Source: Quercus robur (taxonomy: Eukaryota > Streptophyta > Magnoliopsida > Fagales > Fagaceae). Taken from it: a stretch of 64,000 nt of DNA. The stretch covers positions 12,680,282 to 12,744,281 of the forward strand of contig NC_065535.1 of NCBI RefSeq assembly GCF_932294415.1, in the 5' to 3' direction. Of the stretch, positions 1-64,000 are shown in pieces. Every line of letters begins with the position of its first letter. Position 1 is the stretch's first letter. The notes beneath the pieces were generated by a model that did no database searches, was not told the DNA's origin, and saw nothing but the letters and a program-made list of their open reading frames with translations. Position numbers and translations under genes: made by a program.

Positions 1-1163
1 GATTGGACTATTATGCGATTTAGAAATACCATTAAATCTTACATTTAATAGGAAAAAAACTTGAGAACAATCCGGTAAAAATATATCTTCAACTCCACTT
101 AAAATACTTACAAAATAGGACACTTTCCTATTAATCCATATTTTCGAAACAAACTTATCATTTATTTTTTTTAAGAAAAATATTGACACTAGACCAACAA
201 AGAAAAAAAAAAAACCCATGCATATATTTTCTATTTATTCACTTTTCAAAACACCTATATCAAATTATCTCTTTTATATTACATTTTATTAAAATATCAA
301 ATATAATTGATTTTTATGATTGTTTTTATTTTATAACATACAAAAATCATCATTCACTATCTTTCTTTATTTTTGAAATAAGTAAAATAAATAAATAAAA
401 AATTAAATTCAAAATGAATACTATCAAGTGTTAAGGGTAAATTTATATGATTATTAGTAAAAAAATTCTTATAAATCAATCATACACTCATTATTTTTTT
501 GCTGAATCAATCCTACACTCATTAATGGGACTCATTTTAGACAAACACATTTTTCTATCATTCACCGAATCTCGTGCTCTTGGCCTCTTACACGTATACA
601 GTTTTACACTACAGTACGTCAGTACCAAGTATTCTAACAATAACAGACCACCACAACGAATTGCAGTATTGCCACGTATGCAGCTCACTATATCTCCGAA
701 AAAAAGAAAAAAAAAAAAAAGAACGTGGCGGTGTTTCTTTGGACTATAAAAAAATCGGCGGGTGAACTCAGTCCTGTGCAAAACAATAAACACAAAAGTG
801 GATGGCTACCTGCCACTTTCCCCTTCTATGAAAAACACAAATTCAGACCCCAAAAAAAGAATAAAAAAATGGAGATAAGCTCAGAGTTCCTCGATTAGCA
901 TACCCTGTTTTAGTAAATTTCAACCCAATAATAATCAATACCCCTCAAAACATTCTCAATACGACTCATTAAATTTAAATCCCCTCAAATTTTCCAATCG
1001 ATCCCACCAGGTCGGCCGCTTTGTATAATTGCATTTGCAAATCGCATCGTTTCATATACTCATACACGCACCCACTCACCCAAACTTGGCTTCAATTCCA
1101 AGTCAAAGTCAAGTCCTCTAACCCAAACAACCAAACCCCAAACCCCGAATTTTTTTCTCTTCC
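1..1163. other. AT-rich intergenic DNA
   Basis: No coding region is supported here. The stretch is AT-rich with poly-A and poly-T runs. A TATA-like stretch (actataaaaaaat, near 744) has no recognisable gene behind it. The last 150 bases become pyrimidine- and C-rich, as expected for the promoter of the small gene at 1252. Confidence 0.6.
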
Positions 1164-1170
1164 TTATATA
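1164..1170 (+). promoter_or_regulatory. TATA box of the small membrane protein gene
   Basis: TTATATA lies about 80 bases before the ATG at 1252, in a C-rich context typical of plant core promoters. Transcription would be expected to start near 1195-1205, leaving a short leader. Inferred from motif and spacing only. Confidence 0.5.
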
Positions 1171-1251
1171 CCCCTCCCAAATAGCCCTCAGAACGAACTA
1201 ACCAAACCAGCCAAAATAGTATAGCCAAGGGGGGGTTAAAGTCAGCGAGAG

Positions 1252-1572
1252 ATGGCGTTATGTGACGCTGTGGTGGGGAACTTGGCGACGATCTACGTGG
1301 CGGTGATTGCTGGGATCAAGGCTTGTGGGTTGGTCGGTGGGCGAAGCTTTGGCGCTGGGTTTGTGCTGATTGTGTCCACCGCTGTGGTGGGCCTCATCTT
1401 GATCGGCACGTTGACGTGGGACTTGTCTCGCAAGGCCACGTATGCGGTTTCCAAAGAACACGCCCACGAGATGTGCAAAGGCGGTATTTGCTGGCACGGC
1501 GTTGCGGTCAAGTCTCCGGCTTCTCAGGTCCGGTTTAGGCTTCCACAGCAAATTCCTTATGGCGCTTTGTAA
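1252..1572 (+). CDS. Small conserved-type two-pass membrane protein, function unknown
   Basis: An intact single-exon ORF of 106 residues whose ATG lies in a favourable context (gagagATGGCG). Two hydrophobic segments are visible, about residues 8-28 and 35-56, joined by a short Gly/Arg loop. The soluble tail carries a CKGGIC pair of cysteines (residues 75 and 80), a Trp-His, and a basic stretch ending in IPYGAL. Base composition is much more GC-rich than the flanks, which supports a real gene. A TATA box lies about 80 bases upstream and an AATAAA lies about 160 bases downstream. I believe similar short plant proteins of unknown function exist, but I cannot name a family. Seen: ORF, hydrophobic segments, cysteines. 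Inferred: membrane location. The overlapping minus-strand frames are shadows. Confidence 0.8.
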   Translation: MALCDAVVGNLATIYVAVIAGIKACGLVGGRSFGAGFVLIVSTAVVGLILIGTLTWDLSRKATYAVSKEHAHEMCKGGICWHGVAVKSPASQVRFRLPQQIPYGAL

Positions 1573-1731
1573 ATAAGATAAAAAACACTGTAAGATACAC
1601 ACGCTTTCTTTTTGGTTGGTGGGTTTTGTAGCTGAGAGGCACGAGGTGTTTGTGTTTTTGACTGAGAGAAAAATATCAAGATACCGTGTAATATCGAATG
1701 AAAAAAAAAAAAAAATCAGGTTTGTATATAT

Positions 1732-1737
1732 AATAAA
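1732..1737 (+). terminator. Possible poly(A) signal
   Basis: AATAAA about 160 bases after the stop codon of the small membrane protein gene, in AT-rich DNA. Plant signals are degenerate, so this is a suggestion only. Confidence 0.35.
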
Positions 1738-1837
1738 GGCCCTTTTGATTTGCTACGTTATTGTCTTCACTTTTCATGAAAATTTTGGGATGCAAAATGC
1801 AAATGCGACTTATCTTCTTCACTGTATTCGAGGTTGA

Positions 1838-2313
1838 GAATGGCTTGACGTGACAGAGTAGTGGTGGGGGTGGAAAAGCAATGGTGCGTGGTTAATGACT
1901 TTTACGCAGTCGGCAGGAAGAGACTGGTTCGGTCTTTAAACCATGTTTGGACATAAGTGCACAAGCTCTTTGGGTACAATTCTGGTATCCTAATCATCAA
2001 TCGATTCAATCCATTCGTAGTGGGCATGAGTTGGCAACTTTTGGAATTTGGGTTAAAATTTGTCAGTTTTTAGAAGGCTAGCTAGGCTTGAATTGTAAAC
2101 ATCCAAATTCGGGCCAGGCCATTAAAAATATGAAAATGATCGGCTCTCAATTCGGACTAAAATTGGTTGAGCTTGCATTTGTTTTCTGCTCACAAATCAT
2201 AACATGTACTATATGTGCCATCATTTCAAAAGGAATTTTCTGTTTTTGAGAGTAAAAGGAATTGTGTTTAATAAACCTCTTTTTTTCTTTTTTTTACACA
2301 GCTTACTAAGATG
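1838..2313. other. Intergenic DNA
   Basis: Downstream flank of the small gene, ending at the target duplication of the solo LTR. I see no gene or clear repeat in it. Confidence 0.5.
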
Positions 2314-2318
2314 ATAAG

Positions 2319-3120
2319 TGTAGGGATAAAGGGCCCAAAAATAGATATTTGGCCGTGGACCGTGTCCAAGGGCATTAAACCGTTTGAAAACATGTAGACA
2401 CTAATAGGGGCATACAAATTAGTAGTTTGTGGAAGAAGTCTGGTCATGAGGGATTAGGAGTGTAGTCTGAGGAGAAATACCTCCTCGGCTAAGCAGAGTA
2501 GAGGTCAAAGGTCCGACCCTTCGTTAAGAACAAGACACTAGAAGATCCTACTGATAAGGATAAGCATCAAAAGGGGATAAGACGAAGGAAAACTAAGAAA
2601 TATCTAGGAGAAGGCTGCTACCATCACATTGAATGCTTTGTAGCTAATTCTCTGGCCGCATTAATGTAGAGGTGATACCTGAACAATAACATTTAGCCTT
2701 ACAGCTACCTACAGAGACTTCAGAAAGATGTTGATGGGACAAGTATCAAAATCAACAATTTGATTTACACGTGGAGGGCTACGATGAAGTGAAGAAGGGG
2801 AATATAAAGAAGAAAAACCCTATTATCAAGGGGATCATGAGATAATTTGTAAAGAAAATCACTGTACATTCAAAAACTGTAATTGTGTTTAAGTCCAAGA
2901 GAAATATATAAGAACTAACTTCCTCGGACTTTGTCGAGGAGAACTTTCCTTGCACAAATCTGTTTATTCATATCATCAAGCATCACTTAGCCTACTGTGA
3001 TTGCCGTCCAACTCATTAGAGTTCAATTTCTAACCCACTCTCTAAAAATTCATTATTTTGGGCTCATTGGGCCTTAGCCTTTATCACTTTTGGGCTTTGC
3101 AATCAAATCGTGTCCTTATA
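2319..3120 (+). mobile_element. Solo LTR of a Ty3/gypsy element
   Basis: 802 bases starting TGTAGGG and ending CCTTATA, flanked on both sides by the 5-base duplication ATAAG (2314-2318 and 3121-3125). No internal region or second LTR follows. The middle part resembles the LTR of element 2 (a CTACCA-CACATT-AATGC stretch, a leaving-and-rejoining block around the GATGGGACAAG motif, and the gggctta/ttgggcc end), so it is a distant relative of that Tat family, not of element 1. Solo LTRs arise by recombination between the two LTRs of one copy. The intact duplication supports that route. Confidence 0.85.
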
Positions 3121-3130
3121 ATAAGTTATG

Positions 3131-3795
3131 TGTACGGCACTATGATACCCAAACCCATTTAGGCCTTGGATTCTGACTCAACAGTGTGGCCCATGATGCC
3201 AACCCCTTTCTACCTAAGGCCAGAGCCTGAGCCCAAAATAGCTAGAAGCCCAGGTTGCTGCCTCAAAGATCGATGAGTAAATAACCTCAATTAGCACAAA
3301 CCTAGCATCGCCACGTGGGCCTTACTCGGTGAACCACTTCAAAAGACAATTGCTCGGGGGAGTTGTCTTTCGGATGTCCGGCAGTGCCTTGTGAAGTACT
3401 ACTACCGAGCATCTATACTGAAGTGGGAACCAGTTCCAATGTCACTCTTACCACACCCCACTCCCAACTAAACACCTACTTTGAGTTAACGACATTGGAC
3501 CTTTTTTCCACTAACTACAAGAGTAATCATAACTCTTCACTAACTCTTGACTATAAATATGAAAAGCAGAGGAAGAATTGGGGGTTGAACAAATGGGAGA
3601 AGAAACTAGGAAAAGGGTGAACTAGAAAATACAAGAGAGAGAGCGGAAGTGATAAAGAGGGTGAGAGTGAGAAGCAAGTCTGTTGGGTCTTGGTGTTGAG
3701 AACAACCCAAAATAGGAAATCCTTAGCCCACCTTACAAGTAGATTGTGAGCCCAAGTGAGGCCCAACCCCCATAGCTTCATTTTTTGCGCGAACA
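3131..3795 (+). repeat. 5' LTR of element 1
   Basis: Starts TGTACGGCAC and ends GCGCGAACA. It matches 14391-15066 along its length. A TATA-type box (gactataaatatg, near 3549) lies about 420 bases in and would mark the U3/R promoter. Confidence 0.92.
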
Positions 3796-3796
3796 A

Positions 3797-3815
3797 TTGG
3801 CGTCATCTGTGGGAA
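3797..3815 (+). other. Primer binding site of element 1
   Basis: TTGGCGTCATCTGTGGGAA directly after the 5' LTR. It is a worn form of the TGGCGCCGTCTGTGGGA site seen in Tat elements; element 3 in this window keeps the clean form. The first bases fit the 3' end of tRNA-Asp; the exact tRNA is an inference. Confidence 0.65.
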
Positions 3816-3852
3816 TCTCCTACAAAACTGTGGTTCAACTGAGACTCACGCT

Positions 3853-5270
3853 ATGGAGAATGTCCATAAACGTTTAGGGAGCTATGCTGAAAGTAGTTCG
3901 TTGGGGTCTTCTGGAGAATCTCCTTGGCAAGAGAGAAGACACAAAAGACGTGAGGATAAGGAGAATGAGCGAGAAGAGGAACGCTCTGGCCTCAGAGAGG
4001 GGTCATATCAAACATTGTTTGGTGCTTCGGGGTATGCGCAATTTGACGAGAGAGATGAGGAGCTTAAGCGGTTGCGAAGATTGGTAAGAGATTTTGAGTT
4101 AAAGGCCAGGGGTAGGCACCGAAAAAGGGATCGGGATAATCGAGCAGGGGGATCTATAAGTGGGGGAGAACACTATGGGACCGGATCCAATCGGTCCGGT
4201 TCCCGTCAACACCGAGACCGTTCAAATTCACAGGAGTCCCGTCAACATCAGGAGCATTCGCATTCACGAGAGTATGCAGACCAGGGTTCAGATTCCCCAG
4301 AAGAACGACAACCCCATAATGCCGCCATAAATACTATGAGCTGCACCTTGCGCAGAGCCATTCGGTCCCCATTCTCAGATGACATTGAATGGGCCCTAAT
4401 GCCGACCAGATTTACGCGACCACCATTTAATTCCTACGATGGGAAAACGGACCCAGTAGAGCACGTCAGCCATTATATCAAAATGATGTCTCTGCACACC
4501 CACAACGATGCGCTGATGTGTAAGGTATTTCCTTAAAACCTCGGGCCCATTACTTTGAGATGGTTTAACGGGTTATGGAAATGTTCTATCCATAGTTTTG
4601 CCGAGCTGATCTAAGAATTCGGTGTCCGGTTCGTGACATGTAGCCGGGTACTGTGACTAGTGGATGCATTACTATCAATGAAGATGAGGGTCAGGGAAAC
4701 CCTTCGCAGTTATGCCAGCCGGTATTGGGAGCTCTATAATGAGATCGGTGGGGGCAACGAGAAAATTGCTGCGAGCACCTTTAGGATGGGATTGCCCGAG
4801 GACTCCGAACTATGAGAGTCGTTGACAAGAAAGCCTCCCGAGGATATGAGGCAGCTCATGAGACGTGTTGAGGAGTACAAGCGCCTGAAGGATGATAGGC
4901 TGCAGAGTAAGGGTAAGGCCTCGTTGGTGAATCATCCTTAGTAGAGTAGTTTTCAGCCGAGGCCTCGAAAGGATTTAAGGATACAAGAGTCAGATTTGCA
5001 GCTGGGGGAGGTGAACGAGACATTTAAGGAACCGGTGCACAGGATTATAGACCGGATCAAGAACGGACCGTACTTCAGGTGGCCGAACAAGATGGAGGGT
5101 GATCCATCTCGGAGAAACCAGAATCTGTACTGCACCTATCATAGAGATAAGGGGCACACCACCGAGCAGTATCGGGTGTTAAAGGACCATCTAGAGCAAT
5201 TGGTAAAAGCGGGACATTTGAAGGAGTTTGTGGTGGATTCTAGGAACCGGGGTACTGGGCAAGGTGCTTA
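3853..5270 (+). pseudogene. gag region of element 1 (fossil)
   Basis: Begins with an ATG followed by a charged Arg/Glu/Ser-rich stretch (MENVHKRLGSYAE). It continues with the retrotransposon gag core (PPFNSYDGKTDPVEHVSHY) and a worn zinc-knuckle-like region near CTYHRDKGHTTEQY. This is the usual order in Tat gag. Broken. Confidence 0.8.
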
Positions 5271-5399
5271 ACAGAGAGGAAACTCACTCCCACCGCCATT
5301 GGGAGTGATTAAAGTGATCCATGCTGCCCCAATGGGTACAGTTGTGACCAAAACAAGGGTGTTGACTGTTGTACTCGTGGAAGATTGCCCAGACAAGTA

Positions 5400-8300
5400 A
5401 CCCTCCGAAAAGAGAACGAAGCTTGCTCGGGAGACTCTTGCTTTTGATGATGATGATGATTTAGAAGAAACAATTCAGCCTCACGATGATGCGTTGGTAG
5501 TGACAACTTGAATAAATGGATTCATACTCAAAAGGGTGATGATAGACCAAGGAAGCGGGGCCGACGTGATGTATCCAGACCTATTCAAAGGACTTAGGTT
5601 AAAGAAACAGGACCTTTCGAAGTATGACACGCCGTTGGTTGGATTTGATGGCAGGGTGGTAATTCCCGATGGTCAAATTTCTCTTCCCATAAATATGGAA
5701 GGTAAAGAGGTGTTGGTGGCATTCATAGTGGTCGGTTCGTTTTCTCCATTCATGACTATACTAGGAAGGCCGTGGATGTGAAAGTCAAATTCCCAACCAA
5801 GTAGGGCATTGCCGTAGTAAAAGGAAGCCAGTAGTTGGCAAGACAATGCGTAGTTGCTGCGGTGAATTGGAAGCATGAGCAAGACGAACAGAAGGATCAG
5901 TCCGAGAAAGTCTCTTTATAGCAATTACAGGAGCCCCGCGAAGGACAAGGGGCTGGCTGTGCCGAGGAACTTGTCAAAGCTAAGATACTACTAGACGTTG
6001 ACAGATATTTCCAAATAGGAACAAGTATGAAAGACGAGGATAGGATAGAAATGTTGTTGTTTCTTATTCAAAATGTAGATGTCTTTGCTTGGAGCCAGTA
6101 TGAGGTACCCGAGGTGGATCCTGAATTCATTGTCCATAGGATTAATGTAGACCTGTCATTCCCTACCAAGAAGTAGAAGCCAAGGAGGTCGGCCAAGGAA
6201 CATGTTGAGGTAGTTAAGTTGGAGGTTAAGAAGTTAAAAGAGGCTGGGGCGATAAGGGAAATCTTCTTCCCGGAATGGATAGCAAATACCGTGGTGGTGA
6301 AGAAGAAGAATGGCAAGTGGAGAGTTTGTGTAGACTTCATGGATTTGAACTGAGCTTGCCTGAAGGATCCGTTTCCTATGCCGAAGATTGATCAGTTGGT
6401 AGATGCCATGTATGGACACCCAAGGATGAGCTTTCCGAATGTCTTTTAGGGGTATCATCAGATTGCCCTGGCAGCTGAGGACCTTGAAAAGATAGTGTTC
6501 ATTGCCCCAGATAGCAACTATCATTATACCATGATGCCTTTTGGGTTGAAGAATGCCAGGGTCACATACCAACGAATGATGACGAGAATGTTCTGAGAAC
6601 AAATAGGGCGTACGATTGAGGTGTAAATCGACGACATGGTGGTGAGAAGTAAGCAAGAAGTACAACATATAAAGGATCTCTAGGGGGTGTTTGAGATGCT
6701 ACGGCACCACAAGTTGCGTCTTAATGCGGAGAAGTGTGCTTTTGGGGTAGGGGCTGGTAAATTCCTGGGGTATCTGATCACTAATCGGGGGATAGAGGTT
6801 AACCTCGATCATATTAAAGTAGTGAAGCACTTCAAGCCACCGAGCAATCTGAAAGAAATGCAAGTATTGACCGGGATGTTAGCTGCCCTTAATTGATTCA
6901 TATCTAAATTTGTTGATCGTTGCCGACCATTCTACTAACTTTTGAAGAAGTGGAAGAGATTCCAGTGGAATGAGGAATGTGATGGAGCTTTTCAAGATTT
7001 GAAGGAATATTTGATGCAGGCACCCATGTTAACGGCCCCAAAGCCTGGTGAGGATTTATTCATGTACCTCTCGGTGTCCAATCACGCCGTGAATGTCGTG
7101 CTACTAAGGGATCATGGAGTGCAGTAGCCCGTGTATTACATCAGTAAGACCTTGGTTGATTATTTACCCCTGGAGAAGTTGGTGTTAGCCCTCATGCATG
7201 CCACGAGAAAGTTACCGCATTATTTTCAAGCTCACACTGTCTATGTCCTAATCGAGTACCCTTTGCAGTCGTTGTTAAAAAGATCTGATTTCACGGTCCA
7301 GATAGCTAAATGGAGGACCCGACTAGGTTCCTTTAACGTACGATATAGGCCACGAAGTTCAGTGAAGGGACAAGTCCTTGCTGACTTTGTTGCAGAGTTC
7401 TCTCCTAAGAATGAAAAGGAAATGGTTTGTCATGTGGAGAATCGCCCATAGAAGGTATTTGTGGATGGTGCATCAAGTGCTGTGGGGGTTAGTGCCAGGA
7501 TCATCATTATTACTCCTGAGGGAATACGGTTGGAGCATTCTTTTAGGTTGGGGTTCAGAGCCTCTAATAACGAGGCTGAGTACGAAGCCTTACTCGTCGG
7601 ATTAAGAGCCATTATGGGTATAGGTGCCCAAGATGTAGAGGTTTATTTAGATTCCTGGCTGGTTGTTAACCAAGTGCAGGGCAGTTTTGAAGCTCGGGAT
7701 TCCTAAATGAAAGCATACTTGCAGGTGGTAAAGCAAATTATGAATAAATTTTATACAACAAAGGTGGCCCAAGTAGCCCGGGCATAGAACAGACATGCTG
7801 ATTCTCTGGCTACGTTGGCATCATCAATGACAAAGGAGGTGTCTCGGTTAATCAAGGTAGAGCTCATAGAGGAGCGCGAGCATTAATGCGGCAATTGGTG
7901 TTAGTGCTGCTAGAGTTGAGATTGCCGTGATTTCCACGACCGAACCATGTTGGATGGACCCGATCATCGACTACTTAGCCAAGGATCGAATTCCAGATGA
8001 TGAAAAGGAGGCTAACAAGGTTCGTTGAGTGGCTGCTCGATATTGGTTGTCGGTAGATCGCAAATTATACCAGATGTCTTTTGGGGGGCCATACCTTTTG
8101 TGCTTGCGTCCCAAGAAAGTAAGTGAACTCTTGGCCGGGTAGCATGATGGGGTGTGTGGCAATCATGTAAGGGGACGCTCATTGGTGCACCGGGCAATGA
8201 CTCAAGGATTTTGGTGGCCACAGATGCAAAAGGATGCCACCGAGTATGTGCGTAAGTGCGAGCAGTGCCAAAAGCATGCCCCCTTGATCCATTAGCCGGC

Positions 8301-9195
8301 AGGCCACCTAAATCCGGTCAGCAACCTCTGGCCATTCGCACAATAGGGGCTGGATATTCTTGGCCCGTTTCCCCGAGTAACAGGAAATTGAAGGTTTATG
8401 TTAGTGACTGTTGATTACTTCACCAAGTAGGCGGAGGCAGAGGCGGAGGCTTTAGCTAATATTCAGGATGTGGATGTTAAGAAGTTTGTGTGGAGAAACA
8501 TAGTCACGAGATTTAGGGTGCCGAACTCACTAATATCTGATAATGGACTGCAATTTGATAGTAGGGCTTTCCGCGAGTTCTGTAGTGACCTCGGCATCAA
8601 AAAAGGGTATTCCACCCCAACATATCCTCAAAGTAATGGGCAAGCTGAAGCCACTAACAAGGCAATCAAGAACGGGTTGAAGAAAATGTTAGATGGTACA
8701 AAAGGGAAATGGGCCGAGGAGCTGCCCAATGTTTTGTGGGCATACTAAACAACTCCTAGAAGGTCTACAGGGGAGACTCCGTTCTCTCTCACATATGGGG
8801 CAAAAGCCGTAATACCAACCGAGGTGAATTTATGTAGTGCATGGGTTGTAGAGTTTGACCCTTCCCAGAATGACAGATTGTTGGTAGAGCGTTTGGATTT
8901 ACTGGAAGAATACTAAGAAACGGCAACTATACAATTAGCCAAATATCAACAAAAACTTGCTCAACGTTACAACAGAGATATGAAAACAAAGGAATTCAGT
9001 GCGGGGGACCTAGTGCTATGGAAGGCAGTAGGGAGCATGCGGGATATAAATGTCGGGAAGTTGGCTCAGACCTGGGAAGGGCCCGATAGGGTTACTGCCA
9101 TCGCGGGTGTGGAAGCGTACTATTTGGAGGACCTAGATGAGAGACCACTACCCCTACCATGGAATGTCCATAATCTTAAGAAGTTCTATCACTAA
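5400..9195 (+). pseudogene. pol region of element 1 (fossil)
   Basis: Aspartic protease (about 5530-5790; IDQGSGADVMYP in place of the usual D-S/T-G), reverse transcriptase (about 6060-6900; the catalytic block reads IDDM), RNase H (about 6940-7390), a second RNase H (about 7440-7760; FVDGASS and NNEAEYEALLVG), integrase zinc finger (about 8130-8290) and integrase core with C-terminal part (about 8350-9195; SDNGLQFDS, and the QSNGQAE-type block). Order and the double RNase H fit Tat. Broken many times over. Confidence 0.85.
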
Positions 9196-9339
9196 TCATT
9201 TGCACATGGAGGTGTAATTCAACGAATGTGTAATTTACGTTCTATTAGTTAATAAGACAATGAAACTTATCCGTGCAGGAATATTTAATTTCATTATTGT
9301 TAGTTAACTAATCCCAGCCAGCCAATGTGAGGACAACTA

Positions 9340-9720
9340 GGAGAATTAACACTAAAAATTCATTAAGGACAGAAGCCTGCTTCTCGGTTCAATCATTATC
9401 ACCAAGCAGGTGGAAACCTAACACTAAAAATTCTCTAAGGATAGAAGCCTGCTTCTCGATTCGATCATTATCACCGAGCAGGTGGAAACCTAACACTAAA
9501 AATTCTCTAAGGACAGAAGCCTGTTTCTTGATTCGATCATTATCACCGAGCAAGTGAAAACCTAACACTGAAAATTCTCTAAAGGCAGAATCCTACTTCT
9601 CGATTCGATCATTATCACCGAGCAGGTTCAAACTTAGCACTAAAAGTTCTCTAAGGACAAAAGCCTGCTTCCCGGGTTGTTTACTATCATCGAGCAGGTG
9701 AAAACTTTACACAAATATTT
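9340..9720 (+). repeat. 72-base tandem repeats downstream of element 1 pol
   Basis: About five decaying copies of a 72-base unit, each with AGAAGCCTGCTTCTCG, CATTATCACCGAGCAGG and AACACTAAAAATTC (first copies at 9371 and 9443). The array lies between integrase and the antisense ORF, the same place as the arrays of elements 2 and 3. Confidence 0.85.
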
Positions 9721-10221
9721 CCTAAGGATTGAAAATTGTCCAGGAACGGGGACCTACATCCCGGTTTTCCATGCCTTACATTTTGCTCTAGAAGTTAGGA
9801 AGGGTGACAATTGTTAAGTGAGGGTTTCCATTGCCAAGGAATTAACTCATTCTCCTCTCCAAACCCGCCCTGGACATCATGCATGCCCGGAGGCAATCTT
9901 TCCTACCTGATCATTAAAAGAGCATATATATGTGCATTCGTGAAAAATAGGAGAATATAACGAAAGAAACAACATAATATTAAACATTCATAAACATGAT
10001 TAAGGCTAAAGTCAGGAAATTAAACCTTAATCAAATATGACCAACACATAAAAACTGAATCAATGTCTTATCACCAAAACTCGATGACTACAGAAAATTT
10101 AACCCGGCAAAAATAATTGTTCTGTCACCACAATCCCGTGACATAGGAAAACTTACTAAAGAAAGGAAATTACTTAAATAAAAGGAAAGTAAAGGTAAAT
10201 AGAAGGAGTCTGGTTCGGCAA

Positions 10222-13200
10222 TTAAACTGTGGGGTATGCGGGTTGCGTCTGGGCGACGGTCTCGAGCGACTGCTGGTTCGATATGAAAGGTTGAAATTGG
10301 ATGTCTTCGCCTGGTTGGTTGCCAGCACGGGGGTTACTAGAAACTTCCACATCAACCAACTTCACATGGGAATTAATTTGTTCCACCAGCTCCTTCATAC
10401 TTGTCGTCTCCTCTTCATCAATAAGCCCCAGAGGATTCTGCACGGCTGGAGAAGGGCTCGGGAAGGGGATCTAACTGGGATCCCTTAGAGGAGAGTCCTT
10501 AGGGACCCCCAAGGCTTGTAGGAAAGCCAACCAACCTTCCTCGAAAGCTAGTGTAATGACCCCGTCCCAACTGTGTAGATATTGTCCACTTTGGGGCCCA
10601 TACCCCTCATGGTTTTGTTCTTCCCCAGGTTGCGCTGGGGAAAAGGCCTCTACACATTGAAGGGATATCATTCTTTATAAACACATTCTCATGTGCTTCC
10701 CTAGGCGATGTGGGATTCCATGGAATGCAAGACCCTCCTTTTTGGGTCACTACAATCCACCCCCCTTACGAGCACACGCGTCCTCGCGTGTGGGACCCAC
10801 ACTTCCGGCTAGGGCATGGCTCTGATACCATAACTGTAATGACCCCGTCCCAACTGTGTAGATATTGTCCACTTTGGGGCCCATACCCCTCATGGTTTTG
10901 TTCTTCCCCAGGTTGCGCTGGGGAAAAGGCCTCTACACATTGAAGGGAGATCATTCCTTATAAACACATTCCCGTGTGCTTCCCTAGGCGATGTGGGATT
11001 CCATAGAATGCAAGACCCCCCTTTTTGGGTCACTACAATCCACCCCCCTTACGGGCACACGCGTCCTTGCGTGTGGGGCCCACACTTCCGGCTAGGGCAT
11101 AGCTCTGATACCATAACTGTAATGACCCCGTCCCAACTGTGTAGATATTGTCCACTTTGGGGCCCATACCCCTCATGGTTTTGTTCTTCCCCAGGTTGCG
11201 CTGGGGAAAAGGCCTCTACACATTGAAGGGATATCATTCTTTATAAACACATTCTCATGTGCTTCCCTAGGCGATGTGGGATTCCATGGAATGCAAGACC
11301 CTCCTTTTTGGGTCACTACAATCCACCCCCCTTACGAGCACACGCGTCCTCGCGTGTGGGACCCACACTTCCGGCTAGGGCATGGCTCTGATACCATAAC
11401 TGTAATGACCCCGTCCCAACTGTGTAGATATTGTAGTGACCCAAAAAGGAGGGTCTTGCATTCCATGGAATCCCACATCGCCTAGGGAAGCACATGAGAA
11501 TGTGTTTATAAAGAATGATATCCCTTCAATGTGTAGAGGCCTTTTCCCCAGCGCAACCTGGGGAAGAACAAAACCATGAGGGGTATGGGCCCCAAAGTGG
11601 ACAATATCTACACAGTTGGGACGGGGTCGTTATAGTTATGGTATCAGAGCCATGCCCTAGCCGGAAGTGTGGGTCCCACACGCGAGGACGCGTGTGCTCG
11701 TAAGAGGGGTGGATTGTAGTGACCCAAAAAGGAGGGTCTTGCATTCCATGGAATCCCACATCGCCTAGGGAAGCACATGAGAATGTGTTTATAAAGAATG
11801 ATATCCCTTCAATGTGTAGAGGCCTTTTCCCCAGCGCAACCTGGGGAAAAACAAAACCGTGAGGGGTATGGACCCTAAAGCGGACAATATCTACATAGTT
11901 GGGGCGGGGTCGTTACAGCTAGTTTCTGAGCTTCCTGGATGACAGGCTCTACAGAGTTTTCCGCATCAGCAAATCCTTTATTATACCATTTGTTTTCACA
12001 GGCCTCCAGAGTTGCCCTTAAGTCAGCCAACTCCTTGGCCCGTGCAATGTTCATACTCGCAGCCTCCGCTAGTTTTAGCTCGGTCTCCCCTAGCTTAACC
12101 TCCAGCTTCAAGGATCTCTTTTCAGCTGCCACTTTAGCCTTCTCGGACGCGGCGGCCTTTTTCTCTGCAGTTGTAGCAGCCTTGGTTTTATCTTTAGTGG
12201 TTACCTCGACCACGTCCTTAAGGGCCTTCTCCCGATCGACAACCTCAGCAAGCTTCTTTAGCCACCCATTGAGTACATGAGCCAATTGAGCAGCTTGATG
12301 AAGCAATAATGATAAGTACAAAAACAGAAAAAATGTGCGCAGAAGTTAGTGGTAAACCAAAAAATAAGAGATTACCGCAATAGTATGCCATTGCAACCTT
12401 CTTCCCATGGGCTTGTTTGTGCCATCCTCAAAGGCGTGCACGTCCTCGGGCAAAAGGAGGCCGTGTGCCAAACTTTGGGCAACACGACCCCCCCTCACCT
12501 TTATCCCACACCCGTACACTCGCGATCGTTGGAAGAGGCTTGCCGTCCAGTTGGAATGTAGGCTACCACTCTGGCGCAACTCGGGAGGTGGACGCCACGT
12601 TCGTCCCGGTCTGAGCCATTGGCTCCTGGACGACAATGCCTCTTGATGGCTGGGGAGGAGTCCTTGTGGGCGCGTCACCCAAGCCAATGGGGGTCTGCTT
12701 GGCAATACGTTGCCTCTTCCAAGATCGGCCGGAAGAAGGAAGGGGAAGAGGGAGAGTTTGACCACGGCCCTAAGATGGTTGCTGCTGTGCGGCTGGCTGG
12801 GTGCCGGGTACGAAACAACTAACGGTCATCGTCTTTCATGTCACCATGTCTTCACCTCGATCAGATTCGGTTTTAGAGGAGCTAATAAATTCAGCAGTTG
12901 CTTCCTCGGTGTCCTGAACAGGAGCTTTGGGTTCACCAAAAGCCTTGGGTTCAATAGGGGCCTCGGGTTGAACGGGGGCTTCAGGTTGAACGGGCTCATG
13001 TGCCTGTTCTCGGCGGTGTTGAGGCACACAATCGGCCTATTCGTCCTGTATCGGTGCAAGTTCATCAGAACAAGTGTATCGTGGACCAAGGTCGTGAGCC
13101 TCGCCTACTATCAATCTCAGAGGAAGGAAGTTCAAGTGTTGTACGTCAATATAGGATAGGAGAGGACTGTCAACTAACAAAGCTTGGCTGAAGGATTGCC

Positions 13201-14064
13201 AAGTAGAATACACGGGTTCTACACCGAGAATTAAATGGGACGCTCGGAGCTACCAGTCACAATGAATGAATATTTCGGACCTAAGTACAAAATTCAGGTC
13301 CCTTACGTGCACTACTCTAAGATCTTGGGTAAATACTCTTCTGTCTACGACAAAAAAATACAATGAGTTAGTATTCGTAAGTGAAACAATCATAAGCAAA
13401 AAGAAAAGCGAGTTGGCGATCGATACGAACCCACTTCGTGCCACGAGAGAGGGCAAGAGATTTCATCAGCAAATCAGTTGTCGCGCACCCGAACAAACTC
13501 CCCGGCAGAATTCCTATTAGAATCAGGTGAGCATGAAATTAGCCGTACCCACATATCTCTAACTTTTAAGTAATAGTTGGTTTTCTTATTCCCACACAGA
13601 CTATACATGAAGTTTATATCATGATGGTTTAATTGCAAACCGAATATCTTATTAAACCTACTGACATAACTAACTACCCGATAAAAGTTGGGGGGAAGTT
13701 GGTCAGGACACAACCCATAAAACCTAAGAGTATTGAGTAAAAGAGGGTCCACGAGAAATCTAACCCCACCCTCTAGGATTGCCATTAAAGGGAAAAAAGC
13801 AGTATTAGCCCCTCTGTGGAGAGCGATTTCGCTTTCGTGGCAGTACGCCACATCCACATCCTCAGGGATGTTGAACATTTGCCTAAAAGTGGCTAAGGAC
13901 ACCTTAGTGTTTAGAAGGTAAGCATAACCCATCTTAAACTCTAAAAACTGAAGGAAGAGACTAAAATAAAAGAAAGAGACAGAGAACTTACTTTGGGCTC
14001 TAGGAAAGAAAGGGATTTTGGACTGAGGAATAAGCACACAGATGAAGGCAAAGAGGAAACTCAA
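10222..14064 (-). pseudogene. Antisense extra ORF of element 1 (fossil)
   Basis: On the strand opposite to gag-pol. The N-terminal part (14064-13474) matches the plant 'putative gypsy-type transposon' domain seen in Tat antisense ORFs (FFPLMAILEGGVRFLVDPLL, then the LCPDQLPPNFYRVV block). The later part (12321-11918) is an Ala/Lys/Glu coiled coil, and the tail continues at 10551-10222. The TRIM array 10552-11917 lies inside it. Function in the family is unknown. Broken. Confidence 0.75.
10552..11917. mobile_element. TRIM array: five 203-base LTRs in two orientations inside one target duplication
   Basis: Minus-orientation LTRs lie at 10552-10754, 10835-11037 and 11118-11320, each followed by an 80-base spacer (10755-10834, 11038-11117, 11321-11400). 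A 31-base LTR piece follows at 11401-11431. Plus-orientation LTRs lie at 11432-11634 and 11715-11917, separated by an 80-base spacer (11635-11714). In plus sense the LTR starts TGTAGTGACCC and ends GTCGTTACA. The spacer begins GTTATGGTATCAGAGCC, a tRNA-Met-type primer site, and ends in a purine tract AAGAGGGGTGGA, so 80 bases is the entire internal part of a TRIM. The whole array is flanked by a perfect GCTAG duplication (10547-10551 and 11918-11922). The many short ORFs here are repeats of LTR sequence and are not genes. Confidence 0.92.
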
Positions 14065-14390
14065 TGGATGGAGGGTGAAAAAGTGAAAGGATGATTTGGG
14101 ATGAACTATTTATAGGAGCCAAGAAGGAGTGAGTGACGTTTAATTAGCAATAATGAGGCAATAAACCTTACAAATACCTATGGTAACTGACACGCCCGCC
14201 ACCTCGGTTCACGAACCATCAAGTAATGATGACAGCTAAACCAAACGGGCAGGTACAACACGCTTTTTGAGAGCGCATTAATGGGTTTCTAAATCGTCCA
14301 ATATCCACCCATAAAGCTTCTCGGATAGCTATTGTCTCTTGGATTCCTTGATTCATCCTCGAGAGCCGAGCACGAATCAAGAGGGGCTAA

Positions 14391-15066
14391 TGTATGGCAC
14401 TGTGATACCCAGACCCATTTAGGCCTTGGATTCTGATTCAACAGTGTGGCCAACGATGCCAACCCCTTTCTACCTAAGGCCCAAGCCTGAGCCCAAAATA
14501 GCTACAAGCCCAAGTCTTACGCTGCCTCAAAGTTCAATGAGTAAATAACCTCAATTAGCACACACCTAGCATCACCACGTGGGCCTTGCTCGGTGAACCA
14601 CTTCTCGGGTAAGAAGACAATTGCTCGGGGGAGTTGTCTTTCAGATGCCCGGTAGTGCCTTGGGAAGTATCGTTGCCGAGCATCTATACTGAAGTGGGAA
14701 CCAGTTCCAATGCCACTTCTACCACACCCCTTTCCCAACTAAACACCCACTTTGAGTTAACGACATTGGACCTCTTTTCCACTAACCACAAGAGTAATCA
14801 TAACTCCCCGCTAACTCTTGACTATAAATATGAAAATCAGAGGAAGAATTGGGGGTTGAACAAATGGGAGAAGAAACTGGGAAGAGGGTGAACTAGAAAA
14901 TACAAGAGAGAAAGCAGAAGTGATAAAGAGGGTGAGAGTGAGAAGCAAGTCTGTTGGGTCTTGGTGCTGAGAACAACCCAAAGTAGGAAATCCTTAGCCC
15001 ACCTTACAAGTATATTGTGAGCCCAAGTGAGGCCCAACCCCCATAGCCTCATTTTTGGCGCGCACA
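14391..15066 (+). repeat. 3' LTR of element 1
   Basis: Starts TGTATGGCAC and ends GGCGCGCACA. It follows a purine tract (AATCAAGAGGGGC) and is followed by the TTATG duplication. Confidence 0.92.
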
Positions 15067-15071
15067 TTATG

Positions 15072-15429
15072 AATTTTTTTTTTTAAGAGTTTCAATTTAT
15101 GGCATCCGCTTCTAATGATAACTGGAACCCACAAGTTATACATTACTTTTATATAAATTCATTACTTATGCCATACATATTATGCATTGATTACAATAAG
15201 TCAACTGGATTCCAGTTGGCTTACCCTGTAAAATTTATTATTTTCAAATAAAAAAATAAGTCAACTGGATTTCAGTTGGTTCGACTTGTAAAGTTTATTA
15301 TTAATATATATACACACACAAACAATAAACTGCATTTGCATTTATAATTTAAAGCCTTTAGGCACACAATAAACTACCTCTGCATTCATAAATTAAAGCA
15401 TTTAGGCAAATGGAAGAAATGGTAGGTTT
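15072..15429. other. AT-rich spacer with short duplications
   Basis: Contains a repeated AAGTCAACTGGATTTCAGTTGG-like block (near 15196 and 15257) and a repeated AATAAACTRCMTYTGCATT block (near 15325 and 15366). No gene seen. Confidence 0.5.
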
Positions 15430-16240
15430 CCATTTATTTTATTTTATTTTTTTGAGAATGAAAACTTGGAATTTAATTAATCAAAGAGGCTAAATCAGCC
15501 TAAACAACATGTAGAATGTCTAGTGGTACGTCTTCCATCTAAAAAGTTAAATTGGGCGAATTAATTGCCTGTCTAACCAACGCATGGGCTACATTATTTT
15601 CTTGATGGCGAACACATACAAAACTAATGCGAAAGAGAGAAACTAGAAGTTTTACATCTTGAATTAAATGCCCATGTAGAGCTATGAAAACTTGGAATTT
15701 AATTAATCAAAGAGGCTAAATCAGCCTAAACAACATGTAGAATGTCTAGTGGTACGTCTTCCATCCAAAAAGTTAAATTGGGTGAATTAATTGCCTGTCT
15801 AACCAACACATGGGCTACATTATTTTCTTGATGGCGAACACATACAAAACTAACGCGAGAGAAGAGAGAAACTAGAAGTTTTACCTCTTGAATTAAATGC
15901 CCATGTAAAGCTAAAGAAGGTTCATGACTTGTAAGGTCCTTGAAGATAATGTTCGAGTCCCCCTAAAAAATAGCTTGAATGATGCTTATCTCCAAAGCAA
16001 ATTCTATAACTATTCTAATTGCCAAAGCTTCAACTTGAGCAACCGTAGCTGGGAGGGTGATTTGTTGCAATAGAAAGGCCATGACAGCTCCCTTTGAGTT
16101 GCATATCACTACTCCAATTCCAGCTGTATCCTGCTTTGAAAAAATTGATCCGTCATAGTTCACCTTGAATCCATCTAGGTCTAGAGGTTTCCACCTACTT
16201 TGTTGTATGTATTGGGTAAATGAAGGGTTTCAAAATTTGA
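15430..16240 (-). pseudogene. RNase H (RVT_3 type) relic of a plant LINE
   Basis: Read on the minus strand, 16235-15961 encodes the RNase H start (VNYDGSIFSKQDTAGIGVV, then QVEALAIRIVIEFAL), with the Asp of the first strand and the Glu of the helix present. A stop follows at about 15961, after which the same frame resumes with DSNIIFKDL and a tail ending MEDVPLDILHVV. An A-rich tail (TTTATTTTATTTTATTTTTTT on the plus strand, 15432-15453) closes the minus-strand 3' end. The last 226 bases are present twice. This is the C-terminal RNase H of a non-LTR element, 5'-truncated and no longer coding. Confidence 0.72.
15460..15914. repeat. 226-base tandem duplication in the RNase H relic
   Basis: Copy 1 is 15460-15685 and copy 2 is 15686-15914. 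The copies differ at a handful of positions plus one 3-base gap, so the duplication is fairly recent. It covers the coding tail and the short 3' untranslated part but not the A-rich tail. Confidence 0.85.
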
Positions 16241-16337
16241 AACTTGAAAGCTCCTATTAAATTACTTTAGCTAGGCTTGTGCATGTTATTAGTCATTACA
16301 CAACTGATATAAAATGCAACCTCCAACTCTTATACAT

Positions 16338-16556
16338 GTTTGTTTGGGATGCATTTATAAGTCAACTTATTTATTTATTTATTTTTTTTACTATTTGTGG
16401 GCCTCATGTGAGACGCTTACTTATTTTATTTAATTTTACTTTTTTTTTTACTATTCGTCAGTCCCACATAAGTCACTTACTTATTTTATTTAATTTTTAC
16501 ATTTTATCTATGGTACTTTCAACAAAATGACTTATAAGCTGTTTTCAAATAAACAC
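16338..16556. mobile_element. Small MITE with imperfect terminal inverted repeats
   Basis: The left end GTTTGTTTGGGATGC..TTATAAGTCA pairs with the reverse complement of the right end (GTTTATTTGAAAACAG..TTATAAGTCA). The interior is AT-rich with two ACTTATTTTATTTAATTTT blocks. It has no coding capacity and the target duplication is unclear. Confidence 0.6.
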
Positions 16557-17673
16557 TAAATATGGAAATTAAATTTTAGCTAGCCATTAACTCCTTTGTA
16601 AATATGAAAATTAAATTTTAGCTACGCATTAACTACTACAATATAATAGGGTATAATTTATTAATTTTGCCGCATTTTTTCAACCAATCCCATTTCCATA
16701 TAGCTAAGATGGGACCATTGTATTTCAAGTTCCAACATAACTACTAAACTATATGAGTTTCAGTTCTTTCTACATTTACAAATTTTATTAAAATTTTGAT
16801 TTTGATGTGGTTGATAGTGAGTGATAGCCTATAATTTTCATATGAAATTCATAATTTTTTCTCCATCACTCATAATCGATGACATAAGAATTGTGGCACC
16901 AAATTTGTGTTCACATACTCTCCGTAAGTGTATTTTTTATGTGAAATTTTCATATACGTCTAACTCTCCCTCACTAACATATGGGTTCCACTGGTGTTTT
17001 ACCCACAAGTGAGAGAGATGCTTTACTCGAGCTTAAGAGATGCCTTATCTTGTTTTTACCCTTGAATTATTATTTATTTCTTAAAAGAAAACCTAGTTTA
17101 GAGCAATTTCATCAGTCATTGCAAAATACAAAAAGTACAAAAAAATTACATAACATAGCACAAAAAACACTTGCATCAAACCACGTAAAACTTTGTAAAT
17201 ATCTAAACTTGCTACAGTAACCGTGCATACTGTAGCTTTGCATCTTATTATTTTATTAATTTTCCAATTTGGCTCATTTTTTTTTCTTTCTCTTTCTCTC
17301 TCTCTCTTCTCCCTTTGAAACGAACTCAACTTCTTTTCTTCTCCCTCATCTTCTTTTTCCTATGTTATAGAGCAACACACCCACAAGGACAATCCAACAT
17401 AGAGACACACAAACACACCCACACAGACAAACCAATAGATAGCTTATGGATTGGTGGTGCAGGCGGAGATGCCGTTTGTGGGTCAACGGAAGTGGATCGG
17501 TGGTGGAGATCAGCATTTCTAGGTCAATTGGATCGGTGGATCGGTGCTTATGGAAGAGATCACTGCTTGTGGAGGAGATTGGTCATTGTGATAAAGAAGG
17601 AAATCTGACTGTGAGAGCGTGAGAAACAGAGAAAGCGTGAGAGACAGAATCCAGTTTGAGATTGAGAGATTAA
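16557..17673. other. AT-rich spacer with CT-rich tract
   Basis: Holds a short tandem duplication (GAAATTAAATTTTAGCTA, near 16565 and 16608) and a CT-rich tract at about 17280-17312. An open frame at 17315-17608 has no ATG at its start and no recognisable domain, so I do not call it a gene. Confidence 0.45.
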
Positions 17674-18153
17674 TGGCCTGTTTGAAAGTTTAAAAAAGGA
17701 AGGGGAGCAGAGTAGAGGGAGGGAGAGTAATTCAATTACTTTGTTTGAAAATTTTTTAAGGAAGGAGGGGAAGGAGTTTAGAGGGGTTTGGAGGGGTTTC
17801 AACCACCTCTAACCCCTCATTTTTAATTCCTCCAAATTGGAGAGATTTGAAGGGAGAGTAGAGTAGATAAATTATTGACTAGATAAATTTCTCAATTTAC
17901 CATTTCTAAATTAATAATAAACCAATATTGCAAGTCCATTTTCAAATAGGAGTAAATTTGTCTATTTTAATCATTTCCTCTCCTCTCCATCCTAATTTTT
18001 AAAACATCCAAATAAGGGGAAGGGCTAATTACTCTATTCCCTCTTACTAATTTTAAAAACATCAAAACAAGGTGAAGGGGAACCATTCTCCTCTACTCTC
18101 CTCCCCACTACTCTCTTCTACTCTCCTCATTTTCTAAACTTTCAAACAGGCCA
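17674..18153. mobile_element. Tourist-like (PIF/Harbinger type) MITE
   Basis: 480 bases with near-perfect terminal inverted repeats TGGCCTGTTTGAAAGTTTA. The duplication TAA flanks both sides (17671-17673 and 18154-18156), the target preference of PIF/Harbinger elements. The interior is GA-rich on the left and CT-rich on the right, so the ends pair well beyond the repeats. No transposase. Confidence 0.85.
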
Positions 18154-18156
18154 TAA

Positions 18157-18864
18157 AGAGAAAGAGAGAAAGTGAGAGTGTGAGAGGCAAAATATAAGTT
18201 TGAGAGATAAAAGAGATTGAGAGAAAAATATAAAAGATAGAGAGATAATGACAAAAAATAAAAAGATAAAATTAAAAAAAAAAATGAATTAAATAATTAT
18301 TTAAATAAAATTGGGTGTATAATAGAGTGGATGTTTTATAAAAATAATTATGTAAAAAAAAAAAAGATTTTTATTATAAAATAGAAGGAAAATTTTGGAC
18401 CTATCGGTGCGGATGGTCTTTAGATCGGGCTGGCCCTGGTCCCCCTCCCCCCTTCCCCCCCCTTTTTTTTTCAGTACTTGTATGTTTTTATTTAGTACCA
18501 CGAAATTCTTAAAAAATAAAAATAATATAATAAAACTAATAAAAGGATGAAAAAAAAAAAGTTAATGTCAATACTCAAAAGCCAATAGATTCTAAGGACG
18601 ATAACCAATTTAAACGTGTACCGTTAGATTGTTTTGCAAGTCCACATCATCCACTTATTATTCACATCAAACGGCTCCAAATCCAAGGCAAACAATCACC
18701 TTAATTACATCTACACTTTTTCTCTCACATAATTGACGCACTCAACGTACTAGTCCTCATAAATCTAATCTCTCTCACTTTCTTCGCTCCTTCTTCTTCT
18801 CCACAATCGTACCGGGTCTATCTCGGTCGTATCGGACTACCCAAAAAAAAAACCCCGAAACACC
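18157..18864. other. Upstream region of the CIP8-like gene
   Basis: GA-rich, then AT-rich DNA with a C/T homopolymer block near 18440-18470. The last 120 bases are pyrimidine-rich (CTTCGCTCCTTCTTCTTCTCC), like many plant 5' leaders. No clear TATA box. An ACGTGT core at about 18614 is a possible but unproven cis-element. Confidence 0.45.
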
Positions 18865-19950
18865 ATGGCCGAAACACAGCCTGAGTCCCAGACTTCGACT
18901 GAGTCTGTGACCGACACTGAAGCCTCACAGTACTGGTGCTACAGCTGCGAAAAACGCGTCACCGTCGAAACCCTAAATAACGTGCCAATTTGCAACGAGT
19001 GCAAGGACGGTTTCGTCGAATCGCTTCCTGCCACGTTGCCCTCTCCATCGACTCCGCCTTCTGGAGAGTCCGATCAGGTCGATGATCCAACCTTCGGCTC
19101 TCAATTCCTTCAGGTTCTCCGCTTGATGGCGCAGGCCGCGCGTGACGAGGACGCGCCTCCGCCTCCTCCTCGCGACCATTCGCCTGACGACGATTTCCTC
19201 AGGATTGAGCTTGATGGATGGTATAACGATGAAGAGGATGAAGATCCGAACAGCACCGAGTTTCAGAACCACGAGGAAGAGGAAGAGGAAGGAAATGAAG
19301 ATGAAGATGAGGACGAAGATCGCTCATCTGATAACGAGGACCAAGAGAATCGAGATCGGCAAGAGAGAGAGGAAGATGATGAAATACAACGGCAAAGGCG
19401 GCGTGATCTGCTTCGGCTTCGGATCCAGGACGTTATGCCTCGGGCACGGAGCGGCCGTAACCGGATCTTGGATTGGGCCGAGATTCTCATGGGCCTGGAG
19501 GACACCTCTATCGAATTCCGCCTCGAAGTCCCTGATTCGGACCGGTACGTCGGCAATCCTGAAGATTACGTCGACGCCGAGGGCTACGAGGCGTTACTGC
19601 AAGCCTTAGCGGAGAACGATATCGGCGCAAGAAGAGGCGCGCCGCCTGCTTCAAAATCGGCCGTCTCGGCTTTACCGACGGTGGTGATTGCGTCGGAGAT
19701 GGAGGCTTCAGTCTGCGCTATATGTAAGGACATGGTCAATATTGGCGAAACCGCCACTAAATTGCCGTGTGGTCATGATTACCACGGCGATTGCATCGTG
19801 CCTTGGCTCGGCTCCCGGAATTCTTGCCCGGTTTGTAGGTTTGAGCTTCCTACGGATGATCCCGAATACGAAGAGGAGAGGAAGAAGACGGCGAAGGCAA
19901 GTGCCGGTGGAGCTTCCGGTTCTGGCCGAAATAATTCCGTTTTGGATTGA
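18865..19950 (+). CDS. CIP8: RING-H2 E3 ubiquitin ligase, CIP8-like
   Basis: Intact single-exon ORF of 361 residues. An N-terminal zinc ribbon has cysteines 25, 28, 43 and 46 (YWCYSCEKRVTVET..ICNEC). A long acidic Asp/Glu stretch follows (about residues 115-175), then the conserved block GRNRILDWAEILMGLED and GYEALLQALAEND. A RING-H2 finger occupies 284-324 with C284, C287, C302, H304, H307, C310, C321 and C324 (CAICKDM.., then LPCGHDYHGDCIVPWLG). The tail is Gly/Ser-rich. Arabidopsis CIP8 (COP1-interacting protein 8) has this same order, the same ILDWAEILMG block and similar length, and it is a ubiquitin ligase that promotes HY5 turnover with COP1. Ligase activity and the COP1 link are inferred from family. 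All eight zinc ligands are present. Confidence 0.88.
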   Translation: MAETQPESQTSTESVTDTEASQYWCYSCEKRVTVETLNNVPICNECKDGFVESLPATLPSPSTPPSGESDQVDDPTFGSQFLQVLRLMAQAARDEDAPPPPPRDHSPDDDFLRIELDGWYNDEEDEDPNSTEFQNHEEEEEEGNEDEDEDEDRSSDNEDQENRDRQEREEDDEIQRQRRRDLLRLRIQDVMPRARSGRNRILDWAEILMGLEDTSIEFRLEVPDSDRYVGNPEDYVDAEGYEALLQALAENDIGARRGAPPASKSAVSALPTVVIASEMEASVCAICKDMVNIGETATKLPCGHDYHGDCIVPWLGSRNSCPVCRFELPTDDPEYEEERKKTAKASAGGASGSGRNNSVLD

Positions 19951-21701
19951 TTATCAAATCGAATCGGTATGCTTTTTTTTTTTTCTTTTTTCTTTTTTTA
20001 ATGTGCATTTTAAAGTTGCTTATGAACTTTTGGATGTTTGTTTGGTAGTGGGATTAGATTTGAAATATGTTTCCATTTTCTTCTGAATGTAAATAATATT
20101 TACTCAGTTTGGTCTTGTTTATTTTTCAATGTCATACCCTCTGAGAATATTAGCACTTTGCTTAGTTTATTTGTTGAATACTAGTGGAAATAGTCTTTAA
20201 ACTTTGGCATTCGCTCGGTCTCAATGTAAACCAATGAATTTTTGAACTGTTTTTTGTTTCATTCACACATGGGTACCATCTGTAAAAGGCAAAAAGAGTT
20301 GGGTGAGTGGAGAGAAACTTTTAAACAAATACCAGTGTATATTCTCTATTAGCATGGTTTCTTGGATTTGTCGTTAGTTACTTAGTTTTGGATGATGGCA
20401 ATTCCCTTTTGAGATTTTTGCCTGCCCCAACTATCAGTCATGTTTAGTATAGCTTTTTCCTATTCTTTTTCTTAACTTTTTCATGTTTAGGCCAAAGCAG
20501 ATTTGCTTGCGTTTTCGTATCTTGAAGTGGCCTCTGATTAGATTCCAGCCTTTGCATAATTATATTTGGGACCCTAAAACCTTTGAGCCATATGCCTTTA
20601 CCAGTGTGATCTCGTGCTTTTGGTTGTCTCTTAGTTATCATTTGATAATATGCAAGTTTCTGTAACCACTCTCTCAATACCAGGAAAGAAAAATGAGCGT
20701 TTTTGAATGTGTGTTCTTGTGTAAGAAATCCGAAAAGGGAAAAAATAAATATGAGTGTATATATTATAAACTTGCATGGCTGCTCTTGGGTTAAACCTCA
20801 CAGACAAAAGTTGTTTTAACTGTCAGTAGTAGCAACACAGGCACAAACTAGATTATACGTATAAGCAGTGTTCTTGCAAAAGCCTGCAAATAAATCTGGA
20901 CCAAATTGGCTATTGCATTGTTGGTCAATTGTCTGCACTGTGTTCAATAACTGGAAATAGTTGCAGCAATATTTTGTTTTATAGTCTTTCATGAACATGT
21001 CTTATCCAATTTATGGTAAGCAGGTGGGTGCATTTGTAATCATACATTTGTATGGCAAGGCCCTAGCTTCCTAAGATGCGATTACTGATAAGGGATGTCT
21101 GTTAAACGGTGTTTACGTCTATCTTGAAATTGTTTGAAATCAGATAGCAATACATACATTAGTTTTCTTCTCTTTTTGGTTTTAAAAAATAGAACTATAT
21201 GTATACACAAAGAGTGAGGATGTATGTAGCAAGCATTTTAACCTTATTACTATATTTTGGTTTAGGAGCTATTTTTAGAAACATTTTATTGGGGGAATAA
21301 TAAAACAATAAATATTGTTGATAGCTTTTTATATTTTCCATGAAAGTGGTGTCAAAACTTTCCTATTATGGTTTATGGTTTATTAACAATTGCCCTAAGG
21401 GCATCCATTAACATGACCCATTTTGTTATTATTTTTACCTATTTTGTTTGGCTTGACTATCAGTATCCTGGTAAATTGTGACCTGAACCTTCAGCCTTCA
21501 CCTTTATGAATTAAGGTGATAGTTAAAACTTCTACAATAACTTTACACAGCCCCCTTTCCCATCCCATGACCATCTTGTTCACCTGTTGTGATTGGCTCC
21601 CCACAATCTGTTGCTGTCTCTGATAGTTTGGAAAGCCTTTCCAGATTCAGCCGATACTAAATTAGTATTATTGTACCTTTGTGTTTTGATTATTAAAAAA
21701 A
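19951..21701. other. 3' flank of the CIP8-like gene, non-coding
   Basis: T-rich 3' untranslated and intergenic DNA. No second gene is supported; short open frames lack domains and composition. Confidence 0.5.
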
Positions 21702-22058
21702 ATTGCAAACTATGTATTTGCTCCCTATCTTTTACACCATATTTCAATTTTGTCTCTTGCCTTTCAATTTCAATTGTGTTAATTTGGTCTCTAACCTTTT
21801 AGTGCCTTGTCAATTTAGTCACTACTGTTATTTTTTAAATGGAAATTGTTGACATGGTAAATGGCCAAAATAAAAAATTAGTTTATTGCCACATCAATGG
21901 AAACTAATTTTTTATTTTGACTATTAGTCGCGTCAGCAATTTCCATTCAAGAGATAATGGCATGGACTAAATTGACACGGAAATAAAAGGCTAGTGACTA
22001 AATTGAAAGGTTAGAGTATGGTGTAAAGGATAGAGACAAAATACGTAATTTACCTTTA
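21702..22058. mobile_element. Long inverted-repeat MITE-like element
   Basis: The left arm (CTATCTTTTACACCAT, CAATTTAGTCACTA, TGGAAATTG) is matched in reverse by the right arm (ATGGTGTAAAGGATAG, TAGTGACTAAATTG, CAATTTCCA). The arms run about 170 bases each and meet near 21880. A transcript would fold into a long hairpin. No transposase and no clear target duplication, so the superfamily is open. Confidence 0.75.
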
Positions 22059-23180
22059 GAAAGAAACCACATTAGCATTATTTTCTGCCAATCTTTTGCT
22101 AGAAGTGTGTCACATTATTTGTCAATCACAAAAGTTCCCTTATATATTTTTCATTTGTTTACAAAGCAAAATTTTCATCTGAAATTTTGAGGATCTTAAA
22201 ATATGATAATATTTGAACATGTAATAATAGCTGTATTATACAATATGATCATTATTTGATACCTGTCACTATATATAGAATTCACGGGTGACAAAAGAAG
22301 ACTACTTTATTGAAACTACAATTAAAATATGATGATGGTACAATAATTGTTGTATATTTTGATTTATCCAGAAAAGAAAACAAATCATTGTATGACAAAA
22401 GAGGGTGGGGGGTTCTATTTAATCTAATAGATGAAGTGATTTTGATGGGCGCATGACCTAAAGAGATTTGATTGCTTGCAGACACTGGAAGTACCCATTA
22501 AAAAAAATAATAAAATAAAATAACACAGGAAGTACAATATACTATTATGTGTTTATGTTGTGGACAAAAGTCAACTGAAAACAAGAATAATAATATTCCT
22601 TAAAGTTATCCCTTCACTGGGAAAATGGTTTCTGCATTTCTCTGAACAGGTTGTTCCTGTTATGAAAAATGGGGAGGTTACAATTTATTAAATTTAACCT
22701 TTTTATTCTTGACTTCAAATTGACTTGTTTACTTCCATCGTAATGAAGATTTTAACTTAATAACACAAATAATCTGTTAAAAGCAGGGTGTTTACCTTTT
22801 ATTCTATTTGATAATCTTTCAGAAGCAGAATTTTCTGTGTGCACACATTGGAATTACACCAATAGCCTAGGGTACCCTAGCCTAGGGTACCCTTTGGATG
22901 CCATGTCACTGATATTGATGGACCATGAATTCTCTTCTACATCATCATTGTTTGGCAATCTTTTCTTAATCCAGTGTGTTAGTTATCAATTGGCAGTGCA
23001 AAGCTTGTGATTCTTGTGCGTGATGGTGAACTGAGTTTGCCAATTCTGATTGTAGATTATCGATGAAGGTAAATGACAGAAACTTAATCATAAAGCTGTG
23101 ATTTGGCATTTTGCAACTTTTAAGGACTAGTATTGATGCTGTGACTTTTCCATTTAAAGTGTGTGTTTAGATCAACTAAA
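22059..23180. other. AT-rich intergenic DNA
   Basis: No gene or known repeat seen, apart from the 15-base tandem at 22864. Confidence 0.45.
22864..22893. repeat. Tandem 15-mer containing a palindrome
   Basis: AGCCTAGGGTACCCT occurs twice without a gap. The join makes the perfect palindrome CTAGGGTACCCTAG. Confidence 0.9.
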
Positions 23181-23231
23181 GGAATATGTCTACCTATCAA
23201 AAAAAAAAAAAAAAAAAAGGGAATATGTCTA
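23181..23231 (+). mobile_element. Minimal retroposed poly(A) tail with target duplication
   Basis: The 12-base direct repeat GGAATATGTCTA (23181-23192 and 23220-23231) surrounds only CCTATC plus about twenty A. This is the shape of a LINE-driven insertion that kept just the last bases of its source. The same CCTATC(A)n end occurs at 58498. Confidence 0.75.
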
Positions 23232-24758
23232 GATTAGGTATTTGGGCTTTCCTACCGTAATTATGTTCAAATATAAAAGGTTGATTATTACATTAGAGGT
23301 GTATATCTTACCAGTCATTCAAGACAAGATGTACCAGAATTTTGCTAGGGACTGGGCTCCAGGAAGGGCCGGTCCACCAAATTTGACAACTATATGTACG
23401 CCCCACGTTTTTTCTTGTTAACAGCTTTTAGAATTGACAAATGCTGTTAGAAGAGACTTAAAAATTCTGATTTTTTTTTTCTACGAAAGACTTGAATGGG
23501 TGTAATTAGTGGACTTTATATCCTTTCACAGGCGGAGCCAGGTATCAGATCCAAATCTTTTAGTGCGGGAATTACTAAGGTGCTTTTTGAATCTGGTATT
23601 TGCCAAAAAAGGGGAAGAAAGAAAAACTAACATATTTGATGAATTGATTTGTTTGTTTGATGTTTACAAGCGAATTAATTCTGCACGTACAATATTGATG
23701 CTTGTATTATTGTATTTGAGGAGATATCTAGGCCTTTAATAGTTTAAATTAATTACCTTGGCTTTAATCTTCATTCTTCATAGTTCATACAGTGTGGGGA
23801 AATGTTGGGTCCCACGCCGTAACGAGGCATATGGTGAGCACGGTGGGAGTGGGATATACAAAAACCGAGACCTCTATTCTGTTCAATATTTATGAATGAC
23901 AAAAAGAGGAATATGAGTGATGATACAGAATTTTTCCCAAGTTTCACAAGTCAACTGCTGATTCTCTTAATAAATTAAAAAAAAAAAAAAGTTTCACAAA
24001 CTGTTATTATTGAATTAGTGATTAGCGTTTCTTGTCCGGATCTATTATTAACATCATTTTTATTATCTTGTCCGGATCTATTACTAACATCATTTTTATT
24101 ATCTATAATTTTTGAAGAAAAAAAAGAAAAAACTGTAACTCTAGCTTTATTAGAGAAATATTGCTCTTATCAACTCTAACTAACCAACCAACCCTTCTAA
24201 AAAAGAAAAAACTAAGAAACTAAGAATAATTTTATTCTCTTATTTTATATTTTAAAATGAAGAAAAAACCTTATACAAGCCATGGCAATGAAAGTTACTT
24301 GTCATCTATTCTTGTTGATGGCAGACTTGGGGGCAGCTAAATCTACGTGTTCATCCCAGCTAATGAAAAAAAAAAATCTTATTAACATGATTATAAATGG
24401 TCACTAAAATTCAGTATGATTTATTTCTATCGGTCAGGAGGATCACATGTAATTTGAACTAATAAACTTCATTCCCATTCAAATTGGATTGGTTGAGATC
24501 TTGTCATAGTGGGTAAAAACGCCATGCTCTCTTTTTCTGTTTAGTTTTCCTCTCTTTCTTACTATTTAGAGGGTATCTCTTGAGGCGGTTTCATAACACT
24601 ACCTTCTCACAGTATGTGAGATCCACACGTGTAGAACCCAAATATGTTGTGAGAGACAACTCTCTCAAAAAGATACGTTTTTCTTACCATATTGTATGCA
24701 AACACAATCAAGTGAGAGCTTTTCAAGCTTCTCAACAAGTGGAAATATTTTTAGGATC
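23232..24758. other. Intergenic DNA
   Basis: AT-rich DNA with a 36-base tandem at 24031-24102. Short open frames near 23509 and 24580 show no domain and no supporting structure. Confidence 0.4.
24031..24102. repeat. 36-base tandem duplication
   Basis: Two near-identical copies beginning CTTGTCCGGATCTATTA (24031 and 24067). Confidence 0.85.
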
Positions 24759-26515
24759 CTCTATAGAATAAACAATATTAGTGATATGCTTTACCAATTT
24801 GAGTTTCTAATGGCATAAATTAGGGTTGAAAGTTAAAAACTCTAGTGTTGCAACAACAAAACTTCCAAAAGCGGTGGTCTATTTTTTTAATACTTTTATA
24901 TTTATTGTACTTTTATAATATTCTATCATTTTTCTCAAATATCATATTTTTACTAGCCTCATCACATGCGCTTTGCGTGTACGATGAGGTTTTTTTTTTT
25001 TTTTTTTTGGTCTAGTGTCATAATTTTCCTTTAAAAAAAAAATTGGATGAGTTTGTTTTAAAGACATGGATTAGTAGGAGAGTATCCTATTTTGTAAGCA
25101 TTTTAAGTGGAGTTTGAAATATATTTTTACCAGGTTTTCCTCAAGTTTTTTCCCATTAAGGATCCATTTGGTTGGTGGGGTGGAAAAGTAGGAGAATAAA
25201 AAATGGTAGGAGAATGGAAAAGTGGGAGGATAAAAAAGATTTTAATTTCTCTCATTTTTGTTTAGTTGGGAGTGGAAAAGTGAAGGGATGGAAAAAATAA
25301 GTTTGAATAAATTTACTCATATACCCTTATTAAAGAATGATGCCCAATTAAAACAAAATAGTGACAAATAACCAAAAAAAAAGCAATCACCCAAATTTAT
25401 TTTAAAAAAAAAATCATGTCCCAAAAAAAATCACGTCTAGTTTAAAAAGAAAAAAAAAAAAAAAAAAAAAAAACAACAACAACAACTATCATGCCAGGCC
25501 TTAAAAGAAAAAGAAAGAAAGAAAGAAAGAAGAGGCAACATTACTAGAAAAGAAAAGGAGGCACACCCAGGCCCTAGAAAATCAAAAGAAAAAAAAAGGA
25601 AACATTACTACCCCCTAATCAGTTTTCTCCCCACTCTGGAGAGAAAACATTTTGATAAGCCTAGGGAGAAAACAAGTGGGTCCCACTATTTATTTTCTTT
25701 TCTCCCCACTCAACCAAACACACTTCAAAAAAAATTTCCTTCCCATTTTCTCTCCATAGTTTTCCATTCATCTTGTTTCACCTCCAAACAAACACACCCT
25801 AAACATAAGGTTTAGGGATATTTCTGAACTACACAAAAATCCAATTCAAAGAAAGAAATCCTCTTATAAATAATATAGATATCACATCTTCTCTAGAATA
25901 AACAATATTAGTGACATGCTTTAGCAATTTGAGTTTAATGGCATGAATTACGGTTGAAATTTAAAAAGTATAGTCTTGCACCAACAAAGCTTACAAAAAG
26001 GGTGGTCCATTTTTTATTTTAATTTTTAATACTTTTATATATAATATTCTATAATTTTTTCGAATATTATATTCTTATATCACTGGACGTAAATATATAA
26101 ATATATGCCTCTTTTCTCTTTAATGAAGTGATTCAAATCCAGGCCTCTCTTTCTAGAATAAACAATATTAGTGGCATGAATTAGGGTTCAAATTTAGTGG
26201 CCATGTATAGATATCACATCCTCTAGAATAAACAATATTAGTGACATGCTTTAGCAATTTGAGTTTAATGGCATGAATTAGGGTTGAAATTTAAAAAGTA
26301 TAGTGATGCAACAACAAAGCTTACAAAAAGGGTGGTCTATTTTTTTTTTAATACTTTTATATTTATTGTAATTCTATAATATTCTATAATTTATTCAAAT
26401 ATTATATTCTTATATCACTGGACGGAAATATATAAATATATGCCTCTTATTAGTGAATAAATATATGCCTCTTTTCTCTTTAATGAAGTGATTCAAATCC
26501 AGGCCTCCCTTTCTC
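24759..26515. repeat. Cluster of about 290-base repeats, first copy interrupted
   Basis: Copies starting at TAGAATAAACAATATTAGTG are seen near 24763, 25894, 26153 (short) and 26224, each continuing with GACATGCTTTAGCAATTTGAG, then GGGTGGTC and a TATATAAATATATGCCTC block. Between the first and second copies lies an unrelated insert, about 24957-25880. It opens with the hairpin CCTCATCACATGC..GATGAGG and carries a MITE. Confidence 0.7.
25160..25799. mobile_element. Tourist-like MITE
   Basis: The left end GGATCCATTTGGTTGG and the reverse complement of the right end GGGTGTGTTTGTTTGG are imperfect inverted repeats. TAA flanks both sides (25157-25159 and 25800-25802). The interior has A-runs and a short GAAA microsatellite (about 25512-25530). 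No coding capacity. Confidence 0.75.
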
Positions 26516-26658
26516 ATCATAATCTCTTATTCATTCATTTCTTAAGATGTGATATAAAATCTTATCAAGAGCTATAATAGAAAGCTCAACATACTAATGG
26601 AGCATTGGTAATGCTATAAAGAAGTAGTTGATCTTTCATATCAAATCTGATCATGGCA

Positions 26659-26781
26659 GCCAAATGCCTTGTAGCTGAATTGGCACCTCTCCATATACAA
26701 AGTGCTTGGAGGTTTAGGAGGTAAAGGGTTCGAGTTGTGGGGTTAGCAGTATGTTGTAATTATCTCTCAAAAAAAAAAAAA
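26659..26781 (+). mobile_element. tRNA-type SINE
   Basis: About 120 bases with an A-box-like start (TGTAGCTGAATTGGCACC), a B box (GGGTTCGAGTTGTGG) and a poly(A) tail after TATCTCTC. The 15-base duplication AATCTGATCATGGCA lies on both sides (26644-26658 and 26782-26796). The perfect duplication points to a recent insertion. Confidence 0.88.
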
Positions 26782-26796
26782 AATCTGATCATGGCA

Positions 26797-27435
26797 TGTT
26801 GGATTTGATATATATATATATATATATAGGTGTGTTTTAATCTAAAACTTATAACGCATATATTAGACACTTATTTATATTGAACTTAATTGTCACTATA
26901 AAATTTATATTTTATTGATTAATGTTTTTGAATTTGATAGGAAACCTAACATCTTCAAAAATAAATAATTAAATAAAAAAGAAACTTCCCTAAGCAATTG
27001 TATATAAATTTTGCCCAAGTTAGGGAAAAAAATTATGAGTTCTAATTAGCTTAATTTGTAAATTTTATTGTTGTTGAATAAGAGATTTGAAGTTCAAACC
27101 TCGTATATATCATACTTTCTCTTAAGTTTGTAGCAACACCAAAATTTCAACCACTACTAAAATTTAATTATAAATAAATAAATAAATAAAGAAGGCAAAT
27201 CCCTTAAACATATCAACCCTTATAATTGAAATTTCCAAGCACAATAGCAGAAAAAATTCCCTAAAAGGTAAATCCAAAAAATTACCAAGAGATGGGAGGG
27301 TTTAGATTTCACGCAAAATTTGAACCTTGGGCTTGAGAGCGTGATGTTGCAAGAGGTGGTTGTAATCTTGTTGATGTGAATAAATTGATAACACAGAATG
27401 ATCTTAATTGAGGGAATCTAAAGATTAGCACATAG
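26797..27435. other. AT-rich flank of element 2
   Basis: Contains a TA microsatellite (about 26808-26828) and an AAAT run (about 27172-27190). No gene seen. Confidence 0.5.
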
Positions 27436-27440
27436 AGTAC

Positions 27441-28171
27441 TGTGGGGTGGTGAAGTCCGAGCAGGCATGTTGAACTATGGGCCATGCTCGAGAACAATAA
27501 TGTGCCTGAGGATGATTAATGGGATTGTTGGGCTTGGGTCAATGGGCCAAGGATAAAGGAAAGAAATGATGGGTTAGCTCAAATTTTTGAAGACCTGGGC
27601 CACCTCGGGAGAGCTTCAGGGAAGTAGCAAGGAACTCAGTTAATCATGAAAGACGAAAAATTTGGGAAGAAGGCTACCACCACCACATTAAATGCACTGT
27701 ACCTAATGAACTGACCGCATTTATGGAGAAATGACACCTAAACAGTGGCAACTCAGCTTACAACTACTAACAAAGCTTGCAGGAGGTCTTGCTGGGACAA
27801 GCATCCAAAGGACTTTTTGCCAAATCAACAAGTGGAGCGCTGAGATGAAGGGTTTTAGGACTATATAAGGAAGGGATTATCGGGAAAAGAAGGGGGGGGG
27901 GGTAATTGGAGAAGGAAGAAAAAGAAAGAAAGAACACATTGTATGGAGATAAGCTTGATTTAATATAAGAACACCTCATCCTTAGACTTGACCGAGGAGC
28001 TCTATTTCCATTAATTTGTCTTACTGTCTTGAATCCAATCAATTGTGATCTACTCTTTTTGTAAGGCTGTTCCCTGAATTAACCCATTCTCTTACAAATA
28101 TATTATGTTAGGCTTGTTGGGCCATCATCCATTGTTCTTAGTGGGTTGTGGTTCAAATTTTGGTCCTTACA
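27441..28171 (+). repeat. Left LTR of element 2
   Basis: 731 bases, TGTGGGGTGG to GGTCCTTACA. A TATA box (gactatataagg, near 27862) precedes the likely transcription start. A worn primer site (TTAGTGCCGTTTGTAGGA) follows directly. Confidence 0.9.
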
Positions 28172-28221
28172 ATTAGTGCCGTTTGTAGGAAACAAGGAAG
28201 CACTTATAATCTTGATTAGCC

Positions 28222-29560
28222 ATGGAGGGTTCAGGACCAAATAGAGAAGAATCTGTAGGATCACAATGTGAAGATCAGTTTGTCAATCTTGAAAAGAGGA
28301 GAGATCGTGAGGTTAATCACTCTCCTAGTGTGCATACAGCTCATACCAGCAGGAGCCACTCTAGAACTAGAAGCCATGTCTCACATGGGGAAGAAACTCG
28401 TAATCTTAAGCTGGAGATTGACCACTTGCGCAAGAAGTTATGTCGTAAACAGCGAGAAGAGTCCCCTTTTAGCTCTAGAACAGACTCAGGTGAAGATGGT
28501 AATTACAGGCCAAGGTCAAGAACACCTTCTAGTGAATCCTTTTCTGCACCTTCGCAATTGTATAGAGAAAAGTGATATCACAGGCAAAGGGTTAAAACTC
28601 CGACCCATAGGAGCTTGGAGAATGACGCAATGAGTAAGGTTTTACATCATATTTCAAAATCACCGTTGACATGCAGGATTGACAGGGCTAAACTTCCTCG
28701 TTGGTTTACGTAACCCATTTTTACCATTTACAATGGAAGGACCAACCCAGTGGAGCACATCAGTCATTTCAATCAAAGGATGGATGTTCATTCAAGGAAT
28801 GAAACTTTGATGTGCAAGGCATTCCCCTCCAGCTTGGGGCCTGTTGCAATGAGATAGTTTGATGGGCTGGATGAAGGCTCAATTAACTCCTTTCAAGAGC
28901 TCACTAGGGCTTTCGGGGCCTGATTTGTTACATGTAGTAGGGTTCCTCGTCCCTTAGATTCCCTGTTATCTATGGTGATAAGAGAGGGTGAGACCCTAAA
29001 AACTTACTCGGATAGATACTGGGAAACGTTGAATGAGATAGATGAAGATTTTGAAGACGTGGCAATAAGGACGTTTAAAGTTGGCCTCCCTACTAAGCAT
29101 GATTTGAGAAAGTCCTTGATAATGAAACCTGCACGAAGCATGCGCCAGCTAATGGATAGGATTGACGAACGCAAACGGGTTGAAGAGGATTAGCAGCAAG
29201 GGAAGGGGAAACCAAAGATGGCTCCTTTTGACCAAAGAAACTTTAGGTTGGAGAGATATAACAACAACCGACTCAGGAGAGATTTTGGGGGACATACTAG
29301 GCATCCTAGTGCGTAGGTGGTTAGTACAGTGTTCAAGGAGACTGTTCATCAAATTCTCGAGAAAATAAAAACTGAGCCATAGTTCAAGTGGCCAAATAAA
29401 ATGGGAGGTGACCCCATGAAGCATAATCAAGGTCTCTACTGTCAGTATCATTAGGATTGTGGGCATACTACTGAGGATTGCAGAACTTTCCGTGACTATC
29501 TAGAGCAGCTGGTTAAGGTCGAGAAGCTGAGACAATTTCTGCACTAGCCTTCTGGGTAGG
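28222..29560 (+). pseudogene. gag region of element 2 (fossil)
   Basis: Opens with an ATG and a charged Ser/Arg/Glu-rich stretch, then the gag core (VIREGETLKTYSDRYWETLN, MRQLMDRIDERKRVEED) and a worn zinc-knuckle area. It resembles gag of element 1 in order and motifs. Broken. Confidence 0.78.
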
Positions 29561-29699
29561 TCGGTTAGGCTGGGTCGACATACCAAAGGGAATCTGCCTC
29601 AAGACCATCTTTGGAAACAATTAGTGTTATCCTTGCAACCTTAGGTCGGACTGGGGGATGTCCCTCTAAGGTTATGTCCATAGTAAGACCATACACCGA

Positions 29700-32600
29700 G
29701 GACTAGCTTTAAGCTTATCGGATGAAGATAAGGTTGGAACTTATCAACCACATAACGACGCCTTAGTGGTCACCCTTAAAATAGGAGGATACGATGTAAA
29801 GAGGGTCCTAGTAGATCAGGATAGTGGGGTAGAGATTATGTATCCTGACCTGTATAATGGACTTAATTTGAAACTCGAGGATTTAGTTAGCTATGATTCC
29901 CCTCTGGTGGGGTTTGATTGGTAGATCGTCATCTTAAAGGCCCTAATCAAGTTGCCTGTTCAAGTAGGGTCCGAAGTGGTTGAAGTAAGTTTTATTGTGG
30001 TGGATGCTTATTCACCTTATACTGCTATTTTAGCAAAACCATGGCTCCATGCTACGGAGGTCATCTCTTCGACTTTGCATTTGAAGGTGAAGTACCCCTC
30101 TGGGGGCCAGGTCGGGGAGTTGATTGGAAGCCAGGCTATTGCAAGGCAATGCTTGGTTGCCGCTATCAGACATCAATTCGAGGGTGAAGCCTCGGCCATC
30201 CCAAAAAAGGCCTTGTAGCAATTAACAGAAGTAGTAGAATCCTCGGATGTCATAGATAAGGGATTAATGTGTGAAGAGTTGGAGAAGATTATTTTTTATG
30301 CTAATGCAGAGAAGTATTTCCAAATTGGAATTCAATTGCCTCCTCAAGAGAGGGAGGAGTTATTAGCTTTCCTTAGCAAGAATGTTGTTGTTTTTGCCTA
30401 GAGTGCCTATGAAGCTCCCGGGGTGGATCCAAATTTCATTTGTCATTATTTGAATGTCAACCCAATAGTTGATCCTAAGAAACAACCACCTCGGCACTCT
30501 TCCAAAGAACATGTCGAGGCTGTCAAGGAAGAAGTAATTAACTTTAAGTGTGCAAGGGAAATTAAGGAGGTTTTGTATCCAGAATGGCTGGCCAATACAG
30601 TGGTGATGAAGAAGAAGTCGGGGAAGTGGAGAGTATGTGTGGATTCTACTGATTTGAATAAAGCTTGCCCCAAGGATCCCTTTCTGATTCCTCGGATTGA
30701 CCAGTTGGTTGATGCTACGGTCAATCATCCTTGGATAAGCTTTTTGGATGCCTTTCAGGGATACCATCAGATACCACTAGCTTTGGCTGACCAGGAGAAG
30801 ACTGCCTTCTTGACTCCTGGAATTATCACAACCGAGTAATGCCTTTTGGTTTGAAGAATGCTGGGTCTACCTACCAAAGGATGATGACTAGAATGTTTGA
30901 GTCTCAATTTGGAAAAAATATAGAAGTATACATTGACGACATGGCCGTGAAGAATAAAGTAGTAACCGAGCATTTGAATGATCTAGGAAGTGTGTTTGAA
31001 ATACTAAGGAAACATAACTTGTGTCTCAATGCCTCAAAGTGTTCCTTTGGCGTCAGTTCTGGTAAATTTTTAGGATATATGATTATGCACTGGGGAATTG
31101 AAGTTAATCTTGATCAGATTAAGGTGATAAGTGACTTACGACCTCCTCAGAATCCCAAAGAAGTACAAAAGTTAATTGGAATGACTGCTGCTCTGAATAG
31201 GTTTATCTCTTGGTCAGCAGATAGATGTAGACTATTCTTTCAACTCCTTCACAAGTGGAAGGTATTCGAGTGGACCGAAGAGTGTAACCTTGCTTTTGAG
31301 GAGTTAAAGGAATACCTATCTCGACCACCTATTTTGTCCAGACCAGAAAGGGAGGAAGTCTTTTTTGCTTACATTGCAGTAACGTGTCATGCCATAAGTT
31401 TAGTTTTAGTAAGGATGGAGGTTGGGGTGTAGAAATCGGTCTATTATGTGAGTAAATCTTTGCAAGAGGCAAAGATCTGTTATTTGCCACTAGAGAAAGC
31501 CATTCTGGTCGTGATGCACGCTATGAGGAAGCTCCCTCATTACTTCCAGGCAAATACCATTGTGGTCCTTACTTAACTCCCTCTGTAGTCATTACTTCGG
31601 AGATTTGATTATACAAGAAGGATCGCCAAGTGGGGGACAATTTTAGGAGCATTTGACATAAAGTATATGCCTCGGACCGCCATTAAAGGGCAGGTGCTTG
31701 CAAACTTAGTGGCAGAATTTACTGAATACTTAGAAACAGTTGTTGCCGAGGAGGGGGAATTAATAGGGGTGCAGGTCACCGCAGTTTCTGTCCATGGACA
31801 TCCAGCATGGAAGCTTTCCATTGATGGGGTGGGTAACCAAAGGGGGTCTGGAATTGGGATAGTGATAGTATCCCCAGAAAGGATTACTATTGAGAAGTCC
31901 TTGAGATTGGGCTTTTCAGCCACTAATAACGACGCCGAGTATGAAGCCTTGTTAACTAGGGTAGCTATGGTAAAGAAACTAGGTGGAAAAGCTGTTGAAA
32001 TCTTTTCAGACTCAAGGTTGGTCGTCGGACAGGTTAAGGGTGAGCTGGAAGCCAGGGATCATAAGATGCAGGGATATCTTAATAAGGCCTGACAATTACA
32101 ATCTGGTTTTCAATCTTTCTCTATACAGCAGGTCCCAAGGAGTAAGAATACTCATGCGGACTCTTTAGCAACTTTAGTGACTTCTTCATAGCAGGGCCTT
32201 CCTCGGGTCATACTCGTCGAGGATTTATTAATGCCTGCTGAGGTGGAATTGATGAGGGTTGGAGTACACCAAATAAGGGTCGGTCCAAGTTGGATAGATT
32301 CCATAGTTGCATTCTTGAAGGAAGGAACGTTACCCGTTGAGAAGGGAGAGGCAGAGAAAATACGAATAAAACTTCCCCACTTTTGGCTGTCCAAGGAGCA
32401 GAAATTGTATAAGTGCTCTTTTTCAGGGTCGTATTTACTTTGCGTTCACCCTGAAGCAGTGGAACCACTGCTGGAGGAATTGCATGAAGGCATCTATGGT
32501 AGTCATACAGGAGGAAGGTCGTTATCACATAGGGCCCTTACTCAGGGTTATTGGTGGCCGAGCATTCAAAAAGAAACACAAGATTATGTTAGGAAGTGTG

Positions 32601-33530
32601 ATCAGTGCCAAAGGTTTGCCCCGGGCATCCATCAGCCTGGGGGCATGTTAAATCCTCTTTCTAGTTTGTGGTAGTTTGCACAATGGGGCTTGGATATTAT
32701 ATGGCCATTTCCTAGAGCAATGGGAAACCAAAGATGGATTTTTGTCGAAACAAATTACTTCACGAAGTGGGTTGAGGCCGAGCCATTGTCCAATATCAGG
32801 GATGTTAATGTAAAAAAGTTTGTATGAAAGAACATTGTTACCAGATTTGGGATTCCATACACCCTTATCTCGGATAATGGGCTCCAATTTGATAGCAAGA
32901 CTTTCAGGAGGTATTGTGGGGAGTTAGGTATCATGAATAGATACTCAACCCCGGCTTATCCACAAAGGAATTGGCAAGCTGAGACAGTTAATAAGGTTAT
33001 AGTTAATGGGCTGAAGAAGAGGTTGGATGAAGCTAAGGGCAGGTGGGTCGACGAGCTCCCACATATTCTTTGGGCATATCAAACTACTCCTCGTCAGACA
33101 ACTGGGGAAACTCTGTTTTCCATGACCTATGGTTCCAAGGCAGTAATCCATTTAGAGACAAGATTTTTGACACTAAGGACATGTCTATTCGACCAAGACA
33201 TAAATGATCAGTCACTTTGAGAGAGTTTGGATTTACTAGATGAACGAAAGGAAGTGGCCATAGTCCAATTGAAGCATTATCAGCAAAAACTTAAGCAGGG
33301 ATACGACCTGGGAGTAAAGGTTAGACCGTTAGCGCCAGAAGACTTAGTATTGAGAAAAGTGGTAGGAACTGCGAGGAACCCCTCATGGGGAAAACTGGGA
33401 CCCAACTGGAAAGGGCTATATTGCATCACCTTGGTAGCTGGTATAGGTGCTTATTTTTTGGAAGATTTGGATGAAAATGTGGTACCACGCTCGTAGAATG
33501 TAAATAACCTTCAAAGGTTATTGATGAAAG
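29700..33530 (+). pseudogene. pol region of element 2 (fossil)
   Basis: Protease (about 29790-30060), reverse transcriptase (about 30400-31240; [16 protein letters not shown] and YIDDM), RNase H (about 31260-31640), second RNase H (about 31790-32160; SIDGVGN and NNDAEYEALL), integrase zinc finger (about 32480-32620) and core with C-terminal part (about 32690-33500; SDNGLQFDS). The double RNase H marks the Tat lineage. Broken. Confidence 0.85.
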
Positions 33531-33614
33531 GCAATCTTGCCATCTTCTATTTTGATTATTATTGTTCAATATTCTCTTTATTTAGTTAAGTGTCAAACAG
33601 AACCTCGGTCATGT

Positions 33615-36010
33615 TGTGAAAGACCGCAAAAGTGCCTCTAAAAAAATAGAGATTTTTAAGGCACCTCTTTTTTTGGGTAAGTGGTATGGAGTCGCCACTT
33701 ATTTTTTTTATACAAAAAAATAAGAAAAAAACTAAATGCAAAAAATACATGACTGAATTGTTTCATTTCATTGATTGAGTAAAAAAAGAGGAATACATAT
33801 TTAAAAAATTGAAAATTACATGGTTTTGGATCCTAGTTACAAACTTCCCAATAATTACATGGCTTTTTCTCCTAGTTACAAACTACCCAAAATAAAGATA
33901 AGTCCTAGGTTTACCTATCCAAAGATACTAAATTCGGAGGCTAGGTTACGGAATGGGAAGATGTTAGACACCCATTCCACCTAGACAGAGTCTGGTCTTC
34001 TAGACTCTTGTGACCAATGTACCCTTTTATGCATGCTATGAATGACATGTTGCACATATGAAAAAAAAAAATTAAATCACATAAGTTTATTTATGAATGC
34101 ATCCTCTTCTTTGTTAAAAAATTCAGATATGTGTTGATGTGAGTAAAAAAATGATTTTGGTTTAGAAAAATTAAATCTGCTTTTGAGAACTTAAAAAAAA
34201 AAAATTGGTTTTTTGGTGACAGAAAAATCAGATCTATTTTGTGATGGGAAAATTTAGTTTTGTAGAGACTTAAAAGAATCAGATCTGTTTTTTAAAAACT
34301 AAAAAAAAATGGTTTTTGATTTGTAAAAGATCAAATCTGTTTTGTAATAATAAAAGAAATCAGATTTGTATATTTAAAAAAAAAAATCAGATATGTTTTT
34401 ATATGGGCAAAAAAGTAAAAAAGATTTCTTGAGAAGAGGATTTCATTCATGAAATAAATTTATGCTACATGTATTAAATAAACAAACACAACCATTCATG
34501 ACCTTTTTTCTTTATTTCAAAATCTGCTATGTTAAAAAAAATCAAATCTGTATCTAAGGAAGATACAAACCAGTTTTTATTTTAAAAAATTTAAGATCTG
34601 CATCTAATAAAGATGCAGATCCATTTTTAATTTGAGAAAAATGCAGGTTTGCATCTAAGGAAGATGCAGATCCTTTTTTGGTTTGAGAAAAATTCAGATC
34701 TGCATCTAAGGAAGATGCAAATCCATTTTTATTTTGAGAAAAATTCAGATCTGCATCTAATAAAGATGTAGATCCGTTTTTAATTTGAGAAAAATTCAAA
34801 TCTACATCTAATGAAGATGTAGATCCGTTTTTAATTTGAGAAAGAGAAGTGATAACATGCAGATTTTTGAAACTAAGAAAGAGATCATAACAATAATAAA
34901 AAGAATCAAGAACATGTTTCAACAAAATAAATCAACAATTCACGATATGAATATTTGAAACAACTAAACTGAAAGAAATATATAAACATGCATCATCACT
35001 ACAAGAGAAACATAAGAAAAGAAAAAGGTAATAAGAAACAACCTCTTGCATGGAGCACTTTTCTTCTCGAGAGGATATTTTAGGGTTCAAAGAAATTTAT
35101 GCAATTATCTTTGAAACCTAAAAACCCTAGCTTGAGAGAATATCAGAATGGGGATCAAAAAATTTGAGAGTGTGAGAAAGTGTCTCTTTGAGAGCGTAAA
35201 AGAGTCTGCTGAATTTTGAGATCCAGTCTCTATTTATAGAGGCTGGAATGCTTAAAAAATAAGCAACAATGAGTAGAATGCGAATTAGGACGCGTCCTTT
35301 TGCGAAAAAGTCGAAAAGCATGTACCTTATCATCACCCAAAGAGCGTTGGGCCAAAGCCCTTAAGGGTACCATACGGCACTTTTAAAGTGCCGTTTGGCA
35401 CTCCAAAAGTGCTGAATGGTACTCTTGGATTCCATTCACACTTTTGTGTTCGGGTGCGTTTTGAACTCATTTTTTAGGTTTTCTTGAGCCGGGCCTTACA
35501 CTTAGACGTGTTTTCAATCCGTATTCTAGGATTTTTATCTCTTTTTTGGACAATTCAAGTCTTTTTAGCAACAATTATCTTGTAGATAAATACTCCAAAA
35601 TAAATATTGATAAAATTCAGATTATCTACAATTTTATTGTTATCCAATTATCCTATTTATTCCTATGCAAGCAATCTTATTTTAGACACTAATTATCAAC
35701 CAATCACAAAATTCTTTAATTAATTTTAATTTTTTAACCAATTAGAATTAGTTTAAATTAATCATGCGTGGTCGACTCTACCTAGACGCAATGCATGTCG
35801 TGCAAACTTGATCATGCGATATCTTTCGATCCCACAGTCCAATTTGGAAACCGGGCATACCGCCATGACCGTTATAATCTCAAGACTATTTTTATGATAT
35901 GTAATGAAGAAATTAATTCATGTAATGCAACCATGATTTTTGGGGTACATGGATGGTCATTCCAGTCATTCTCCTTGATTAAATAATGGGTGCAAAATCG
36001 AGTGTCTACA
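33615..36010 (-). mobile_element. 2.4-kb solo LTR, minus orientation
   Basis: Read on the minus strand it starts TGTAGACACTCGATTTTGC and ends GGTCTTTCACA. It is flanked by CATGT (33610-33614) and CATGC (36011-36015), a 5-base duplication with one difference. A minus-strand TATA box (CTATAAATAG, near 35235) lies about 770 bases in, as expected of an LTR promoter. No coding region and no second copy within it were seen, so a solo LTR is more likely than a short complete element. A large non-coding LARD remains possible. Confidence 0.68.
34540..34850. repeat. 63-base tandem repeats inside the 2.4-kb LTR
   Basis: About five copies carrying AGATCTGCATCTAA, GAAGATGCAGATCC and TTTTAATTTGAGAAAAAT. 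The minus-strand frame translates to a repeated 21-residue unit, which explains the open frame there; it is not a gene. Confidence 0.85.
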
Positions 36011-37433
36011 CATGCCTAGTTCTTCGGACCACATATCTTGGGTAAATTAAAGCTCCTTATTTGTTTAAATGTTAAACAGAATCTCGGTCATGTCTGGTTC
36101 CTCAGACCACATATTTTGGGTAAATTAATATTTCTTATTTGTTTAAGTGTTAAACAGAACCTCGGTCTTGTTTAGTTCCTCGAACCACATATCTTGGGTA
36201 AATTAATGCTCCTTATTTGTTTAAGTGTTAAACAGAATCTTAGTCATGCCTGGTTCCTTGGACCACATACCTTGGGTAAATTGATACTCCTTATTTGTTT
36301 AAGTGTTAGACAGAACCTCGGTCATGCCTAGTTCCTTGGACCACATACCTTGGGTAAATTGATACTCCTTATTTGTTTAAGTGTTAGACAGAACCTCGAT
36401 CATGCCTGGTTCCTCATACCACATACATTGGGTAAATTAATGCTCCTTATTTGTTTAAGTGTTATACAGAATTTCGGCCATGTCTAGTTCCTCAGACCAC
36501 ATATCTTGGGTAAATTATTGCTCCTTATTTGTTTAAGTGTTAAACAGAATCTCGGTCATGCCTAGTTCCTTGGACCACATACCTTGGGTAAATTGATACT
36601 CCTTATTTGTTTAAGTGTTAGACAGAACCTCGGTCATGCCTGGTTCCTTGGACCATATACTTTGGGTAAATTAATATTCCTTATTTGTTTAAGTGTTACA
36701 CAGAATCTCGGTCATGCCTGGTTCCTCGGATCACATACCTTGGGTAAATTAATGCTCCTTATTTGTTTAAGTGTTAAACAGAACTTCGGTTATGCTTGGT
36801 TCCTCGGACCATATACCTTGGGTAAATTAATTCTTTTTATTTGTTTAAGTGTTAACAAAACCTCGGTCATGCCTGGTTCCTCGGACTACATACCTTGGGT
36901 AAATTAATGCTCCTTATTTGTTTAAGTGTTAAACAAAACCTCGGTCGTGCCTAATTCCTTGGACCACATACCTTGGGAAAATTAATAAGTGCTTTTTGTT
37001 TATCTAAGTGTTCAATCTTTATATCTACTTATGGATTCAAAAAAGACTAGTGTTTCAATTCTATGGATCTTGGAATTCCCAATAAACCAGATCATATTTT
37101 GCTTTGGCAGGTCACGTTTAAAAAAAAAATGGTAAACTTAATAATGATAACACGTTTGTGACAATACACACTTGGAGTTAACTGAAACTTCTCATAATTT
37201 TTCATTAAAGTTTTCCACTGATAAGAACAAACTTAAAAAAAAAAAAAAAAAAAAAATGAGTAAAATAGAAAAGCAATGTCCTAAGTATTGACTGGTGGAT
37301 GAGCATTGGTGTTGGCTATTGATAGTGGGTTGGAGTGCTGAGTTTCCTTCTCCTTGGCTGGTTCCAAAGCAATGCTAGTAGCATCAGCATCAGTGGACTC
37401 GTTGGTCGAAGGAGCTTGGGAAGTAGTGGTTGG

Positions 37434-38320
37434 CTAGGAGGTTGGTTGTGCTACTACCCGTAAGGCTGAAGGGTAGAAGATATTCTCGGTTTTCCTCAAG
37501 TTCGAGGAAGCATCCACCCCGACCAGGTTTAGTACTTCGGTCCATACCTGAAGGCAGTAACCTCGGCAAACTTCGATGACCTGGGCCCTCAGAATATCTT
37601 TTGTCTCTTTCACCCCGATGTCATAGCCAGATTGCTCGGCCTGAGCAAGGGCTTCTTCTTTCTTCTCTAGCTCTTTTCTCTGAGCTTCAATCTGTTCCCA
37701 AGCAATCACCATTTGCTCCTCAGCTCAGCGAAGTTGCTAGCGTTGATCCTTAGCCTGCTTCTCAGTGCCGGCTAGAGCGGCTTCGGCGCTCTTTCTCTCT
37801 CTATCCGTCTCTGTCAACTTTACGCCCAGGTCCTTTATTTTCTTTTCGGCCATGGCTAGAGTCTTGACTGCAGATACTCGGCGTGCCTCTTCGTCCTTTA
37901 GTTGAGCATAGGCATGGTCCACCCATTCCTTGGCAATGTTTGTTGTTTGGATTGCCTAAAAGAAAGTAATAATGTGAGGGCAGGCTAGTAAGTTACATTA
38001 AAAAAAAAAAACAAAAAAACAAAAAAAAGGAAAAGAAGAAGAAGAGAGTGATAATAGTTAAAAGTTTATACCATGGCCAGGTCCCTCTTTAAAGTTAAGA
38101 AGACCTCATGCTTTTTTAAGGTCCTCAAGTCAGCCATGTCTTGTGGTAAGAGTAAAGGTTGTTCTAGAGCATCAGCCACATAGCCCGTTTTCCCCTTTTG
38201 GAAGTCCCTAATGGAGGAGTCCAACGGGAGTAGGGCTCTATCCAACTCAAGTGAGGGATTCCAAATCGAGACCCTGGGGAGGCGATCTGAAAACATCTCC
38301 GTTCCCAAACCGTTTGCTGC
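37434..38320 (-). pseudogene. Antisense extra ORF of element 2, partial (fossil)
   Basis: On the strand opposite to pol. The visible part is the coiled-coil portion (EARRVSAVKTLAMAEKKIKD and QIEAQRKELEKKEEALAQAE), matching in position and style the later half of the element 1 and element 3 antisense ORFs. The N-terminal domain is not present. Fossil. Confidence 0.65.
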
Positions 38321-38323
38321 ATT

Positions 38324-38606
38324 CCACATTAAATGCACTACACCTAATGAACTAGCCGTATTTATGAAGAAATGACACCTGAACAGTGGCAACTCAGCTT
38401 ACAACTACTGACAAAGCTTCCAGGAGGTCCTGATGGGACAAGTATACAAAGGATTTTCTGCTAAATCAATATAGGTGGAGCGTTGAGATGAAGGGTGGTA
38501 GGACTATATAAGGAAGGGATCACCATGAAAAGAGGAGGGGTAATTGGAGAAGGAAGAAAAAAAGAACACATTGTATGGAGATAAGCTTGATTTAATATAA
38601 GAACAC
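38324..38606 (+). repeat. Right LTR of element 2, first part
   Basis: Matches the middle of the left LTR from CCACATTAAATGCAC to TTTAATATAAGAACAC. It ends at the AACAC duplication where element 3 entered. Confidence 0.85.
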
Positions 38607-39086
38607 TGATGATGCACAGGATCGTCAGCAAGAGTGAGTAGATGGAACCCTTTGTAGTGCAAGAGAGTATGCTTAATGATGGTCACCGGTGTGGTGCCTG
38701 CCACAACGTCTCCGATGCCAAAGTTAGAAAGATAAATAGAAATTAAGAATCAGAATATGCTCTCAAGATGTCAGTATGTGTAGATCGTACCTTTTGTTGA
38801 CTCTGTGAGAGTTTTATACCTGCGGCGTTAGGGGCTAGCCGTTGGGGTGGTTAATGCTTTCTCAAGTAACGCCCCTGGTCCAGTAATGAGACTTTTAAGA
38901 GGTTCCCAACGGTCTGCTGGATTGATTTCATAACCGCTCAGGTCATTGATTGACTGCATTGAATGACTCCCTGCCTTCGTCAGTGATGATAGCTTTCTTC
39001 GTTGTTCCAAAGGACTTCGTCAGGGATGCTTCCTTCGTCATTAGTGTTATCTTCATCTCTGAGATGTAGCATCGTCATTCCCATCA
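38607..39086 (-). repeat. LTR of element 3 (3' in element sense)
   Basis: TGATGATGCACAGG to TTCCCATCA on the plus strand. It is bordered inside by a minus-strand purine tract (CCTGGGGGGCAAC, 39087-39100). Confidence 0.95.
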
Positions 39087-39558
39087 GTTGCCCCCCAGGT
39101 TCTGGGGTCGTCGGTGACGTGTCATGACGATCACGGAAGATGAAAAGTTTTTCTTGTGACTCTTGGGGTTCTATTCCGCTTTTAATGCTTAGTGGCGGCG
39201 CTACACGCAATCATGGCCACGTGGCGTGAGATGATCTGGGGAATTAATGGTGTGACCCTTGGGTTTCCCGCTGGTTTTCCAATCGCTTTTTGGCCTAAGT
39301 TTAAAACTTCTCTTCTTTAATTTTCTTTTACTTTTCAGAGAGCAAAGACAGAAAAATTCCTTAGTGATACTCTGAGACCTCCTTTCTTCTCCGAATCACC
39401 TTGCGCTGTGCTTTTGCTGTTTCCGCCATTGGAGGTACGTTTCTCTTTCCTTTTACTTCTTTCTTTTTTCTTTTACTGCAGCATAATTTCTGATTATATG
39501 TTTCCTTTTATTTCTCTTCTGTTGTTGGTCTCTGTTTTTCTCTTTTTGGGGATTTAGT

Positions 39559-41776
39559 TTGTACCGTATCTCTCTGCCCTTTGATTTCTGCATTTCCATG
39601 GTTGATAGTTTGGAGGTTAGGATAGCTTGCCTGTCGGTCTCCTTCCTTTTTGCGCGTCTAGGGGGGTCTTTGGGTACTTATCCGTTTTTAGAAAATTTTG
39701 TGTTTGAGGGCAATTGTCTGAGCGTGGTTTTGGGCGACTTGTTGCCCTTGCTTCGTCAATCGCTAAATTGGTTCGAGGGTTTAGCAAGGAGAGGGTCAAT
39801 GTCTGAGGTTAGGTCTAGTGACCTTGAAACTGGACTGTCATCTAGTGGCGACTCGGCTGAAGGGGATACAGCCGTCTCTGGCCTTCGGGAGGTTAGGGCT
39901 TTTTACGCCCTCGGAGAGGTTTGTGGTCTGGACGCCGAAACCGTAAATAGGTTCAAGGATAGGTTTCAATTTCCGTCTAGGGTTCGTGTTCGTCTACCTA
40001 GGGAAGAAGATAGGGCCTGCCACTTTTTCCCAGGTGAAGTATGTTTTTACGAGTCAACTTTCACTTACGGGCTTAGATTCCCCGTCCACCCGTTCCTAAT
40101 GGAACTTTTAGATCACTTTGGTATCGCCCCCGGGCAGCTCATGCCTAACTCGTGGAGGATTGTGATCAACTGTATGCAAATATGGTTGGCCTCTAACGGG
40201 GATATGATCAGGATGGCTGAGCTCACTTACTTGTACCGTTTAAAAGAATCCAAGGAGTGGGGGTATTATGAGTTAGTCCCTTGGGAGAGAAAGACTAGGA
40301 TCGTCAAGGGCTTGCCCTCGTCCTTCAAGTATTGGAAGTCGCGCTTTTTCTTTGTGTCTGGGGACGACTTCGAGACTCAATCCAGCAGTGATTGGGGTGA
40401 TATCCCGAGGTTGCTCCGTCGGTGGGGAACCCCGACCTTAGGTGCGTCAGTATTTTCTCCCCGTCGTTTAATTTCGCCACCTTTGAGGTTCTGGTTTCGC
40501 TAACTTCTTTGTTCCTTTATTTGGCACAGTTAAGAGACGGCCTGGGCTTAAGAGCCGGTATAAGGAACGCATCGAGACTGCGATCGGGTACGTTGAGACG
40601 ATTGAGAGCTGGGACGAACTGGTTGACCCCCGGTCTCTTGCATTTTACAACCTAGGTCCCGACCCGTCTCCTTACGTCCTTCGTCAACTTGGTATTGAAG
40701 GCAAAAAAAGTAAGTATTATCCTCGTCAATGCTGATTCTTCTTGTGTACTTAAGCATTTTGATAAGCATTTTCTTCTTGCAGAGATGATGACAAAATTTA
40801 ACAAGGACATGTACGCAAAGATGAGATCGAAGAAGGACGAACCGCTGTCCAATCTGGGGAAGAAGGTCGTGCGCGTGACCGGGAAGGGCCCTGCTCCCAC
40901 TCTCTTTAGCATCATTCCTCTCGCAGCTCCTGAGACGACGAGAACTGCCTCTCCAACTGCGTCAATAGAGGAGATCGCTACTCCCGGCTCCAAAAGGCAG
41001 CGCCTGGCTGACAAAGGGAAGGAGAAGGAGAAGGCTGATATTCGTCCGTCCACAATATGGGATGACGAAAGGTTGGCCGTGGACAGGGCTCACGAGGTCG
41101 TCACTCCAGCGGACCTAAGGGCTCTTTCAGACATGTTTTTGAACGACGTCGCTTCTCGTCATGTTCATAAGCTCGTCCAGGTACGGGGTTCTTCCATATT
41201 TTCCCTTTTCACTCTTTTTTTTTTTTTTTTTTTTTTTTGACGACTCTATAACTTCTTCCAGGTGTTGGGAGAGAACCTCCATATTACCATCGAGTATCTC
41301 ACTCAAGAGGCCAAGGTGGCATCTCTGACAACGCGGATGGAGGCCCTGGAGAAAGAGAACTCTGATCTGAAAAAGAACCTGATAACCTCCATGGACGAGG
41401 CAACCTCGTTGAAGGAGAAAGTTAAAGTACTGGGAGACGACCTCCGGGTTGAACGCAAGTTGACTCAAGAGAAGGATGAGCAGCTTCTTTTAGCCAAGGA
41501 GAAGCTTGCAACTATCGTTGCCAGGTCGGGGGAGGCTTTCCAGACCACTGACGAGTACAATACTGTACTCTTCAATTGGTATTTTAAGGGCTTCGAGCTC
41601 CTTAGGAGATATCTCGTCAAGCATCCATCTGGGGTGAACATGGAGAGCTTGGATCTGGAGGAGGTAGATAAGGAGATGGCCTTGGACGAAGTGGCTCAAT
41701 CTTCTGCCCCAGAGGGTGATGCTCCAGAGCCTGCCACCGACGCACCTGCTGTTGAGGACACTACTGCTGATGCCTG
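39559..41776 (+). CDS. Antisense extra ORF of element 3 (Tat aORF)
   Basis: Plus strand, opposite to gag-pol. An ATG is at 39598 and a further one at 39799. The first long block (39799-40440) holds the 'putative gypsy-type transposon' domain (FYALGEVCGLDAETVNRFK, then SWRIVINCMQIWLASNGD). Later blocks end in a Glu/Lys coiled coil (TTRMEALEKENSDLKKNL) and an acidic tail. The blocks are separated by stretches with GT..AG borders, pyrimidine runs and stops, so the ORF appears to be spliced, as is known for this lineage. Its role is not known. A copy this well kept could still be transcribed. Confidence 0.7.
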
Positions 41777-42139
41777 ATCTTGGCACTTGGAAAATTTTTC
41801 TTTTTTGTTGTATTTTTGGTGGATGCCCTTCTTGTTTTGGGCCCCTTTTTTTATTTTTTTTTTATCTTATTTCAGAACAATCATTTATTTTGGAAACGAT
41901 GTTAATCACCCAGTGGTTATGGGTTAAAATGAGGCATACTTACCCTTAGTAGATCACTTATTTTGACGATCTTGAGCCATGTTTATTCGTCGTCCGTTTG
42001 CTAACTGTTTTGACGATCTTGAGCGTATTTTGAGTGTTGTTTTGATTTGATGTATGACTTTTCCCTTCTTCTCCTTTCCTCTTTATGTGAATTCGTCACA
42101 AGGGCTTTTGTCACTTGTATTTGCCGTGGGTTGTGTATG

Positions 42140-42455
42140 TAGTAATTTATATCCGTCCAAGCGGAACATAGTCACTTAACTTTTTATCACCATGGGGTCT
42201 TCGTCAGTAACTTACATCCGTCAAGGCGGAATCTTGTTACTTAGAGATTCATACCCAGTGGGTGGGTCGTCAGTAACTTACATCCGTCAAGGCGGAATCT
42301 TGTTACTTTAGCTGTTCATACCCAATAGGTGGGTCGTCAGTAACTTACATCCGTCAAGGCGGAATCTTGTTACTTTAGCTTTTTATACTCCTGGGGTTAT
42401 CTTTAGTAACTTACATCCGTCAAGGCGGAATCTTGTTACTTTAACTTTTTATGGG
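42140..42455 (-). repeat. 66-base tandem repeats of element 3
   Basis: About five copies of GTCAGTAACTTACATCCGTC plus AAGGCGGAATCTTGTTACTT (for example at 42202, 42268 and 42335). They lie between integrase and the antisense ORF. Confidence 0.88.
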
Positions 42456-42665
42456 CCTTATGGTTGACCAGTACTGCCTGCACAAAGACATCAGAAGAAT
42501 AATTCTTTTATTAATCTTAAGAACGAATGCATTCGTCAATTACATTTACTCATGATACTTCTTTAAATGCTCAATGTTCCATGGCCGCGGGAGTTTTTTT
42601 CCGTCCAGGGTTTCCAGATGGTAACTTCCTTGTCTTGAGTAGTGAGGGACGTGGTAAGGTCCCTC

Positions 42666-45600
42666 CTACGTAGGGCCCAATTTTCCTTGAGTAGGGTCTT
42701 TAGTTGCTGCGGTGATCTTACGTAGGACGAGGTCCCCTATGTCCAGTCGCATGAGTTTGACCCTTTTGTTGTAATACTCGGCCATCTTTTTTTGATACTT
42801 TGTCATCCTAGTAGATGCGTTGTCTCTTACTTCGTCCAGGCAGTCCAGGTTGAGTCGCAATTCGTCGTCATTGAGTCCTTCTGTGAAAGTTCCTCGCCTG
42901 ACGCTAGTTACCCCAACCTCTACTGGGATTACTGCTTCTGTGCCATAGGTAAGCTTGAAGGGTGTCTCTCCTGTCGGGGTTCTGGCCGTGGTTCTGTAGG
43001 CCCACAGGACATTGGGTAGTTCTTCTGGCCAGACACCTTTTGCTTCGTCCAGCTTGGTTTTGATAATTTTCAGCAGTGTCCTGTTCGTCACTTCTGTCTG
43101 TCCATTCGCCTGAGGGTGCCCTGGAGATGAGAACTGATTTTTGATCCCAAGGCTTGAGCAGAATTCCCTGAAGCCTTGACTGTTGAACTGCCTTCCATTG
43201 TCTGATATGATCGTCGAGGGAATCCCGAACCTGCAAATTATGTTCTTCCACACAAAGTTCTGGATCCGAGCCTCCGTGATCGTTGCTATGACCTCTGCTT
43301 CAACCCATTTCGTGAAATAGTCAATAGCAACGAGAAGGAATTTTACCTGACCTTTACCTTGAGGCAGAGGACCGACGATATCGATTCCCCATTGTGCAAA
43401 TGGCCATGGGGAAGCTATGGTCGTCATTTTCTCTGCTGGAAGCCGCTGCACATTCCCGTATCGTTGGCATTTGTCGCACCTCCTGACGATCTCAGCAGCG
43501 TCTACCTGCATGGTTGGCCAAAAATATCCTGCCCTTACCACTTTGTTTACTAGGGATCTGGAGCCGGCATGATCGCCGCAAATTCCTCCGTGTACCTCCT
43601 CCAAAATGTATTTGGCCTCTTCCTCGTCGACGCACTTCAAGTAGGGCATAGAGAAGCCTTTCTTGTACAAGACGTCATTCAGGATCGTGAATCTGGCTGC
43701 CCTCTTCTTGATCTTTCTGGCTTCTTCGGTGTTTTGAGGTAGGTGCCTGTCCTGGAGGAAGGACATTATGGGCGTCATCCAAGTATCAGTGCTCTGGATG
43801 GCGAAGGTTGCAACTTCGTCGATACTAGGGTGTTTTTGGACTTCCATCGCCAGGTCCGTGCCAGTCCCTTCTTCCTTTGATGACACTAGCTTTGAAACTT
43901 CGTCAGCCCTCAAATTCTGACTTCTTGGGATTTGTATGAACTCCACTGTATTGAACTCTTGAGCTAGTTGTCTTGCCAACTTGAGGTACTTCTGCATTCT
44001 TTCTTCTTTTGCCTCGTATTCTCCCCTGATCTGTCCAATCACTAGCTTTGAATCACTTTGGATCAACAAGTTCTTGGCATCAAGTGCTTTCCCAAGCCTC
44101 AGTCCCGTCAGTATTCCTTCGTATTCGGCTTCGTTGTTGGTGGCTGGGAACCTTAGTTGGACCCCATATTTCAGCACTTCTCCGTCGGGGGTGGTTATGA
44201 TGACCCTCACTCCCCCCTTCGTTTGGGCTGACGAACCATCAGTCTGTATTATTAGTTTATCTGCTTCGTCGGTAATCATGTCTTCGTCAGGGGACGTGAA
44301 TTCGGCGATGAAGTCCGCCAGAGCTTGTGCCTTGATCGCTGTCCTGGGATGGTACTCGATGTCAAATTGACTAAGTTCAATTGCCCACTGGACCATTCTC
44401 CTTGTTGCTTCTGGCTGGCTCATTGACTTCTTGATTGGTTGGTCCGTCATTAAGAGAATAGGATTTGACTGGAAATATTGCCTGAGCTTGCGCGAGGCCA
44501 CTATCAGTGCAAACGCAATCTTTTCGATCCTTGGGTATCTGGACTCAGCCTCTTGGAGAGCTTGGCTGATGTAGTAGACCGGGAATTGCTTCTTGCCCTC
44601 TTCTCTAATCAGAGCTGCACTTACTGCCGAGGCTGACACCGCCAGGTACAGGTACAGGTTTTCTCCTTCTTTGGACGGGCTTAGGAAAGGAGGACTGCTC
44701 AGGTATTGCTTCAGCTCTTGGAATGCCGCTTCGCACTCGTCGGTCTAAGCAAAAGCCTGCTTTAGTGTCTTAAAGAAGGGCAGGCATTTGTCTGTAGCCC
44801 TAGAGACGAACTTGTTTAAAGTCGCTATTCTTCCTGTGAGTTTTTAAACATCCTTGACGATTTTGGGTGAGGCCATGTCAATGATAGCTCGTACTTTCTC
44901 TGGATTTGCTTCTATTCCTCTTTGGGACACCATGAATCTCAAGAACTTCCCCGAAACTACCCCAAAGGCACACTTGCTTGGATTCAACTTCATCTGGTGT
45001 TTTTTTAAGGTTGCAAAAGTTTCCTCTAAGTCGTCCAGATGTGTGAGCTCTTCCTTGCTCTTAACGAGCATATCGTCCACATACACCTCCATGTTCCTGC
45101 CAATCTGTTGGCTGAACATTTTGTTTACCATTCTCTGATACGTAGCTCCAGCATTTTTTAGCCCAAAAGGCATCACCTTGTAACAGTAGAGTCCTTGACT
45201 TGTGATGAAGGCTGTCCTCTCCTGGTCTTCTTCAGCCATCTTTATCTGGTTGTACCCTGAGAAGGCGTCCATGAACGTCAGCAACTTGTGTCCGGCGGTG
45301 GAGTCCACGAGCTGGTCTATCCTTGGTAGAGGGAAGCTGTCCTTTGGGCATGCTTTGTTCAGATCGGTGAAGTCTACACACATTCTCCACTTTCCGTTTG
45401 CTTTCTTTACCAGGACGACGTTGGCGAGCCACTCAGGATAATATACTTCCCGGATGAATCCAGCCGTCAAGAGTTTGGTTACTTCCTCCGCAACTGCCTG
45501 ATCTCGCTCTGGGGCGAAGGTTCTTCGTCGTTGTTGAACGGGCTTCTTGCTGGGATCCACATTCAGCCTATGCTGGATAACTTCTGGAGATATGTATGGC

Positions 45601-46520
45601 ATGTCCTCGTGACTCCATGCAAAGACATCTAGATTCTCTTTAAAGAACTTTATGAGTCTTGTTCTCATCTCGGGGCTTAGCGTCGTCCCTATCTTGGTCG
45701 TTTTGCCCGTATTTCCTTCTACCAATTCCACTGTTTCCAAGGTCTCCATCCCGTCTTCCTCTTTTTCTTCAATCGTCCACGTGTGGTTTTCCTTTCCTGC
45801 CAGTACGGCCTGATAGCATTCCTTTGCCAGAACTTGATCACCTTTAACTTCACCCACGCCGTTGTCCGTTGGGAACTTTACCTTCAAACAGTAGGTTGAC
45901 GTTGCCGCCTTCCACTTGTTGAGGATGGGTCTCCCAATGATGACATTGTAGGATGAGGGACAATCTACCACCAGCAAGTCTACTTGTTTGGTTAACTGTA
46001 ATGAGTAGGTCCCTGCCGTCACTGTCAGTGTCACTATACCCCTAGGGTATACCCTGTCTCCACTGAAACTAACGAGTGGAGAGTCAAAAGGGTGAAGCCT
46101 TTTTAGATCTAATCTCAGCTGTTGGAAGGCCGGGAAGTAGATGATATCCGCTGAGCTCCCGTTATCAACAAGGATCCTTTTGGTATTGAACCCTTTTATA
46201 TTCAGCACTATGACCAGGGGATCGTTGTGGGGCTGCTTTACTCCCCTGGCGTCTCCTTCAGTGAAGGACATGTCTTGGTATGTTCGTCGGTGCTTGGATG
46301 GAGGCATGGTGTGGACGCTGTTCACCTGTCTATGGTATGCCTTTTTGAGTGATTTGAATGAACCCCCTGAGAATGGTCCTCCTGTGATCATGTTTATCTC
46401 CCCGATCACCTTACGTGGAGGCTGTGACGGATGGTCGTCATCCCGAGTGAAGGATTCACGCTGGGTCCTGCTGTCGTCTCTGAACTTGCTATATTTTCCT
46501 TTCTTTACATACTTCTGCAA
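42666..46520 (-). pseudogene. pol region of element 3
   Basis: Minus strand. Protease ([19 protein letters not shown], near 46160), reverse transcriptase (about 45570-44850; [15 protein letters not shown] and [10 protein letters not shown]), RNase H (about 44640-44370), second RNase H (about 44260-43870; QTDGSSAQTKGG and NNEAEYEGIL), integrase zinc finger (about 43590-43440) and core (about 43400-42900; SDNGRQFNS). The long open blocks show little decay, but the region is not a single open frame. Confidence 0.85.
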
Positions 46521-46599
46521 CTTCCCTTTCCGTATTAATTCCTCTATTTGCTCCTTCAGGTCTCTGCAATTTTCTGTGTTGTGGCCGTGGTCTCTATGG

Positions 46600-47720
46600 A
46601 ATCAGCAGTACTTGCTCTTGTCACGTAAGTTGGGGGATGAGTGTAATGGCCTGGGCCATTTGAGGTAGTGCTCGTCCTTGATCTGCATGAAAATCTTGTC
46701 AACAGGCATAACCAAGGGAGTAAATTTTACCGTCCGAGGATTTTTATCGTCCTTCCTCCTATTCCCGTCATTGTTCCGACGTTCTGGTCTGTCTCGCTTT
46801 TGCCCCCTACGGTCATCTTCCCTCTTGACCTTGTCTCCTGGCCTCTCGGTATCTTTTATGGCAGCCAGGGCATTTTCCACGTTCATGTACTTTTGTGCCT
46901 TCAGGAGCATCTCCACCATTGTTTTCGGAGGGTTCTTTGCAAGAGAGGCCACGAGGTCTCTGGATCTCAACCCTGCTTTGAAGGTCGTCAGCTGTACCTT
47001 GTCATCAGCTTCGTCTACTTCCAGAGTTTCCCGGGTGAATCGCTTGACATATGACCTCAGAGTCTCCTTCTCTCCCTGTCTTATGGTGAGTAAGTAATCT
47101 ACTGGCCTCCTTGGGCGCTGTCCCCCTATGAAGTGGCACAGGAAGGCACTGCTCAACTGATCGAAATTGTCTATGGACGAATTTGGCAACTTAGTAAATC
47201 ATTCTCTTGCAGCTCCTTTGAGAGTTGTCGGGAAGGAGCGACACAATATCTCGTCAGGTGGTTGCTGAAGACCCAGAGTCGTCTTAAAGGTATTAAGATG
47301 ATCCTGGGGGTCCTTGAGTCCGTCGAATGGCTCTAACTGAGGCAGGCGAAACTTCGACGGCACGGGGCATTCAAGTACCGCAGCAGTGAATGGCGAATCC
47401 GTAGCTCTTATCATTTTGTCTACGGTTCGGTCCGTCTTCTCTTTGATAGCGCTCCTTAATTCATCCATCTCTTTCCTCATTTCTCGAAGAAGATCTGAGT
47501 TCTGTTCGTTCGGAGTTGCTGGTCTTCGGGGGGTTTCCCTCCGTTGACTATCCCCTTCTTCCTTCATGTTACCCTTGGACCTGTTCTCTTCTTGTTGAGC
47601 TTGTTGAACCTGCTGGAGCCGTAGCTTCATTTCCTGGTTCTGTTTGGTGAGTTCTTCAATGGTGGCTGCAAGGGCCTGGACTTGCTGGGCTAAGGCTGTT
47701 GAGTCTGGGTTGGATTCCAT
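46600..47720 (-). pseudogene. gag region of element 3
   Basis: Minus strand. Starts MESNPDSTALAQQVQALAAT, then a Gln-rich coiled coil, the gag core (RLPQLEPFDGLKDPQDHLNT and [20 protein letters not shown]) and an Arg/Asp-rich basic tail. Lightly broken. Confidence 0.8.
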
Positions 47721-47774
47721 CTGAATGCAGAGGGTTGATGGGAACTACGTTTTCAGATATGAATCTAGAAATAG

Positions 47775-47797
47775 CGTTCCCCACAGACGGCGCCAAA
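47775..47797 (-). other. Primer binding site of element 3
   Basis: On the minus strand TTTGGCGCCGTCTGTGGGGA directly follows the LTR. This is the clean Tat-type site; its first nine bases fit the tRNA-Asp 3' end. Confidence 0.75.
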
Positions 47798-47798
47798 C

Positions 47799-48278
47799 TG
47801 ATGATGCACAGGATCGTCAGCAAGAGTGAGCAGATGGAAACCTTTGTAGTGCAAGAGAGTATGCTTAATGATGGTCACCGGTGTGGTGCCTGCCACAACG
47901 TCTCCGAAGCCAAAGTTAGAAAGATAAATAGAAATTAAGAATCAGAATATGCTCTCAAGATGTCAGTATGTGTAGATCGTACCTTTTGTTGACTCTGTGA
48001 GAGTTTTATACCTGCGGCGTTGGGGGCTAGCCGTTGGGGTGGTTAATGCTTTCTCAAGTAACGCCCCTGGTCTAGTAATGAGACTTTTAAGAGGTTCCCA
48101 ACGGTCTGCTGGATTGATTTCATAACCGCTCAGGTCATTGATTGACTGCATTGAATGGCTCCCTGCCTTCGTCAGTGATAATAGCTTTCTTCGTTGTTCC
48201 AGAGGACTTCGTCAGGGATGCTTCCTTCGTCATTAGTGTTATCTTCGTCTCTGAGATGTAGCATCATCATTCCCATCA
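47799..48278 (-). repeat. LTR of element 3 (5' in element sense)
   Basis: 480 bases, about ten differences from 38607-39086. In element sense a TATA box (GGTATAAAACTCTC, near 48010) marks the promoter. Confidence 0.95.
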
Positions 48279-48283
48279 AACAC

Positions 48284-48480
48284 CTTATCCTCGGACTTGA
48301 CCGAGGAGCTCTATTTCCATTAATTTGTCTTACTGTCTTGAATCCATTCAATTGTGATCTACTCTTTTTGTAAGATTGTTCCTTGAATTAACCCATTCTC
48401 TTACAAATATATTGTTTTGGGCTTGTTGGGCCATCATCCATTGTTCTTGGTGGGTTGTGGTTCAAATTTCGGTCCTTACA
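48284..48480 (+). repeat. Right LTR of element 2, end part
   Basis: Continues the LTR from CTTATCCTCGGACTTGACC to CGGTCCTTACA and is followed by AGTAC. Confidence 0.9.
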
Positions 48481-48485
48481 AGTAC

Positions 48486-50253
48486 TATACTTAAGTTTTG
48501 TTCAAAATTAATTATAGTATCTTGGCCTAATATAAGGAGCAACCATGAGTAGATTTCATAGTTGAAATTTTATAAACTAAGGCTGCATTTGGCTCCATGT
48601 AAATGAATTTCCGAGTGTAAAATAATTGCAGGTGAAAATATTTTTGGGAAAGGAAAATATTTTCTAGTGTTTGGTTGCATTTTGAAAATTGTATTAGAAA
48701 ATATTTTCTAGTGTTTGGTTGCATTTTGAAAATTGTATTAGAAAATATTTTTAAGTGTTTGGTAACATTCTGAAAAATACAAATTTTCTACTAGTTTCTC
48801 ATATTTTCTCAGCCATTTTCTTAGCTTCCAAACAAATTTTATAATAGAAAATTGCAAGATATAAACTTTTTAAAGAAACAAAAATCAAAATAAAACCATT
48901 AAACTTTCAAACTCGGTCAAACAAAGAGGGGGAGGAAGAAAGAGTGAGAGATTGAGGGAAAGAGAGAGGTAGATCGAGAGAGGTTGAAATCGGGTCAAGA
49001 CTCTGATCTGTGTTTGGCATTGATGACGAGTTTCAGCAGCGACGAGAATAAGATGACAAGGGATGGGTGTGGTGGGATGGGGAATGGTGGGTTTGAGGAA
49101 TGGGTTCGTTGGAGTGGTCGGTTAATCAGAGTGGGACAGATGGGGTGTGATGGGCATAAGGAATGGGTTTTCGGAAATTTCAAGGATGGGTGTGGTGGGA
49201 TGCTCAAATCGGGTTGAGTTTGAACAATGGGTGTGGTGGGATGCTAAAACCGGTTTTGGCATTGCTCGACAAAGATGGAGGCAACTTCCGACGAGGATGG
49301 GTTTGAATGAGATGGGTTTGAGCACGAAAAGAAAGGAAGGAAGAGGAACAGAGCACTCACTGTCGCGTGGAAGGGACGATGACGACGATCTAACCGGCGA
49401 GGATATGCTTGGGAATCACTTCAGGTGGAGTGTGCTTGAGCTCTCTCTCACTCTCTCTCTTTGGGTGTGTAGTCTGGAAATTCGTTGAAGATAAAATAAG
49501 AGCGTAAACAATTTTACAGCTTTAGGGGGTTATTTTACAGTCAACGTATATTTGAATTCTTGTTTGACCGTATAGTTGCATGAGTTTCCGACTAGTACTA
49601 TATATAATAGCAAAAGCTTTTAAGGAGATGTTGCTACTTTAGGAAAAAAGGTCACTTAAAATGCTGCCACGTTTACAATTAAGAAGCGAAAAATTATATT
49701 GCTTGACAACTTGACACCGTTTGATGTTCTATGAGTATATAAAAAAAAACGGTTAAAATAAAATTTAAAAAAAAAAAAGGCTTGCAACTAAAAAAACACT
49801 TGCGATACAGAGAAAGGGAAGGAGAGAAAAAAAAAGCTAGCGATACAGGGGAGAGACAGAGTTCGTGCGGCCGGCCATCACCATCCCTTGCCAGACTTAG
49901 ACCACCGGAACCGGCACCGGTAACCTAAAGGTGCATGCAGGAATTGAGATGCGGAGATAGAGAGAACTACCACCGGTAATTTTTTTTCCCCTTTCTTTCT
50001 TAGATCTAGGTATGAAATATGAAATATGAAAGGTTGTAGGTTGTGTTCAATTTTTTTTCCTTCTAATCTGGTTCTGAATTTCAAAGAAAGGGAAGGAGAG
50101 AGACTCGGGGTGAGGGATGAGAGTGAGTGAAATATGTAACGGCGTTACAGGCATATGGGGTTAGGGATTAAGATGATCAGTTTTTAAATGTTCTGGACTT
50201 GATTGGTAATAGGCCAAACCTCAGGGTAGATTTGTGCAATTTATCCTAACTAT
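48486..50253. other. Intergenic DNA with an unclassified repeat
   Basis: From about 48570 a block of three diverging 46-base repeats (TTTTCTAGTGTTTGGTTGCA) leads into a GA-rich stretch. A degenerate run of GGGTGTGGTGGGATG and GGGTTTGAG words follows (about 49050-49330). It may be a non-autonomous DNA element ending near 49560, but I found no clean ends. From 49800 onward the DNA is the promoter side of the RH28-like gene. No gene is supported; the 49147 frame is repeat sequence. Confidence 0.4.
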
Positions 50254-50261
50254 AAACCCTA
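50254..50261 (+). promoter_or_regulatory. Telo-box (AAACCCTA)
   Basis: AAACCCTA lies about 70 bases before the ATG, with a second partial copy (TAAACCCT) near 50282. Telo-boxes are typical near the transcription start of plant genes for ribosome biogenesis and translation, which fits a nucleolar helicase. Function inferred. Confidence 0.55.
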
Positions 50262-50329
50262 TCGGCCTTTAACCCCAAACTCTAAACCCTCAGTCGTTGC
50301 CTCGTTTCTGCACTCTCCAGCCATCTCCC

Positions 50330-53300
50330 ATGGCTCCAGCTTTCGTTTTCGAAACCTCTAGCGACGAAGAGCACGATGATTTTCAACCCGAACACGAAGA
50401 AGAACAAGACGAAGAAGCAGAAGCAGAAGCAGAAGCAGAAGACGAAGACGAAGATGAAGACGAAGAAGAACAGCCCTTGAATAAAAAAACAGAATCTCCA
50501 TGGGACTTTGCTCCCTACTACGAATCAGTAGCTGAAGAACACGCCCGTAAAAGCACAACCTCCATCGATTTCAAAATCACCAAAGCACTCCAAAATCGCA
50601 CCGTTCCTATCGTCCCCAACGACGATAACTCTGAATCTGACTCCGACAAACAAGAAGTTAGTACCAATCTTCTCTCTCTTATAATCCCTAAATTCGATAA
50701 ATATGTTATATAAACTTGACTCTCTTTCTCTGTGTTTGTGCATTTAGGAAGAGGATAGGATTGAAGATGAAGATGAAGAAACCGGTGATGCCGTCGACGT
50801 TAAATCGTTCTATGTGCCTTCTGACGGAGCTTCGTTCAGTGCCAATTCATTCATTGAGCTCAATTTATCGCGGCCTTTGCTTCGTGCTTGCGAGGCCTTG
50901 GGGTACAGTAAGCCCACACCAATTCAGGTTTCTCTTTAATCAGCTATTCCATTTCTTATTTATTCATATGCGCTTGTATATATGCCATTTAGTTTTGCTG
51001 AATTTTAGGGTTTTGATGATTGTAGTCTGCGGTTATACCGCTAGCAATGAATGGGAGTGATATATGTGGGAGTGCCGTTACTGGTTCCGGGAAGGTAAAT
51101 TGTTCTTTCAATGCCATGATTTGCATAGGATGGAATTTCAATACAAATACAAACTCTTCGAGTGAAATTTGATGTTAGTATATAGCTCAATTGAAGTTAT
51201 GGTTTTGCAATTGTTCCATTATGCAGACAGCTGCCTTTGCGCTGCCTACTTTGGAGAGATTACTGTTCCGTCCAAAACGTGTGCCAGCGATAAGGGTTCT
51301 TATTCTTACCCCAACCAGAGAGTTGGCAGTTCAGTAAGTGTTATTTTGTCCTACTTGTTATTCATTTTTCATATAGCAAGCTATTTTATAAGAGAAATTG
51401 TAGTCTTGTTGCTTCCATTTTGGTCATGCTTTTAAGTATGAATAATCTATTATATAGATGTTCCAATTTTATGCTTTGCTTTTTAAGTATGCATAATAGC
51501 ATAAGGTTTTGAAAGTGAAGTTTGCTGAGTATGGTGTTTTGTGTACTTGGTTGTCATGCTAGGAAATCTTGGTATAAATTTTTTTTTTTTTTTTTGCTCG
51601 TTCTTGGTGACTTGTTTCTTGTAGTTATGTGCAAAAATGGTGTATGAAGTTCGGTTTGGCTGTGGCAGCTTCAGATTGTGTCTCCAAATCATCCATTTGG
51701 TTACTATTGGGACCAAGTTTTTTTTTTCTTTTTCTAAAAATGAGAGGCAAATTTTAATCTTAAATTCTTGTACGCGCTAATGATGTAATTTTAATTAATA
51801 AACCTGAAACAGTGGTTTACATTAGACTGTGAACTTGTGATTTGGAAGCTAAAGGGTTAATGGGTTTAGAATTGGGTCATGTCAAGTTTAATTTTAATAA
51901 TTGTAATAGTAGATGCCAGAGAGCTCTAGTTCAAATGGCCCTTTCTTTGCTTGTAAGAGTAAGGTGGATGATGAGGTTCCGAGTTCAAGACCTAGCTAAT
52001 GTTTGTGCAAGTTAAAAAAAAAAAAAAAAATTGTAACAGTAGGCATGAGGAGTAACAGAAATGGACGTTTAGAGATGCCCAATGGTAGCATTTTTCTATG
52101 TTTTTGTATGCATTTTCATGTTGTGTTGTTTACCTTTGAAGTTATGATTATGAAACAAAGTTTGAATTATGAATTCTGAGACACCACTTTACATCTCAAG
52201 TCCACGTTAGATAACATTTTCCATTACAAGGCCCATGGGTCAGTCTCATACAAGCCTGAGGGAAAATTTTCTCTGGAAAATATGATCTTATCTGGTTTGT
52301 CAAAGAGAGTGAAAAAAAGAGAAGAAAATTGACCTTTTTGCTTACGTGGTTTGATTCTGATCTTTAATTTATAATCAATCAAATTTTGATGTCATCGTGC
52401 AGGGTTCACAGTATGATAGAGAAACTTGCTCAATTTACTGACATCAGATGTTGCCTTGTTGTTGGTGGGCTTTCGACAAAGGTTTGATCATGAATCTCAT
52501 TAATGGTTTGATTTATGAACACCTGGTATGAGGTGTCTCTGCACCCACAGTGCTTTCAGTAAATCCCTTTTTTCTTTTTGTCTTTTGTTATTTTGTTCAA
52601 CTCATTTGAAATTAAATCTATTCAACAAATGAAAAATTAGTCTAAGGATATTTATATGTAGATTTCAATAAATTGAAATTCAGGCCTTTTTGAAATTAAT
52701 AAAGAAGAATATGGGTTTTAAGATTATTGTTTTGTTTTTGAACTTCATGAAATAGTGGTATGCTACAAATAACTTCCAGGGCTAAAAAGACTATCTCTGT
52801 TTACTGTTCCAGTTATACTTAAAATTAGTCAACTTAGCTAGTTTGCATCTTTATCTAAAAGGCAAATCTCAATCTTAAACATAAATACAAGGATGTGGTT
52901 AAAATCCCAATGTATGTCACCATTTAGAACACTTTATTAACTGATAATAAAAAGGGGGGGATGTATTGTACTTGATAGCTTATCTGTTTCCACCAGGAAT
53001 ATTGAAGTAATGTCCTTCTATTTAGGTGCAAGAGGCAGCCTTGAGATCAATGCCTGATGTTGTTGTGGCCACTCCAGGACGCATGATAGATCATTTACGC
53101 AATTCTATGTCTGTGGATTTGGAAGATCTTGCGGTACTAATCCTTGATGAGGCTGATCGCCTTCTGGAGCTTGGATTTAGTGCTGAAATTCGTGAGCTGG
53201 TATCTTTTTATCCTTTTTAACTCAAAAGGTTCAAATATAGAATAAACTGTTTTATTTTTTTGTACGTTCTGATTTGTTTAACATAAGTTCTCATTTATAA

Positions 53301-56300
53301 TTCATTAACAGGTCCGTCTATGTCCAAAAAGAAGGCAGACCATGCTTTTTTCAGCTACAATGACCGAGGAAGTTGACGAGCTTATCAAGCTTTCTCTGAC
53401 CAAACCCTCACGCCTCTCAGCGGACCCATCCAAAACACTGCCACAAACTTTGACTCAGGAGTAATTCTTTAATAAATTCTTGCTCCACTTAAGATGAATC
53501 TAATTATATGTTATACTTTTTTAGTTAAGATGAATCTCAAGCAGAGGCCTATGTTGAATAGAAGATGTTGTATTAATCATCATCTATTGTTTTTATGGCA
53601 GCCTTATCCTACATTTCCTTCTAATTCATAAAGGACTATGACTTTGTCATGTAGGGTGGTTAGGATACGCCGGATGCGTGAAGTAAATCAGGAAGCAGTT
53701 CTTCTTGCATTGTGCTCAAAGACTTTTACTTCCAAAGTTATCATCTTCAGGTTCTTACTACTGCTATGTAACATTCATTGTCTTGTATGAATGGTGACTT
53801 TGGTGGTTGTTTATAATATATCTTAGTCGGCAATCTTGATGTTGGCATAAATGCATATAAAGCAGCATCCTGATATTTACTAAAATATTGTTTTGAAAAT
53901 GAAAATATTTTTATTGTGGGGGAGATGTTGATATTATGCAGAAATGTGACCCTATTTTAAAATATGGGAGGGTGAAAAATAGAAAAAGAAAAAGAAGGAT
54001 CCTGTTCTAAATTTGTGGTCTACCAAAACTTAACATCATTTGGATTTTCTAGGGATTTCACATTTCTAGTAAAACCTTTTTCCATGTGACAGTCTGGAGG
54101 GTGGGCTGTCATGAATCCTGTTTCCTAATTACAGTCAATTAAAAGTCTTGTCTTGAGTACATACAATCTATCATACCAGTGCTCCTAAGCTTCAAAAAAG
54201 AAAAAAGAAAGTACCAGAGGCTTATCAATTACGTCAACGTGAAATGTTAAGTGTTTTGGATCAATGGATTTTTCTTGAGTTGTTAATGATTTTCTATTGG
54301 TATTTGCAGCGGAACAAAACAGGCTGCACATAGGTTGAAGATTCTATTTGGATTAGCTGGCCTTAAAGCTACTGAGCTTCATGGAAATCTTACCCAAATC
54401 CAGCGCCTTGATGTGGGTAGCTTCTATAAATTGCCATTTTGTTTTTATCTAAATTAATTACATTACTCTTTAGTGAAGATAACCATCCTATTTTCTTTTG
54501 GTACTAAAATTTTGAAGTCTGTTGGAGAATGCTTTTCCTTGCTTGCTTTTATGAGCTTTTGATCTTTTTGGTTTTTTGAATTTTACTTATTGTTGTTTAT
54601 GTAGGCTTTGGAACTTTTCAGAAAGCAGCAAGTCGACTTTTTGATTGCAACTGATGTAGCTGCTCGTGTGAGAACAAATTCTCAAACTTTTTTATCTTCT
54701 TCTCTCTAAGCGCTCTCATGCTTCCATGATTTTTTACTTAAGTCATGCCTCTATATTCAACTGTCGTAACCTATCTCCCCTCCCTCATCTGCTCAGCCTT
54801 TTTTTGGGGTTTTTGGTGGGGGGGGTGGGGGTGGTGAGTGTGTTGAGTTAAGGAAAAAGTTGAGCTACAACTCGGTTTGGAGGAGATTCCTCCAACTGCT
54901 AAGTGGCAGCATTATTAAGTGAAACATTTCCTGGTCATGTGAGATGCGCATGACCAGTTTAATAGTTAAGTTTAACATTAAAAGTTCCCACCCATTAACT
55001 CAAATCTCTCTCTCTCTCTCTCTCCAAACTCCAGTACCCATGACCGTTCTCTCTCTCCTCCATAACCTCCACCTATGCTCTCTTTGCCGGTCACCCCTGC
55101 TTGGAATGTTGAATAAAAGGGATGAGTACTTGGGGCTATCCATGGATAGTGATGAAGATGATGAAGCTGGGTTTTGATCTGGTAGCCTAAGTGGGGATAA
55201 TTGTCTAGAGAAATCTTCAGGAAATCAGCTTCTCAGTTCCTATTTGATATTAATCTACAAAATATGATAAACTTATGTGAAGAAAAGAAGTGCCCCTTTA
55301 ATTCAAGAAAAGAACGTTGTGGAAAATGTGATAATAATGGGGTTTTTTACCTCAGCAGGTGCTTTGACAAGCCCATCTCAATCTCTCCACTCTTGCATCC
55401 CATTAAAATTCCAGTATGAAAGCAATAATCTCAATGCCATTGAAAGCTTTCATTGAGTTTCTAATGCCTTACACTCTGAGATCATATGGTAACAACTGAG
55501 TGCTTTTGGGGCTACTTACTTGGATACGTGCACTAGCTCTCAAATAATTTAAGCTTGTAAAGAATGCAATTGATCTCTTCAGCATGCCTTGCCAGCCTAA
55601 ATTGGCTCTCACCAGGTATAAACTACCTGGTGACTAAGGTAAAAACTGATTGGGTTGATGTGATGATGACAGTTTTGGGGGAGGAACTGACATAGAGAGA
55701 AATTTGAGTTAACAGATGGGGACCTTTAGCATTAACCGTGTGTTTGTCAATTTGACTGTTAAACTGGTGCCACTTTATAACGTTGCCACCTTTACTCCAA
55801 ACTGGGTTGTCGCTAAACTTTGTTCTTAAGTTAATGGATGAATTTCTAAGTCCTTTGCATTTCTTCTTTTCTTTTTCTTTGCTCATGCGTTTTTTAGGCA
55901 TAAATAGAAGATTCCATTGGTACAAAAAAGCTGGATATTATTAAACTGTTTTGTTATTTGACTATATATATTCTGATCGTCTTTTGTAGGGACTTGATAT
56001 CATAGGTGTTCAAACAGTTATAAATTATGAATGTCCTCGGGAATATAAAAGGTAGATTAAACTTTCTCAATGTTGCCAGATGGTGATATGCACATGATGG
56101 CATGAGGCTCACTTTCTGCATCCTGATGAAATCTTTTTTTTTTTTTTTTGGGGTCCTTTGTGCAGCTATATTCATCGTGTCGGTCGTACAGCAAGAGCTG
56201 GTAGGGAAGGATATGCTGTTACATTTGTTACAGATAATGACCGATCCCTTTTGAAAGACATTGTGAGCATCATTTTCTTCCTCATATCATATTGGGGTTC

Positions 56301-59300
56301 TTATAATCTTTTGAAATTTGTTTCATTCGTTCTTTAGATTTAAGTAGGACAATACTTTAGTATTTACAATGCTAACCATGAGGTGGACTTGTTATTTCCA
56401 GTAAATTTATTAGAAAATTCTCTTTCATTTTTTATTGTTCTTTTTCTCTTCATCATTCTTTTGATACTATCTTCAATTCATATTAATCTCTATTTTTACT
56501 TCATACGAAATCTTACCACAAACTGTCTTGTTTTGTTTTTAATTTTATAAATAATTTTCTTTATTATAAATCTTGCTCCTTGTTAATACTCCAGCTTCAA
56601 ATTTCTTAATTTTTAAATTGACCTTGCTTTTAATCTTATTTTGGCTCAACTATTTGATAATCTACAAACTTTGTATATAAAACTCCAATCTGAAAATCCA
56701 CATTAGAAGTTTTGCGCTTTATAGTTTCTTTTATATCAATTACATAATTATTCTAAAACAGATGTCCCTTTTTGAGAATTACATTGATGCTTCTCCCATA
56801 CAACAACAATTGAGGAAAAAAGAAGGCAATAAGAACTTGATGCTTCTGACAAATCCTCAATAAGATTTACCTTAGTGATGATTTCAATTTGGTAGGCTAA
56901 GAAAGCTGGTTCCAAGCTGAGAAGTCGAACTGTTGCAGAGCAATCAATAACCAAGTGGTCTGAGATAATTGAGCAGATGGAAGATCAAGTGGCTGAGATT
57001 CTTGAAGAAGAGAGGTCTTAGTATTTTCATTATAAAAATTTTCATCTTATTGTTCATTGCATTGCAATAATCGACTTCAATTACACACAGGGAAGAGAGA
57101 ACCCTAAGAAAAGCTGAAATGGAAGTATCAAGGGTATGTGATTTTGCATATGTGATGCTTTTGTTTGATGTCATGAGTATGCAGCTCAGTTGTACTACTT
57201 TTAATGACATTTTCTATTATTTTGACGAAGTCGTTTGGAAAGTCTGTATTGTCATTTCCAAAGCAGCGATCATATATATATTTTACATGCTTGACTAATC
57301 ATTAATTATTCTTAAGATGATTTCTGTTCAAGCTTAACATTAATTGGTGCACTTCTATGGTGCATGCAGGCAGAAAATTTGATTGCACATAGGGAGGAAA
57401 TATATTCACGGCCCAAGAAAACCTGGTTTGTTACTGAAAAGGAGAAAAGGCTTGTTGCGAAGGCATCAAAGGTTATTTCAAATTTGCATACATACATATA
57501 TATTCTATTATTCTTAGCTTCTCAATTTTCCCCAAAAGGAAATTGTTTATCTGTACTTATACATAAGTTGGTGCATAAATGGGTGGGACATCTTTTTAGA
57601 TTATTGACAATGGCTTTCACATTGCCAATTTGGAACCATCTAGGTCATTCTCAATTTCATCTGATATCTCGTGCATGGGATTTTACGCATATTAATTCCA
57701 TTGTTTCATTCATTGTCTCTTCCTTTTTGTTGTAATTCTTTAGGCTTCTTTGTGTCTGTTGTCATGATGTAGTCTCTTTTTTTTTTTTTTTTTTAAATAA
57801 AATTGTTCTTATAAAAAAACTTGATTATTGCTATATGATTAAAAAAAATTTTGGGACCCCAGAAAAGCTTCTCGCAAATACATATGATGAAGTTATTTTT
57901 CCCACCCACATATACAAAGAGCTTTTTGTTGTTTTACCCACTTAATATTCATAGTGCCATTCAGTCTTTGCTTGTTAGACAGAGTATTACCTCTTTTCTT
58001 TAATGAATTTAGATAATCCTTTATTTTAAAGGACCTCCAATGTGAGAGGACTTTTCCTTCTTTCCATGTCAAGGAGTAGGCAGAAGCTGAGCTAGTTTCT
58101 TTATCTCTTAAGTATCCAATTTTTCTAGTCACTTGCCCCCCTCCTTCCCTCTCTATTTATCTTTTCCTTTACCAATGTACCATCTTATCTCCAAGTGGAA
58201 TCCTCTCTTCTAAATGACTTTGTTCTTTTCTTAATCTGAACACTTTATCTTGGATTGGAGTTTTAACTGATTAAAACCTGACTCTGTAATCTTATTGGCA
58301 GGCATCTGTGGAAAAAGAAACGAATTCTGGAAAAGCGGTAATCAGTGCACAAGAAGCTGAAGACCTCAAAATGAAAGAAAAAAGGAAGCGAGAGCATGAG
58401 GTGCTTATTATCTTGAATTTGAGATTATTTGTTAATTTAATAATTTTAGATGAAAACTTTTCATCTAAAATTAATTTATCCTTTTACCTCTCTCTTTTAC
58501 CTATCAAAAAAAAAAAAAAAAATTTAGATGAAAACTTTTAGTTGATGCACAACATGACTAACGTTCTTAACTGGTATATGTTGAGTAGAAAAATTTGCCA
58601 CGGAAGAAGCGTCGAAAATTGGAAGCAGCTAGAGAAATGTTGGAGGATGAAAATCAAATGAAAAAATTAGAAGTATGTTCTCCTTTACTCTTTGTGTAAA
58701 TTTTTTTTTTCCATCTATATTGAATTATTCTCATAACCTTAGCTTATAGCAGCGTTTAGTGACATGGAGTATCTGTATTAACTAATAAGAATCTGAAGCT
58801 TTCTGGGACATTTGGATGGCTCAATCTATTTGTAATCTTAATAATCTAAGAATGTTTTGTCGAGGCAATTGGTTATAGTACCTGAACAACAAAGAGGATT
58901 ATGCTAGATTGATTTTGATTGCTATTATAGTTCAAATTTTGGTTTCATCCTTGCTACCTGCAGAGTTTATTAGGCATGACATTAAATTTAAGATATGATT
59001 GTATTATTCTTAAATGTTATATGTGAACATCATCTATATGCTACTTTGGCAGACTTTATTGTCTTTTTTCTTCTACATATCTTCTGCTTGTTGATCTTTA
59101 TGAAGTCAACATCTGAGCTTATGATGGTCTAAGGGAATTCCCATCTCTGTGTGCACACTATTGCCTTCATTGCTCGTTCAATTGATGGATTTGTACCCCG
59201 CAACTTTTTCCTTTTCTTTCTCTCTCTCTCTCTCTCTTTTTTTATATATTTTTAGCTTGTTAAGTTGAGGTATTTCTTGTCAAGTTTGTTATAAGGTGGC

Positions 59301-60324
59301 ACACACTGTTTAATAAGTAAGCACTGCAGGGTAATGATAAAAACAAGAATGAAAAGACTGGATTGTCACTTGTTGAACTGGGTTACCGACGGGCAAAAGC
59401 GGTGAAGGCTGTGAAGAAGGCACTAGATACTGGCAAGATTGTGAAGAAGAACAACAAGAAATCTGAACATCCTAACCAAAGACAACAATCAAGGACAAGA
59501 GAGATGCAGGAGCTATTTCAAAGTGACATGAGTGAGAAAAAGCAGAAAAGAAATTCTGCTCCAGGCAAGAAAAAGTCCAAACATTCATTTAAGAGCAAGT
59601 CAAGGTATGAATTAGCTTACAATCCCATTGCACGGTATTTCCACGGTTGATTTTGATCTTATGTATGTATGTATATGTGTGTGTGTTTGTGGCCTATGTA
59701 TTTCATGTATGTATGTATGATTTGCAAATATTTTATGCTAAGAACAATGATATGGGAGGCTCAAAGAGAAAATTATTTTAATTTAGTTTTATTTTATTTT
59801 GCAAGTCAATTTGTACTTCTATTGGTCAATTATATTTTTATTTTAGGTCCAGTAGTTTATTAGGTTATTACTTATTAGGCTTTTAATTTCTAGAAGCAAG
59901 GCTATTTTTTTATAAGGTAATTAGGGTTTTCTACACTAGTTAGAATTATGGTTTAGTACTCTTATATAAGGAAAGTATTGTGCTCCTATCAAAGGGGGAT
60001 TATTTTGATGAATAAATTTTCTATTGAAATTATCTCCGTGGTCTGGTGCCGGCTCTAGTCAACCCTAGGTTTCCTAGTGATTTTATCATGCTTGATGCTA
60101 ACCCCAAGCAGGCCTAGGTGTTGACATCTAGATTCTCAGTCTTCTATTTTCCTGTTGTATTGTTCTAGTTTGTCCTGTATCAAATTTGGTATCAAAGCAT
60201 GATAAAGGGTTGCAGGTTTTCTCTCTCATTTTGTCTTTGCGCAAATACTCGATGTGAGATCATTCTTGGAAGAAAATACTTACTTTTATTCCAACTATTT
60301 TTTTCCAGGTATAAGCGCAAGTAG
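50330..60324 (+). CDS. RH28: DEAD-box RNA helicase, RH28-like, 19 exons
   Basis: Exons by GT..AG borders and frame: 50330-50656, 50748-50927, 51026-51094, 51227-51333, 52403-52481, 53026-53199, 53312-53460, 53655-53750, 54310-54412, 54605-54667, 55990-56051, 56166-56262, 56896-57014, 57091-57133, 57370-57471, 58302-58400, 58589-58672, 59330-59604, 60309-60324. They total 747 residues in one unbroken frame. The first ATG is 50330; the frame is open upstream but has no ATG. N-terminus acidic. Helicase motifs: Q motif GYSKPTPIQ (161-169), AVTGSGKT (186-193), [16 protein letters not shown] (295-298), SAT (326-328), ATDVAARGLDI (443-453), [11 protein letters not shown] (473-483). The C-terminus is Lys/Arg-rich and coiled. 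Family members act in the nucleolus on pre-rRNA (yeast Drs1 type). All catalytic motifs are present. Role inferred from family. Confidence 0.9.
51913..52030 (+). mobile_element. SINE in intron 4 of the RH28-like gene
   Basis: An A-box-like GAGCTCTAGTTCAAATGGC, a B box GGTTCCGAGTTCAAGACC and a poly(A) tail. Flanked by TTGTAATAGTAG (51901-51912) and TTGTAACAGTAG (52031-52042), a 12-base duplication with one change, so it is older than the SINE at 26659. Confidence 0.85.
58445..58539 (+). mobile_element. Minimal poly(A) insertion in intron 16 of the RH28-like gene
   Basis: A 17-base duplication TTTAGATGAAAACTTTT (58445-58461 and 58523-58539) surrounds about 61 bases ending in CCTATC and about 17 A. 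The first bases of the insert (CATCTAAAATTAA) are the reverse complement of the flank, making a 15-base hairpin at the left junction. Confidence 0.75.
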
Positions 60325-60752
60325 AACTATGAAGTGAAGCTGGCGTCTAAGTTTTCCTTCGACATCTAACTTTATGTGAGAGAACAAGCTGTCAACGGGA
60401 ATTGTGCATTTGGTGGACAGTGATATATTTGTCTTTGTAACCCATTTTATGGAAGAGTTAGCAGATTCAAAAAGTAGTTTGTGTCAAATATCATTGCATT
60501 TTTGGGGTTGAGGATAGGAAAGGGGTCCTGCTGCTTTAGGAAGACATTGTTACTATAGCAACTAGCTGATCCAGTTGGCTCCCCTTCATTTTTGTGATAA
60601 ATTATTTCGATGTGGTGTTGTTGTTCCATTAGTTAAGCATTAAAGAAAGAAGGTTGCGTTCCAAACTTCCAAGAGTTTATTAATTTCATCCATATCAGAA
60701 ACTCGTGTTTTATTTTCGAACTTCGAGTTTTGATCTGCACAAGCGTTAATTA

Positions 60753-60896
60753 CTGTTTGTACTTGTCCAGTTAGAGAACTAATTGGGCATCTCTGCTCAT
60801 GCTGAAATGTACAAAAAGGGGGCTCTGTTTATACTTGTCCAGTTAGAGATCTGGTTGGGCATCTCTGTTCATGCTAAAATGGAAAAAAAGGGCTTT
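60753..60896. repeat. 72-base tandem duplication
   Basis: Two copies of a unit with TACTTGTCCAGTTAGAGA, TTGGGCATCTCTG and CTCATGCTGAAATG (TTCATGCTAAAATG in the second copy), starting at 60753 and 60825. Confidence 0.8.
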
Positions 60897-61198
60897 GTCC
60901 TAATCCAATGGTCCACATGTTGGGTTTTAAATGAATTGAGTTGTTCACAGCAGCCTGAGTTTGGTTTGTATCTGGTCTATTTAACAAATAAGTTGAACTA
61001 AAGTTCCCAAGAGCCTTATTACTCAAACTGGTTTCCAATCGAGACAAGCTAGGGTTCTAATCCAATCCCAACTACTCAAATTGGTTTCCAACCGAGAATC
61101 CAAGCTAAATATCTGATCCATCTCTGTATTAATCATCAATCATGGATTATTTAGTTGTTTATATTCATGTGATGCTTTTCATTTGCCAGCGTATAACA

Positions 61199-61287
61199 AA
61201 TTGGTTTCCAACCGAGACAATCTAGGGTTCTAATCCCCACAATCCTAACTATTGATATATCCACAAAAAAAAAAAAAAAAAAAAAAA
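61199..61287 (+). mobile_element. Possible retroposed tail with B-box-like motif
   Basis: AAATTGGTTTCCAACCGAGA, then AGGGTTCTAATCCCC (close to a pol III B box) and a poly(A) run of about 24 at 61264-61287. A shorter relative without the poly(A) is at 61025-61065. Could be a SINE end; no target duplication was found. Confidence 0.4.
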
Positions 61288-61940
61288 GGCTCAATGTTAA
61301 GTTTAGGATGACTATTAAAAAGTCAATTAAGTTCAAACATGATAATGTATTTATGAGAAGCTTATAATCCATGAGTATGAGACCCAATTAATTAATTTAT
61401 AATATTATATATTTATATGTATAAATGGTAAAAATATGTTTATAGATTTGAAATTGAATTATATAAGTTTAAAATGTAAGTTATTAAGATATCAAATTAT
61501 AAATTGATTGTAATTTATTGATATCATAAATAGTCTATTTTATAGTAAGATTACAGATAGTTTTTAACAATACAAGAGTGGTGAATCTAATTTTTGTAAG
61601 CTAATGGACAAAAATCATTCCATCTAATTAACTTTAGTAATATAATTTCAATTCTAATATAAGTTAATAGATTTATGAAGGGGTAAAAAAAAATTTTATC
61701 GTTGTGTTTACCATATATGAGAAAAAAAAAAGAGTTAATCAAGTAACTTGTGAATAAGCTCAAGTTATTTCAACCAAAAAAAAAAAAAAATTAAACATGT
61801 AATATAATTTGGCAATGAGCTCAAAGTTGGTTCATTCAAAAAAATAAAAATAAAAATAAAATTTAATGAACAATACTAAATTTTTAATCCTTGATCAATG
61901 CTTCTTTGGTTACAATGCTATACACATGCAGGATGGAATT

Positions 61941-62054
61941 AGTGTCACCAATAAAAAAGGTTAGCATACAAGATAACTTTTAAGAGAGAGAATGACAAGT
62001 GCCACCAATAAAGAGGTTGGCATACAAGGTAACTTTTAAGAGAGAGAATGACAA
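61941..62054. repeat. 57-base tandem duplication
   Basis: Two copies with CACCAATAAARAGGTTRGCA and TTTTAAGAGAGAGAATGACA, starting at 61941 and 61998. Confidence 0.85.
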
Positions 62055-62580
62055 CTGACAAGTTATATTACACACGAGCACTCTCTTAAGTGATTCAAGA
62101 CCACAAAGGTACCCACAAAATAGTTTGATTCTTTTCGCTTCTTAAAGCTCCATCAAGAGATTAAAGACCACTAAACCAGTTCTCGCCCACAGTTCAGACT
62201 TACCAAACTGAGCCTCGAGCTCATCAAGGTCAGAGTTCATGACAGGGCCTAAAATGATATATATCATACATATAAAATAAAATGAGGCTAAGTTTGAGCA
62301 ACTACTTTCTCTGTGTGTTTATCATGAAATGTCACACGAACTCACTGTGACCTTTAATATAAGCACCATAAAACAAAGACGAGACCAGTTCCTATAAATT
62401 TCTGTGATATATAAGGAAGAGAAATTACAGCTACATGTACCAAGCTTTCTATGATTGCAATGGCCATTGAAACCCAGAAAAGGAGATTCAAAGTAAATCA
62501 AAATTAAAACAATAAACCTAATTTTTTTTCCCTTCAGCAATTAATCACAAGAATCACATTACATCCACAATGCCCTCAGC

Positions 62581-62586
62581 TTTATT
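62581..62586 (-). terminator. Possible poly(A) signal of the SUO-like gene
   Basis: AATAAA on the minus strand, about 145 bases past the stop codon. Confidence 0.4.
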
Positions 62587-62729
62587 CAGTTAATAATTCC
62601 CCTCCCACTAAAGCCAATGGGCTGACCTACCATTCTGGATAATTTTAGGTAACGTAAGCATCAATTCACTTGGTTGGATTTATGAACTGATCCAAAGAGA
62701 GGAGGAACCGTAGATAAATAAAACATTGA

Positions 62730-64000
62730 CTATTTCCATGGAGGTTGCTGATGTTTGTAGTTAAACGGATAGGATTCCCATCCACTATCAGGTTCCTTCC
62801 TTTTCCCTCCAACCCCAGAGCTTGAAGAGGGTTGTAAGTTCGTCCTCGTATGCTCCTCCACAGACCTGCCTTGACCAGGAAGGAAAAGCTGCCTCAAATT
62901 CCCTGAGTCTCTATGCCCTCCCTCCATCATGAATCCTGAATTTAGATCAAAATTTGGACGGGATGGACCGGGATTATTTAGACCTGATTGTACACCACCA
63001 ATGCTCACCATGAACGGTGGCTGAGAGTAGGAAGGTGGAACAGCTGGTGCAGACCCCAAGACAACAGGGCTCCCTCTAGAATCCACCATATATTGCATTG
63101 AGCCAGAAGGATACATGGCTGAAGAGAAAGACATGGCAGTCCCTGTTGTCAGCCCATTGTAACCAAAAACAGAAGAATGAGTATAGGACATTGTGGGAGC
63201 CAGCCCTAAACCACCCCCTGCTCTTGTCATGCTAGCATCCACTGTAGGCTCCATATTCTTGCCATTTGGCAAGGACAATGATTGAGAAAGAAAATCTTTT
63301 CTATTGACTTCCACTCTGGTGCCCATGATAGAAATAACAGGAGCATCTGGTTTAGGTCCTCCATATGCATTTACAAATTGGGAAGACTTAATATTCCCGT
63401 GATCTGAAGCATCATTTTGGATATAAGGTCTGTCATTCAAATCAATGTTCCTCAAAGAAGGCTGCATTGATGACGAGGAGGAGGCAGGAGATGGGCTACG
63501 ATGGCTATTCCGGCTGTTAAAGAGCTGTTCTCCCATCTTTGAATCCAGTGTTGGAGCATCACCATCATCACCAAGACAGTTCAAATCCAACTTCAGCCTC
63601 CCAGATCTCATTGGGCTGACTTCAACAGAAGATTCCCCAGAAGGAAGGCCAGATGATGGGGGAATTTGTTTTCCCAACTCATCTCCACCCTCGGCTACAT
63701 TCAAATCAAAGTCAAGGAAATCCAGCCTCTGCTTTGAACTATCACGGGTTCCTGTAACAGGAGTCTTATCACCATCAGGAATTCTACGAGGAGATGCTGG
63801 GCGGAAAGCACTAGTAGCAGCACATCCTTTCCATCCAAGAGTCCCTCCAAACTGCAAAGGCACCATAGGCAATTCTTGAGCTGCTGATGGCCTTGAAGCA
63901 GAGGGTGCAGAGGGGTTCATTGGAGAATCCATTTCATCAGAGCAGACTTCTTGATTCAGATCAAAATCACAAGGGCCTTTCTCTGTGTTAACCTCTAGTT
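62730..64000 (-). CDS. SUO: C-terminal part of a SUO-like BAH/TFIIS-N protein
   Basis: Partial. The stop codon is at 62730-62732; the frame runs 400 residues to an internal Met at 63932 and stays open to the window end (GPCDFDLNQEVCSDEMDS), so the start lies outside. Arabidopsis SUO and its neighbour paralogue are long nuclear proteins with an N-terminal BAH domain and a TFIIS N-terminal domain, and a low-complexity tail with GW motifs. SUO acts in miRNA-guided translational repression. Counting from the Met: GW at 33-34 (GGTLGWKG) and 384-385 (DSGWESYP); DLN motifs at 76, 116, 164 and 329, plus one just before the Met; a basic KRKE near 377. The end HQQPPWK fits the family. The BAH and TFIIS domains are not in this window, so the name rests on the tail alone. 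Confidence 0.82.
   Translation of the reverse strand, partial: LEVNTEKGPCDFDLNQEVCSDEMDSPMNPSAPSASRPSAAQELPMVPLQFGGTLGWKGCAATSAFRPASPRRIPDGDKTPVTGTRDSSKQRLDFLDFDLNVAEGGDELGKQIPPSSGLPSGESSVEVSPMRSGRLKLDLNCLGDDGDAPTLDSKMGEQLFNSRNSHRSPSPASSSSSMQPSLRNIDLNDRPYIQNDASDHGNIKSSQFVNAYGGPKPDAPVISIMGTRVEVNRKDFLSQSLSLPNGKNMEPTVDASMTRAGGGLGLAPTMSYTHSSVFGYNGLTTGTAMSFSSAMYPSGSMQYMVDSRGSPVVLGSAPAVPPSYSQPPFMVSIGGVQSGLNNPGPSRPNFDLNSGFMMEGGHRDSGNLRQLFLPGQGRSVEEHTRTNLQPSSSSGVGGKRKEPDSGWESYPFNYKHQQPPWK

Follow-up and report, generated by a model that had tools for sequence, protein, structure and literature searches.

How does a block of TRIM units with opposed halves come to lie inside one target-site duplication? 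The question is raised by a window of 64,000 nucleotides from Quercus robur (contig NC_065535.1, positions 12,680,282 to 12,744,281), the whole stretch of DNA analysed here, in which positions 10552-11917, between two copies of GCTAG, hold five 203-bp LTRs, four 80-bp internal parts and a 31-bp LTR stub. Three units in minus orientation (L1-I1-L2-I2-L3-I3-stub) are followed by one copy in plus orientation (L4-I4-L5; Table 1). A preliminary description of the locus had given the same counts, which are correct, and the single perfect duplication that it reported is confirmed at both edges and agrees with paralogous sites that are empty. Its claim of a hairpin of several hundred bases also stands, as the inverted arms of the two halves measure 488-492 nt at 96-97% identity and a single strand of the block is predicted to fold into the expected long hairpin. 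The hallmarks of a TRIM are all present. The LTRs, TGTAGTGACC...TTACA with TG...CA ends, surround an 80-bp internal part, the primer binding site (PBS) TGGTATCAGAGCC, which we take to be the initiator-methionine tRNA site, follows the 5' LTR, a polypurine GGGGGG precedes the 3' LTR, and GCTAG provides the 5-bp duplication. Identity with Cassandra, another very small LTR element, was considered and rejected; Cassandra LTRs carry 5S rRNA, unlike the element in the window, where a 5S rRNA search of positions 10400-12100 gave no match up to E 1 and two unrelated matches far below the cut-off. Elsewhere in the window, a tandem repeat with a period of 72 bp occupies positions 9340-9699, about 0.9 kb to the left of the block, and positions 15458-15862 hold a 179-base direct repeat in two copies of 97% identity, 226 bases apart.

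Table 1. Features of the composite TRIM block, in window coordinates; the sources X, Y and Z are putative and were assigned from diagnostic bases.
Feature	Position	Strand	Remarks
Left target-site duplication GCTAG	10547..10551	.	Sequence and three paralogous sites without insert
LTR L1, source X	10552..10754	-	U5 end is the left outer terminus
Internal part I1	10755..10834	-	PBS TGGTATCAGAGCC, polypurine tract
LTR L2, mosaic	10835..11037	-	Positions 1-89 source Y; 190 and 198 source X
Internal part I2	11038..11117	-	4/80 differences from I1; read as source Y
LTR L3, source X	11118..11320	-	Identical to L1
Internal part I3	11321..11400	-	Identical to I1
LTR stub, U5 end only	11401..11431	-	Inner joint with L4; ATTGT at 11430-11434 fits both sides
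LTR L4, source X except positions 198 and 202	11432..11634	+	Intact U3 end at inner joint
Internal part I4	11635..11714	+	1 difference from I1
LTR L5, mosaic	11715..11917	+	1-134 source X, 135 onward source Z; U5 end is the right outer terminus
Right target-site duplication GCTAG	11918..11922	.	Perfect match to left copy

When joined, the flanks of the block match a many-copy repeat (40 matches among the best 40 of 109 candidates scored), and three full-length paralogous copies of this repeat (L083, L084 and L085), which lack the insert, are colinear with the joined flanks over 301 bases and identical to them at 258, 249 and 243 of these positions, respectively. The block is thus a single clean insertion of 1371 bp with a 5-bp duplication. 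Two reading frames in the flanks gave three weak Pfam matches, all below cut-off, one of them gypsy-type.

An ordinary insertion of an LTR element presents a U3 end at one edge and a U5 end at the other. As its left units are in minus and its right units in plus orientation, the block in the window presents U5 at both outer edges, and this provides a sharper reason for the earlier claim, which proved right, that plain unequal recombination is insufficient to explain it. Like outer ends within one duplication, the combination expected of an insertion from two donors, are found here as U5/U5 with GCTAG. Because inversion or conversion inside a block spares its outermost bases, a like-ended block in one matching duplication points to an event before or at integration, though at any single locus an inversion break within the terminal bases could mimic an end switch, since U3 and U5 termini are alike at 10 of 11 terminal bases in family A, the TRIM family of the window, and at 8 of 11 in a second family, B (LTR of 175 bp and internal part of 100 bp in the copy used). 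Outer end type together with the duplication nevertheless represents a simple test that can be read from sequence alone.

TRIM copies were sampled across the 786-Mb genome, in line with the search for opposed copies that the preliminary description had proposed, and include at least 14 like-ended family A blocks (window included) and six family B blocks with duplications. For family A, 57 loci yielded 59 blocks, from a sample in which 40 of 94 candidate regions were read; copy numbers are lower bounds, based on the best 40 candidates scored per search and the first 100 of 156 pattern matches. Ends were readable in 43 of the 59 blocks, and the 16 unreadable ones were excluded from the duplication tally. 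Among the readable blocks, 28 are opposite-ended and 15 like-ended (12 U5/U5 and 3 U3/U3). The 5-bp duplications of the like-ended blocks match at 5/5 positions in 11 cases and at 4/5 in three and are absent in one, those of the opposite-ended blocks match at 5/5 in 20, at 4/5 in two and at fewer in six, and among 1804 pairs of left and right 5-mers taken from different loci, only 4 match at 5/5 and 51 match at no fewer than four positions. Perfect duplications flank nine U5/U5 blocks (window GCTAG, L070 TCATC, L004 GTGAC, L079 GTAAT, L054 ATATC, L081 AAAGG, L076 GGCCT, L034 ATATC and X82 GAGGG, the last comprising L086, L082 and L087) and two U3/U3 blocks (L042 AGTCA and L080 GAAAT), with 4/5 matches at L041 and L059 (U5/U5) and at L067 (U3/U3). 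The like-ended block in which a duplication is absent, L088 (C2:20107700-20109200), has flanks that form an 18-bp perfect palindrome; it is a family B palindrome that was perhaps inserted at the centre of a palindromic target. Four of these loci (L080, L081, X82 and L088) had been selected for their opposed appearance. In the subset picked regardless of orientation (L040-L079), 9 of 27 resolved blocks, window included, are like-ended, a rate of one-third that is not clean because arrays have more chances of being listed than single copies. One orientation flip is present in 14 of the 15 like-ended blocks, as expected for two donors, and three are present in L059; with the two flips in the ordinary-ended L077, these extra flips require earlier joins. 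Between the halves of L079, at about 1256-1341, lies a stretch starting TGTAACACCCC that is unlike families A and B and may belong to the LTR of another, third TRIM family.

Family B was searched with one B unit of L041, giving 136 matches, 54 of which were taken into the clustering. These form 38 clusters, ten of them of mixed orientation, and the ten include L041 itself and a duplicate of another cluster. Of the eight new mixed-orientation clusters, two continue into further TRIM sequence and six have readable ends, called by eye and from the ends only, with interiors unread. All six have 5/5 duplications: ACATC, GTGTA, AAAGT, ATTAT and CTACC flank U5/U5 blocks and CTAAC flanks a U3/U3 block. 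The copy counted only once concerns two composites on C5 (6249396-6252558 and 6301648-6304810) that lie about 52 kb apart and have identical outer ends and flanks matching at 71/71 positions on both sides, which indicates a segmental duplication. Across both families, like-ended blocks with matching duplications number 16 U5/U5 against 4 U3/U3 (two-sided p 0.012); the unselected family A subset taken alone gives 7 against 2, which is not significant (p 0.18). In searches of the openly licensed PubMed Central literature, we found no description of this end-type rule or of recurrent like-ended LTR insertions.

Comparison of LTRs and internal parts, another analysis proposed at the outset, revealed that the arms of the block are mosaics of several source elements. 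The five window LTRs differ from one another at 0-14 of 203 positions, a likeness far beyond chance, and the outer pair, L1 and L5, at 8 of 203 in opposed orientation. The copies set against them came from 42 other loci and numbered 77, all complete and at least 88% identical; incomplete or more diverged copies were excluded, and L004, L059, L067 and L079 hence have no arm distances. A89 occurs in L1, L3, L4 and L5 and in 0 of the 77 other copies, while A19 occurs in the same four and in one other copy, and this distribution places source X in both arms. L4 follows source X but has the common G198, along with T202, found in no other copy. Both A19 and A89 are absent from L2, which has T33 and C64, alleles that co-occur in seven other copies, each of which carries G190 and G198; L2 itself has A190 and A198 as in L1 and L3, a pair found in one other copy. 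L5 follows source X through position 134 and then carries other alleles, those of source Z. The block thereby points to at least three sources, with X contributing to both arms, Y to one unit and Z to the last LTR. The switch of source falls within positions 89-135 in L5 and 89-190 in L2. TATAA lies at LTR positions 76-80, R usually starts about 30 bases after TATAA, and its start is therefore expected near position 106; the switches in L2 and L5 fit first-strand transfer at R between different RNAs. Most of the recombinant ONSEN LTRs were consistent with a first template switch in R, as proposed here for L2 and L5, though unlike the present case no opposed composites are described in the part of that study cited here (PMC5668417). 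L1-I1 and L3-I3 show 0 differences over 283 bases, and the event is therefore young. Twelve ordinary elements with perfect duplications show LTR differences of 0-3.5%.

The joins between modules provide further insight into how such arrays are built. When same-strand neighbours are read from internal part to LTR, family is kept in 117/117 cases (cross-family 0/117), whereas from LTR to internal part 18 of 111 joins are cross-family (Fisher p 1.1e-6, for modules that are not independent within one array). These cross-family joins fall where families A and B have a common primer binding site, and the one-sided pattern fits PBS-guided strand transfer, not crossing-over between LTRs of one family. 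Six more cross-family joins are not at the PBS and run from LTR to LTR, with the internal part absent or cut to a few bases. Among eight resolved same-orientation arrays with more than two LTRs, duplications match at 5/5 in five and at 4/5 in one and are lacking in L003 and L005, which suggests that later recombination may also act. Family B units are interleaved with family A at L041, L046, L052, L054, L059, L069, L071, L072, L076, L077, L034 and X82, and several of these mixed arrays sit inside one duplication.

At the inner joint of the window block, a broken LTR, the 31-bp stub, abuts the intact U3 end of L4. The stub can be extended to position 11434 (34 bp), as TGT is compatible with either side, and the string common to stub and L4 is ATTGT (11430-11434), counting the AT found in the element just before a U3 end. 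These two bases before TG stand beside the inner intact U3 end in 7 of 10 loci scored by eye (present in the window, L041, L034, L054, L070, L088 and L056; absent in L004, X82 and L059), against 4 of 28 outer U3 ends (p 0.002), in a tally where the window is ambiguous, its AT being also part of the broken LTR, and L056 is a block with unreadable ends. We read the inner AT as an unprocessed cDNA end. Other inner joints lie at an LTR hairpin in L042, at ACA in X82 and at TTG in L076, and in L070 and L004 an LTR is fused exactly to the spacer or PBS. The 25-base head-to-head joint of the window has one match in the genome at up to 3 mismatches, as does a reversed control pattern; a self-spreading multimer, whose joint should not be found just once, was rejected. 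A search for LTR(-) to PBS(+) joints gave 59 matches, one of which is the joint in L004, and the others listed look, by eye, like ordinary family B boundaries between LTR and PBS, so that no usable joint count results.

An explanation of the locus has to accommodate its anatomy, its single duplication, its U5/U5 ends, its mixed sources and the recurrence of such blocks in two families. We consider it probable that cDNAs derived from multiple templates were inserted by one integrase event acting on two U5 ends, with the inner ends joined via microhomology. The templates would have been RNAs from three or more related TRIM copies (X, Y and Z), reverse-transcribed together. L2 and L5 would owe their mosaic structure to first-strand transfers at R, and the tandem units of PBS, internal part and LTR would stem from transfers at the primer binding site. 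One integrase complex would then have brought together two cDNAs, a minus-oriented array and a plus-oriented monomer, and taken the U5 end of each, resulting in a single 5-bp staggered insertion with GCTAG on both sides. The unused inner ends, i.e., the broken-LTR stub and the intact U3 end with its AT, would have been linked at the few bases they have in common, whether ahead of integration or later, when host end joining sealed the break. The co-packaging of the cDNAs, the order of these steps and the agent of the inner join are parts of the scheme that we infer; as to whether the arms were separate molecules at integration, a join made before it and one made after it give the same sequence. 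Against the scheme stand the like-ended L088, which has no duplication, the additional flips in L059 and L077, the six LTR-to-LTR joins away from the PBS and the duplication-free arrays L003 and L005. Of the three options put forward in the preliminary description, integration of an already rearranged multimer comes closest to this scheme.

Fold-back, the second of those options, holds that short inverted repeats let a single cDNA, or a chromosomal array that had broken, fold over and extend into a palindrome by copying its own arm. The joint of L042 at a hairpin inside the LTR, the exact fusions in L070 and L004 and the LTR termini, which are almost inverted repeats of each other, suit this explanation, and the arms of L070 are only 2.5% apart, which would permit fold-back there. 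At the window locus it is disfavoured, as aligning the arms in either mirror register leaves mismatches (17 and 21 of 486 positions), while L1-I1 and L3-I3, two units of one arm, are identical, and cross-arm LTR distances in L041 (2.0-7.4%) and X82 (5.0-7.0%) lie in the range seen between loci (median 6.5%). We regard fold-back as unlikely overall. An equally doubtful explanation is rearrangement after insertion, whereby an ordinary TRIM or tandem array would have gained its opposed halves through later inversion, ectopic repair or gene conversion. Inner changes spare the outermost bases, and every break would need to hit the last few bases to leave like ends and matching duplications in 14 family A and six family B blocks, although same-orientation arrays without a duplication do exist (L003 and L005) and L077 has an inverted middle between ordinary U3/U5 ends. 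An assembly artefact at repeated sequence is very improbable, since the matching blocks each own a duplication, which a misjoin would not make; the block is just 1.4 kb, and PCR and sequencing served to verify maize TA-TRIMs, shown in one figure with an inverted example, according to the part of the source cited here (PMC4717578). Least credible, and rejected here, is the remaining option that a second TRIM inserted into the LTR of the first and lost its own duplication: the stub does represent a break inside an LTR, but the five bases left of L4 (GATAT) disagree with those right of L5 (GCTAG), L5 runs precisely up to the outer duplication, and 172 bp of the target LTR are missing beyond the stub, so that only an additional exact deletion could rescue this option.

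Multi-template assembly followed by a single integration on two U5 ends has partial precedents in several systems. Gao et al. (2016) described TA-TRIMs as arrays of more than two LTRs inside a 5-bp duplication, including one inverted maize case with its target-site duplication (PMC4717578), and the window block, with five LTRs and four internal parts, has the at least three LTRs and at least two internal parts of that class. That report was the only description of an inverted TRIM found in openly licensed PubMed Central papers. The part of it cited here gives the one inverted case without end types, a mosaic of mixed sources or a mechanism, whereas 20 like-ended blocks in two families with an end-type pattern are described here; the recurrence and the end-type rule thus go beyond the single published inverted maize TRIM. 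Sabot and Schulman (2007) proposed template switching for same-orientation complexes with a 5-bp duplication (PMC1950507). Those complexes resemble the present block in that reverse transcription combined several elements, which then entered the target in one step with a 5-bp duplication, but the complexes have one orientation and near-identical outer LTRs, while the halves here are opposed and the outer LTRs distinct. Long arrays of a very small LTR element are also known for Cassandra, where they are tandem and where their origin is discussed in terms of template switching and of an element that is small compared with the virus-like particle (PMC7215508, in the part cited). The corresponding part of the Wukong paper favours recombination between neighbouring copies (PMC4528315); tandem TRIM arrays have been ascribed both to neighbour recombination and to template switching. 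The integration step has its precedent in purified HIV-1 integrase, which uses two U5 ends in preference to U3/U5 or U3/U3 pairs and gives mostly 5-bp duplications among sequenced products (PMC8742673; a figure legend there gives a substrate of 355 bp). This offers a parallel for U5/U5 insertion of two short donors, though, unlike the loci described here, the work as presented in the part cited concerns a purified retroviral enzyme, involves no genomic loci and leaves the inner ends unjoined.

The end-type test here points to multi-cDNA assembly and single integration in 20 blocks of two families. A broader proposal, to which we give somewhat less than even credence, is that TRIM cDNAs of about 0.5 kb may often be too short and stiff for integrase to pair their own ends, that it then uses one end from each of two cDNAs with U5/U5 preferred, and that host microhomology joining closes the inner gap. 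If this is true, a considerable fraction of TRIM insertions (in the unselected subset, 9 of 27 resolved blocks, with the listing bias given above) would have arisen naturally from two donors. They would parallel in vivo the U5/U5 products that purified retroviral integrase makes, and would keep supplying plant genomes with palindromes and arrays of mixed family. Should two-donor integration be right, genomes would archive the end choice of integrase in vivo. Such insertions put hairpins of several hundred bases into host sequence, where they may be a source of small RNAs.
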